This document shows positions 1 to 64,000 of a stretch of DNA of 64,000 bases, in pieces. Position numbers and translations under genes: made by a program. How positions within the stretch are numbered: position 1 is the stretch's first letter; every line of letters starts with the position of its first letter. This stretch comes from Beta vulgaris subsp. vulgaris (lineage: Eukaryota > Streptophyta > Magnoliopsida > Caryophyllales > Amaranthaceae): positions 17,996,916 to 18,060,915 of the forward strand of contig NC_079206.1 in assembly GCF_026745355.1 (NCBI RefSeq), given 5' to 3'. The notes under the pieces are model-generated. The model did no database searches. It was not told the origin of the DNA and worked only from the letters and a program-made list of their open reading frames with translations.

Positions 1-1196
1 GTTGTTGCCCAAAACTGCAGCAATAGGTCCTGTACAGGCAAATTTTTTTTTTTTTTTTTTTTGCATTTTGCAATTAAATTTGAAATAATATCATGCTCTC
101 ATCCAAAAGACTATGCATCACTGAAATACAATAACAACACAAAATTAACTAAACCGAATCGCCATATATTCAATAAAAATAATATTTTACAAACCTTAAA
201 TACAAATATATATATAAAAATGAAAGAGCTAATAAGGAAAAATAAAAGAAAAAACGAAAAGAAAAAAAGAAATAGATATACAGAAATACATTAGAGATAC
301 ATAGAATTAATAACAAAAATAAACAATTAAAAGAAAATGGGAAAATGACATTAGATCTTGAAACCCTAACTTATGAGATGTTGGTGCGGAAGATGCCAAG
401 ATGGTGTGGACGGTGAACGAACTCAAGAAGAACGACGGCCAACACGACGACGCTGGTGCGAACGAACTCGAGACTAACGAATGACTCGAGACGAACGAAC
501 GCGGGTGGAGACGAACACCGGTGATAAGTGGATAAGAGAAGGGGCTGAGACGAGGAGGGAAGAGAGAGAGGAGATGTAGAGAAGGGAGATAGATAGGAGA
601 TCTGGATGCTGGTGATGGTGGCAACATTAGTGTCTCATATGCCGGTGATGGTCGCTCTGTTCGCTTGGCATTGTTCGTGTAGCTTCGTTCGAAGGTTTAC
701 GGAAGGTGGGGCGACGAAGCAGACTGGCCGGTAGCCAACGAAGCAAAATGGTTGGTTGGCGGTCTGGTGAAGAACGACGAAGAGATGAAGAGAGAGATAA
801 GAGGTTGGGAGAGAGAATGTAACGACGTGTTAGATTGAGAGAGGGAGGATGAGAGAAAAAAACCCTAGCGGAAGGGTTTTTTAGATATATTTTTTAATGA
901 TATTGCTGCAGTTTCTGGCAAAAACCGCTACAATATATCAAGATATTATTTTTTAAATATTATTTTAATATAATATATTGCCGCGGTTCTTGACAAAAAC
1001 CGCAGCAATATATCTGGTCAAATATTCAATTTTATTCTAAATTTTTTTTGTTGATATCATATTGATGCGATTTTAGGTCGAAACCGCAACAATATCTTTT
1101 TTTTATATTGTATCTTTCTTTTTACGTGATATATTGCTGCGTATGGGTAAAACCACAGCAATACTACCGCAGCAATAAGCAATTATTCTACTAGTG
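1..1196. mobile_element. CACTA-A: right part of a non-autonomous CACTA element
   Basis: The stretch ends at 1189-1196 with TACTAGTG, the reverse complement of a CACTA terminus. Inside that end lies an array of imperfect palindromes with the core ATTGCTGCGGTTTTT (about 900-1180). The first bases of the window carry the same GCAGCAATA motif, so the left end probably lies just outside the window and the element is short. The middle (300-880) is purine-rich, with no recognisable protein; a 106-codon open frame on the minus strand there is low-complexity Ser/Pro/Leu and I do not call it a gene. The family assignment rests on the terminus and the subterminal repeats. The TSD cannot be checked because the left end is missing. 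Confidence 0.7.
900..1180. repeat. Subterminal palindrome array of CACTA-A
   Basis: About four palindromic units of 35-40 bp start near 901, 974, 1058 and 1131. Each has the form ATATTGCnGCGGTT, a short spacer, then AACCGCnGCAATAT. The spacing is about 73-84 bp. Subterminal repeats of CACTA elements are known binding sites for the element-encoded TnpA-type protein; that role is inferred here. Confidence 0.7.
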
Positions 1197-1200
1197 CCAT

Positions 1201-1800
1201 GAGGTCATTAAAGGGATTCAACACTTTCTTTTTCTATTGCCCACCTTCTCAAAACTTGGAACAACTATTCTAGTGTTACTTCCTAAAGTGGATAGCCCTC
1301 TTAACCCGAATCAGATATGACCGATAGTTTATGTAACACTCTTTATAAGTGCATCTCGAAATGCCTTGCAGCTCGTATTAAGTTGATCTTGCCACATCTC
1401 ATTAATGAAAGTCAACATGCCTTCATTCTTGGTCGAATTATAAGTGATAACATTATTCTTACGCATGAAATTCTATACTACATCAATCAAAGGAAGCATG
1501 ACATACACCCTTTCGCTCTTGTTAAAATTGATATGAGAAAATCCTATGACATGTTCCATTGGATTTTCGTCACCAAAGTTCTTACAGCCTTTGGTTACCC
1601 TCCTTTATGGGTCCATCTCATATATCAATGTATACCAACTGTTACTTCATGGTTATTAATGGTCGTACTTCTGAAAACTTCACACCAACGCGCGGTCTTT
1701 GTTGGGAAGAAGAAATATTACTACTATATTATATTGAACTAAGAGGAAATATAGAGGCTATGAGTAGCTTGCCTTTTTTTTCTTCTTATTTCACTTCTTC
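1201..1800 (+). pseudogene. LINE reverse-transcriptase fragment
   Basis: The translation resembles the N-terminal part of plant LINE (non-LTR) reverse transcriptases. It has a 'LLPKVDSPLNPNQ' stretch near 1279-1313, then after a frame change at about 1317 'SLCNTLYKCISKCLAARIK', a degenerate 'SQHAFILGRIISDNIIL' segment and 'LVKIDMRKSYDMFHW', the palm motif A region. The frame breaks near 1317 and again after about 1660, and no endonuclease or 3' tail is present. It is an internal remnant flanked by CACTA-A on the left and a truncated CACTA-B-type end on the right. Confidence 0.75.
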
Positions 1801-1835
1801 TTACTTTGCATAAGGTTACATCAAACATATATATC

Positions 1836-1950
1836 CACTAGTAGAAAAAGGACGTTTTGCAATGCCCCAATTGCGTCACATGGAAGCCTAAACGACGCAA
1901 AAACGTAATTTGCGTCACACGCAAAGAAGAGTGCGACGATTAACATTGGT
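1836..1950 (+). mobile_element. Truncated terminus of a CACTA-B family element
   Basis: CACTAGTAGAAAAAGG begins at 1836 and is identical to the first bases of the complete CACTA-B at 4559. It is followed by degenerate TTGCGTCGCA-type subterminal repeats. The element stops after about 115 bp, where sequence leading into Copia-1 begins, so this is an orphan end. Confidence 0.75.
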
Positions 1951-2051
1951 CCATAAGCACCAGATACAAGCTATATGCTTCCCGCGTAGGTCTAGTAGAA
2001 AATCTTCAAACTGTTGAAGAGAACATTTCCCTTGATGTTCAGGCCCCACGT

Positions 2052-3705
2052 AGGTCTAGTAGACTAAGGATTTCAAACAAGAAGTTGGTTGATTTCCTAT
2101 TGACTGAAATTTCCGAAATTAGGAGCCCAGACTCTGAGAAATGGCTTGAGACCATGAAATCCGAGTTAGACTCCATGTCTGAGAATAAAGTTTAGACACT
2201 GGTCGACTTGCCTGATGGGGTTAACCCTATTGGATGCAAATGGGTGTTCAAACTGAAAACAAGCAAAGATGGAAATGTCTAGTATACAAAGCAAGACTGG
2301 TTGCAAAAGGATTCAAGGAAGTTTATGGTATAAACGATGATGAGACCTTTTCTCCAGTACCAATGCTTAAATCAATTCGGATACTTTTAGCGATTGCTGC
2401 ATTTTACGATTACGAAATTTGGCAGATGGATGTCAAAACCGCATTCTTGAATGGGTTCTTGAATGAGGATGTGTACATGACACAACCTGTAGGTTTTGAA
2501 GATCCAGAAAATCCTAAAAGAATTTGCAAGCTTCAGATATCCATTTATGGATTGAAGCAGGCATCTCGGAGCTGGAATCTTCGGTTTGATGAGGCAATCA
2601 AACAATTTGGTTTCACCAAAAGCAAGGAAGAATCTTGTGTTTACAAGAATTTTAGTGGGAGCAGCTTAGTCTTCTTGGTTCTCTATGTAGATGACATACG
2701 AATCATGGGAAATGACATACCAATGCTTGAGTCAGTCAAGGAATGGTTAAAAAGTTATTTCTCTATGAAGGACCTTGGAGAAGCTGAGTACATACTGGGA
2801 ATCAAAATCCGTAGAGATAGGTCTCGAAGGATGATTGGGCTAAGTCAAGAAACTTATATTGATAAAGTTCTTACAAGGTTTAACATGGAAAACTCGAAGA
2901 GAGGTTTCGTTCCCATGTCGCATGGCATATCGCTTAGCAAGAGTCATTGCCCGACTGAGCTTAATGAGTTAAAGCGAATGCGTAGCATTCCTTATACTTC
3001 GGCTATAGGGTCTATCATGTATGGCATGATAAGTACTCGATCGGATGTTTCATATGCCTTGAGCATGTGTAGCAGGTTCCAAGCCAATCTAGGAGAAGCA
3101 CACTGGACTGCAGCTAAGAGCATCCTTACTTGAGGAGGACTAAAGGCATGTTCTTAGTATATGGGGGACAAAGTGAGTTGGTTGTTGAAGGTTACACGGA
3201 TGCAAGCTTCCTAATCGACAAAGATGATTACCGCTCTCAGTCAGGGTATGTCTTTCATCTAAATGGAGGAGCAGTGAGCTGGAAGAGCTCAAAGCAAAGC
3301 ACTGTAGCAGACTCTACGACAGAATCAGAATATTTAGCAACAGTTGAAGCAACTAAGGAAGCAGTTTGGATAAAGAAATTCTTAATAGAGCTGGATATTG
3401 TACCTAATGCTCGGGAAGGAATTGAGTTGTTTTGTGACAACAATGGTGCTATTGTGCAAGCAAAAGAACTAAGGTCACATAACAATTCCAAACATGTGAT
3501 GAGCAAATTTCACCTCATTCGAGAGATAGTTGACAAGAAGGATAACAGAATCTGCAAAGTTCATATGGATGAGAACGTGGCTGATCCGCTAACTAAACCA
3601 CTATCTCAACCCAAGCATGAGTGTCACGCTAGGGCTATAGGCTTGAAGCAAATGTTAGAGTGGCTTCAGATTGTACTAGGTTTAGAGAAACTTGTTACAA
3701 TGTAA
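2052..3705 (+). pseudogene. Copia-1 pol remnant: reverse transcriptase and RNase H
   Basis: The RT part has 'KARLVAKGFKEVYGI', '[19 protein letters not shown]', 'SIYGLKQASRSWN' and the catalytic 'LYVDDI' box (about 2680-2700). RNase H follows from 3130 with 'YTDASF', '[21 protein letters not shown]' and 'ELFCDNN'. Compared with Copia-2, there are in-frame stops where Trp or Tyr codons are expected (near 2194 and 2281) and a 4-bp deletion near 3130 that separates RT from RNase H. The copy cannot make a full polyprotein. This lineage encodes gag-pol as one polyprotein that copies element RNA to cDNA in cytoplasmic particles. Confidence 0.9.
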
Positions 3706-4464
3706 AGACATAGTTTTGCTATTTATGTTAATAATAATAAATTCTATCTTATTTAATTAGTGGTTTGGTATTAAATATTATATCCAAAATATATCTTGAA
3801 TTCTATGGTTTTGTCAAATATGTGATTTGATGAATGAAACACCACAAGTGAACAGAATTCGTAGAATATTAAAGTTCCTAATCTAAGTCATTAAACTGGA
3901 CATAAATGACTTGTTAAAGGGATTAGCATATAAGATTGATTGATAGCGCTGTTTCATGGGCTATGGAAACATAGAGATGTTTAATCAATCATATGGATAT
4001 GTATAGTTGATACATAGTCGAACTAGACCTACTTAGAAGTTTTATAACTTCCAAATTATATTAGTAGATTCCTAAGACATGAGTGGAACATTATTACTTA
4101 GCCCAATGGTTGGTATAACTTTGATACTGTCAAACGTCATGCCGTAAAAGGGGACTATAAAGGCAGCATGCAGGTTGTGCTAAAAGTTGAGTGTGAGTAT
4201 TGGTTACTACAAGAGTGAAAAGGTTCTCGTATATGAGATACGATAGGTGTCTTGGCCCCTTGAAGAGCGAAAATTGAAAAATGAATGGCCGTGCTCAAAT
4301 GAATCATTCGATGATTATTTGATTGGCAATTTGAACTCGGATTTCAAGGATTAATTTGAAAACTAGTATAATGATATAGAAATATGATCATACTATCAAA
4401 TTAAGACATTAAGAGACTTGAGAAATTAAAAACATTGCACACTCGTCTCGGACAAGTGGGAGAT
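3706..4464 (+). other. Copia-1 3' untranslated region and polypurine tract
   Basis: This AT-rich stretch lies between the RNase H stop codon and the 3' LTR and has no reading frame. It aligns by eye with 49706-50493 of Copia-2 in inverse orientation. The last bases, ACAAGTGGGAGAT (about 4452-4464), are the polypurine tract that primes plus-strand synthesis, directly before the LTR start TGAAGG at 4465. Confidence 0.8.
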
Positions 4465-4558
4465 TGAAGGATTTATGTCCTCGACTTAAATGCAATTACT
4501 AATAATATTATGGATCGTATTATGGAGATAATAAATTCGTTTTATTGGGTCGTCTATA
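4465..4558 (+). repeat. Copia-1 3' LTR, piece 1
   Basis: It starts with TGAAGGATTTATGTCCTCGA, like the Copia-2 LTR in its own orientation. It is interrupted after GTCGTCTATA by CACTA-B; the uninterrupted Copia-2 LTR reads GTCGTCTATACGTCTTGC at this point, which fixes the insertion site exactly. Confidence 0.92.
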
Positions 4559-4576
4559 CACTAGTAGAAAAAGGTC

Positions 4577-4800
4577 AATTTGCGTCGCCCCATTTGCGTC
4601 GCACAAACACGGAAACGACGCAAAAATATTATTTGCGTCGCATGCAACAATGAATCGACGCACAAGACGAACTATGTGCATCGTATGTAACTAACAAGCG
4701 ATGCAAATCATCTATGTGCGTCGCATGAAGCCCATAGTGCGACGCACATAATAAAGTAATCTGCGTCGGACCCTTGGCCCATCCGACGCAGATCGGCCCA
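4577..4800. repeat. Left subterminal palindrome array of CACTA-B
   Basis: There are repeated units of 30-40 bp with the core TTTGCGTCGCA and its inverse TGCGACGCA, for example around 4693-4750 and 4762-4790. They are CpG-rich within an AT-rich surrounding. A matching array is at the other end. Confidence 0.8.
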
Positions 4801-5954
4801 AATCCACAACATGCGCGACTTTTAAACGACACTCCTCTCACCAGTTCTCTGAAACCCTAACTTCTCTCAAACCCTAACTTCATCTCTCTCTCTCTCACCT
4901 ACCGTCATCTCTCTCTCTCTCACCTACCGTCATCTCTCTCTCACCTTACCTTCGTCTCTCTCTCACCCACCTTACCTTCGTCTCTCTCACCCACCTTACC
5001 TTCATCTCAACAACGAAATCTCCGGCATTCATCATCGGATCTGAAATTCATCTTCGTATTTTCGGATCTCCGGCATACAAGTCGACGAGTTCATCTTCGA
5101 AACTCAACGAGTTCGTCTCTCTCTCTCCCTCTCCCTCTCCCTCTCTTTCACTCGCCGAAATTCATCTTCGAAACTCGACGAGTTCGTTTCAGTTCGCCGA
5201 AAATGAAGGGAGTTGAATTTTGATTTCGAAACTCGACAAGTTCGTCTCTCTCTTTCAGTTTGCTTCAGTTCGCCGAAACTCGACGAGTTCGTTACAGATC
5301 AGGGGAGCCGAGTTGTGAAGGTATTTTTTCTTTTTCTTTATTTTTCTTTATGTCTGATTTTTTTTTTTGTTTATTTTTTTGGTTGAATTTTGATTCTTAA
5401 TCTTTTCTCGTTTTCAGATCTGGTTCTTCTCGAAGTCTTGCGTTTGAGGTGAAGATCTGGATTGCTATGAAGATTGCGTTTGAGTTTTGTATTTTTATTT
5501 TTAGTTTTATCTCCCCTTCATCTTCTGGTTAGGGTTAGAATTTCTTTTTTCTATTTTTGATTTAGTTTCTTGATTGTTCTCCATCGTTTGTAATTTTTTT
5601 GTATATTTTAGTTTTAGATCTGATGTTTGTGGTAATGGTGATATTTTTTTCTTGTATTTTTTTCAATTAAAATAATATAAAACCATGTAACTTCTACTCA
5701 TGTAACTTCTACTCATCTTCTGGTTAGCGTTTTGAGTTTTGTAGTTTTAGTATATTTTTTACTTTTTCTACTCATGTAATTTCTGGTAGTGGTGATGTTC
5801 TTCATTTCCTTTTAAATTGCAATTTGCGTTTTCTACTCATCTTCTGGCACACCATGTAACTTCTAGTTTTTGCTGTTTCTCTACCACTACCAACTCCACT
5901 TTTTATGCTTTTTAGTTTTTTTTTAATAAAAAAAAAATTTTTTTTTTTAAAAAA

Positions 5955-6235
5955 ATTGCAATTTGCGTCGCACGTGGCCCTAGGTGTGACGCAAATCATT
6001 CATCTGCATCGCACCCTAGGCAATGTGCGACGCACATTACCCTTTGAGCTTGGTGAATTAGGCTGGCAACAGGTGATTTGCGTCGCACCGTATACAGGTG
6101 CGACGCAAATAGGTGAACTATCTGCGTCGTTTCCGCATACGACGCAGATCATTCTGAGTCATTTGCGTCGAGGGCTTTGGCGTCGCACCGAAGTCCGACG
6201 CAAATAGGCGCCTCACATCCGACGCAAATTGCCTT
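5955..6235. repeat. Right subterminal palindrome array of CACTA-B
   Basis: At least five palindromes are present. Examples are ATTTGCGTCGCACC paired with GGTGCGACGCAAAT (6077-6112) and ATCTGCGTCG paired with CGACGCAGAT (about 6119-6150). They share one core with the left array. Confidence 0.85.
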
Positions 6236-6248
6236 TTATGTACTAGTG

Positions 6249-6477
6249 ATACGTCTTGCTAGAAAATGCTATAGAACTTCGGGTTAGTAACTAATAAACT
6301 CGAAGCCCAATATAATGGATCCTATGAGGTCACACATTAGACTTGGATCAACAAAAGAAGCCTAGAGCCCATAAGGGCCCTAGGGTGGCCGGCCAAGAGG
6401 AATAAGGGGAGGATTATTGTTAACCTAAAATATATTTATATATTGGGTTAAACAGTAAAGAAAATACATGAGATATC
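6249..6477 (+). repeat. Copia-1 3' LTR, piece 2
   Basis: It continues the LTR after the duplicated ATA and ends at the SIRE target duplication ATATC (6473-6477). The GGCCGGCCA stretch near 6388 matches the Copia-2 LTRs. Confidence 0.9.
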
Positions 6478-7617
6478 TGTAAGTGCAAAAGACACTCAAG
6501 AGGGGGGGTGAATTGAGTGTTTGTCCGAATGTTGCAACTTTTTCGATTATTGTAAGAACAGTAAAGAAACAGTTCTCTAGCAGCGGAAATAACAACAATG
6601 AATAAACAACACAAGGATCTAACCAGGTTCGACTTCAAATAAGTCTACGTCCTCCACTCACTCACTCTTTTATTAATCAACTCATAATAACAAAAGAATT
6701 ACAGTCAATCACTTATGCACCTATGCACAAAATGATTCCCATGATTCCCCAACTTCCACCTATGGAAGTTCGACTCAACCACCAACTATGAAGGTTCAAA
6801 TGAAATTGATCCCTGATCAACTACCCCAGCAACCTGAACTCACAGGATTCTCAAATACAACAAGTTTTCTCTCACGAGCAAAACAACCTAATATGCTTAG
6901 AATGAGAGTAGTTTAAGATCTATGTGGTATTAGGGTTTATGCTAGGTTTGAATACTTGAGAGAGAATACTTTTGCTGAGGGAATACTCCAAAATTATCGT
7001 GCAAAAGCTTAATGTTTGTATGTTAGCAAAACACCTTAAATAAGCCTTTGGTAAGTAAATATTACATGATATTATGTGAGTATACTTTCCTTGGAAGTAT
7101 GAAAAATAATTCCAAGGAAAATATACTCAGTATACTATCATATAACACACTTACCATATTTAAGAAATCTTGCTCACATATCAAACCATGCATCTGTGTA
7201 TTTGAAAATCAATTTTACTCGGAAAGAGAACTTTCCTAAAATACGAATGCATGAAGTAAATCTTAGAGGACTGGTTCAGATCTGTTCCCAGATTATTCCA
7301 ATCAACCAAGTTTTACTTGTAGTTGTGTATGACAAGTATCCGATGTTTCTTGTCATCCACAACTACCTCATCTCTCTATTTTCAAACCTTTATAGTGCAT
7401 TAAAACCTTTATACCACTTACATTGCATCTAAGACCTAAAAGCTACAACTTGATCTTGGTCTTCATGCAATTCTTCAAGACTTGGCTTCACTAGCTTCGT
7501 CTTTCTATCCAGTGAACTCGTACTTTGGCACCTACACATGTAAACAGAAACATGCATGCAATATAATAGTTCAATGTGGTTTGTCATCATTCAATACTCA
7601 AAATAGGGAACATAACA
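6478..7617 (-). repeat. SIRE 3' LTR (1140 bp)
   Basis: It begins TGTAAGTGCAAAAGACACTC and ends GGGAACATAACA on the plus strand, giving TG...CA ends. It matches 31174-32268 with a few small indels and substitutions, such as the extra ATTCCCATG-type segment near 6733, so the copy is older than Copia-2. Confidence 0.93.
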
Positions 7618-7633
7618 AATTCCCCCTTTTTGA
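7618..7633 (-). other. SIRE polypurine tract
   Basis: On the minus strand this reads CAAAAAGGGGGAATT directly before the 3' LTR start TGTTATG. A purine-rich block in this position is the primer for plus-strand DNA synthesis. Confidence 0.75.
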
Positions 7634-8396
7634 TGATGACAAACCCTGAAGTTCCCCCTGCAAATAATATCATTAGTTTTGGGAATTTTTTCAGACAAAT
7701 TGAATTCTTAAGATAAGAACTCAAAGCACTGGTCTCGTATTGTTCCTGCAGATTAAGCATCATTTGCAAGTACACCAGTTCACAACTACTGACAGTAGTT
7801 TAAGAAAGAGTTTCTAAGTACCATAGGCAGATACTAATTAGACTCAGAGCTCTTAGACTTAAACATGCATCCGCAAGAAGAACATCAGTAGTGTTCAGAC
7901 TTATTTCTAAGTCATTAGGGTGAAAAGAAGTAAAGTGCTTTGAATACACTCAAATCCAAACCACTTTTGGTATGTCACCACTAACAAGGCACTCAGCCTT
8001 GTTCTAGTTGCTGCAACACACACAAGTTATAGCACCAGATTTACTTCCCCCTAAGATTAGGTGGAAAAGATCACAGAACTTCACACCTGCTTCCCCCTTT
8101 TGGCATCATCAAAATAAATCAAGGGTACAACCAAAGGAACATAAAATAAGCAGTAGATAACTACTAATTCAAGCCAAATAGGCAGCTCAAACAGCATTCT
8201 AGGGATGCTGATGCTACCAAAGTTCCTGCAGAGTACCAAAAGCTACTTGTCCTAATTAAGAGTTATTATAGACCAGTAGTAGACCAAATTATAGAAGATC
8301 AATTGTTTTTGTAATTTGGGAAGGGGGGTAACCAGATAGAAAGTTTATGAAAAGAGGGGTTAGCAGCAAAAGATAGTAAGAAGAAAAGAAAATAAA
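7634..8396 (-). other. SIRE 3' untranslated region
   Basis: No reading frame of note is present. Two further C-rich plus-strand patches (about 8044 and 8088), purine-rich on the element's sense strand, could be additional polypurine tracts. Confidence 0.6.
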
Positions 8397-10408
8397 TCAA
8401 TCAGCTTCAGAATCATTTTCAGTCCCATCATCTTCTTCCTCCTCAAGGTTCTCTGAAGCATCTTCTTCATGTTCTTCCTCCTCCTCTTCTTCTTGCTCTT
8501 CCTCCTCCACTTCTGCCTCCTCTTCTTCATCATCTTCATCACCAGCAGCATGAGATGACTCATCCTTTTCCTCAGAATCCTCTCTACCCTGAATACCAGC
8601 CTTGTCAAGGCGAACCTCAACTCTCTTGTAGGATTCCAGAAGAGCAGTGCAAAGCTGAGTAACACTATTCAGCATATTCTGCATCATCTGATTCTGGTCA
8701 CTCAACAGCTTCACCAAGGCATAAATAGCCTGAACTGATTTCGTACTGGTCCCTTCACCAATAGCATCACCTTTTGCTGCACTTTTCATTTTCAGAACAC
8801 CACCTGCATATGACATGCCCTTCTGACCTATAATCTGATTCGTAAGGTGAGACATGGTGCCATAGTCTCCCACCATACGAATTTTCCAATGAGTGAACAC
8901 TAAGGTCAGCCATCCTCCATAGGGCAGTGCATGCTTCGCCTTTTCCACACAACAGATCATGTGACCCAAAATCATAGCAGGGAGATTGACTGGAATATGT
9001 TCCATGAGATAGTAAATAAGAACACTATCCATCAACCGAACACTCATGCACCCTTGTGCTCTGGGAAACATAATTTTTGAGGCTATGGTATGAAAGATCC
9101 TCATGATTGGCTCCCTTAGATGACCAATGGTGTACCCCTACTTAGGGTCAGGAGGACCAGTGAACAACCTGGTCTGGATCTGTTATGCTTTGAGGCCTTT
9201 AACTGTGGGCCAGTTCTCCCTTGAGTACTCATCCAGTCCCTTGTGTGGGACTTTGAGAATTTCAGCCAAACTTTTCTCAGATAAATTAATGGGAGTGCCC
9301 TTAACAAAAGCAAAGTAGGACCCATCGTCCTTAGTATGCAGGTGTTCATAAAATTCTTCAACCAAAGGCATAAACACATCAAGTTCTTTGGCAAATAACA
9401 CAGACCATTTCTGAAAATCTAGGGCTTCCTTAACCTCATGCAAGAATTTCTGATTAACCCAACTCTTTGCAACAAAAAACCAACCAGTATAGACCTATCC
9501 CTCAAATCATACAAAGGCGCAGGAGTAATAGACTTACTTTTCTTGGGTTTAGAACCCTCAGCAGCAGTAGTAGTAGGCACCTTCCTCTTTTTGTCAGCAG
9601 GGAACCGGTCTGATGCTGGTTCATGCTCCATGATCTCCTTGCCTTTGGAAGATTCAGCACCCTTCCTAGCAACCGTCTTAATCCTAGGGCCCTTGCTAGC
9701 ACCCGCCTTAACAGTCTCCGTTTTAGAAACTTTCCCCTCAACATGAGCATCTGCTTTCTTCTTTGATTTCTCCACTGGTTGGGGTGCAATTGTAGGGGTA
9801 GAAATTTTGGGCTTGGTGGTTTTAATTGATGGTTTAGTAGGAATGGGTTTGGGAACCGGTTTCTCAACCGACTGAAGTGCTTTGGATGACGGTTTCTGGG
9901 CAACAACCTTCTTTGCCTTTTCAACGATTACAGCCTCCTCCTTCTCAACTTCTTCTTCCTCCATCTCCTGATTCTCCGGTTCAGACACATCCACCGGCTC
10001 CGACTCCTTGTCAGATTCTGACTCCTCCATCTTTTCCGACACCTCTGGCTTAGACTCCTCAACCGATTTTGGTGAGAGAGCCTTTGATTTTGGTGTGATA
10101 GGCTTTTTGGGAGTGGTGATTTTTTGGAATTTTGGGAGGGGCGGTTTTGGTGTTTTTGGCGGTTGATTTTGAAGTATCCGCTTTTGTGGTGGTAGATTTT
10201 GTGGTGATTTTTGGTGTTGTTGTTTTGTAGTGGTGGATTTTGCAGTTGCTGGCTTCTTTGAAGACCTCCGTATCAGAGGAACTTCTTCCTCTTCTTCAAC
10301 CTCCTCCTCTAAAACCGGATCAATCACTTCCTTTGCTTGCTTCGTTTCAATTTCAGGAGATTCTTCAACCTCCTTTTCGACCAACCTTGAACTCCTTCTT
10401 TTTGACAT
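8397..10408 (-). pseudogene. SIRE env-like frame (putative plant transposon protein domain), broken
   Basis: The most likely start is the ATG at 10406-10408 ('MSKRRSSRLVEKEVEE'), just after pol in the element. The N-terminal third is a charged, Lys/Pro/Glu-rich low-complexity region. The middle part ('KWSVLFAKELDVFMPLVEEF', 9200-9440) and the C-terminal part ('MRIFHTIASKIMFPRAQ', from 9104) resemble the conserved domain of env-like proteins of SIRE-type Copia elements. The end is a long Glu/Asp tract (8400-8560). A frameshift near 9440-9490 and in-frame stops near 9186 and 9143 break it. I see no convincing signal peptide or membrane anchor. Function is unproven even for intact relatives. Confidence 0.75.
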
Positions 10409-10950
10409 GATGAGACTGAATTTACTCTGTTGTGAGCACTTGAGAACAAGAAAAGAAAACTTGAACAATTTGTGTTTCAAGAATTCGAGAAAGAAGGGAG
10501 TAGAAGAAAGTACGCAACTAAAGAAAGCAAAATCAGGAAAATATGTGATCAAAGATAATGAGAGAGAAATAAGGAAAGTATGATCACATGCAAGAATATA
10601 TATAAGATGGTAAGAAAGAAAAAAAAAACAAACGGATATATCCGTTCTTCGCAAACTGCAGTTGCCTTAATTACAACGGTCACTTCATTTATTTTCCTAA
10701 TTTGAAATTTGAAAAAATAAACCAAGTATTCAGAGAATAACCGCCTCAAGAATCTGGTTCCCAAGTGGTCTGCAACTGGTCTGTGCCAACTTACCTTTTT
10801 AAGACTTATGCTTAAGTATCCAAGTACTAAGATGATCAGTTCAGCATCGCATAAGAACTTTGTAAGCCCTAAAAAGCACAAGAAAAATGTACAAAAACAT
10901 ATATACACAAATTGACATCATTTGACTGCCAAAGGGACAAGTCAAGACCT
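10409..10950 (-). other. Spacer between pol and env-like frame
   Basis: AT-rich sequence without a recognisable coding region. An open stretch of 119 codons on the minus strand near 10549-10908 is Phe/Leu-rich and has no family resemblance. SIRE elements have a non-coding gap of this kind before the env-like gene. Confidence 0.5.
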
Positions 10951-12460
10951 AAGAGCTCATTGTCTATATTTAATCATACCCAACAAGGTACGAAGTTGAT
11001 GAACACTTCTCTGCTCAAAGGTTTTGTAAATATGTCAGCTAATTGATCTTCTGACCTGCAAAACTCCAACTCAACATTACCTTTTTCAACATTGTCCCTT
11101 AGAAAATGATGCCTATCTCAATATGCTTGGTTTTAGAATGCTGGACAGGTTTTTCGAAATATTGATTGCACTTGTGTTATCACATAAAATCGGAACACTT
11201 CCGAAACAGCCCCAAAATCCTTTAGTTGTGACTTTATCCACAAGAGTTGAGCACACACAAAGCAGCAGCAATGTACTCAGACTCAGCTGTGGATAATGCT
11301 ACAGAATTTTGTTTCTTAGATCCCCATGAAATGAGACAAGAACCTAAGAAGTGGGCCATTCCAGAAGTACTTTTCCTGTCCAATAAAACCAGCAAAGTCA
11401 GCATCTGTATATCCAATGAGGCTCATGCTGCTGCCCTTTGGATACCACAAACACAAATCATCATTACCATTGAGATATCTAAGAATCCTTTCCTTAAGGT
11501 GAGATTCTTTAGGGTTGCTTTGAAATCTCGCACACAACCCTACTGAAAACACTATATCTGGCCTACTGGCTGTTAAGTAAAGCAATGAGCCAATCATACC
11601 TCTGTATAGCGTGCCCTCAACATCCTTTCCCTTCTCATCAAGGCTCAATTTTGTAGAAGTTGGAATAGGTGTTTCATAGGACTTGCTATCTTGCAGACCA
11701 TACCTCTTCAGCAGCTCCTTGAGGTATTTCTGTTGATGGATCATGATTCCATCTTTGGTTTGCTTGCTTTGAAGACCAAGGAAGAATCCAATCTCTCCCA
11801 TCATACTCATCTCAAATTCGCTCTTCATGAAATCTGCAAACTCTTTACACAAATCAGGATTAGTAGCTCCAAACAAAATATCATCAACATATATTTGGAC
11901 CACTAACAGATCAGTTCCCTTTCTTTGAAGAATAGTTCTTGTCAACTGATCCTCTCTTATAACCATTTTCTAAAAGAAACTGGAAAGTCTCTCATACCAA
12001 GCTCTGGGAGCTTGTTTGAGACCATAGAGAGCTTTATCGAGTTTAAAAACATGATTTGGCAAATCACTATCCTCAAAGCCAGGGGGCTGCTTTACATAAA
12101 TATCTTCTTTCAAATAGCCATGAAGAAAGGCTGTTTTAACGTCCATTTGAAAGAGTTTAAAATTCATTTGAGCACAATGCAATTAATATCCTGATAGCTT
12201 CAAGCCTGGCTACTGGAGCAAAGGTTTCATCATAATCAATTCCTTCCTGTTGATTAAACCCTTGAACCACTAGCCTAGCTTTGTTTCTGACTATAATTCC
12301 TGAATCGTCCAATTTGTTCCTGAACACCCATTTAGTTCCAATAACAGACATGTTCTCTGTCCTGGGTTCAAGATGCCATACTTGATTTCTCTCAAACTGA
12401 TTGGGTTCATCTTGCATGGCTAGAACCCAATCTGGATCCGTTAAAGCAACCTTATAGTCA
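10950..12460 (-). pseudogene. SIRE pol: reverse transcriptase and RNase H, broken
   Basis: RT motifs in order are 'GTKWVFRNKLDDSG' and 'ARLVVQGFNQQEGIDYDETFAPVARLEAIR' (12160-12417), '[19 protein letters not shown]' and '[16 protein letters not shown]' (11970-12150), and the catalytic 'IYVDDILFG' (about 11875-11900), followed by 'GSLLYLTASRPDI'. RNase H has 'GYTDADF' and 'SWGSKKQNSVALSTAESEYIAA' (11250-11420) and degenerates to about 10950. Frameshifts near 12180, 11970 and 11400 separate the parts, so no functional polyprotein can be read. Confidence 0.9.
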
Positions 12461-14175
12461 GTAGGTCAACACTTGATAAGAAGGAATAGAATGCACAAAA
12501 GTTTTGCAAGTAGAATTCCTTGTCTGCCCCCTTGTTAATGTCATTAATGATTAGATCAGTGGGGTGAGAGGACTTGTACTTAAAAGATTTGTTCATATCA
12601 ATGTTTTCATTTGTGCCTTCTAATGTTGAACCTATTCCTTTACTGGTTCCCCCTGTCTCATTGTTGTTTTGAGCAGGTGAACCAGTTTCCATAGTGGTCT
12701 CATTTGCATCATCTTCATGTGGATGAGCATCTGAGTCACTATCTCCTTCCCTTACCTCTTGAGCTACCTGATTCTGTGCTGGACCAGACTCTTCCTCTAT
12801 GAAAGTTGTGTGGTGAGCCTGGTTCAGCACCATCTTCATCCTTAGCCCCTGTAAAGTTCAGCATACTAATTTCGAACTCATCAACATCTTCAACCTGCAC
12901 ATGCTTGTTGAACATGTTAGTCTCATCAAACAAGACATGGATACTTTCTTCAACAAACAAGGTTCTTTTATTGAAAACTTTGTATGCCTTGCTGTGTGAA
13001 GAGTATCCAACGAAAACAACCTCATCACTCCTAGGGTCAAACTTGTCCAGACTTGATTTACCGTTGTTGTGTACAAAACATTTGCACCCAAAAATACGTA
13101 AATGTGTGATGTTTGGTTTTCTTCCCCTAAGGAGCTCATAAGGTGTTTTCTTCAGTAAAGGTCTCAACATTACTCTGTTCAAGATATGACACGCAATACT
13201 CACAGCCTCAGCCCAGAAATTTCGAGGAAGACCACTCTCTAGAAGCATTGTTCTTGCCATTTCTTCTAGAGTGCGATTTTTCCTTTCAACCACTCCATTT
13301 TGTTGTGGAGTTCTAGGAGCTGAAAAATTGTGAGATACACCATGATCATTACAGTAGGTTACGAAGCTGACATTGTCAAATTCTGAACCATGATCAGACC
13401 GGATAGAGACCAGTTGATGACTAATCTTGTTTTGGACTTGTTTTACCAAAATTTCAAATTCTTCAAAAGTTTCATTTTTAAACTTCAAAAAGATTATCCA
13501 AGTGAAACGAGAATAATCATCAACTAACACAAACACATAACTATGGCCATTTCGACTTTGCACGCGCATGGGCCCACACAAGTCCATGTGTACAAGTTCG
13601 AAAGGTCTAGTTGTGCTTACAAACTTCTTTGGCTGAAAAAAGGACTTGACATGTTTACATTTAGCACATTCATGCCAAATATGATCTGCAGCAAACTTGA
13701 TGTTGGGTAAACATGTCACCAAGTCTTGAGATCTCAGTTTATTTAGTAAAGAAAAACTCACATGTCCAAGTCTCTTATGCCACAAACAATGATCATCCTT
13801 TATAACACTAAGACAAGTGGCACTAGTCTTTGGAATTTGACTTAAAAATGTTATGTAAACATTGTTATGTCGAAATCCCTTACAGACCAGTTCCCTTGTT
13901 TCAGTGTTGACTATATGACAAAGATTGGTTTCAAATTCAACATGGTTTCCTTTGTCACATAGTTGAGAAATGCTCAAGAGGTTATGTTTCAAACCTTCTA
14001 CATAGTAAACATCATTAATCGCTTGAGAAAGTGTCTTACCAACTTTACCTATACCTTTAATCAAACCTTTGCTATTGTCTCCAAAGGTGACACTTCCTCC
14101 TTGATAGGCTATGAGTGAGAGAAATTGTCTTTTATCTCCTGACATGTATCTCGAGCAACCACTGTCCAAATACCA
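12441..14175 (-). pseudogene. SIRE pol: protease start and integrase, cut by CACTA-C
   Basis: The frame starts inside the protease motif 'WYLDSGCSRYMSG', exactly where CACTA-C is inserted. GAG-pre-integrase and the zinc-binding HHCC region follow ('LWHKRLGHVSFSLLN' with 'HECAKCKH'). The integrase core follows, with the DDE residues visible in 'VHMDLCGPM', 'IRSDHGSEFD' and 'NGVVERKNRTL'. The region after 'VGYSSHSKAYKVFN' leads towards RT and is frame-shifted near 12800. The integrase core itself reads through without a stop. Confidence 0.9.
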
Positions 14176-14195
14176 CACTAGTACAAAAAACATCA

Positions 14196-14365
14196 AATGC
14201 TACTTATCAAATGCTTTGGTTGATTAATCAACCCGAGCATTTGTATCACAAATGCTCGTGTTGATTAGTCAACCGGAGCATTTTATACCAAATGCTCCGG
14301 TTGACTAATCAACACGAGCATTTGTGATACAAATGCTCGGGTTGATCAACGGAGCATTTGTGATA
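14196..14365. repeat. Left subterminal palindrome array of CACTA-C
   Basis: About three 36-bp palindromes have the form CAAATGCTCnnGTTGATTA followed by its inverse TCAACnnGAGCATTTG. The same core occurs at the right end. Confidence 0.85.
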
Positions 14366-15283
14366 GGTAGGCGCGAGAGTTATTAATTTTGTTATCAAAT
14401 ATACCTGCTATTACTCAGCCGTCCCTAATTAATGCCCAAGTCTTCAATTCAGTTATCAATTCTCCCAACTCCGAAGTCGCATCTCCCTCCCAACTCCCAA
14501 GTCCTTCGCATCCTCAGCCGTCCTCCGCCGTCCCTCCCTCCCTCCCTCCGCCAGATTTCAATTGGAACTCGCTCGTACAATCCCTGGCCGCCGTTCGAAG
14601 TGCCGCAGTTCGAAGTCCCTGGCGGTTGCTGCTTCCACCACAGTTCAGGTTCAATCGAGTTCGAAGTCGTTGCTGCTTCCACCACAGTTTACCGGCCGCA
14701 GTTCAATCAGGTTTCTTTCTTTCTCTCTCCACCGGCCGCCGTTTGAATTTCACTTTTTTATTCTGCAGAAAACTCAAAAACAGAAAAAAAAATCTACTTG
14801 TTTACTATAATTAACCAAGAAAATGAGAGAAAAAAGACAATAATTGAGATAAAAACAGAATTTATGTTCTAATAATCTCAATGTAATTGCTGAAGCAAAC
14901 AACATTTGGTATCACTTTGGCATTAATCAATCAATCGTAATAACCAAAAACCAATAGCTCAAAACAAATTAAAGATGAATTCTTTCTTTTTTTTTCTCTT
15001 GTCCTATATCCAAATTAGCCTAGTTATATATAAACACAACATAGAATCACAAGCACATAAAACTGGGTTACTCAAAATGCAACATCACAAATTTAAAGCC
15101 AAATTAGTAAACAAATAAAAATAAAGCAGGTGAAAAATTTACTGTACAAAGAACAGAAGGTAAAATGTAGCTAAATTTTGGTTAGGTGTGAAGAGAGTAA
15201 AGAGAGGAGAGAGAGATAAATGACCTGAGATTGTGGATGGAGGGGGGTTTTCCACCACATCCAATTTCAATTGATTTTTGTTT
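14366..15283. other. CACTA-C left interior, no recognised gene
   Basis: A Pro/Ser-rich open stretch (14389-14814, plus strand) with CCGCCGTCCCTCC-type repeats, and a duplicated segment around 'GCTTCCACCACAGTT' (14631-14690). The rest is AT-rich. It may be promoter and 5' leader sequence for the transposase gene or captured DNA; no protein family is recognisable. Confidence 0.4.
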
Positions 15284-15860
15284 TCATGTAATGTCGGTGA
15301 ATATGCTGATTGGGTCTCCTATCATCAACATCATCTTTCTTAACTTCATCCTCATAAATGCCTGAACATCATCATTGGATGTTGGATAAACTGATAATCG
15401 TGTACGTGAAAATGGGTGATCATTTACATGATGATCATTAATCCCAACTTCATTAAGCAAATGTTGAAACCTTGCTGATGATGACAATAATTGATCATAG
15501 GTAGTAATAATGGGTGGAATCAAACTATCCAAATTATTATGAGGGGTGAAATCATTAAGAATCATCTCATTAGGATGATCAAAGGTTTGGATAGCGGGAG
15601 TCGTTGGATTAAGATCATTAACATTAGAGATTTGGTGATCATGATTATGGCCTTGGCGGGATGTGAGGATCATATTAGTGCTAATAATGGAATTATTAAG
15701 TGAGGGAGAAAAGGTGGCGTTAGTCCTCGAATATCATGATCATAACTTAAGAAATTATTTGAGGAAGTGATGTAGGAAGATAATTAAGGTGGAGATAATT
15801 GGAGATAGTATTGAGGTGGTAGTCGACACCGCGTCACCATTGCAGGGAGATGTCATGAGT
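15284..15860 (-). pseudogene. Unidentified plant-like coding remnant inside CACTA-C
   Basis: A 129-codon frame (15284-15673) is rich in Asn, His, Asp and Ser ('NDHHVNDHPFSRTRLS', 'DQLLSSSARFQHLLNE'). A frame-shifted upstream extension reads 'SSNNFLSYDHDIRGLTPPF' to about 15790. The composition resembles the C-terminal tail of a plant transcription factor, but I recognise no domain and cannot name the gene. It is antisense to the transposase gene and could be another captured fragment. Confidence 0.35.
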
Positions 15861-16807
15861 AGTATAAAGAAGATAAATCAAGCAAACTGTGTTGTCCGTG
15901 GTATGTAACTACTAAATGAGAATTATCATGAGTCATTACTAATATAACACTACAATGAGAATTATAGTTAACAGTGAGCTAATGTATTACACCTCGTCCG
16001 TCTCTAAGTTTTATTAAAGGAAGTTATTTGTGGAACTAAGAAAGGAAGTTATTTATAGGGGATGAATGACTACTTTTGTCTGCTAAAGTCGTTGCTAATA
16101 TCAATCCTCTCCTTTTGGTTATAATGCTCAGGATGCCTACATATGGTACACCTTGTCTGTGTCTACTTGCTTCCGCGCGCTTTCTTCTTCTGGTCTCCCA
16201 TAGGTTAGTTGTGCTCCCTCTTACTCTTATGTAAAATTAGTTAACATCTTTGTTAAATGATTTACTTGTATGTTAATTTTGAATCATTAAGAACTCTTTA
16301 AGAATCAAGGACTGGACTTTATTCAAAAGTTTGTTTTTTTTTATGCACAATTAAAGTATCATCATAATCATATGCCTAGATACCCATCCAAGACTTACTA
16401 ATTAGGAGTAAGTCTTGGATAGTCCCCGTTTTGGGACTGTTCTTGGACGTTTGATCTCATTTAGGTGATAAATGTAGTTTTCTTTTTGTTTCTATGGAAA
16501 ATCACGGCTACTCATTTCCCTAATTTGTTCTCTGGGTGCATATGTGATAAGTAATTACCTACATTGCGTACTTGGAGAACTGTAGGGAAATGCTGCCGGA
16601 TTTTCCATAGAATCGAGAAGATGACTACATTTACTAGTGGGATTAGACGTCAAAGGATGGGTTAGGTTGGAGTGATAAGGACCTTTGAAAGACATGCATA
16701 TATTCATGCTATAAATCTTCTTTTGAATTTGCATCTTCATATTGTTTAATGCTTAAATGATTGACAATGTGTTATTATATTGTTTAATTAGTCGTTAAAG
16801 GGTTTGA
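15861..16807. other. Region before the transposase gene, non-coding
   Basis: AT-rich sequence without a recognisable reading frame. An inverted pair near 16388 and 16405 (CAAGACTTACTAATTAG / CTAATTAGGAGTAAGTCTTG) could form a hairpin. It presumably holds the transposase promoter; no TATA box can be assigned with confidence. Confidence 0.4.
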
Positions 16808-19800
16808 ATGGCGAAAGATCGTTCGTGGATGTATGGTAACATTGATTCGTCGAAATTTGTGGATGGGGTACTGGAATTTTTTGATTCTGCCTTAAAACAT
16901 CAAGCTAGGACGGGGGCTTTGGGATTTTATTGTCCTTGTGTTAAGTGTAGTAATGGTTCAAAGTCGATGGTATTGAGTTGCTTAGGGAGCATGTACTTCG
17001 TAATGGGTTTAGGCCTGAATACCATGTGTGGATTTGGCATGGTGAGGAGGGAGTGTATGAAGGGAATTCTTGTGCAAATCATGTCCATGAGCAAGAAGAC
17101 GCGTCTGAGGAAATGGAGTATGATACTGAGGACAAGATTGATGATGATGACAATGATCATGTGGATGAGATGATGGATGGTGTTGAGGATGATTTAGGAC
17201 AACATTCTCGTGTTTTTGAGTCTTTGACAGAGGCAGCACAAAAGCCACTTTATCCTGGTTGTAAAAAATTTACCAAACTTTTTGCGTGTTGACACTTTCA
17301 ACATTAAGTCAAAGGGAAATTGGACCGATATTAGTTTCACTTCCCTGTTGGAAGTGTTAAGTGAGATGTTTCCCGATGGCAATGAACTTCCAAAGTCGAC
17401 TTATTATGCTAGAAAGCTTATGTGTCCCTTTGGCTTAGAGTACAAGAAGATACATGCTTGTCCAAATGACTGCGTGTTATATAGGAATGAATATGACAAT
17501 TTCGATGAGTGTCCACGGTGCGGGAAGTCACGTTACAAGCGAAAGGGGCTGGAGGTTCGAAAGGACCCCCAGCTAAGGTGTTGTGGTATCTTCCAATAAT
17601 ACCTAGATTCAAGCGGTTGTTTTCCATAAAAAAAGATGCAAAAAATCTAAGGTGGCATGCAGACGGAAGGAAGAAAGATAGTTTGTTGAAGCATCCAGCA
17701 GATTCTCCTGAGTGGAAGAGTATTAATAGATTGCATAAGGCATTTGGGAATGAAGATCGTAATTTGAGGCTTGGACTATGTACAGATGGGATGAATCCAT
17801 TCGGAAGTATGAGCTCTTTGCATAGTACATGGCCTGTGCTTTTAGTTATATATAACTTGCCTCCTTGGTTGTGTATGAAACGCAAGTACATGATGTTGTC
17901 GCTACTAATCTCGGGTCCTAAACAGCCCGGAAATGACATAGATGTCTATCTTGCACCACTTATCGATGATCTCAAAAAGCTATGGGATGAAGGGGTTTCT
18001 GTGTTTGATGCTCATGCTAATGAGATGTTCACCTTGCGTGCAATGCTTTTCTGCACCATTAACGATTTCCCGGCGTACGGTAACTTATCTGGGTATAAGA
18101 ATAAAGGTAAGAAAGCATGTCCGATATGTAATGGATGACATGGAATCACATTCATTCCTAATTGCAAACATGTCTACATGCCCCACCGAAAGTTCTTACG
18201 ACCGACCACCCGTTTCGTAAGAAGAAGAAGGCATTTTATGGGTCTGTTGAAGAGGGTGTAGCTCGTAGACCATTGACTGGTAAAGAGGTTTATGAGCAAC
18301 TAAAGGGTGTTGAAACGATCTTTGGTAAAACAATGAAAGAGGAGAAAGGATTATGGAAAAAGGAGTCTATCTTTTGGACACTCCCCTACTGGAAAGACCT
18401 AAAGGTTAGACATTGTCTCGACGTCATGCATATAGAAAAAATGTATGCGATGCTATTCTTGGAACGCTTATGAATATTCCCAATAAGACAAAGGATAACA
18501 AGGCCTCACGATTGTACTTGGAAGAAAAGGAGTTCGGCCAGAATTGTGGCCCCAGGACAAGAAAGGTAAGAAGAGGAAGAAATCTGAAAAAGAAACAAAT
18601 ATTGAGGAAGACAAGAAGGGAAAGAATCAGAAGAAAACAGAAATCTCGAGAAAGTTAAGGTTAAAAAGAACAAAAAAAGTCGACAATAGAAATTATTTGC
18701 CTCCAGCTTGTTATACGTTGTCCAAGGAAGAGAAGCGGATTTTTTGTGAGTCTTTGTATGGCATTAAGGTCCCGTCGGGGTACTCATCTAATATGAAAAG
18801 ATTTGTATCTTTGAATGGCGAGTTAAAATTAGGGTTTATGAAATCTCATGATTGTCATGTTATGATGCAAGTTTTTTACCGATTGCTATTCGTGGGATAC
18901 TACCAAAACATGTGAGGTATGCTATTACTGAACTATGCTCATTTTTCAACACGATATGTAGCAAAGTGCTTGATCCGACAAGACTTGATGCTCTTCAAGC
19001 TGATGTGGTAGAGACTCTTTGTAAGTTTGAAATGTATTTCCCACCTGCATTCTTTGACATAATGGTTCATCTTATCGTCCATCTAGTTCGTGAAATAAAG
19101 CTTTGTGGTCCAGTGTTTTTGAGGTGGTGTTATCCTTTTGAAAGACGAATGGGTACTTTACAAGATAAAGTGAGAAATCCTGCACAACCTGAAGCTAGTA
19201 TCATTCAAGGCACCGTGGGCGATGAAGTTGGTAATTTTGTAGCCGAGTATTTGGCTAGTGCTGAACCTATCGGACTTCCTACATCTCGACATGATGGAAG
19301 ACTTGGAGGCCACGGTACGATTGGCTCAAAATTAGTCACACCTCCAAGGGATAGGCGCCTACAAGCACACTTATATGTGTTGCATCACGTTGCAGCAGTG
19401 CATCCGTATTTGGCTGAGCATATGGAGGTGCTACGGGCTGAAAATCCTTCCAAAGGGGATAGGGCATTGATGCAGTTGCATAATAAGACGTTTATTGATT
19501 GGTTTCATGATCGAGTAATATGTCAACAACAAGATGATGTATCTGAAACTATTAAGTGGTTAGCATTTGGTCCTCGTGAAGCTGTCAACAAATACGAGGG
19601 GTATGATATCAACGGATTTACATTTTGGAGTGAAGGTCAAGATGAAAAGTCATCATCACTAAAAATAGTGGTGTTTCTGTTTTGGCGTCATCTACATTTT
19701 ATGCGAGCGCTAAGGATCGGAATCCAGTGGATGCCAAATTGTTATACTATGGGCGAATTCAAGAAATATGGGAGCTTAACTACTCTAGTTTTAAGGTTGG

Positions 19801-20156
19801 TCTGTTCTGTTGCAAATGGATAGGTAATAATCGGCGTTTTGTAAAAAAGGATGACCCTTGTGGATTCACTCTTGTAGACTTGGGTCATTTGCGTGAAAGG
19901 TGAGCCATTTATACTTGCAACACATGCTAAGCAAGTATTCTATGTAAGAGACCCTGCTGATCATAAGTGGTGTATTGTTGTACCGAGAAAAAGAAGTATC
20001 CTTGGCATTGGCGATGTTGATGATGAGGAAGAATATGATGCTTTTGAGGATAGCCCGCCTTTCATCAATCCCAAAATCGATGTAACATGCGATGCAGATG
20101 TCGACACAAATTATATGCGTGTAGATCACACGGAAGGGATACTTGTCGACTTCTGA
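16808..20156 (+). pseudogene. CACTA-C transposase (tnp2/TnpD-like), multiply frame-shifted
   Basis: The start 'MAKDRSWMYGN' is typical of the transposase-associated N-terminal domain ('GFYCPCVKCSN' follows). The tnp2 transposase core follows with 'SKSTYYARKLM', 'HACPNDCVLYRNEYDNFDECPRCGKSRYK' (a Cys-rich, zinc-binding-like patch), 'LCTDGMNPFG', 'PGNDIDVYLAPLIDDLKKLW', 'NDFPAYGNLSGYKNKGKKACPIC' and 'HCLDVMHIEK'. The C-terminal half has the domains usual for plant TnpD ('YPFERRMGTLQDKVRNPA' near 19130-19190; 'YYGRIQEIWELNYSSFKVGLF' near 19745-19805) and ends at 20156. Frame changes near 16967, 17285, 17560, 18135, 18450, 18880, 19665 and 19890 cannot all be introns, so I call it a pseudogene. 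Known relatives cut and paste the element at its termini. Confidence 0.88.
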
Positions 20157-20600
20157 GAATGATATATTCACGAGGTATTATATGTACAAGTTTATGAATG
20201 TCTTTTATTATTTGGGAGATATGAAACATATTTTTGTGGTTCCTATTCTCATATTATATGTTTTCTATCTTTGAATATCGTTACTTTGCAGTATTCATAT
20301 GATACTTTATATAATGAGTTTGTTTGAGTTTTTGACGTTGACACCTTTGATCTTTTAAAGAACCTCTTATGTTTCCTAGTAAAGCATATGTACATCATAT
20401 ATAAACAAGTGATAACAAGCTATCAATTGACTGCAGGTCATGTGTAGCTGCTTGCTTTTTTTGTTTGATGCCCTACTACATTTGGTCTTCTAGCTGTCAC
20501 AAATCCAATTAGCTTACAGTCACTCTAGCGCTCTAGCATCCAGTTCGCAGGTAACACATTATTAATCATTGAAACTGCTTTTTTATTATTATTGTTGATT
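20157..20600. other. CACTA-C spacer after transposase
   Basis: AT-rich, no recognisable coding sequence; presumably the transposase 3' end and the start of captured DNA. Confidence 0.4.
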
Positions 20601-20779
20601 TATAGTGAGAAAGCTGCTGCTACTATGTTGAGTCAGATTGTTAATGTTGTTCATGTTTGTCACTTTTATGGGTGTTATGCATAGGGATTTGAAGCCTGAG
20701 AATTTTTTACTTGCTAATAAGGATGAGAATGCCGCTTTGAAAGCTACTGATTTTGGACTCTCTGTCTTCATTGAAGAAG
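20601..20779 (+). pseudogene. Captured calcium-dependent protein kinase (CDPK) exon fragment
   Basis: After one extra T near 20668 is allowed for, the reading is '[20 protein letters not shown]' followed by '[19 protein letters not shown]' and '[16 protein letters not shown]'. These are protein-kinase subdomains VIa to VII in the form typical of plant CDPKs: the HRDLKPEN catalytic loop and the DFG magnesium loop. The piece stops at GAAGAAG|GTATAC, a plausible 5' splice site, and further kinase exons are absent. Exon and adjoining intron sequence therefore seem to have been copied from genomic DNA into the transposon. It cannot make an active kinase. Confidence 0.85.
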
Positions 20780-22000
20780 GTATACATATTACTATCACTT
20801 TAAGTGTGATTCGATTTCTTATGACGATTCATGTTGGTCGACCTCGAATTATGTTGTTGTTGTTGTGGTTATTATGATTGTTGTTGTTGACTTGTTGTTG
20901 CTGTTGCATAATCAGTTCTTGGTTTGTTTTAGTTGGAGAGATATTGCTTGGATGTTTATTTGAGCAATGAGCATAGATCATGTGATGTTGAGCATAATTG
21001 GTTTTGATATTCCTGATCCATTGACTTCAAGTTAGCAATGTTCTTCATATTTTTGTGTGGATCCAATAAATAGTACCTGCTATTCTGTTGTAAGGAGTCT
21101 TTGTTTTTTGCTTACCTTTCAATGCCACCAAAAGTACCTGTTACTTTTACTTTAAAAGTTTATCTACTTATAATTTCTGTCATTTATAGTCTAGACTCTA
21201 GACGGTGGAATGTCACGTGACTTTGTATAATAAAGGAAATGAACACATTCAATGAGCACAATTTGAGCTATTTCAACTTGTATGCTTCAATATTGCAAAT
21301 ATGGACGTGCTTAATCTAAGCCGATTTACGTAGCTAACCCATGCAGTTTACTCTTCATGGAATGTAGCTTTCTGATGGATTTATGACTTTGGATAATTGT
21401 TGAAAACGTCAAGCAATTAGTTTTTGACTTTGCCTAATACTACTTTTCTCATTATTGAACTAACTAAACTGTTATCCCCACAATATTACTGTATATCATA
21501 AAAGCAACAAATCAACAATACATCCTGGATCATCAGAGGCATTATGATCTCGAAAGCGAACTAGTGAAGCACGAACGTTTTGAAGGAAGAGAATATAATC
21601 TTGAGGATAAATAATTCATAATAATAGGAGTAATAATATAGTAATAGTACATATCTCAACTTAGGATGCATCTATTTCATGACCGTTAAAAAAGAATAAC
21701 AAGTGTGATTATGTGAATAGATCAAATTGGGCAAAAAGAAGTATTTGACATTTGAACAGAAACGGAAAGAAATGAGTAATATTGGGAAAGATATAAGGAG
21801 AATTTGATCTATTCTCAGGTTTATTACAACTGGAGATGCTGCTTGCATCATTCTCATCTGGTTGTTTCATGTTGTTTTTGTTGAAGTTGGTTTGTTGGGA
21901 GAAGAAAAAGGACTTAAAGTTTAGTAAACTTCTTCTAAGCTATGTTGCTTGGGACTTGCGGTATGATTCCTAAAGGCTCAGCAACAGCTCACTCACGCCA
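20780..22000. other. CACTA-C interior, non-coding
   Basis: AT-rich sequence with a GTT/GTTGTT-rich patch at 20855-20910. No coding region is supported. Some may be intron sequence captured with the CDPK exon. Confidence 0.4.
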
Positions 22001-22380
22001 CTCCCTACACTCACTCACTGATTCCCCCTCCCTCAAACACCCTCAAACACCCTCACTCACCCACTGCCCTACACAGTAATCCCCTCACTGCCCACTGCCA
22101 CTCCCTGCACTCACTGCCTCCCCTCCCTCAAACACCCTCACTCACCCACCTGCACTCCTTCCTACTGCCCACTGCCATCCCTGCACTCACTGATCCCCCT
22201 CCCTCAAACACCCTCAAACACCCACTGCCCTGCACAGTAATCCCCTCACTGCCCCACTGCCCCTCCCTGCACTCACTGCCTCCCTCTCCCTCAAAGACCC
22301 TCACTCACCCAACTGCACTCACTGCATTTCCTCCCACTGCCTGCACTCACTACCTCCCCCTCCCTCACACACCCACCTAC
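21990..22380. repeat. C-rich minisatellite (CACTCACTG / CCCTCCCTCAAACACCC)
   Basis: Irregular tandem copies of CTCACTGCCTCCCCTCCCTCAAACACCC-like units occur with a higher-order period near 100 bp. The strand bias is extreme, with almost no G on the plus strand. It lies just upstream of the second transposon gene. Confidence 0.8.
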
Positions 22381-22505
22381 TTGTATTTTTAATAGTCTAT
22401 TGTTGTATGTAGTATACTAGAACCATAACTCTCTATCCTTTTTTAAAAAAACTGAATGTCTATGACCTCTTTGTGCAGAAGCTAATCTCACATTAGACAT
22501 TCAAG

Positions 22506-25500
22506 ATGACAGATTATGAGAAATGTAGAGAAAAGAGGATAGCGGAAAATAAATTGAAAATGCAAGAAATGGGGATTTGTTCTGCCGCATATGAAACTCA
22601 ATCAAAAAAGGGCACAACACGCAAATATAGGAGTAAGGAGGATGATATTGAGAATGATGAAATGGAGCGTGATAATGATGCTGAGTATGATCCAGAGATG
22701 GAGGATAAAGGTGAGATGGAAGAGGATAAAGGTGAGATGGAAGAGGATAAAGGTGAGGAGGAGACCGATGCTACAACCCGTACCGCAAGTGAAATTGTGA
22801 GTCACAATCCAAAAAAGAAAAGAGGGCGAGGTCCCAAAAAGGACTTAAAAACAAGGAACCCATGCACCTTGAATACGATAAATTTGGTCAACCATGTGGT
22901 AAGTGGCGTCATATGTATGGGCAACAAGTTGGCCTTTGCATGCGCAAACTTTCCATTTTAACAACATGGAAAGAGGTGACGGAGGGTATGAAGAAGGCAT
23001 TGTGGGAAGATACAGTGGTAAGTTTATAAGAGTTCACAATTATTTGGCTGCATTTTATAACATACTTTTTGTGCAACTTTTTTGTTTTTCTTTTTGTAGA
23101 ATTTATTTCATATTGAACCTGATGAAGCCAAGAAGGAAGTATTTTTATCAGCTGTTGCAGAGAGATTTAGAGACTTCAAGACAAAGCTAGTGAGTGGATG
23201 GATCACTTTAAGAAGAAAAAGAACCAAGTCTAAGAAGTTGACAGAAGGAAAGGAAAAGGAGAATGAGGAAGGAGAGGAAAAGGAATAGGAGAATGAGGAA
23301 GGAGAGGAAAAGGAAAATGAGGAGGGAGGGGAAAATGAAAAGGCATTGGAAAAGAAGCAAGGACCGGTGGAGTTGCCTTATGAGATATGGGATCACATCA
23401 CAAAAGAGGATTGGGAAGCATTTGTTGCCCAAAAAACTACTCCGAAAGCAGTTGTAAGTTTTTATCTCATATTTCCTCTAAACAGCTGCATACCTTCCTC
23501 CTAGTTTATGATGTTATTGCTGCTACTCAAAACCATTAAAATAAATCACAATTAATATTTGGCAGATCTCTATTTATTTATATGTTATATGCAACTTTTT
23601 GGTTGTGTGGTGGGTGGCTCCAGTATAAGATGATCCTGTTTGTACTTGCATGAGACCAACTGTCACCTGCCCAGAAAGATCAGTTTGAATGAAAATCAAA
23701 AGGGCAATGCTGAATCTTATGAGAAGACTAACATAATTCCTTAGTTTATCTTAACCTTCAGAGAACAACAAGAAAGCAGTAGTGCAAGCCAGTAGTAATT
23801 CAAGTGGCAAGGAGATGAGAAAATTATTGTTACCTAGTGCTAAAGTTAGTTGACAAGAACCTTCTGTATACTTGGTTGCCGCTTGATTGAATATGACCAC
23901 CTGAAAGATACATGGAATTTTTTTTTTTGATAAAATCCTCTTTCTCTCCAAAGCAGAGAACGATGGTGAACTTGGTTAGATCATGACTGAAGCTCTTATG
24001 CACATCATGGGTGGGTTCTATTCAATTGATTTCGACTTATCTGAAGTTACGTCAACTTATTTGTTATTGGTATAACTTTATGAAACCTACATTAACTTAT
24101 TTAATAAGTAAAAACATGTTGAACAAAACACTATAAACATAGTTCAATTATTTGTATCTAATACCTCTGTCATTTTTTGTTAATCCCATTTGGAATATGC
24201 TGTCTCCGGTGTATACTTCCGAAAACAGATTATGAAAGATATAATAGAACCTTGCATGACTATATATCTTTTTTGAAATATATAAATTACTCAATAAGGT
24301 CAAATGAGACTAATAAAGAAGCACGAGGTGGTTGGAATAAATCCAAACTTTATTTCCAGTCCCTTCATGTACCCAATTGAAACTGTCAATCAAGAAAAAC
24401 TATAGGACCTAGTCATACACTTCCGAGTTCTGAACAATAAATTAAGGTTCCTGAGATGAATCTGTGTCTACATCTGTCAGTTTGTGAGACTAACATCAAG
24501 TAGACTCTCATCTGTTTGTTCAGCCCAAGTGCACCTTACAACAGGGAAGAGTTTAAGAGTGAGACTTTCACTTACAGCCAGATTGAACTTATGTGCAAGC
24601 TTCATCAATTTCAGTGCCATCTCACCAAGAATCCGAGTCCTGAGGGCCATGTCCTCAAAATCTTGACGGAAATAAAATGTTAGACTATCAATTACAACCA
24701 CTTTGACTTGAAAGAACACACAGCTAATAAGTCAGACTCATTCATAACATATGAACAGAATACTGTTGCAGCTATTTGCATAATTAAAATTTCAAACTAG
24801 GCAGACTACAGAAACAAAACTGCTACTGAACATTTTACAAGATTTTTCATAGAATATAGTGTTCGCCTGAATTCCTGAAACAAAACTACCCTTCCACCCC
24901 CCTGCCAGCCTCCTTTTACCCCCTACCACCCCCCTTCCACCCCCCTGCCACCCTCCTTTTACCCCCTGCCACCCCAACTAGTCAATTTTTTTATATTAAT
25001 ATGCCTTTATTGACTATAGTTACCTTTAATTTATATATTTTATATTGATTCTACAGGAAAAGCGCGCTAAAGCTTATATAAGTTCAGGGAAGAAGAAGTT
25101 TTATCATCATATGGGTCCTAAAACTTATGAGCAGAGTAGAAAGGAGTGGATTGAAGTAGATGGTTTTTACCCAAGCATTAGCTCATCGTCGGGGGGAACT
25201 TCTAGCTCTACAATTAAGACAAAGAAGATTGATCGAGTTGCCGATTGGTATTGTTCACTTCATAGTCGAGATGCAAGTGGGAGAAGAACCATTTCTGATC
25301 CGGGAACGAATAAGATAGCCGATGTTGTGGTTAGTATTTAGTGTCACTTCATTTGAGTTTAGTTTTTCAGTTTCCAACTAACCGTTTTCTTATGTGTTCC
25401 TTCTTTCACTAGCTTGGATGGAAGCACAAAGAGGTTACAGGCGAGTTCGTTCCCAAAGCGAACAAGGATGCCTTGTATATGGTACTAGGTAAGGATCATG

Positions 25501-27204
25501 ATGGACGCGTGAAAGGGAAAGGAGGGGTACGACTAGGCTTGAAAAAAGTTTACGGTGAAGAGTACTCCGCAACAAGATCAAGCTCAATTTCTAATGCATC
25601 ACAAGATATGGAGCGCAAAATGAAATCTGCAATAGAGGAGCTTGAGAAGAAGATGAAGAATCAATTCAGTGCCATCTTGGAACACATGGGATTACCTAGC
25701 TTTGACGAGCTCAATATCACTCCTAGGGACAAATTAAGCCAGCAAGATCCTCAGACACTTAAAGAGACACTCAGAGAAGTACCTGATTCGATACCCAATC
25801 CTCCACTACTTGATCCCCCGATACCTGATTTAGAGGTAAAAAAATAATTACTTTTTCAGTTTCTTTTCTAACAAAATATATTATATCATGTTGTTAAAGT
25901 TTGATATAGCCAATTATGTTTTAAATAGGAGGAGACACATTGTGATCTTTTACTTCCCAAATCAAAAGATGGGGAGTTGGTTGTGGTAGCTTATGATCGG
26001 GCACAACCATCGAGAGTGGGCCAAACATCGCATTTGCTGTCGGTAGCAAATTTTTATTTTAATGTGTCTGTAGACACCATTATATGTGGATTTGAAAATT
26101 TCTCACTGCCGGTCCCTAGGGCGGAATGGAGCCTCTTTGTTCTTAATGACGCAGAGGGTAGTTTTGTGTTATGGCCTCGTGCTTGGGTGCGATTTACAGA
26201 TGAGGTAAAATATATGTGACTAAGCATGATGATAGTGATATAAAAGTTTTGCCCAACTCAAAAATATATGCACATTATGAAGTTGATTTGTAATTTTTTC
26301 CTTTATCTGTTCAATTTGTTGTTTATAATCACCATACGCTTTATAGATATTTTATTTCCTCTCCTTTTCATAAAACTGGCATGAAAACATACCAAATGAT
26401 CTTTTCAACTATGTTTTTTTGTGTCTTTTTGTTTCTAAATAGGCTTTGAAGACAAAAAAGGCAAAAAATGTGAGAAATTTGGATGTGAATAAAGAGGTTT
26501 CGCAAGGAAACCGTTCAAAATCGAATGAGGTGGACTCAAAAGCTAACAGTAACAAGGTGAAATCACAACCTATTCTTGCAATTGAAGGAAAGATTTCATC
26601 CAAGGGCTCATCTCCTGATGCAACACCAAAAGGAACGCCACTTGTGTGTGATGAGCAAGTGATCCGATCTCTTAGCAAGTCATGTCTTTGGCTACATGCT
26701 CGGGTTAGCAACTTGCCCGATTCTTCCCCAACAAAGGTTGATTTGGAGAAGTCTCAATTCCATTACCTAGGTGAAGATTCGGCTACTTGGGTATATAAAG
26801 TGGATATTCGGGAATTCCTCTGTGGAGCGATGTTAAATATATCCATATTACAAGTCTTCATGAGGTTATATATAATTAAAGTAACTACTTCAATATTTTG
26901 TTAGTTGTTGACGGTTTTCATTCTAACTTTACTTGATTATTCTTTTAGTGCACTTTACGAAGATTTACTTGGATGTGATTCTGTTTCGAAAGTTGGGTGG
27001 TTATGTCCACAAGAGATTCGTGATGCCAATTGCTTGCACAACCATGCAGAAGCAAATGAGTACATTGAACGGAGTATTAGACAATGTGTTCGATCGGGAG
27101 ATAAGTATATTATCGCTCCATACATTGAAGAGTATGTTTTAGTACCTAATTGATAATGTCTTTTCATAATGCTATTTTGGATAAATATTATTGGTACAAA
27201 TATG

Positions 27205-27251
<47 letters not shown>

Positions 27252-28377
27252 AGTTGAATTTAAATTTTTTTTTTTTTTTTGAGGGGGTGAATTTAAATTT
27301 TTATTATTAGTCTTCATTGGATGCTTTTGGTGATATCTCCTTCAAATCATACAATATACCATTTTGATTCTGTGCGTCAAGAACCACCCCGAGGCTTACT
27401 AGTCAAAAGCATATTGAATAGGTATTGTTATATTTTCATTTTCTTTTAAGTCTTCAATAACATGCATGACATTGTTGTCACTATTATAAAATGTGGTGTT
27501 GTAGTGTGATGAAGAAACTGCGTGGTTCTGGTCCCAGAAGAGCCACACTTCCTCAATGGAAATCAGTGAAGGTTAGTAAATGATTTTAGTTGTCATCTAT
27601 CTTTAAGTTATTAGTCTCCCTAGATTTATTGATCAGATTTTGAGAATTATTTTTTGATTATGTTTTTGAATTTAGTGTGCACAACAACATGACGGGGTTG
27701 CTTGCGGCTATTATGTGATGAGGTTTATGTACGATATAATTTCTTCTTGCACGAAATTTAATGATCTAGAGAAGGTTTGTAACATTTCATCCCCCTTACA
27801 AACTATGACTTGAAATCATTGTAGTAATCCTAAAACATGTTAGAGTAGATTATAAGCAAAAATTACATGCTATGGTATATAAATGGATAAATTGGATCTA
27901 AAATGATCTAAAACGAACTTGATATGACCTTTACTTGCACAAAATTGATTAGAACGATCAACTTTTACTTTTGATCATCCTAGTAATCCTAAAACAACAT
28001 ATTAGAGTAGATTCTAAATTAAAATTACATGATGTGGTATGAAATGGATGCATTGGACCCGAACGGGCTAAATTGACCTTCTAAAGGGATTTACTTACTC
28101 AAAATTGACTTGAACGATCAACTTTGACTTGTAATTATCCTAATAATCCCAAAACAACTTATTAGAATAGATTGTAAGCTAAAAATACATGATATGGAAT
28201 GAAAAAGGATATAATTAATGGCAAAACGACCTAATAACGGATAAATTTTGACATATATATTATTGTCTTTGTTCTTATTAGATTTACAACACGTCAAAGG
28301 AGGAGTCATTCACTATTGAGGAAATCAATGAAGTTCGAGACAAGTTTGCTTCCTTCCTTACCGATAGTTGTCTTTGA
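22506..28377 (+). CDS. CACTA-C second gene: Transposase_24-like region plus Ulp1-like cysteine protease
   Basis: Proposed exons are 22506-23011, 23100-23452, 25057-25329, 25413-25835, 25929-26205, 26443-26864, 26949-27131, 27311-27421, 27506-27571, 27676-27774 and 28282-28377, mostly with GT/AG borders. The N-terminal part is acidic with EEDKGEM repeats; '[18 protein letters not shown]' and '[21 protein letters not shown]' match the plant En/Spm-associated transposase region. The C-terminal part is a C48 (Ulp1/SUMO-protease) domain: catalytic HW at 27315-27320, Asp at 27366-27368, Gln at 27685-27687 and Cys in '[12 protein letters not shown]' at 27703-27705. A frameshift near 22870 and a stop near 23287 suggest decay of the 5' part. 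The 1.6-kb third intron holds the antisense RAD51C fragments. Exon borders are my reading only. Confidence 0.7.
23200..23345 (+). repeat. GAGGAAGGAGAGGAAAAGGAA minisatellite within exon 2
   Basis: Three to four purine-only repeats encode Glu/Lys-rich sequence. The in-frame stop near 23287 lies inside this array, and a comparable GATAAAGGTGAGATGGAAGA array lies in exon 1 (22707-22765). Confidence 0.7.
23834..23900 (-). pseudogene. RAD51C: Captured RAD51C exon fragment B
   Basis: The 67-bp exon reads '[23 protein letters not shown]'. It resembles the RAD51C segment following Walker B (consensus 'VVLLNQVTTK.TEGSFQLTLALG'). It is bordered on the minus strand by a pyrimidine-rich acceptor ending TTTCAG and by a donor GTAACA. 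It would join in frame to fragment A after 'FNLA'. RAD51C is a RecA-family recombination mediator. This piece lacks Walker A and could not function by itself. Confidence 0.82.
24576..24706 (-). pseudogene. RAD51C: Captured RAD51C exon fragment A
   Basis: The reading is '[20 protein letters not shown]' then '[23 protein letters not shown]', ending at the donor GTAAGTG. 'VVVIDS' is the Walker B strand of RecA/RAD51 family ATPases, and the following helix is characteristic of RAD51C. The acceptor on the minus strand reads TTCTTTCAAG. Order and orientation relative to fragment B agree with a normal gene, with about 675 bp of intron between them. Both lie inside an intron of the transposon's second gene on the opposite strand. 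Confidence 0.85.
24868..24975. repeat. CCACCCCCCTGCCA minisatellite
   Basis: Four to five tandem variants of a C-rich unit (CTTCCACCCCCCTGCCACCCTCCTTTTACCCC) occur inside the large intron, between the RAD51C fragments and the next exon. Confidence 0.75.
27209..27248. repeat. (AT)n microsatellite in an intron
   Basis: About 20 AT units, followed by a T-rich stretch, within the intron before the exon with the catalytic His. Confidence 0.9.
27815..28260. repeat. Three tandem repeats of about 160 bp in the last intron
   Basis: The block GTAATCCTAAAACA...TTAGAGTAGATT recurs near 27823, 27985 and 28143. Each is followed by ACATGATATGGTATGAAATGGAT-like and AAAATTGACTTGAACGATCAA-like sequence. The units have diverged by point changes and small indels, so the amplification is not recent. 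Confidence 0.8.
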
Positions 28378-28674
28378 TTTTGATATGTATGTAGTTACTT
28401 ATGATGTAAACACATGCATACTTTGAATTTAGAGTAGTATTTTGTAATTCAATTCTACACTTCATTATAATATAATTTTAATTTGAAAGTTAATTTGTTG
28501 GATTATTGAATTTCTGTATGCAATTTGTTGGATATACTTTGGATGAATATTGTATAGCAATGAGGAGGGCACGAGGTGGAGAATTGTAACAGAGTCTGCG
28601 TGCGCAATATATTTGTAACAGCTCTAGAAATCATATTTGAAAACGGTGCTAATTTTATAAATAATAAAAAAAAA

Positions 28675-28945
28675 GAACAAATGCTCCGGTTGTTAGCAAA
28701 AAACGGAGCACTTGATGGGACAAATGCTCCAGTTATTAGCTAAAAACCGGAGCATTTGACAAATTTTGAAGGCAAAAACTGTACAAATGCTCCGGTTTTC
28801 AAGACAACAGGAGCATTTGTCCCATCAAATGCTCCCGTTGAAAACCGGAGCATTTGTTATTGTCCAATTGCTCGTATGACGTCAGCTACGCGTAAAAAAC
28901 GGAGCATTTGAAGGGTTTTTAACCGGAGCATTTGATGTTTTTTGT
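28675..28945. repeat. Right subterminal palindrome array of CACTA-C
   Basis: Four to five units carry ACAAATGCTCCGGTT and the inverse AACCGGAGCATTTG. One spacer includes a CAAGACAAC-type loop. The core is the same as in the left array. Confidence 0.85.
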
Positions 28946-28952
28946 ACTAGTG

Positions 28953-31145
28953 CCAGTATGGTCTTGCTCTCACTCTAACCTGCACAAACAAATCAAGGTT
29001 TAGTTTTAGGAACCCAGATTTTCTTGGGTTCCTTGTCTTTGGAAACTGGTTTGACTCTGTCCTTTCTAACCTAGATTTGTTTTACATTGGTCTTCTTAGT
29101 TTTATCATGTTTCCCATTGTTAGACCAATTATGTGTGTGACCCTTCTGATAAAGGACATTGTGAATATGAGACTGATTTCTTTTATCATATTTTTGCTTA
29201 GTCCAACAAGTATTAATAACATGAGCATTCTTACCACAGTAGGTACATACGTGCATGTCCTTTGCAAACACGTACTTACCTCTCTTGAATTCGGAAATCC
29301 AAGTCTCATCTCTTCCCAACTTTGGTGGCTGTTGGGAACTGGTTCCAGAATATCCTAATCCAAACCTCTGAGGATTACCAGGTTGTGAAGTCAGAATATT
29401 TAAAGTACTCTGAGCATCGAGCAACCTATTCATCTGTCTCAAGCAGTCACTTAAATCATGTTCTTTGGTTTCAAGTTTCTTATGTTGAGCTTCATTAAAT
29501 TCTGTAGCAATGACAAGATCCAACTTTGCCTTATGAAGCTCATCCTTAAGTTTTGAGACTAGTTCTGGATCTGGGTCAGACGTGGTCACAATGTTCTTGC
29601 CTTTTCTTTGTTCATATAATTCGGATTGAAGATCACATATCTTACCCTCGTATTCCAAACATAAGTCTTCGACATTAACACTAGGACCACTTGTGCTAGC
29701 AAAAGAAGCTTTCAAATCCACATACTCATTGAACAATTCTTCCACATCATCAATTAGATAGTTATGAGCCACAATTAAATCTGAATGTTCTAAAGTAGAG
29801 CTTTTCTGTTTGAGTAATTCGAAATTTATACCTTCAACTTCAGCCTCCTTGAGTTTACTAAATTTTTTCTTTCAGTTCTGTACAAATAAGTTCAAGTTCA
29901 GCAGAACGGCTTTCACTTAGGTCTAAGTTTCGAGTTACTTCTCTCAACTTCTTTTTGTTAGCTTTATAAGTAGCATTTCATTTAACATTTTGTTTAATAG
30001 CAGAATCAATAGAACCTAGTAACTCATCTCTATCATAATATCTCATTTGTTCTTGCATATTAGAGATAGTTACCTGTTCTCGTCGGAAGAGCTGCTTCCT
30101 GCCATGAGCACATGTGTCCTTTCTTTCCTAAACTGGTCTGCTTCTGGTCTATGTCTCCAATCAGAGCGTCACACACATTAGGGCTTCATCTTCCTCGCTT
30201 TCACCACCTGAATCAGAATCACCCCAGGCGGCTAGCATAGCCCTCTTAGTCATTTTCTTCTCTCTCTGTCCTCCTTTATCATTCTTCCATGCTGGACAAT
30301 CCTTGATCATGTGTCCAGTTTCTCCACATTTGAAGCAACCAGTGCTGGAACTGGTCTTCTTCAAGTTGCCCTTGTTCTTCCAAGACTTCCCCTTGAACTG
30401 CGCTATGAGACTCCTCTCAAACCTCTTAGCCATGAGACCAATATCATCAAGATCTTCATCATTTTCCTCACCCTTCAAAGCTAACCCACGACTTTTGTTG
30501 TGCTTTCCTCTTTGATCCACCAACATCTCATGAGTCATTAATGACCAATAAGTTGTTCATGGACAATTCGTTAGATCCTTAGCCTCCTGAATAGCAGTCA
30601 CCTTGGGCAGCCATTTACCTGTCAAACTTCTCAAGATCTTTCTCACCAAATCTTCATTAGTAAAGTCTTTTCCAAGAGATTTAAGTTCATTGATAATTGT
30701 CATGAAACGAGTAAACATATCTCTTATATTTTCATCTCGGTTCATATCAAAAGTTTCATATTTAGACATAGCATATCAACTTTAGATCTCCTGACTTCAC
30801 TAGTGCCTTCATAGGCTAATTCTAAGGTTTCCCATATTTCCTTAGCAGTAGAGATGCTAATATACGACTTACCTCATTATCAGCAATACCTTGTTGAAGT
30901 AGTGACATGGCCTTTGCATTCTTCTCAAGTCTTCAGATCTGTAGTAGTGTACTCACTCCCTTCTTCTCTGTTCCATCTGAATTGTTAGCCACCTTCCTTG
31001 GTCCATTCCTGATGATCATCCAGCACTCATAGTCTGTGCCAATGATCAGATTTCTCATGCAATTCTTCCACCAAGGATAGTTAGTTCCATTGAACTTTGG
31101 TAGCCTTGATCCTCCGGGTCCACTGGTCATTTCTTGAGTAGTCAT
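28953..31145 (-). pseudogene. SIRE gag, broken
   Basis: The start is the ATG at 31143-31145 ('MTTQEMTSGPGGSRLPKFNG', then 'YPWWKNCMRNLI', typical of Copia gag N-termini). Next is the UBN2-type capsid region ('ENIRDMFTRFMTIINELKSLGK', 30600-30740) and a CCHC zinc knuckle 'CFKCGETGHMIKDCP' (about 30295-30340). A coiled-coil-rich segment follows (29450-29770), and a second Cys-rich motif 'CTYCGKNAHVINTCW' (29205-29250). Frame breaks lie near 30930, 30560, 30150 and 29800. Gag would form the particle that packages element RNA. The right end of CACTA-C cuts the frame just before protease. Confidence 0.88.
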
Positions 31146-31173
31146 TATGTCCTCCTTCTCTAGGTGTTACCCT

Positions 31174-32268
31174 TCAAGAGGGGGGGTGAATTGAGTGTTT
31201 GTCCGAATGTTGCAACTTTTTCGATTATTGTAAGAACAGTAAAGAAACAGTTCTCTAGCAGTGGAAATAACAGCAATGAATAAACAACACAAGATTTAAC
31301 GAGGTTCTACTTCAATAAGTCTACGTCCTCCACTCACTCACTCTTTTATTAATCAACTCAGAATAACAAAAGAATTACACTCAATCACTTATGCACCTAT
31401 GCACAAGATGATTCCCCAACTTCCACCTATGGAAGTTCGACTCAACCACCAACTATGAAGGTTCAAATGAAATTGATCCCTGATCAACTTCCCCAGCAAC
31501 CTGAACTCACAGGATGCTCAAATACAACAAGGCTCACGAGCAAAACAGCCTAATATGCTTAGAATGAGAGTAGTTTAAGATCTATGTGGTATTAGGGTTT
31601 ATGCTAGGTTTGAATACTTGAGAGAGAATACTTTTGCTGAGGGAATACTCCAAAATTATCGTGCAAAAGCTTAATGTTTGTATGTTAGCAAAACACCTTA
31701 AATAAGCCTTTGGTAAGTAAATATTACATGATATTATGTGAGTATACTTTCCTTGGAAGTATGAAAATAATTCCAAGGAAAATATACTCAGTATACTATC
31801 ATATAACACACTTACCATATTTAAGAAATCTTGCTCACATATTAAACCATGCATCTGTGTATTTGAAAATCAATTTTACTCGGAAAGAGAACTTTCCTAA
31901 AATACGAATGCATGAAGTAAATCTTAGAGGACTGGTTCCCAGATTGTTCCAATCAACCAAATTTTACTTGTAGTTGTGTATGACAAGTATCCGATGTTTC
32001 TTGTCATCCACAACTACCTCATCTCTCTAGTTTCAAACCTTTATAGTGCATTAAAACCTTTATACCACTTACATTGCATCTAATACCTAAAAGCTACAAC
32101 TTGATCTTGGTCTTCATGTAATTCTTCAAGACTTGGCTTCACTAGCTTCGTCTTTCTATCCATTGAACTCGTACTTTGGCACCTACACATGTAAACAGAA
32201 ACATGCATGCAATATAATAGTTCAATGTGGTTTGTCATCATTCAAAACTCAAAATAGGGAACATAACA
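31174..32268 (-). repeat. SIRE 5' LTR, lacking its inner end
   Basis: It matches 6496-7617 but lacks the counterpart of 6478-6495. Directly inside it, the leader (GGGTAACACCTAGAG on the minus strand) begins without the expected TGGTATCAGAGC primer-binding site. A deletion therefore removed the end of U5 and the tRNA-primer site. Confidence 0.9.
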
Positions 32269-32575
32269 ATATCTCTTATTGTTTTCTCTCTCCTATTCTC
32301 TTAAAAGTCACGTAATATACTCCATAAACTTGAAGAAGTTTTCTTCCTTTCCAACTAGCATTGGTGGAGTGTTGATCTGGGTTGGTGGACCAAGTAGAGG
32401 AATCACTTCTGGGGTTCTTTATCCGGGTTATTCAAGCTTTGTGAAATTCACGCTACAAAGGTTAATTCTAAACTTATTATATGTGATCCTTGATTGTATG
32501 TGCATGTGATCCTGTTTTAAGTGCTTATGAATTAGATTCATTAAATTCCGCTTATAGTACTTATAGAATCCTACA
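32269..32575 (+). repeat. Copia-1 3' LTR, piece 3
   Basis: It begins with the duplicated ATATC and continues the LTR ('GAAGTTTTCTTCCTTTCC...') to the LTR end ATCCTACA at 32575. Divergence from the Copia-2 LTRs is greater than between the two Copia-2 LTRs. Confidence 0.9.
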
Positions 32576-33068
32576 GGAGTACAAACACACTCCATAATAA
32601 TCTTTATGAATTTTTCAGCAAACTATAAAGCATATAAGATATCTTCCATGAATACCCAATCAACGGAATCATACGCTTTCCTAATGTCCATTTTTATTAT
32701 ACACCCAGCACTAGCATATTTCCTACCATAATTTTTCACGATATCTTGACAAGTAAGGATATTATGGGCAATAAGCCTTCCTTGGATAAAAGTTGCTTGA
32801 TTTTCCATGACTCTGTCAATCATACTAAACATCCTCTCTTCACCATGCTACTGATTATGCCATGTAAAATAATAGCCCATCATTGACTTTAAATCATCTA
32901 ACCCATATCTAGCCATATATCTCCCAAAAGGATCCATCTCATAATCCTTAACAAAAGAACCTATTCTCTCCTCTATATTTTAAACACAATAAAAAAATCT
33001 CCTAGCAAAAGCTATGCCTTATCTATCCTACCTGCCCTCACATATATCTTCTTCCATACCACTTCTCT
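32576..33068 (-). pseudogene. LINE fragment: endonuclease end joined to reverse transcriptase
   Basis: On the minus strand, a degenerate endonuclease C-terminal region ('LLLGDF' near 32995, then 'FTWHNQ') runs into 'MFSMIDRV', then directly into RT sequence 'MENQATFIQGRLIAHNIL' and 'IIKMDIRKAYDSVDWVF'. The usual several hundred residues between endonuclease and RT are absent, so an internal deletion joined them. The fragment ends at the Copia-1 LTR. Confidence 0.78.
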
Positions 33069-33483
33069 TTGACTAATAACATAAATGTGTTTGATGCCTT
33101 GAATCTCGTCAAACGGAGTTTTCGTAGGCCCGCTCAGTCAGGTCGGGCAGGGTCGCTTGTCTTCATCAGGCTCTTAAGACAAGGTGCCCGATCAGGTCTA
33201 ACGGGTACTCCCAATCGGGCGTCAATCGAGAATCACGACTTGGCAAACATCGTCCGATCGGGCACGAGACATTAACCGCCCAATCGAGCGACTGTTTTTT
33301 TTAGGCGACTTGGTAATTTCCGAATCAAATGATAGTGTTTCGCCACCTAAAACAGGGACAGTAGACGAACCATTAGGACTTGTCATTTCAGCCCAAATGG
33401 ATGGACTAAACACAGGCTGCAAGCGAAAATGAGAGTCAAACACATGACATATTTATCAATGGTACACACAATTTAAAGGACCA
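33069..33483. other. Unassigned region
   Basis: It includes a GC-richer patch (33100-33300) with TCAGGTCGGGCA/GATCGGGCA-like words. No protein, RNA or terminal repeat is recognised. Confidence 0.3.
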
Positions 33484-33840
33484 ATATTAAAATATAAAAG
33501 GGGGTGTTTGGTTGGTTGAATGGAAAGGGAAAGGGTTTGAGAAAGGGTTACAAGGAGAATGGAAAGGTTTACCCTTTGATTTTCAAAGTTGTTTGTTTAG
33601 ATGTTATCAAAGAAAACCCTAGTATTCCCACCACCACAACTTTTCCCCTAAAACTACCACCACCCAAATACTTATGAACTAAATATAATCTAATTAACAA
33701 TGGGTAATAATTGGGCTTGCATTTGTAGTACTTGAAATCAAATTATAATGGGAAATAAGAGGTGTGTATACCTCTGCTCACTTGGAGCAGGGACGTAACA
33801 ATGAAAGGAAAGAGTTCTCGACGAGCTCCGGCGAGAGGTG
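33484..33840. repeat. Left part of an outer Gypsy LTR, with possible MITE debris
   Basis: 'TACCTCTGCTCACTTGGAGCAGGGACG' (33769-33795) parallels 'TACCTCTGCTTGTTAGAGCAGGGACG' (35778-35803) inside the nested LTR, so this is the same LTR family. The left boundary is not defined. The start GGGGTGTTTGGTTGG resembles ends of some MITEs. Confidence 0.5.
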
Positions 33841-36783
33841 CTGTAACGCCCCGACCTCTAATCAAGTGTAGTTAAGTTAAATAATCGATTATTAGCAACG
33901 AAACCTAGACGGTCGGCGCGTCACCGCCGTACTTTCCATATGGAAAATACAAGGCAACATAAACTAATAAACTTAAACATTTTATAACATGAAACATAAT
34001 ATGGATTGAACATTACTCTTGATTAATGGAAACTTAGTTACTAATCCGAGTTTTGACATAAACTTAAATTAAAACCATGAGAGTGTATATAATCTAAATA
34101 TTATAATAATCCTCACTACTATGCCATACCGTTATCACCGTCAGTACCGTAAACATAAAAAAAGATGTTGTGAGCCGAAGCTCAGTAATATACTACTCTA
34201 ACATCGTATATTCATTTCACATCATTTTATTTAAAAACAGGGAGAAGAGAATAAGTAAAACTATTTCACAAACATATCATAACATGTTACATTATCTTCT
34301 TTATCATGTTCATCATCATATATCTTTTACTTTGGTAACATGGCTCGTACAACAGAAGGGACATCTCCCGAGAACATAGTAACATCGTAAACAGAAGGTA
34401 GCCACCCGAAGAAAAAAGCCCTCACTAAAAGGAAGGTGGCGTTAATGCCCAAAAATGTGCGGTGCCACCCGAGGACAATAGCCCTCACTAAATAGAAGGT
34501 GGTTAACCGGCCAAAAGGTACGTGCACGACCCAGGATAACGGGATACTTGCCAAGAACCGTGTTTCACTTGAATTTATCATCTTTCATTTATTTTAAGCA
34601 TATCATCATCATCATGAATAATTATATTCTTTCATTTCGTCCATAACATCATCATCGTCATCATTTCATCATATCATCATAACCATCATAAAACATTTAT
34701 ATTCCCGCAATTCATATATAAAACATAATTGTTATTTCACTATTTTGATAATGGCATATAATTAAAGTTTACATGTTTTTGGTTTATTAATTCGGTTTTT
34801 AGTTTTATGTTAGAAGTAATTTGTATATGGCTTTGATTTATTTCTCCAGTTTTTTTTGTTCTGTTTAATTTATTATTCTAGTTTTAATTAGTTTAATTAT
34901 CTTCATATTTCACAAATAACATGTTAAATAACTTATGAAGAATTGATTAGGTGTTTAATCAAGATTAAGTTGTTTATAACTTATTTGTGGTATCCGATTA
35001 ATATTATGGGCGTAACAAATGAAATATTAAGATTCCATAATATTGTTTTTAGTTAGTGTGTGTGCAACATCTTTTGTTACCTACAATCTAGGAGCCGCAA
35101 AACACTAACCTAAGGAGGCGCTTACAAAAAGAACGTTGAGGTAGTTCCTATAATTTAGGAACCGCAACAACCTAACTATTTGTGAGGCGTGTGAACGTGG
35201 AGAAGTGGCTGAGATCGTGAAAGCCAAACTGAACAAACTGCCAACGGTAAAAAAATGCAACAGACAGATTACAGAGAAGTAGCTGAGCTACGTGTGATCA
35301 TGGAGAAGATCATGGAGAAGCTTTTGGAGAAAATCGTGGAGAAGTGCTTGGGAAAATAGGTCTCTACAAATAGACATTTGTAACGGATCTTTTAGATATA
35401 CTTTCAGAATTTTATGTAATATTCTTAGAGAAAGTACATTCGGTTTTCTTCTTCTTAGAAATTAATGTATTATAGATTGGGTTGAGTGAATCTAAGTCTG
35501 TAACCATTTTGAGAGAAAAAGAGAAAGAGAAAGAGAAAGAGAAGAGAGAAAGAGAGAAAGAGAAAAGACTTTGAGTAAAGTCAAGAGAGAAGTCAACTGT
35601 TCAGGGGGAACAGGCTGACAGGAAACCAATTCCTATTCAGATTATAAACACTTGAGTTTAGTCCGAAGGTATTATCTTAGGCCAAACTAAAATAACTAAC
35701 TAAAGAATTTAAACTTGGAGTTGGATTATTAAATTTAAGAAAATCAGAATTTGCTTAATAAAAAGGAGGAATGTCGTTACCTCTGCTTGTTAGAGCAGGG
35801 ACGACGGTGCTGCGGCTGGGGGACGGCTCTGGCGACGGTGGCGAGCAGAGGCGAACGACGGCGAAGAGACCGGAGAACGGGATGACGAGCTATGTGTCGC
35901 GTGGCTGTGCGCGGTGTTGCTGGCGCGACGAAGAAGAGGAGCGCGAAAGAGAAGAGTGCGAGGAGGAGAGAGAGAGCGAGGCTGCTGGTGGTCGGCGGTG
36001 CTCTGGCGAACGACAACCGAGGCAGGGTGGCGCGCGACTAAGCGCGGTGCAAATGTCGCGCGACCCCGCGGCAGCCGGTGGTGGTGTTTGAAGCCCGAAA
36101 CAGAGGGGGGAGAGAGAACATAGGAGTTTTCTTTTTGGGTTTCTTTGGTTCATGTTTCCCGGCAAGTTGTTGACGGAAAATTCTGATTAGTTCGTATGTG
36201 GTGGTGAAGTGAAGGGTGAGAGGGTGAGAGTTGTTGTTGATGGTGTTCTTAGTGAGAGATTTTCATGGCTATTTATAGTGAGATCAAGAACACAAAATCA
36301 GTAGTTGGAAGGGAGAAGATTGAAGTAACTATTCTGAATTTTTGACTTGAAGAAGTTAAGAAGAGGTATTGGTGACATAACTTTTGGCAGAGGAAGAAAG
36401 AGGGTGTGATGGCATGCTTGTCAAGTGGCCATAGAAGGGTGAAGAAGAAGGTAACATTAATGGAGTATTGACCATGGAACTTTTACTCATTTTTCTTTTT
36501 TATTTTGTAACCAAAATCAGAAAATTACATTACTTCTCAACTTACTTCACGTGGTGAATTAACAACAAAAGCTAACCTTTTTTGTTAACTCATGAAATCA
36601 TAAAATATAAATTGTCGACACTTAGTTATTAACGCAATTTAAGTTGGTAAATTTCATATTGAAATTCTATAATCGTTTTATTTTACTTTGCTTAATTAGC
36701 GAAATGATAAAATAAAATATATTTTAACTACTTATTAAAATTAATTATTTAACTTAAACACATTTAAGATTTTAGGATATTAC
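33841..36783 (-). mobile_element. Nested solo LTR of a Ty3/Gypsy family (about 2.9 kb)
   Basis: It starts TGTAACGCCCCGACC and ends TTTAGGATATTACA, so on the minus strand it begins TGTAATATCC and ends in ...GGGGCGTTACA, as in many plant Gypsy LTRs. The flanking pentamers GGTGC and AGTGT differ by two transitions and may be a decayed TSD. It contains no polyprotein. The block 34990-35690, with GAGAAA repeats at 35510-35570, looks foreign and may be a further insertion; I could not fix its ends. Open frames at 35770-36165 are GC-rich low complexity. Confidence 0.6.
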
Positions 36784-37448
36784 AAGTGTTGGCGGCGGCA
36801 GCAACAGACCCGCGTCGACCGTCGATCTTCAGAGCTCTGCGGTAGCTAGAAGGCAGGAACAGCAGCAAGCGGACAAAATAGAGGAGAGTGCGAGCGAGAG
36901 TGGTGTTGTTGGCGCCACGTGCGGTGAAGGACTGATGTGGTGTTCGTCAGTCATAGGGTGGTGGTGCGCATAGTAGTGGTGGTGTGGTGGTGATGTGAGA
37001 GGAGAAGAAATTTTGTGATATTTTTGTTGAACTTGTGATTTGTGAGCCCTAGTGCACTGACTCTTTAGAGATGAATTTATCATACAAAAGGGAGGTGGCA
37101 GAAGGGTGAGTGGTGGCTTCCACCTAGAGTAGGGAACAAGGGAGAGTAGAGGGAAGAATAGGGGGGTGGTCGGTTAACCGTGGGTTTGCTTGGAGGAATT
37201 TCCTACTTTTTTCCCTTTTTTTATTTAATTTCCCTTGTTGATGCTCTGACATGTTTTTGTTGCATAAAGTTGTTAGACACATTCCTTAATGGCTTTTATT
37301 AGTTTTAATAATCTTACTTAATAATTTAGTTCATCTAAAAGCTCAAAATTATTCGTAGTTAAACTTACTTAACTAAAACAATTATTAAACAATCAATTAA
37401 CTTTCCTAATTATTTTATTAAACATGTTTAATGTTTTGGGATATTACA
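36784..37448 (-). repeat. Right part of the outer Gypsy 3' LTR
   Basis: It ends GTTTTGGGATATTACA, parallel to the end of the nested LTR 665 bp earlier. On the minus strand this is the LTR start, directly preceded by a purine-rich GGGGGTGAGGA (37449-37460), the polypurine tract. Confidence 0.7.
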
Positions 37449-37608
37449 TCCTCACCCCCTTGAAAAAAGTTTCGTTCTCCAAAATTCATAAACGTAATTA
37501 GGTGCAGAACGTCATGCATTTCATTCATAATATTTCAGAATCACATATTCACATATACATATCATTACATAAACACATAATAACTTTGCAGAATTGTAAT
37601 AAGGTCAT

Positions 37609-37860
37609 TCAAGCAAATAGGTGAGGGTATTTGGATTTCATTTGATCCTCAACTTCCCATGTTGCTTTGGATGACAAATGTTTAGCCCATAAAATCTTAA
37701 CCATAGGAATTACTTTGTTCCTAAGTTGCTTTTCCCTACTATCAACCACATTAACGAACAACATACAATTCAGGATATCCAACGTCTGGCAACCACGTTC
37801 TAATGGTGAAAGATATTGAAGGTTAGTCGGCAGGAGGTTATAGAAGCTCACAATCTCGTG
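37609..37860 (-). pseudogene. Ty3/Gypsy chromovirus pol C-terminus with chromodomain remnant
   Basis: The translation ends 'VVDSREKQLRNKVIPMVKIL' followed by 'HLSSKATWEVEDQMKSKYPHLFA'. 'ATWE.E..M...YPHLF' is the characteristic end of the chromodomain in plant chromoviruses, which directs integration to particular chromatin. Only about 80 codons remain. Upstream pol is replaced by the repeat unit holding the U2 pseudogene. The 3' LTR lies to the left, consistent with minus-strand orientation. Confidence 0.8.
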
Positions 37861-38008
37861 AAGGCCTGTCGAAATTCCAGTTTCTCATTTACTTACCATT
37901 AAGTTATTTTTTGTTATGTTTGGATTATTTTTATTGTACATTTTCCACGTTGTCAAAAATAACTCATACTTGATCACAACAGATTTGCACATATGAACAA
38001 CAAAAATA

Positions 38009-38058
38009 GTCCCACATCGATTATATAAGCAAGAATGTGTTGTGAAGAAACTATAAAA
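38009..38058 (+). promoter_or_regulatory. snRNA-type promoter: upstream sequence element and TATA box
   Basis: GTCCCACATCG (38009-38019) is the plant snRNA upstream sequence element. TATAAAA follows at 38052-38058. The 32-bp gap corresponds to the wider spacing known for Pol II snRNA genes such as U2. The expected start lies about 30 bp after TATA. Confidence 0.85.
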
Positions 38059-38083
38059 GGTTAGTGCTAAATATGGAATAAGC

Positions 38084-38240
38084 TACCCTTCTCAGCCTTT
38101 GGCTAAGATCAAGTGTAGTATCTGAAACGTTAGCCAATGCCCCACAATGATATCAAATTTAAGGGGAAAGTTCCACCAGTCTTCAATAGCTAGCTGCTGG
38201 GAACTTCGTGCATAGCCGTCTACGTTGCACTACAGAACCT
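38084..38240 (+). pseudogene. U2 snRNA pseudogene, copy 1
   Basis: The 5' part 'TACCCTTCTCAGCCTTTGGC', 'TAAGATCAAGTGTAGTATCTG' matches U2, including the GUAGUA branch-site recognition sequence. It then lacks about 21 nt (usual continuation TTCTTATCAG...), consistent with deletion between two ATCTG direct repeats. The 3' part keeps 'AAGGGGAAAG' and 'CGTTGCACTAC'. Unlike copy 2 it also lacks a T-rich segment (ACTTTTTAA) near the presumed Sm site. A functional spliceosomal RNA is unlikely. Confidence 0.85.
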
Positions 38241-38907
38241 AGTATATTGAAGCTCCATTACATATATTTTCAAGCCTACATATAGAACAATAATTGAATT
38301 TTAGTAATTTTGTTGGGTTTACTTGTCCAAATGGCTTGGTAAAATTGGATCGAACATATTTTATTTTATTTAGTTTAATTGAATTCTAGTTGAATTGGGG
38401 TCAATTATAAGCTTATTGGGTTCGATGGGATAGTTACTGGGTCTAGTTGGATTTTGGTTAATATCTGGTGGGGTTACGGTCAGGTTTGGGTTTGAATGTA
38501 GGTTTATATGGTCAGGTCAGAATATGATCTTGCCGGGTGACCGTCAGATTTGGATAATCCGTAATCCCAAGTCATGTTTCGATCAGATTTAGGGACTGAC
38601 CCTTACAAGTCAAGTCAGGTTCAAATCAGGTCAGTATTAGGTTGACGAAGCGGTCAAATATGTTTCTCACACCACAAATAAGAAGTGAAACCTCTTAAAA
38701 AGATAAAGTAAGAACTAGTTAACGCTAGCCATTGTCTTTTTTTATCTTTAGTTTTATTTAAAAAAAAAAATTGTTGTTCAGTTTAACTTTGATCATTTTT
38801 TTGTCCTCTTTTTTATTTTTTGGTGTCCATTTTCCCCTATTCCAATATATAATAGAGATAATAGAAGAAGTGTTCTAACATTTTCTAGAGAAACTAGAAT
38901 ATTAGTA

Positions 38908-38985
38908 TATTCATATTAAAGTTTGCTAATGCTTTCTTGTTTTTACATTCATATTAAAGTTTGCTAATACTTTCTTGTTTCTACA
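38908..38985. repeat. Short tandem duplication, about 38 bp x 2
   Basis: ATTCATATTAAAGTTTGCTAAT followed by GCTTTCTTGTTTTTAC occurs twice with two mismatches. Confidence 0.85.
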
Positions 38986-39039
38986 GTGACAACTTTTCAA
39001 CATATACCCCAAGAACTATTGAGGTGTCACTATTGTTGC

Positions 39040-39428
39040 TAGGGGTGGTATTGGTCCAGGACCGGGCCGAAATCCACTGGATATGAATCTTGAAAAATTT
39101 TAGACCGGGATCGAATCGGATAAATTCCGGTTCGGTTTTGGAGTTGTTGAACGTAATTTATATTTTTCAAAAAGAACTTTTTTATTTGATTTAAACATAT
39201 TTATAAATAATATAAATTAAATTTTATTAATTTTAATAATAATATTCCTAAAGGTAATAAATTGTAGGTTTTTAACTTTAACTTTCCACCTTTTAAACTT
39301 TTTTTTTAACTAAAACATCGGAAATTTCCGTCACCGGTCCGAACCGGAATTTTCCATCACCGGTCCGGTCCAAATTCATGTCACTTCCGTTCCAGATTTC
39401 GGTCTGATCTTTACTTTGCACAATCCTA
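39040..39428. mobile_element. Non-autonomous hAT element, 389 bp
   Basis: The ends TAGGGGTGG... and ...CACAATCCTA are hAT-like. The flanking octamers ATTGTTGC (39032-39039) and ATTGTTGT (39429-39436) match at 7 of 8 positions. There is no open frame; the interior has 'CCGGTCCGAACCGGAATTTTCC'-like inverted GGTCCGG words typical of hAT ends. Confidence 0.8.
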
Positions 39429-39716
39429 ATTGTTGTTGTATCTTTGTTGTTGCTCTATTGATACTTTTATGCTATTCTATAGGTTGACGATCTCCTATGA
39501 ACTACATTTCTGCTGTTTTATTTTTGTCATTGGTGTTGATTGGTCTGCTCACACTAATCTGCACTTCGTTTTGCTATTTTAGACCAATCTTAACTTGGTT
39601 TGACTTTGGTAGTTTTTTGCTGTTTGGTGATTTTTGTAGTTTCCGACTTGCAGATTTTTGCAAGGCCTAGAGCCTTTTGTATGGTGGAGATTGTACAACT
39701 GTTCAATTTTAGTTAA

Positions 39717-40889
39717 GAATTTTTTAACCGGAATAATACAAATTTTTGCCCGTTCTTTCACAATAATACAAACTTTTTATTATTTTTTAATAATATAAAC
39801 TTTTGACCAAAATTTCTCCAGTAGGTCACGATCGATTAGTCACTTGTTCGTGTAGGTAAACTAGTGATGTGACTTTTTTTTCGTTATTTCCCCTTCTTCT
39901 TCTTTGTTTGCTCTGATTCTTCTTCCTCCATTTTTTTTCCTTTCATTAGTCTCTCTCTTTTCCGCCATTAAAGCTTCTCTCTTTTCTTGCGCAATCAGTC
40001 GACCAGCACCTCCTCTCCTGTTCCTCTTCCTTTCCTCCACATCCGCCACAAACTAACACCGAATTTCAAAACCTCCACAACCCAGATTTGTTCGAGTTTG
40101 GTGCTCGCGGTGGTGATTGTTTCGAATTTGCTGATGGTGCTCTAGTGGTTTCGATTTCGCAAAAGTCATTTTCTATCTACTTATTTTTCCCCCTTTTTTC
40201 TCCGGCGATCACCTGTGGATTTGTTGTTATTTGATTTGTTAACGATTTGCATAGTATAGTTGCTTAGGTTTCCGATTTTCTAGAATTTTTTGCATGTTCT
40301 TTTACGAATTTTTGTTTATTTTTGGATATTAAAGTGAATTTTTGTCTCTTTAATTGATTGTTGCATTGAACAAATGTGTAGAAATTTTTTTTTGATTGAA
40401 GTTTGTTGTTAATATTATTTTTTGATCTTGCATCAAATTTCGATTGATAGTTTACTGAAATATATGATATGAGATGGAGATTAATTGTCGCAATTTTTTT
40501 TGGTTATTTTGATGGTGGTGTGGGGATTCTGCCCAGCTATGGTAGTGTGGAAGGAGGAGGTTTTGAGGCTGCTGAATGGTGGTTTCGTGGTAGGGCGGGC
40601 GTGGTTCTGTGGGGGAGGAGGAGGAGGAGGGTGGTTCCGTGGGGAAGAGTGGGGTGAGCGTGGGGCTGGGTCGAGGTAGGGCAGGGGATTCAGTTGGTTG
40701 GGGGAAGGGGAAGGAGAAAGAAAGGATTTCTATTTTGTTAAATTTTTTTACCTGTTTTAAAGGTCAGAGGTCAACTTGTCCTCCAGAGGGGAATTTTGGT
40801 GTGAAGTTTGTATTATTTAAAAATAATCAAAAGTTTGTATAGTTGTGAGAGAACAGACAAATATTTGTATTATTCTAGTTAAAAAATCA
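39717..40889. mobile_element. Mutator-like non-autonomous element 1, 1173 bp
   Basis: Terminal inverted repeats of roughly 100 bp (ATTTTTTAACCGGAATAATAC versus ATTTTTTAACTAGAATAATAC on the other strand) are flanked by a perfect 9-bp TSD, TTTAGTTAA (39708-39716 and 40890-40898). The interior is CT-rich at left and G-rich at right with no recognisable protein. The open frames there are low complexity. Confidence 0.88.
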
Positions 40890-40899
40890 TTTAGTTAAC

Positions 40900-41048
40900 A
40901 ATGTTATTTGGGGTTAATAAATGTTTGATTTCCATAAAAAATTGTTGATTTATTTTTTCAATTTTGCCATGGTTTTTTTTTTGAAGGGATTTTACCATGG
41001 TTACTTCGTATAGATGATCGTGCTTGAAAACATGTGAATAATACGCTA
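40900..41048. other. Spacer, nothing recognised
   Basis: AT-rich sequence with short T tracts; no gene or element end is identified. Confidence 0.4.
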
Positions 41049-41049
41049 G

Positions 41050-41606
41050 ATTACTTTCGATGCACTAGATACCTTTTACGACAGTCTCTAATTGCATTTC
41101 GATATCATTATTTAAAAAATAAGACATTGCTTTTAATTATATTTTGAGGTAAAATTTATGATTGTCCCTAAATATATGCAATTTTTTAACATAACTTTTT
41201 ATACTGCCTCTAATTATATCTTGAGGCGAAATCAGATGATTTCCCTAAATATGTATGGTTTTTAGAAATACTTTTCACTTTGGCTCAAAATATTTCAAGA
41301 CAAAGTTATATGGTTGTCCTTGAATATATTAGAAGCAAAATTTCATATTGCCTCTAATATTTTGAGACAAGAATATATGGTTGCATCTAATTATATTTTG
41401 AGACAAGAATATATGATTGCCTTTAAACGTAAAGTCTTTTAGAGGCAACATGTTACATTGGCTCAAAAAGGAACTTTTAGAGGCAACCATAATTAGCAAC
41501 GAAAGTATTAGAGGCCACCAGTCATTTACTTTAAAAACCAACGGAAGGCTACAGTTTGAGTTTTAAAGGCAAATCTATCTTGCCTCTATAAGCGTTTTTT
41601 CTTGTA
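41050..41606. repeat. Degenerate tandem array, possibly CACTA-type subterminal repeats
   Basis: At least six copies of a TTGCCTCTAATTATATTTTGAG/ACAAGAATATATGGTTGC-like unit occur. CACTAGATACCTTTT occurs at 41054, and GTTTTTTCTTGTAGT near 41607 resembles the inverse of CACTACAAGAAAAAAC. This fits a small CACTA element with decayed ends, but the last base is not conserved and no TSD is evident. Confidence 0.5.
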
Positions 41607-41609
41607 GTC

Positions 41610-42954
41610 AATATACTGTATAACACACCTAACAAGACTCGACAAAGAATTTTTTATCTAATAGAGAGTATCACTTTAAATATTTTTGATTTCTTTTATA
41701 TGTTTGAATAATTTTGAGAAGATGGGAAAAATTATTCCCAGTATTTCTATAATCTATTAGAAGTTATATGTTTGTTTGAGAATCATCAAAGCTGTTATCA
41801 TATAAGGTAAGTATGGAATAATAGTGGATGCTAGATGGTTTAATTGTTATTGAGTAAAGGAACTTTTTTCTAGTTTATGTAGCATCTTGTCTAATTACTG
41901 CTAGTATTTCTCATTACCTAAACAGAAAGCAAGAAAAAACAAAATCAGGTTCAATGTTTAGTAGTTCGTAGGTATAACATAATTTGGAGACTTTTGTGCT
42001 GGTTGATTTTTTACGACATTGGTTGTATGCTTGTAGCTCATCGTTAATGCCTTGCTGAAGTAAACCACTTAGCAATGCAAGTCATATTTTTGAAGTAACC
42101 GTTGACCAGCCGTATATAGGTGTTGATATGGAGTTGTCCTATGTTCTAGAAGACATACAACCACCTATGTCTAATTAAATCGGGATGAAATCTCACTTTA
42201 TTTTGCAAGTAATCCGATCTTTTTACTAGGATCTTTATATATATTTTCGTATAGATAATAAAATTGCAAATTTCCATCTTACCTCAGACGTTTGTAAAAT
42301 TTCCTAAAATGTATTTGTAACTTTATACTTTGGTTGTAACTTGTTTCAAATGAAATCAAATCATTTACGACTTATGACAAAAAAAAGAAAACTTTATACT
42401 TGAACTACATCATACTTGAAATTCGCCCATCTCTTGAAAAGTTATTGTCAAGTAGCTCTTCTTCAATTCTCGTCAGGACGTCAGCCACCAAGGCATCTTA
42501 ATTATATTTGGGTAAGTCATATATAAACTTTAGAGTAAATTCTTAATTCAACTTGGATTTCGTTAGAAAGTAGTGTGTAATGGCAACCATTCTTCACTAT
42601 TAGTTGTTATAAGAAATTTCAGACTAGCTACTGCTTTTTTGTTGGGGAGTATTTGGCGTTTTGCATTTGTATTTATTTTTCTGTTGTTCCGTAGATATTT
42701 ATGGATTTATTCTCTCTTACCAAATCAAATCTTATTTCGTCATTCTACAGTGAAAATTGTAAATTTAGTAATTTCGACGAGGGCACATGAAATAGAGCTG
42801 GTTCATGCATGATGCATATAAGTTTATTAAAGTTTGACCTTGGAATCTTGGATGGTCTAATTACCGTAAAAATACATGGTTGCGTTACGGCAGAGTCTTT
42901 TTTTTTTTTTTTTACGGGACGTTACGGCAGAGTCTTGATTGTTAGTCAATAATA
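41610..42954. other. AT-rich region without recognised genes
   Basis: Scattered short open frames have no family resemblance. A T16-type tract flanked by a duplicated GTTACGGCAGAGTCTT (42883 and 42921) is the only local structure. Confidence 0.4.
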
Positions 42955-44117
42955 GGAAAAATTGTGAATAACTACATGTCAAATACCCTTGTTTCAAAAT
43001 AACCACCCTAATTTCATTTGCATTTAAATAACCACCTCTACTCAGTTTCACGTTTTAAAATACCCACCTCTTAACAGAAAATGGTGACTCCGTTAACAGT
43101 GGGGTCCAGTTTTTTTTTTACTGACCTAATCTCCCTCCAACAAACCACGCATTTCATACTTTTCTTTCTATTCTCTTTTTCCTCTCTCCTCTTTCTTCTT
43201 CAAACTTCAATTATTGTTTCACCTTCCCCTCCCCATTCAATTTTCTGGACAATATTCTTTCTCTCTCTAATCTGCAACTCAGTTTTTTTACAGTGAGAAG
43301 AAGGTGTGAGTGACGGTGGTGTTACTGCATTGTGTTGTGAAGTTGGGGCCCAGTGAAGTCAATTATATGCCCTAAACAAGGTAAAAAAACTGAAACTTTA
43401 ACCTTTATACTATACTAAGATATGTATAAATTCTTCAATTAAGTAATTAAAAGCTTGGTTAAGCAAATGCTTTTTCGTTTTTGAATGATTTTTAATTACT
43501 GTTGATTGCCTTATGAAATTGGTAGAATCCTAATTTCAGTTTTGTCCTTGCGAGAATGTCAAAATATCAAATTAGGCTTCAAAATGCATTGGTGGGGATT
43601 TTGCTCAGAAGATTATTAAAGGGGGGAAGGTGGTTCAGTATGAGGGGGGGGGTTTCAGTTACCTTAGTTGTCAATTAGAAAAAGAATAATTAATTTGAGG
43701 TATTTATGGGGAATGATAGAGAATGTATATGCTGCTAGTAGTATGAGTTTGCCAAGAAAAAGCCCTAATTTCCCCTAGATATATACATTAAAACCCTAGA
43801 AATTGTAAAGAACATACCTGAATTTTGAGCTTCAAGGGGAATCACAGTGGAATTGAAGTAAATCTTTGCCAAATTTGTTTAGATTAGATTTGTCGATGCT
43901 AGAGATATATATATAGGTCAAAGTCGAGGAAATTGACGGGATATTTAATAAAAAGCGTGTCAACAAGCCTAAGAGGTAACAGAGTCACCTTTTTCTGTTA
44001 AGAGGTGGGTATTTAAAAACGTTAAGGGAAGTAGAGGTGGTTATTTAAATGCAAATGAAATGGGGGTGGTTATTTTAAAATAAGGGTATCTGGCAGGTGG
44101 TTATTCACAATTTTTCC
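42955..44117. mobile_element. Mutator-like non-autonomous element 2, 1163 bp
   Basis: Long terminal inverted repeats (GGAAAAATTGTGAATAAC at both ends, extending about 150 bp through CCACCTCT-type repeats) are flanked by 9-bp sequences TCAATAATA and TTAATAATA (8 of 9 identical). The interior has no protein-coding content that I recognise. Confidence 0.88.
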
Positions 44118-44303
44118 TTAATAATATTCTAATTATTTTTATTAGGAGTGGATGTAATGTAAATTTGTGTTTTTCACCCCCAATTCAAGGTGAACAGGGA
44201 ATAGTTTAAATCTAATTTGTTCTTAATATGTTCTGAAGAGGAGAAATTGGGATATGTTTGCCTTTGGTTGGGTACCTGTGACATTATGGGGATTATTCTA
44301 TGG

Positions 44304-45347
44304 TTTATTCACCAAATACTCTTAATAAATTTTTAATTCACTAGATACTCCAAATTTTTTTCAAATTTATCATATATCCCTAACTTTTAAAAAAAGATAC
44401 AAACTACCCTTAATGACTAACGACGGTTCACTCTATTAGTCATCAACGTTAATTAAGCCTAAAAACTCTAATTAACCGTAAAAAATCCTAATTAACCCAA
44501 AAAATCCTAACTCAACCCAATTAACCCTAAGTCAACCAAACACTCTCTCTCCCTAACCCACCCCCAACCCCATCAACCCCCCTAGCCCCCTAGCCCACCC
44601 CCACTAGCCCACCCCCACTAGCCCACCCCCACCAGCCAAGCCACTACCCTCCCCCCCGATCTCCCTCGCCTTTCCCTCCCCACCAACTCCACGGCCCCAA
44701 CTCTCTCTACACCACCCCATGCCGTAGCCCTCCCCCATCCACCCCCTTCAAATCATGCAGAAACATCTCCGACCTCGTTTATGCCCCTACCTCTAACATC
44801 GATTCTCTCTCCTCCTCTAAACTCTTCCGTCATGATTTCACCCGATGAGTTCTTCTCTTCTTGCGCGGTGGGTTAATTCTGCGGAATTTGAAGGGGGTGG
44901 TTGGGGAGGGTTGGGTGGTCGAGAGAGAGTGTTAGGGTTGCGAGTGTGGGGGTGGGAGGAGGAGGAGGTGCAGCGGTGGGGGAGATCGAGGAAGAGGGTG
45001 AGCTGCGGGGGAAGGGGAGTGGGGCTGGGGGCTGGGGGTTTACTTAAGATTAATTGGATTGATTTAGGGTTAATTGGGTTGACTTAGTTAATTGGGTTGA
45101 CTTAGTTAATTGGGTTGACTTAGGATTTTTAAGGTAACTAGGATTTTTAGTGTTAATTACGGTTTTTTAAGGTTAATTAGGATTTCTTAGGGTTAATCAC
45201 TAACGGGGTTAACCGTTGTTAGTCATTAAGGGCATTTTGTGTTATTTTTTTTTAAAAGTAAGGGGCATATGGTGAATTTGGAAAAAAGTTGGGGTATCTG
45301 GTGAATAGAAAATTTGTCAGGGGTGTTTGGTGAAAAAAAAATCGAAA
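44304..45347. mobile_element. Mutator-like non-autonomous element 3, about 1044 bp
   Basis: Inverted ends (ATTCACCAAATACTC / TTTCACCAAACACCC, continuing to AACTACCCTTAATGACTAACG) are flanked by ATTCTATGG (44295-44303) and ATTCTATAG (45348-45356), 8 of 9 identical. The interior is strongly C-rich at left (44520-44720, CCCCCACTAGCCCA repeats) and G-rich at right. Confidence 0.8.
44530..44720. repeat. C-rich minisatellite in Mutator-like element 3
   Basis: Tandem CCCACCCCCACTAG units (three clear copies at 44593-44635) and related C-rich sequence. Confidence 0.75.
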
Positions 45348-45356
45348 ATTCTATAG

Positions 45357-45789
45357 TACGATTGTTAGATTAGCATTAATATATAGGTAAGAATGTTGGA
45401 TATTTGGGAAAGATCATATTAGAGATATGGGGTAACATATATGCACAAATTGACTGATGTATGTGAACACTCTGAGATAAAATTCGAAATAAAGATATAT
45501 GGAAGAATGTTGGGAAATGCATGTATTGAAGATAATATAAGAGAAATATTTGACGGTTGTTTGGAGATATAAGAATTTGACAAGATGATGCACCGATAAA
45601 AGTTGTAAGGGAATTCCTTGCACGCCAGAGTGTGTCATATATGCTGGTATATGAAATTCTATTTTTGCTCATTCTCTTATTTGGAACTCTTTTTATTATG
45701 CGAATTTTGCATATTTGGAGCATTCAAAAATAGCTAGGATTTACCATGCTCATTGGACAATTGTATGTAGTGGTGTCAGAATCAGATCT
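45357..45789. other. Spacer, nothing recognised
   Basis: AT-rich. A 115-codon minus-strand open frame here has no family resemblance. TAGTGGTGTCAGAATC (45767-45782) may be an element end, since TTTTGACACCACTACA recurs at 60330-60345. Confidence 0.4.
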
Positions 45790-46042
45790 GATCGTTGGAT
45801 CAACCTGATACTGACTTGACTTGAACCTGGTTCGACCTGTGAGGGTCAGTCCACATATCTGATCGAAACCTGACTTGGTATTACCCACACACCAAGATCA
45901 TATTCTGACCTGACAATACAAACCTGCACTCCCACCAGATATTAACCAACACCCAACTAGACCAGTAAATATCTGATTCAACCCGATTTGTTTATAATAC
46001 CTAAATTCAACTAGAATTTAATTGAACCAAATAAAATAAAAT

Positions 46043-46044
<2 letters not shown>

Positions 46045-46117
<73 letters not shown>
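46045..46117. repeat. (AT)n microsatellite
   Basis: About 70 bp of almost pure AT dinucleotide, interrupted twice. Absent from the other arm of the inverted repeat, so it expanded after the duplication. Confidence 0.92.
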
Positions 46118-46121
<4 letters not shown>

Positions 46122-46242
46122 AATTTGATCCAATTTTAACAACCTATTTGGACAAATAAACCCAACAAAATTGCTAAAATTCAATTATTTTTCTGTATCC
46201 AGGCTTGAAAATATATTTAATGGAGATTGAATATACTAGGTT

Positions 46243-46400
46243 CCATAGTGCAACGCACAGGCTACGCTCGAAGTTCCCAGCAGTAAGCTATTGTGGACTA
46301 GTGGAACTTTCCCCTTAAAAAGTAAATTTAATATCATTGTGGGACATTAGCTCATGTTTCAGATACTACACTTGATCTTAGCCAAAGATTGAGAAGGGTA
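46243..46400 (-). pseudogene. U2 snRNA pseudogene, copy 2
   Basis: On the minus strand it starts TACCCTTCTCAATCTTTGGC, followed by TAAGATCAAGTGTAGTATCTG and then the same 21-nt gap as copy 1. It keeps ACTTTTTAAGGGGAAAG in the Sm-site region. The shared deletion shows that the two copies come from one already defective ancestor. Confidence 0.85.
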
Positions 46401-46427
46401 GCTTATTCTATATTCAGCACTAGCCTC

Positions 46428-46475
46428 TTATAGTTTCTTCACAACACATTCTTGCTTATATCATCGATGTGGGAC
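46428..46475 (-). promoter_or_regulatory. snRNA-type promoter of U2 copy 2
   Basis: The minus strand has GTCCCACATCG (46465-46475) and CTATAA (46428-46433) with the same spacing as copy 1. Both elements have stayed intact although the transcript is defective. Confidence 0.8.
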
Positions 46476-46734
46476 TATTTTTGTTGTTCCTTTGTGCATT
46501 TCTGTTGTGCTCAAGTATGAGTTTTTTTTTTGACAGCATGGAAAATGTACAATAAAGACAAACCAAACAGAATAAAAAATAACTTAATGGTAAGTAAAGG
46601 AGAAACTGGAATTTCAACAGGCCTTCGCGAGATTGTGAGCTTCTATAACCTCCTGACGACTAACCTTTAATATCTCGCATCATTGGAACGTGGTTGCCAG
46701 ACGTTGGATATCCTGAATTGTATGTTGGAAGTTG

Positions 46735-48152
46735 ATGTCGTTGAGCGTGGGAGACCCAACCAGACGAACTAACATCTTACAGTCATTGTAGACCAAAAAA
46801 CTTATGGCGAAAAAATGCTTGGACCCAACAAAGTGCAAGTAGACTAAGCCGCGGCTTCAACTTGAAGAGTTGAGGAAGCCTGCAAGATATGAGCCTGAGA
46901 AGAGGGAGGCTGCGAATTAGAAGGTTAAGCAATCCAAGCTACTATTGTCTTGTGATTTCTTTTATCTCAAGCACCATCAATTCTAAGAATAACATATGGA
47001 TTATTATGGGGAGAAGTGCCAAACTTAGCAGAAATAAAGCCCAGCGGCGGGCCCTTGTTGATGAAGTGAGTTGGAGAAATATGATCATCCTTCACAAAAA
47101 CCTAATGGTGCACCTGATCCTCAATGTGATGCTTAATAGATTCAATCCAGGCAAGAGAGTGTCTGAAAACTTGTTAGTTCCTAGTCATCCAAATAGCCCA
47201 GAGTACACCAATAAATTTTGGTAAAGCTGACCCATTATGACCCTTCTTCTGATTATAACCAAAAAATTGACGCACTGACCATGTCACAAATAAATGCGGT
47301 TGCAAAGTAGGATGATCTAAATCCCTTATTTCCCAAGCTTCCAAAGCAAAGGGGAAGTCTCTGAAAAGATGTTGACAATCTTCAACAACTTCCTCTAAAC
47401 AAATAGGACAATTATCTGAGCTTCCAATACCTTTGCGAAAGAGATTAACAATAGTGGCAAGACTATTATGCCATAGTTTCTAGAGAAATAGTTTCCATTT
47501 TGGGCATGATATTCAAATCCCATAAGAAGAGTAGAAACTGAGCCATCGATGGACTTGTCATGATACAAATTTCATTTTGGTTGTTTTTGATAAATCACAT
47601 GATAACTTGTTTTTGTAAAGAAATTGTCGATTTGGTGAACGATCAATAGAGAGCATCACCAGTAGTCAGTGATATTGGTAATTCAAAGCCGGTGATCATA
47701 CCTGCACTAAGCGAGATAATAACTTGTGAATTTTCCAGATATCCCATCCTTGATCATGAGGAAGAATGAGATCCGCGACGTTCAAATTAGCAACTTCGCT
47801 TAGAGAAATTTCATCTTTCGTAATCGGAGTTTGACCAAGGACTCATTTATCTTGCACAACCATAATCTTTTGCCTATTACCTACTTTTAACACACAACGC
47901 GGGCAAAGAGTTTTAGCTACCTAAACTATGCTTCTTGCACCCCAAGACATACTTCGAGCCCGAGGGGTGTTGTGTTGTCGTGAGAAGCTGATCTTATCAT
48001 AGATCTTAGAAATCAGGAGTTGGGGGTTATGTAGGATATATGCCAAGCATTTTTTTATCAGAAGTGATTCATTCATGACCCCAATGTTGTGAATTCCCAG
48101 GCCTTCTGCACCTTTAGGGCAATGAATTATGCTTTGTCTTCGCCAGTTAATA
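46735..48152 (-). pseudogene. LINE 3' portion: RT end, zinc-binding zf-RVT and RNase H remnants
   Basis: Reading leftwards: 'NWRRQSIIHCPKGAEGLGIH' (about 48080-48150), a decayed connecting region, 'CPICLEEVVEDCQHLFRDFP' (about 47350-47410; the zf-RVT Cys/His motif found after RT in plant LINEs), and 'VLWAIWMTRN'. RNase H-like sequence decays to 46735. Many stops and frame changes are present. It continues to the right at 48591 and 57163, so two later insertions split one LINE. Confidence 0.82.
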
Positions 48153-48590
48153 TGACATAGGACGGTTGGCAGATAAGTTCGATAAGGAAGCGCGACGAAA
48201 ACTGAACTGATTTGCGCTAATTGGGCCGACGGAGTCCGATTGCTTATTGTGATACCTTTTCGGAAGTGGAACGGCCCAACGAGTTAAACACACCGCTATG
48301 CTGTGACGTATAGGTTTTTTAAGCCATCCGAGTTCGTTTAAGGCCCGAAACAGGCATTTTAATTATTTTCGAATTTTGTTACTTCCTTAATTACGTATTA
48401 GGGTTTTGTTTTACGTATTTAAACATTATTAGGTCAATGTTTGGAGGCAGTTTTTGACTTTTAATAATATCACAGAGTTTATACTCTTTTCTGGTGGATT
48501 CTGGAGTTTTACAGATTTATCGCTTGTAAATTTGTGTGTTCTTGATTCGAGATTAGCGCTTGCTTTTCTCCATTAATTCCGACTGCGTCA
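48153..48590. mobile_element. Probable solo LTR inside the LINE, 438 bp
   Basis: It starts TGACATAGG and ends ACTGCGTCA, giving short inverted ends TGAC/GTCA. It sits between two parts of a continuous LINE translation, with AATA on both sides as a partial TSD (TAATA/GAATA). A 140-bp part (48320-48460) recurs at 63431-63570. Family unknown. Confidence 0.6.
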
Positions 48591-49079
48591 GAATACCTTT
48601 ACCCTGTTGGTCAGTCCAAAAGAATCGAGCCATCATACTATATATCAATCTTATTTGCAATATAGGATAGTATATGGAAAACAACCAGTTGATTCATCAA
48701 GGAAGCAATTAAAATTGAATTGATGATAATAAGCTTTGTTAATTGGTTGAGATTGCGATGTTTCCATTGAGAAATTTGTTTTGACATTTTGTCGAGCAAG
48801 GAAGTGAAGTGTTGTATTTAAGAATCTTGGAAATCCACTGAAATGCCTGGATACACCCCCATTGCAGGCTTAGAGTCCATTTGAGGCGATCATTATTATA
48901 CTGTTGTTGATTTTCCTAAGAGATATTTGGACTAAATTTTATAAAGGACTAATGGAGATTCAGAAGTTCCCCGAAAATAGAACAAAATCTTTCTATCAAA
49001 TCTTTCAGTGCTTAGTATGCTATATCGGAGGCTCTGAAAAAGAATAAATAGTATCTGCAGGTGGGAAATAGAAGGTCCT
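48591..49079 (-). pseudogene. LINE middle portion
   Basis: The minus-strand translation includes 'WKHRNLNQLTKLIIINSILIAS' split by frame changes, 'VVFHILSYIANKID' and 'DGSILL', which resembles the C-terminal RT thumb and connection region of plant LINEs. The last five bases, GTCCT, are the Copia-2 TSD. Confidence 0.72.
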
Positions 49080-49705
49080 TGTAGGAATTTATAAGTACTA
49101 TAAAGCGGAATTTGATGAATCAAATTCATAAGCACTTAAATCAGGATCACATGCATATATAATCAAGGATCACATACAAGTTTAGAAATAACCTTTGTAG
49201 CGTGATTTCCACAAAGCTTGAATGACTCGGATTGAGAATCTCAGATGTGATTCCTCTACTTAGTCCACCAACCCAGATCAACACTCCACCAATGCTAGTT
49301 GGAAAGGAAGAAAACTTCTTTCTTGTTTTTGGAGTTTAAACGTGACTTTGATGAAGAGAGAGAATAGGAGAGAGAAAATAATAAGAGAATAAACTGACTG
49401 TTTTCTTTTCTGCCTAACCCAAATTATAAAAGTATTTAGGTCAGATTTCTTCCCCTTTTCCTATCTCTTGGCCGGCCACCCTAGGGCCCTCTTGGGCTCT
49501 AGGTTTCTTTTGTTGATCCAAGTTTAATGTGTGACCTTGTAGGATCCGTTACATTGGGCTTCGGGTTATTTATTTACTAATCCGAAGTTCTATAGCTTTC
49601 TCTAGCAAGACGTATAGACGACCCAATATAATGAACATATTATCTCTATAATACGATCCATTATATATTAGTAATTGCATTTAAGTCGAGGACATAAATC
49701 CTTCA
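49080..49705 (-). repeat. Copia-2 3' LTR (626 bp)
   Basis: TGTAGGAATTTATAAG to ATAAATCCTTCA on the plus strand. Differences from the other LTR are mainly around 49307 (AAAACTTC versus AAATTTTC), two single-base indels and two substitutions near 49635. Confidence 0.95.
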
Positions 49706-49721
49706 ATCTCCCACTTGTCCG
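49706..49721 (-). other. Copia-2 polypurine tract
   Basis: On the minus strand GGACAAGTGGGAGAT lies directly before the 3' LTR start TGAAGG, identical to Copia-1. Confidence 0.85.
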
Positions 49722-50493
49722 AGACGAGTGTGCAATGTTTTTATTCCTCAAGTCTCTTAATGTCTTAATTTGATAGTATGATCATATTTCTATATCATCC
49801 ATACTAGCTTTCAAATTATTCCTTGAAATCCGAGTTCAAATTGTCAAACAAATGATCATCGAATGATCCATTTGAGCACGGCCATGCATTTTCAATTTTT
49901 CACTCTTCAAGGGGCCAAGAACCTATCCTATCTCATATAGGAGGACTTTTCCAATCTTGTAGTAACCAATACTCCCACTCAACTTTTAGCACAACCTGAA
50001 TGCTGCCTTTATAGTCCCCTTTTACGGCATGACGTTTGACAGTATCAAATATACTAATCATTGGGCTGAGTAATGTTCTACTCATGTCTCAGGAATCTAC
50101 TAATATAATTTCGAAGTTATAAAACTTCTAAGTAGGTCAAGTTCGACTATGTATCAACTATACATGTCCATATGATTGATTAAACATCTTTATGTTTCCA
50201 TAGCCCATGAAACGGCGCTATCAATCAATCTTATATGCTAATCCCTTTAATAAGTCATTTATGTCCAGTTTAATGACTTAGATTAGGAACTTTAATATTC
50301 TATGAATTCTGTTCACTTATGGTGTTTCATTCATCAAATCACATATTTGACAAAACCATAGAATTCAAGATATATTTTGGACATTTTATTTAATACCAAA
50401 CCAAAATTAAATAAGACAAAATTTATTATCATAAACATAAATAGCAAAACCATGTCTTTACATTGTAATAAGTTTCTCTAAACCTAGTACAAT
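49722..50493 (-). other. Copia-2 3' untranslated region
   Basis: Non-coding sequence between RNase H and the polypurine tract, colinear with 3706-4450 of Copia-1. No open frame of note. Confidence 0.75.
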
Positions 50494-52220
50494 CTAAAGC
50501 CACTCTAACATTTGCTTCAAGCCTATAGCCCTAGCGTGACACTCATGCTTGGGTTGAGGTAGCGGTTTAGTTAGCGGATCAGCCACGTTCTCATCCGTAT
50601 GAACTTTGCAGATTCTGACATCCTTCCTGTCAACTATCTCTCGAATGAGGTGATACTTCCTCATCACATGCTTGGACTTGTTATGTGACCTTGGCTCTTT
50701 TGCTTGCGCAATAGCACCATTGTTGTCACAAAACAACTCAATTCCTTCCAGAACACTAGGTACGATATCCAGCTCTGTCAAGAATTTCTTTATCCAAACT
50801 GCTTCCTTAGCTGCTTCAACTGCTGCTAAATATTCTGATTCTGTCGTAGAGTCTGCTACAGTGCTTTGCTTTGAGCTCTTCCAGCTCACTGCTCCTCCAT
50901 TCAGACGAAAGACATACCCTGACTGAGAGCGGTAGTCATCTCTGTCGGTTTGGAAGCTTGCATCCGTGTAACCTTCAACAACCAACTCACTTTGTCCCCC
51001 ATATACTAAGAACATGCTTTAGTCCTCCTTAAGTACTTAAGGATGCTCTTAGCTGCAGTCCAGTGTGCTTCTCCTGGATTTGCTTGGAACCTGCTACACA
51101 TGCTCAAGGCATATGCAACATCAGGTCGAGTACTTATCATGGCATACATAATAGACCCTATAGCCGAAGCATAAGGAATGCTACTCATTCGCTTTAACTC
51201 ATCAGGCTCAGTCGGGCACTGACTCTTGCTAAGCGATATGCCATGTGACATGGGAACGAAACCTCTCTTCGAGTTTTCCATGTTGAACCTTGTAAGAACC
51301 TTATCAATATAAGTTTCTTGACTCAGCCCAATCATCCTTCGAGACCTATCTCTATGGATTTTAATTCCCAGTATGTACTCAGCTTCTCCAAGGTCCTTCA
51401 TAGAGAAACAACTTTTAACCATTCCTTGACTGACTCAAGCATTGGTATGTCGTTTCCCATGATTAGTATGTCATCTACATACAGAACCAAGAAGACTAAG
51501 CTGCTCCCACTAAACTTCTTGTAAACACAAGACTCTTCTTCGCTTTTGATGAAACCAAATTGTTTGATTGCCTCATCAAACCGAAGATTCCAGCTCCGAG
51601 ATGCCTGCTTCAATCCATAAATGGATCTCTGAAGCTTGCAAACCCTTTTAGGATTTTCTGGATCTTCAAAACCTTCAGGTTGTGTCATGTACACATCCTC
51701 ATTCAAGAACCCATTCAAGAATGCGGTTTTGACATCCATCTGCCAAATTTCGTAATCGAAAAATGCAGCAATCGCTAAAAGTATCCGAATTGATTTAAGC
51801 ATTGCTACTGGAGAAAAGGTCTCATCATAGTCTATACCATGAACTTGTCTGAATCCTTTTGCAACCAGTCTTGCTTTGTAGACATAGACATTTCCATCTT
51901 TGTCTGTTTTCAATTTGAACACCCACTTGCATCCAATAGGGTTAACCCCAGCAGGCAAGTCAACTAGTGTCCAAACTTTATTCTCAGACATGGAGTCTAA
52001 CTCGGATTTCATGGCCTCAAGCCATTTCTCAGAGTCTGGGCTCGTCAAAGCTTGTTTGTAGGTAGTAGGTTCTGAATTTTCCAAAATCATAATTTCAGAA
52101 TTTCCAGTTAATAGGAAATCAATCAACTTTTTGTTTGGAATCCTTGGTCTACTAGACCTAGCGGGGTCTGAGCATCAAGAGAAACGTTCTCTTCAACAGT
52201 TTGAAGATTTTCGCTTGATT
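50494..52220 (-). pseudogene. Copia-2 pol: reverse transcriptase and RNase H, with single-base frameshifts
   Basis: RT has 'GCKWVFKLKTDKDGNVYVYK', 'HGIDYDETFSPVAMLKSIR', '[19 protein letters not shown]', 'SIYGLKQASRSWN' and the catalytic 'LYVDDILIMGND'. RNase H has '[19 protein letters not shown]', '[15 protein letters not shown]' and '[16 protein letters not shown]'. The frame is lost near 51410 (one A fewer than in Copia-1, which reads on as 'KSYFSMKDLG') and near 51012 (one G fewer than Copia-1). All catalytic motifs remain. Confidence 0.92.
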
Positions 52221-53680
52221 CAACTTCGAATGGGACGGTAGGAGGTTCATGCGTTGAATAGTTATCTCCTCAACATGACTTTCGTCTTGTTGGGCCGTCT
52301 CTGACATGGTGTGAGCCACGTCCAGTTGTTGCTCATCTCGAATTTCTTCGAGGTTATTTTACTCCCACTTGTCTTTCTAGAAACAAATTCCTTTTCAAGA
52401 AAGACACCATCACGAGCAACAAACACTTTGTTCTCTTGACGGTTATAGAAGTAATAACCCCTTGTCTCTTTTGGATATCCCACAAAGAGACATTTATCTG
52501 ACTTGGGTGCGAGTTTGTCTGATAGTAACCGCTTTACATAGACCTCGCATCCCCAGATTTTTAGAAAAGACAAGTTTGGAGGTTTTCCATTCCATAACTC
52601 ATATGGAGTCTTTTCTACAGCCTTTGACGGGCTCCTATTTAGTGTGTGTGCAGCAGTTTCGAGAGCGTATCCCCAAAAAGAAATCGGTAGATCAGCAAGA
52701 CTCATCATAGATCGAACCATATCTAGTAATGTTCGATTCCTCCTTTCAGATACACCATTTAACTGTGGTGTTCCTGGTGGAGTTAATTGTGAAAGAATTC
52801 CACAATCCTTTAGATGATCATCAAACTCTTGGCTCAAATATTCACCACCACGATCGGATCGTAGTGCTTTTATTGTCTTACCAAGTTGATTCTGTACTTC
52901 ATTTTGGAACTCTTTGAATCTATCAAAAGATTCCGACTTATGTTTCATTAAGTAAATATAGCCATATCTACTCAAATCATCAGTGAAGGTGATGAAGTAA
53001 TTAAACCCTCCCCTTGCCTTTGTGCTCATAGGACCACATACATCTGTATGTATGAGTCCTAAAAGATCGCTGGCCCTTTCACCTTTTCCAGTAAATGGTG
53101 ATTTTGTCATCTTACCCATTAAGCATGATTCACATACATCAAATGATTCGAAATCAAATGATGGAATTATACCGTCCTTTTGTAACTTGTGAATGCGCTT
53201 TTGGTTTATATGACCCATTCGGCAATGCCAAATATAGGTTAGGTTAGAATCATTTGATTTCTTTTTCTTGCTATCTATGTTATAGACTTGTAATGATTTA
53301 TCAAGCACATATAAACCATTTATCAAATTAGCTCTGGCATAGAACATATTATTGTAAGAAATGGAACAACATTTGTTCTTTATTTCAAAGCAAAAACCTT
53401 CAGAATCCAAAACTGAAACCGAAATTATGTTCTTAGTTATTGTAGGAACGAAATAACAATTATTTAATTCTAAAATAAGCCCAGATGGCAAGTGTAGACT
53501 ATAGCTCCCGACGGCAAGTGCAGCAACTCGTGCTCCATTTCCAACGCGTAGCTCTACCTCGCCTTTTGCCAACTTCCTACTTCTTTTTAGTCCCTGCACA
53601 TCATTAACACTGTGAGAACCACAACCGGTATCAAATACCCATAAAGAAGTAGAAGTAAATTGATTTCTATAACATATATA
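52221..53680 (-). pseudogene. Copia-2 protease and integrase
   Basis: The protease motif 'WVFDTGCGSH' (DTG, about 53615-53645) is followed by the GAG-pre-integrase and HHCC zinc region ('IWHCRMGHINQKRIHKL', 'CESCLMGKM') and the integrase core. DDE residues are in 'IHTDVCGPM', 'LRSDRGGEYLS' and 'NGVSERRNRTL'. The C-terminal part 'KIWGCEVYVKRLLSDKLAPKSDKCLFVGYP' is intact. The frame is lost near 52350, before RT, and near 53660, before protease. Integrase inserts the cDNA and makes the 5-bp TSD seen here. Confidence 0.92.
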
Positions 53681-54531
53681 CCTGAAGTAGAAGCCCCAGA
53701 CTTCTTTATTTCCTCCAAGTATATCGGGCAGTTCCTCTTCCAGTGTCCAATCTTGTGACAGTGGAAGCACTTGCTTTCCGCAGCAACCTTGGGCTTGGCG
53801 GTTGGCTTAGGTTTTTCAGCGACAGTGGCAACTTGCTTGCCTTTGTCCTTCTTTCCGCCCATTTCTTTTTGAAACCCTTTCCCTTTTGAACCAACAGAAC
53901 CTCTTTCTTTGGTTCAACCTTAGGGATGTTCCTTTCAGCATTGACCAACAATCCATGCAGCTCTTGCAAAGTCTTTTCAGACTCATTCATATTGTAGGTC
54001 ATTCTGAACTGATTAAAACTTTCAGGTAGTGAGTGGAGAATGATGTCAGTAGCCAACTCGAGCCTATAAGGGAACCCAAGTCTTTCCATGTTTTCAAAAA
54101 AGACCCATCATTTCGAACACATGGGGGCCAACAGCTTGACCCGGCTTCAAGTGACATTCAAGGATCTCCCTGTTAGTCTTATACCGCTCAACTCGGGCCT
54201 GAGTTTTAAACATGGCCCGCAGCTCTTGCATGATCGTGTAGGCATCCTTGGTTTCGAACCTCTTTTGGAGGTTCGGCTCCATGGCTGCTACCATCAAACA
54301 AGTGATTGGTATAGACTTATCACTAGCCTGTTTTGCACGACGTTTTTCAGCGTCAGTTGATTCATCAGTTATTACAGGAAGCGGGGTATCTAAGACGTCC
54401 TCTCGACCCTCAAACCTCAGAACGAGTCTTAAGGTCCTTTCCCAATTAAGGAAATTTTCACCATTCAGTCTGTTTTTTTCCAGAAAAGGACGAATGTTGA
54501 AACCGGAGTTGTTGTTGTTGTTATTAGACAT
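53681..54531 (-). pseudogene. Copia-2 gag, two frameshifts
   Basis: The start is the ATG at 54529-54531 ('MSNNNNNNSGFNIRPFLEKN'), preferred over an in-frame upstream ATG at 54616 because the conserved gag region begins here. 'LNGENFLNWERTLRLVLRFE' and 'DAYTIMQELRAMFKTQARVE' are the UBN2-type capsid part, and 'CFHCHKIGHWKRNCP' (about 53727-53769) is the CCHC zinc knuckle. A T6 run near 54095 appears to be one base too long and another 1-bp change lies near 53865. Confidence 0.92.
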
Positions 54532-56518
54532 GATATCTACAGACAGAAAAATAAGGCAAAGTTCAATTTTATGTTTATAAAGCAACCTAAAACATGTAAA
54601 GGTTTCTAGGTTGACCACCTATTCAAAATTAAAGTCCCCTATGAATAAGTGTTTTACAAGATCCTATCAACATGTAACACTAAGCAGACGGAGGCCTTAT
54701 CATAACGTTACATTATCAAGGTAAGTAAACTCTTTTACTAATTATAACACTTTATAACTCTTGTTTAGATGGATAAACATCGCATGTTTAACTATCTCTT
54801 GCTTCAAAATTCAAAACGCTTTTGATAATTTTGTTAAGGACAACCAAACTAAGTTGTAAAATTCGCAATTTTACCTTATTATCCCAAAATTAATGATAAC
54901 ACCCTGCGGAGGCATGACCTATTACTATTAATTAAGGGTTTTATAAGTACTTTATGTTTGGAAAAGCAAACCTTAATATTTACGGGGCCTAAGTTTATTA
55001 TGTTGTTATGAATTAGTGAACTCTAGCGCATCAATAACCAACATACAATAAACTTATAAGCATTTTAAAATAATAAAATGCAAAATAAAATGATCTAGTA
55101 TGGCCCCTAATCCTAAGAACTAAGCATCAATGGCTCCTTCTTGGACTCTTCATGGATCTCCATCACACTTTTCCATGGGCCTTCTCTTGATGGACTCTTC
55201 TTTGGATTACATAAGTATCAAAAATAATTTACATAATAACTAAATTAAATAAATTACAAAAATACTTAACGATACGCAGATCGTATTTAAAATTACAAGA
55301 ATACATCACGATACGCAGATCGTATTTTCTATCTTAATTTGGGCCATACTAGTCATACATAGCAAATATATCATATATAAAAGCCACATAATAATATCAA
55401 TATTATACTTGCCAATCAATTAAAATATCAAATATTCTTAATTAAAGCAAGAAGATAAAATTTTAAGTAAATCTAATCACCTAAAGATTCTATCCCTTAA
55501 AACTAGCCTAATTAATTTTAATTAGATTAAAAAATCAGATTATGGATTGAAATTTATGACCAAGTCAACCTAATTGAAATTTACTTATCTTTCTCAAAAT
55601 TCTGTTTTCAAAATAAAGCTTAAAATAAAAAAAAATAATGCTGCCTTGATTTTTATGCACGTTATCCGTAACAATTTTTTTTTTTTTTTATTTTAAAACC
55701 AAAACCAACTCGTGAACTGAGTTCACGTTTATTAGCCAAATGACGCAACAGTAACACCCAGCGACTACCGGCGACCTTCAGGCAGCCTTACTAGCGACCT
55801 TCAGGCCACCTCACCGGCGACTCGCCGTTCTTTCGCGAACCGACCAGACACCGGCATCCCACTACTGCAGCGAGCAGCACTGCGTCGCACGTCAAACGCG
55901 CGTCGTGCTGCCGCCACATACCTTTTCCGACGCGACTGCTGGTGGCCAGCCTCGCGTCGCCGTTCCCCGATATCTTGCCGACATACCACAGTCACCGGAG
56001 CAGCCACTGCTCCCGTTCTTTCTTCCTTCAATATTTTTTTTTTTTTTTTTTTTTTGAAGGATATTAAAATTACAACCTCTTGTAAATTTAATTAGGTGAT
56101 CTTGACTAAATTAAACATAACTCTTTATGCTTAATACAGAAAATTAGATTTAAAATCTCTATTTTAATTAATTTTCAGATTATTCATATAATTAATCATT
56201 AATTCATACAAAACACCTTTTATATGAATTCATCTTCATACATAAACTATTTTAAACATGAAAATTATTAATAATGAAAATTATTTTCGAAATTTAGAGA
56301 TCTAAAATCAGAATTTTATAAATTTCGAAAATTAGGGTTTATTAGGTGGGAAAAAAACGGCTATTAAAAAAAATGAGAAAGAAAGTAATTAAAACTCTTT
56401 TTAACAAATTTCAATTAATTATTCAATCCATAATTTAATTCCTCCCCTTAATCAAATTAAAATTAATCATACATAAACTAAACTTTATGACCAAAACTCT
56501 ATATGCAAGAGGCTAAAA
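54532..56518 (-). other. Copia-2 5' leader, nearly 2 kb
   Basis: An unusually long untranslated leader between 5' LTR and gag. It is AT-rich except for a GC-rich island at 55735-56035, which is followed on the plus strand by a T run (56034-56055). A 19-bp self-complementary word (ACGATACGCAGATCGTATT) occurs twice at 55269 and 55308. The 76-codon open frame in the GC island has no family resemblance. Confidence 0.7.
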
Positions 56519-56527
56519 CTGATACCA
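56519..56527 (-). other. Copia-2 primer-binding site (initiator Met tRNA)
   Basis: The minus strand reads TGGTATCAG one base inside the 5' LTR, matching the start of the usual TGGTATCAGAGC complement of plant initiator-methionine tRNA. The match weakens after nine bases. Confidence 0.85.
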
Positions 56528-56528
56528 C

Positions 56529-57157
56529 TGTAGGAATTTATAAGTACTATAAAGCGGAATTTGATGAATCAAATTCATAAGCACTTAAATCAGGATCACA
56601 TGCATATATAATCAAGGATCACATACAAGTTTAGAAATAACCTTTGTAGCGTGATTTCCACAAAGCTTGAATGACTCGGATTGAGAATCTCAGATGTGAT
56701 TCCTCTACTTAGTCCACCAACCCAGATCAACACTCCACCAATGCTAGTTGGAAAGGAAGAAATTTTCTTTCTTGTTTTTGGAGTTTAAACGTGACTTTGA
56801 TGAAGAGAGAGAATAGGAGAGAGAAAATAATAAGAGAATAAACTGACTGTTTTCTTTTCTGCCTAACCCAAATATATAAAAGTATTTAGGTCAGATTTCT
56901 CTCCCCTTTTCCTATCTCTTGGCCGGCCACCCTAGGGCCCTCTTGGGCTCTAGGTTTCTTTTGTTGATCCAAGTTTAATGTGTGACCTTGTAGGATCCGT
57001 TACATTGGGCTTCGGGTTTATTTATTTACTAATCCGAAGTTCTATAGCTTTCTCTAGCAAGACGTATAGACGACCCAATATAACGAACTTATTATCTCTA
57101 TAATACGATCCATTATATATTAGTAATTGCATTTAAGTCGAGGACATAAATCCTTCA
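56529..57157 (-). repeat. Copia-2 5' LTR (629 bp)
   Basis: Same ends as the 3' LTR. On the minus strand it drives transcription of the element; a TATATATTTGGG-like stretch (56866-56878 inverse) is a possible TATA region but is not certain. Confidence 0.95.
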
Positions 57158-57249
57158 GTCCTTGCCTTCGAATTTGAATTCCTTGAAAGCTCCGAATATC
57201 CACAACCATAATAGTCATACAAGATAAAAAAAATCCATACATAAGGAGA

Positions 57250-57277
57250 CAAGCCCCCCCCCCCCCCCCCCCCCCAC
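57250..57277. repeat. Poly-C tract
   Basis: An uninterrupted run of about 27 C residues within LINE sequence. Confidence 0.9.
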
Positions 57278-57420
57278 ACAAACTACATTAAGGAACAAAA
57301 GGTTTGGAAGCAGCTCTGTTTATAAGAACTCTATACGAAACAATAGAGATACATTGATGAACTAGATGCACCCATTTTGCCAAAAAACCATAAGTTGGGA
57401 GGATTTTAAGAAGAAACAAC

Positions 57421-57874
57421 GGGCTAGCCCGATCATACGCTTAATTCATGTCAAGCTTAAGAGCTGCTAAATGATGTGATCCTAATCTTTATTTATTGAT
57501 GATATGTAATAATTCACGGGAACTAAGGATGTGATCCTCCATTTGACGCCCCGAAACAAAAGCATTTTGGAAATTTTCTGTGAGGTTTGGTAGAAGAGGT
57601 TGCATTCTCTTAACCATGCATTTCGAGATACATTTATAGATAACATGGGGCTAGCCCGATCATACGCTTAATTCATGTCAAGCTTAAGAGCTGCTAAATG
57701 ATGTGATCCTAATCTTTATTTATTGATGATATGTAATAATTCACGGGAAATAAGGATGTGATCCTCCATTTGACGTCCCGAAACAAAAGCATTTTGGAAA
57801 TTTTCTGTGAGGTTTGGTAGAAGAGGTTGCATTCTCTTAACCATGCATTTCGAGATACATTTATAGATAACATG
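57421..57874. repeat. 227-bp tandem duplication
   Basis: 57421-57647 and 57648-57874 are the same sequence with about two mismatches (GGGAACTAAGG versus GGGAAATAAGG; GACGCCCCG versus GACGTCCCG). The unit spans LINE RT coding sequence, so the duplication followed LINE insertion. Confidence 0.95.
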
Positions 57875-57880
57875 CAAAGG

Positions 57881-58322
57881 CTAATGAGTTATGAGTTATG
57901 ACTAACTTGTAAGTACATAAACCATAGTGAAATATTAATGCCATTGAAATCAAGTAGATTGTTTACTTGATATTGCATTATTACTGATAATTCTATCTTC
58001 AGTTGTTTGGTAGTTGACTCTTTGTTTTTATTTAAAGTCGTAAGCCTGCATAGGTTTCTTGATGTAATTTTTTTATTTTTATTTATGATGTTAGAATTAT
58101 GAGCATATTTAATTGTTAATAATGTTCATGAGTTCAATTCTATTCTTATAGTCAGATTGGTTATTTAATATTCAAATGACAATAAAATTATATTTTTTCT
58201 AGAGGACAAAAAAAAAGTAAAACGGATCGGATGATCTTACTAAAATAGTTCGTTTATAGTCACATGTATACAAAGTTAAGAGAATATCATAAACACTATA
58301 CTGGTATTTAACTAGAGAATAA
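57881..58322. other. AT-rich region, nothing recognised
   Basis: No coding frame, RNA or element end is supported. Confidence 0.4.
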
Positions 58323-58568
58323 TCATGTGGGAGCCCAATGGTTGGAGCTCCCACCTCTCAACATTCGAATCTCATTAACCCCAAATTTGGGGTGTTTGTG
58401 TGGATATTTGCTTGTGGGTATAAATTCCCATTTTCCAGTCTCTATAAGTTTCCTTATGGGTTGGGATTCCCTTGTTACCCCCTAATTTTTGAGGTCTGAG
58501 CCTACTTTGCTAGTTAATTACCGAATTCGGGGGTATGTTGCTATGTTTATTATTATTATTATTATTAC
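58323..58568 (+). mobile_element. tRNA-derived SINE
   Basis: A Pol III A-box-like GAGCCCAATGGTTGGA (58331-58346) is followed 30 bp on by a B-box-like CATTCGAATCTC (58362-58373). An unrelated body follows and the 3' end is a TTA repeat tail (58546-58568). This is the standard plant SINE layout. No clear TSD is visible. Confidence 0.72.
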
Positions 58569-59340
58569 TGTGCAACATATGAACCCTCGTTATAATCTCT
58601 TATGGCTCATATGAACCGTCGTTGTAAACATATGAATGTATGAATGTTATTTGTTATAATATTATAATATATCAAAAGTCATTATACCAATTTATAATCA
58701 ATAGAGTATTAGGTATGGTTTTACAATTATTTTGATACCAATTTTCGACTAAAATGATTAAACATATTGATAAAATAGTTTGTTTATATTTTTATCATAT
58801 ATAGTCACAACATAATACATATAAATCAAGTTATGTTAGATATTTTTCTTGCTATTATTAGCATTGTTGCTACTATTATTATCGGTATAACAGACACATG
58901 TATTGTACCGTAAAAAAAAGGAATTGTATTGTATGACATTGTTGTGAAACGACGGCAGGCAATGAAATTGTCTATCAATAGAGGGAGCAAAAAACGGGCT
59001 TTGCGACCAATAATATATGCCTGAAATTATAATTTGATAATTTTTTTTAAAATATCATAGATAACAGTTGTAGGTAATATATGTTATATATATTATAGGA
59101 AAATATAACAGTTATTTAAGATAAGTGTTAAATTTTTTCTTCTTTCAATTTGTCATATAAATAGCAAACATAACACTTATATTTACAAAATGTGTTATCT
59201 AGTGGCATAACGTGTATTATAAATGACTGTTATGTTTTCTCTGACAAACATAACATGTTCATCAGGTGTTATGCTTACTTTACATTACATTGACTTGGAT
59301 AACACCTCAAAACAATTATGTAAAGCTTTATTTAACAGTT
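58569..59340. other. AT-rich region, nothing recognised
   Basis: Repeated TAACA/TGTTAT words at 59060-59340 (inverted TGTTATGTTT / AAACATAACA) hint at a small inverted-repeat element, ends not resolved. Confidence 0.35.
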
Positions 59341-59454
59341 ATCTTTGCCCTTTTTTGTAGTAGTGAGTATTTATATTGTGATTGTTATTGTTAGTATTCA
59401 TGTTCTTATTTGTATTTATTGTTATTGTTTGCATTGTTACAATTACTGTTATTA

Positions 59455-59457
59455 TTT

Positions 59458-59547
<90 letters not shown>

Positions 59548-59571
59548 TATTATTATTATTATTATTATTAT
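59455..59571. repeat. (ATT)n microsatellite
   Basis: About 38 trinucleotide units with a single interruption near 59546. All open frames through it are artefacts of the repeat. Confidence 0.97.
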
Positions 59572-62139
59572 CATCATCATCAATTCATCATCATCGTTTT
59601 ATGTTTATTTTTATTACTATTCTCATTATCATCATAACTATTTACAAACTTATATATTAATCATAATGCTTGTAATAATAAATCATTTATATGAACCTTG
59701 GAATTGATCATCTACTCATTATTATTATCATTGGTTATAATAATATAATATTAGAAAGTATGAAGAGTCGTTCTACTCCTTTACTTATTAGAGTGGTTTT
59801 ACGCAGTTAATTAGTCGAAATGTACTAAGAGAATACACTAAACATCATGATAAACAATATAGTGTTTTTATTAGTTTTTCGTTATCATCCATATGTTTAT
59901 CGCACACACATATATGTATATATATGTCCATCTTAAAACCTTTTAATAATATGATTTGTTTACAAAATTCATAACAAAATCAAAATGACCCAACCAGGAG
60001 TTAACCGAAGTTCACAATGATCGAACTAAGGCCATATGTGATTTAACCCGATTACACTTGACTCGACCCAAGCGTACATGAAACCCAAATACAACCTCCG
60101 CAAACCTACCTAAAAATGTCCATGGACGACGAGCTTACCCATAAAAAGGATTGACTTGTAAATGGCACGCTCAGACCTATCCAACACTAGCTATCCAATG
60201 ATTCAAATGTTACCGACCCAGATGAACAAAACCTAACCAATCATGACCCAGGACACTAACAGACAAAATGTTGACCTGTCCGGGTCTGACCTGATTGGTT
60301 GTGGATATACCCATAACCTATTTTGACACCACTACATGTATGTATGATATAAGTTGTAATTGTGGATACTAAGGATTATGTAGATTATTGCAATAGAATT
60401 CATGGTAGACAAAACATGCCTTTAATAGAGGCATTCATATATAAATTATTTGGACTACTGCAGATACATAATTATTCCTTTATTTATACACTTATCTCGA
60501 CACGATTGCCAATACATATTTTTAACCATTAATAAATTTAATTTCATATAAAGTAAAAAATTTATAAAAAAATTTTGATACTCCCTCCATTTTCTTAATA
60601 ACTACACGTTTTTCTTTTCCATCCTTTTCTTAAGATCTACTGACTATGCTTTATTTTTATCTTGTCAAAAGATCATATACAATAATTTAATAATCATCCT
60701 TGTCCCATATTCTCTCTTCCATGGTCTATATCTCCCTTAATATATAATAAACCCATACTTTTTTTCCTCGTGAAAAAATTTAAAGAAATCACGTGGATTC
60801 AATTTTTACACTTTTTCCAATTTGCTTTAAATTGTGTATCTACAGCCTTTGAGAAGATCTTCAAAAAATAAAACGAAGGGAGTATTATGACAGTATAGGT
60901 TGAAATGAGTCTAACAAGATCTCATATGACTCTATTTTTCCTTACATGAAACGCATGCAACTGATCTCATTAATTATTATGGGATAAATTAGGACCAATA
61001 TTAAATAACAGGACGTCGCATCTGCTACCCTAAAAACAAATTAAAATATGATTTGACTTAATTAGCGAAACGAAATTGAGTAATTACATAATATAACTAA
61101 TAAACCAGCAATATATAGGTATATAATTCTTGTTACAAAGTGGTGTATCTTGAAGATGCATTTATGATATGTCCCAACATCCGAGGTTCGATATTTCCGC
61201 CTAGCAGAATTTTCCAACATCTATTTTTTTTAAATCCCTCTTGCCTTTTTCGCCTTATCTTTTCCATCTTCCTCAATGTCTCAACTACAGTAGTAAATTC
61301 TAAGTAGCATATTATAAAAAATCTATACAAATGTATTAAAAGATGTACATAACGGCATCTATGCACCACGTGACGCCGACCTCTTTCTGCCATTAAAATT
61401 TTTCCACGTGGTTATTAATTAATCAACAATAAGTCAAGCGATCATTATTTAAAAAATATATATGATAAAGCTTGGGTTCAAACCCCTGACATTGGGTAAG
61501 GATTTCGAAAGACTCACCATCTCATCTAACATCTTTTAGTGATTCATATTTCCACAAAATTATAGATTTGTGTTGTTATTAGTAATGTGGCAATAATTCT
61601 TACTTCCAGCCATAAGTTTATTTTTCTTAATTGATTTGTTTTTTGCAGTCATCCCCTTGCTCCATCTCCCCTTTCGAAATTCACCGTGAATGTGATCAGT
61701 CCTCTACTCTGTAACTAATGGGGTAGTTTTACAAATTATTTTTTATGCTAATAAAATCTTATTGTTGTTGTTCGAGAATACAGATCAGGAGATGGAGTTC
61801 AAAGGTCAGAGGGCAACTCACATAAAGGTCGGTGAAATTGTTAATCATAACACAAATTCCTTGATTGCATATATAATTTATTTCAAGTGTGCTTTTATGT
61901 GCCATGTGGAACCTTTCCTCTTGCACTAGAAGTTTATCGCGTGTGCAATGACCAACAGTAGATTGGTCATCATATTTTTTGGAAAAAATATAATGATATC
62001 TTGAATCGACCCCATGACCTATTAATAAGTATTCAGATACATTTACCACTACAACCAAGTCATATAAGGTGTAATTATTTTAAAATCAAATTATTAATAG
62101 ATGAAAAATATAAGTATTGGGGGTATAGCCCGAGCCTAA
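59572..62139. other. AT-rich intergenic region
   Basis: No supported gene. A GGTTCAAACCCC word (61474-61485) matches a Pol III B box, but no A box is found. The block 59985-60345 (ACCCAACC, GGGTCTGACCTG, ending TTTTGACACCACTACA) shares composition and a terminal word with the outer end of the U2 repeat arm near 45767. Confidence 0.4.
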
Positions 62140-62370
62140 AAACTAGTTTTATTTTACATGCTGCTACATGTTCCCCCTTCCCAAGCAATTGACACAATTA
62201 AGCAATAAATATGTGTGTGTTGAGGCTCGAGCTCACAACCTCTCTTTTGAGATACAAATACATTAACCAACTAATCTACAAGCTTATATTGATTATTTAT
62301 TATAAGCGGAAGTAATTATACTTCTTAAGTTAACACACAAATTCAACTCCTGCATTATAAATGAGTAGTT
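62140..62370 (-). mobile_element. SINE-like tRNA-derived repeat, copy 1
   Basis: On the minus strand TAGATTAGTTGGTTAATG (A-box-like) is followed by GAGAGGTTGTGAGCTCGAGCC (B-box-like). It recurs in the same orientation at 62420-62660. Confidence 0.55.
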
Positions 62371-62419
62371 TTTTCCCCCTGCTACTAATGACATCTATTT
62401 ATATATCTAAAACTCAAAG

Positions 62420-62660
62420 CAAACAAATGCCATGCTACCACATGTCCCATCCCCCCCCCCCCCCGAAACATGACACAATTAAGCAATAAAACTGTATGTG
62501 TGTGTTAAGAATCGGACCCACAACCTCTTCTTTGAGATACAAATACACTAACCAACTAATCTAAAAGCTAAAAGCTTATATTGATTATTATTGTAAGTGG
62601 AAGTAATTATACTTGTTAAGCTGACACACAAATTCAACTCCTACATTATAGATGAGTAAA
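62420..62660 (-). mobile_element. SINE-like tRNA-derived repeat, copy 2
   Basis: On the minus strand TTAGATTAGTTGGTTAGTG and GAGGTTGTGGGTCCGATTC are tRNA-like A and B boxes. It is a direct copy of 62140-62370 with about 10-15% difference by eye. A C14-type tract (62451-62464) replaces a mixed sequence in copy 1. Confidence 0.6.
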
Positions 62661-63312
62661 TGAGTAATATAATAATATATCATTGTGTTACAAGTTATAT
62701 TATCTATCAAGTTATTGTTTAACATCATAGTGATAATAAAATATCAAATCAACTTTGTTGCATTATAAAAATCTCTAATGGATCCACCAACTGTTAATTT
62801 ATACTTAGCCTTTTACAAAGTAAAAAGAAATAGTATTATTACCTATTCGAAGGAGAAATTTGAGAGAACTATGTTGTAGTTAATTTCAATTAATTATAGG
62901 TAGAAGCGAAACGGAACATCTCTTTATGACCTGAAAAATGGTATTACAAACTTTATCATGTTGAATCAACTAATTTGAAGGACCGATCCATTGTATGATA
63001 TGAGTTCGTGCTCGGGTAACTATTGATCTTAAAGATATAGACACTTATAAACTTATATATGACTCATCTATTTAATATAAATAGTTATACTTTAGAGCGA
63101 GTATTTTTTGTCCTAAATGGATCAGTTTTACTTATATACAAGTGACTCGTTAACGTAAACAATTATTCTTTGTTTAAAAATGACTCATTTTGACTTAAAA
63201 GAGTGATCCATTTTGCGAAATGTGAATGATGTCACAATAAAATTATTATGAACTCAATACTCAATACTAATTGAAAGTTATAAAGTATTTGAGGTTTTCA
63301 TGTGTCATCTAA
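62661..63312. other. AT-rich region, nothing recognised
   Basis: No gene or element boundary is supported up to the CACTA-D terminus. Confidence 0.4.
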
Positions 63313-64000
63313 CACTAGGGGAAAAAACAGAAGGGCTGCGCAAGAAGGGCTGCGCTTTTGATAAAAGTGCAGCCCTATGGTTGAAGGGCTGCGCCTTTTT
63401 GGAAAAGCGCAGCCCTACAAATAATAAGTTTAGGCTTTTTAAGCCATCCGAGTTCGTTTAAGCCTCCAAATAGGCATTTTAAGTTTTTCCGAATTTTTTT
63501 TCCCTTAAACTATGTATTAGGGTTTTGTTTTATGTATTTAAATATTATTAGGTTAATGTTTGGAGGTATTTCTTGTATTTTCAGATCTATAATGTTCTTG
63601 TATACTTCTCTTTGTTTATATATTTTGATTAATGTTCTTGTATACTTCTCTTTGTTTATATATTTTGATTAATGTTCTTGTATACTTCTCTTTGTTTTGA
63701 TTAATGTTCTTGTATACTTCTCTTTGTTTTGATTAATGTTCTTGTATACTTCTCTTTGTTTATTTTGATTAATGTTCTTGTATACTTATCTTTGTATATA
63801 ATTTCTTGTATTTTCATCTTTGTTTTGATTAATGTTCTTGTATACTTCTTGTATACTTCTCTTTTATATTAGTTTTTGTTCCTTTTTTTATTTTCGTTTC
63901 ATTCTTTTTTTTGTTTTGGGTTTAGTATTTTCGTTTCGTTTCTCTTCTCTTCTGTTTAATTTCAGAAAATGTGAGATTATGATTAAAAAAATGTCAAAGA
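63313..64000. mobile_element. CACTA-D: left end of a CACTA-type element running off the window
   Basis: CACTAGGGGAAAAAACAG at 63313 is followed by a short palindrome array with the core AGGGCTGCGC (63330-63416), the layout seen in the other three CACTA families. The interior then holds a 140-bp piece related to the solo LTR at 48320-48460 and a minisatellite. The right end lies outside the window. Confidence 0.7.
63570..63860. repeat. Minisatellite TTGATTAATGTTCTTGTATACTTCTCTTTG
   Basis: Six to eight tandem units of 29-40 bp; the length varies by presence of a TTTATATAT segment. Located inside CACTA-D. Confidence 0.92.

Follow-up and report, generated by a model that had tools for sequence, protein, structure and literature searches.

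That CACTA transposons take up pieces of host genes is established (PMC8978399, PMC1947982, PMC8903248, PMC13317346), and several described systems resemble the beet element analyzed here, each in part. Tgm-Express1 of soybean, a 5.7-kb element that likewise has CACTA ends and several host gene fragments with their introns, carries five such fragments that become part of the spliced transcript of the gene harboring it, whereas in the beet element the captured pieces lie between or inside remnant transposon genes and the RAD51C piece is antisense to the second of these (PMC1947982). The CACTA elements of Chenopodium share with it the plant family group, the superfamily, similar terminal inverted repeats (TIRs) and the presence of a tandem array alongside pieces of host genes, but their fragments are situated in the 5' region, outside the coding sequence, while the beet fragment is within a gene-2 intron whose contents vary by copy (PMC8978399). 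Pack-TYPE elements (i.e., Pack-CACTA) are also TIR elements that carry and multiply host coding DNA; the survey assigns elements matching a transposase to an autonomous or derived class, and the beet element retains such remnants (PMC8903248). With the gap filling and FoSTeST models of animal Pack-TIRs the likeness is one of process, i.e., template switching at short homologies (1-36 bp in animals, median 2 bp), repeats as the stalling site and amplification by transposition, though these are animal elements and plant Pack-MULEs are posed as a question by the authors (PMC8277862). Beet itself has Coe1, a CACTA-type transposase gene inside retroelement-like sequence (PMC2426827). Among the matches listed from a limited collection, no title described a RAD51C-transposon capture, such a Beta vulgaris CACTA case, or a minisatellite-linked capture site in CACTA.

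The window, i.e., the whole stretch of 64,000 nucleotides that was analyzed (C6:17996916-18060915 of the 569-Mb Beta vulgaris genome), contains the following transposon features.

14176..28952, plus strand: CACTA (En/Spm) element, 14,777 bp, TIR CACTAGTACAAAAAACATCAAATGCT, target site duplication (TSD) CCA/CCA
16808..20157 (approximate limits), plus strand: remnant of a TNP2 transposase gene, with Transpos_assoc, Transposase_21, DUF4218 and DUF4216
22506..28377 (approximate limits), plus strand: gene 2, with an Ulp1/C48 peptidase at its end and an N-terminal part without a Pfam match
23454..25056, plus strand: gene-2 intron holding the capture, phase 0, GT..AG

The CACTA-ended TIRs form a perfect 26-bp inverted repeat with its ends at 14176 and 28952, CCA is found on both sides as the 3-bp target duplication, and Transposase_21 is present (1.4e-75 and 8.6e-81) and designates the transposase as TNP2-type, so that TSD, TIR and transposase all agree with a CACTA (En/Spm) element. 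The transposase gene is broken in this copy, as its domains lie in different frames with intervening stops. Host coding DNA with located parents (RAD51C, a CDPK and a NAC gene) is present between the TIRs, as in Pack-CACTA, but Pack-TYPE elements show no transposase match, and owing to the retained transposase domains the beet element is not a strict Pack-CACTA. On both sides it is flanked by minus-strand frames that, by eye and from familiar motifs, we take to be copia-like pol and gag, which suggests that the CACTA element was inserted into a copia-like element on the minus strand. Outside the CACTA element, a 227-bp unit is tandemly duplicated with 99% identity (57421-57874).

Gene 2 ends in a Peptidase_C48 (Ulp1-type) domain (Pfam, 1.3e-9) and is damaged as well: the reading frame is shifted in the first coding exon and interrupted by a stop codon in the following one. 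P0121 and P0122 are Beta relatives, and a database search with a part of P0122 returned no match except P0122. The reading frame runs uninterrupted over the junction of intron 23454-25056, whose donor and acceptor are canonical, and the annotated relative P0121 is continuous at two gene-2 intron junctions (PKAV/EKR and DAV/LGW), which supports this intron. The original prediction placed the capture in the third intron of the second CACTA gene; by the present gene model it is the second coding intron. Within it lie the following features.

23620..24883 (right limit approximate), minus strand: captured RAD51C genomic fragment, introns kept
24576..24707, minus strand: RAD51C exon A (residues 222-265), without DNA differences from the parent but with a mutated acceptor
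23834..23900, minus strand: RAD51C exon B with L269F, covering residues 266-287 plus 1 nt
23620..23666, minus strand: last RAD51C exon (exon C), truncated after W303
24889..24975, plus strand: C-rich minisatellite adjoining the capture, with a minus-strand G-quadruplex-type motif at 24919-24953

The captured coding part thus comprises residues 222-303 of RAD51C in three exons, antisense to gene 2; Walker B presumably lies in exon A. In a tblastn search RAD51 homolog 3 matched the window in three ordered minus-strand segments (1.5e-23, 3.7e-9 and 9.1e-6), one exon more than the two originally recognized, the third ending after the W303 codon. The 81 amino acids spliced from the fragment match Pfam Rad51 (6.7e-8), the top database protein for them is RAD51 homolog 3 of Beta vulgaris (99%, with 90% of the query covered), and among solved structures RAD51C chains are the best (1.1e-18), compared with ~1e-4 or weaker for RAD51B, XRCC3 and DMC1. 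These structure and protein matches exclude another RecA-family gene, and the identity as RAD51C, on the strand opposite to the second CACTA gene and within one of its introns, stands as first proposed. The splice sites were described at the outset as recognizable, but the exon A acceptor is mutated and reads CAA in the window and CAG in the parent. Two other origins were also rejected: the fragment cannot be the exons of a living RAD51C split by transposons, given that the rest of the gene is absent from the window and residues 33-345 are encoded on C1, nor is it a retrocopy, given that its introns are retained.

The parental gene, for which the original prediction proposed a search of the host genome, was found there at C1:52.75 Mb, i.e., on another chromosome of the same genome (C1:52747560-52751788, residues 33-345 by tblastn). 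Owing to the retention of the RAD51C introns, capture must have taken place at the DNA level. When the genome was searched with the intron, RAD51C sequence turned up at six loci; besides the window and the parent, these were C10, C1:37.2, C3:45.2 and C11:49.16. With gaps and poorly aligned columns excluded, the window copy differs from the parent at 20 of 1194 compared sites, which designates the capture as recent; C10 differs at 26/1271, C1:37.2 at 13/787, C3:45.2 at 13/786 and C11 at 33/554. The intron comparison proposed beforehand gave 17 differences in 948 sites for the window copy, against 3 in 246 for the exons (Fisher p = 0.78). Plant substitution rates are 0.65 to 1.3e-8 per site per year, and at these general rates a divergence of 1.7% would correspond to roughly 0.6 to 1.3 million years. 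The diverged C11 fragment (C11:49163633-49164284, L018 6633-7284; parent positions 5742-6390 of L023) stands apart, and a scan of 18 kb around it gave no further match to the CACTA element of the window.

The RAD51C capture is present at the same site and in the same orientation in four elements, C6 (window), C10, C1:37.2 and C3:45.2, whose TSDs differ (CCA, CAA, TGT and TAT, respectively); in the last two, exon A has been reduced to about a quarter, exon B has lost its end and exon C is missing altogether. The 5' segment at 14380-16780 has a full match only in these four carriers (40 of 1042 candidates were scored), and the remaining family copies match only from about 15926 onward, with the exceptions of C3:27.38 and C5:36.64, which have short matches near the segment start. 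This distribution suggests that the four carriers form one lineage. They are not grouped in a backbone tree of 12 copies, in which only the pairing of C1:37.2 with C3:45.2 is firm (0.996), the remaining splits among close copies being at 0.48-0.87 (combined tree), and the nearest backbone relative of the window element is the capture-free C12:24.6 (31/3239 sites, against 44-48 for the carriers). Given that divergence among close copies is only about 1.0-1.6%, the tree is of weak power; exchange between elements is also possible, as the carriers are ungrouped and the window copy is nearest to a capture-free one. In the C10 copy, the same intron also contains a nested LTR retrotransposon (C10:35751342-35760497, ~9.2 kb, TSD CCCTT), whose LTRs show 21 mismatches and 30 gap positions in an alignment of 1800 columns.

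The presence of a capture-bearing lineage at no fewer than four loci might be taken to mean that the fragment, itself a neutral passenger, offers host-like sequence that reduces silencing of the transposon, a camouflage that has been proposed for captured fragments (PMC8978399, PMC13317346). Among the scored candidates, however, relatives that lack the carriers' 5' segment (some of them distant) outnumber the four carriers, and we consider such an effect improbable.

RAD51C is one of several acquisitions of the window element: at least six other loci are represented in it by pieces, and three of these were identified as genes (RAD51C, a CDPK and a NAC gene). The remaining pieces are as follows.

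20604..21065, plus strand: exon and intron piece of a CDPK (calcium-dependent protein kinase), source C5:3.92 Mb
21061..21808, no strand assigned: piece shared with C1:64.025 Mb (genome match)
21811..21960, minus strand: start of a NAC gene (5' leader plus first codons) from C10:13.796 Mb
14764..15250, no strand assigned: piece shared with C5:52.29 Mb, 87%, within the 5' segment of the carriers
15307..15842, no strand assigned: piece shared with C10:53.96 Mb, 93%, within the 5' segment of the carriers

The CDPK source encodes kinase and EF-hand domains; for pieces with no gene assigned, the matching copy is assumed to be the source. Pfam found no match in six frames of 14380-16780, nor around the C1:64 source. 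Inside the region of the 5' pieces (14764-15842) an antisense frame at about 15300-15750 stays open for over 100 codons. The patch at 20604-21960, situated between both transposon genes, consists of three chained pieces, shared in turn with C5, C1 and C10, and its joins involve 1 nt, 5 nt, a 2-nt insert and 2 nt. It has no match in the three capture-free copies compared (C3:27.37, C12:24.61 and C11:21.95) and is common, with gaps, to C1:37.2 and C3:45.2; in C10 there is a deletion at this place. Just downstream of the patch lies a second C-rich minisatellite (21997-22374), with several minus-strand G-quadruplex motifs.

The original left junction of the RAD51C piece is preserved in C10, where the host intron reads CCTTAGCTGGTAA and the parent CCTTAGCTGTAA; GTAA is exact and 12 of 13 positions agree with one 1-nt gap, the common sequence being CCTTAGCTG-G-TAA. 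At the right junction there is no clear overlap. Compared with C10, a stretch of 140 bp is missing from the window copy; this deletion, which shows an overlap of 4 bp at 23619-23622, truncated its last RAD51C exon. Of the repair models described, gap filling or FoSTeST (PMC8277862) comes closest to these junctions. The hybrid-element model reported for Arabidopsis Pack-CACTA (Catoni et al. 2019, as related in PMC13317346), in which two neighboring elements are excised together and enclose the host DNA between them, would place that DNA differently: here the RAD51C piece is mid-element, between the head and tail of one gene-2 intron, the other pieces sit elsewhere in the element and are chained from different chromosomes, and the intron junctions show short homology. 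As enclosed host DNA would not occupy such positions, we regard co-excision as extremely unlikely.

Of 12 family copies, 11 yielded the gene-2 intron (the window and 10 of the 11 fetched regions), and its layout is that of a conserved head and a C-rich tail around varying contents. Genome matches were sought for four classes of content and found for all four: the antisense RAD51C; a piece of a GAT-domain gene from C2:46.1 Mb, in sense orientation, in another family member; a chain of pieces from C5:0.24, C10:0.09 and C9:19.2 Mb with 2-nt overlaps; and pieces from C9:70.4 plus C9:9.27 Mb, the latter two classes having no gene assigned. Further contents are a fill in C12:31.27/C5:36.63 and an extra segment in C3:45.24/C1:37.21. 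Since different pieces occupy the same intron in other copies, this intron, beside the C-rich minisatellite, is apparently a site of recurrent capture that is filled by templated repair of breaks. Eight of 11 introns have a simple, strictly defined G-quadruplex motif in the minus strand of their C-rich tail; C10, C1:37.2 and C3:45.2, i.e., the three other RAD51C carriers, lack it. The link between minisatellite and capture is drawn from adjacency, and the minisatellite may be the cause of the break. A bolder proposal, which we find rather doubtful, is that the C-rich, G-quadruplex-type minisatellite acts as a fragile site and the intron as a replaceable cassette, repeatedly sampling host genes through templated repair; one CACTA family would then carry various host pieces, sense or antisense, in transcribed introns, and some of them would yield small RNAs against their donor, in this case RAD51C.

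If made, the primary transcript of gene 2 would carry antisense RAD51C, and one could postulate a regulatory device, in which antisense or small RNAs from gene 2 lower RAD51C in trans, perhaps to the benefit of the element. Such a role would be consistent with a fragment antisense to the host RAD51C mRNA and with the number of exact 21-mers shared by parent and window (112/112 in exon A, 27/27 in the compared part of the last exon, 12/47 in exon B); small RNAs from exon A would match the RAD51C mRNA perfectly, as its 132 nt are identical to the parent. There is also precedent, in that maize Helitrons, Pack-MULEs and Sireviruses are described as siRNA reservoirs that silence donors (PMC13317346). 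Yet C1:37.2 and C3:45.2 keep little of exon A and nothing of exon C, and their exon B lacks its end; the C10 copy has changed at 6 of 246 exon sites, and in the window copy exons have diverged as much as introns, giving no sign of exon constraint. Its exon A acceptor is mutated, both transposon genes are broken, and orientation varies between captures at this intron, the GAT-domain piece being sense. The fragment thus resembles a leftover of repair more than a functioning regulator, and we judge a regulatory device to be very improbable.

The reading that we hold to be very likely is that RAD51C was captured by templated repair, that transposition then carried it to four loci and that the fragment is now drifting. 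We infer that a DNA break or stalled fork arose in the gene-2 intron, at or beside the C-rich minisatellite, and that its repair copied in about 1.3 kb of RAD51C from the other chromosome, one end joining in short, imperfect homology and the opposite end showing no clear overlap. At least five other loci would have supplied further pieces, probably in a similar way, and the capture-bearing element would then have moved to its present four loci. The antisense orientation would be incidental, and it was probably tolerated because the reversed splice sites of the captured piece are not recognized in the gene-2 transcript. At present the RAD51C fragment would simply be drifting.

Against the literature compared, we have not seen described a capture in the gene-2 intron, its varied fills, or a case with both the parent and the pre-capture site resolved. 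The junctions can be read because the event is recent and parent and pre-capture site are present in one genome. A single intron of this family holds at least four different acquired contents, so that the question of how plant TIR transposons take up host gene pieces can be addressed at a single site, where the minisatellite is a definite candidate cause. RAD51C acts in plant meiosis (PMC5470734); should small RNAs arise from the fragment, a transposon would be targeting this DNA-repair gene.
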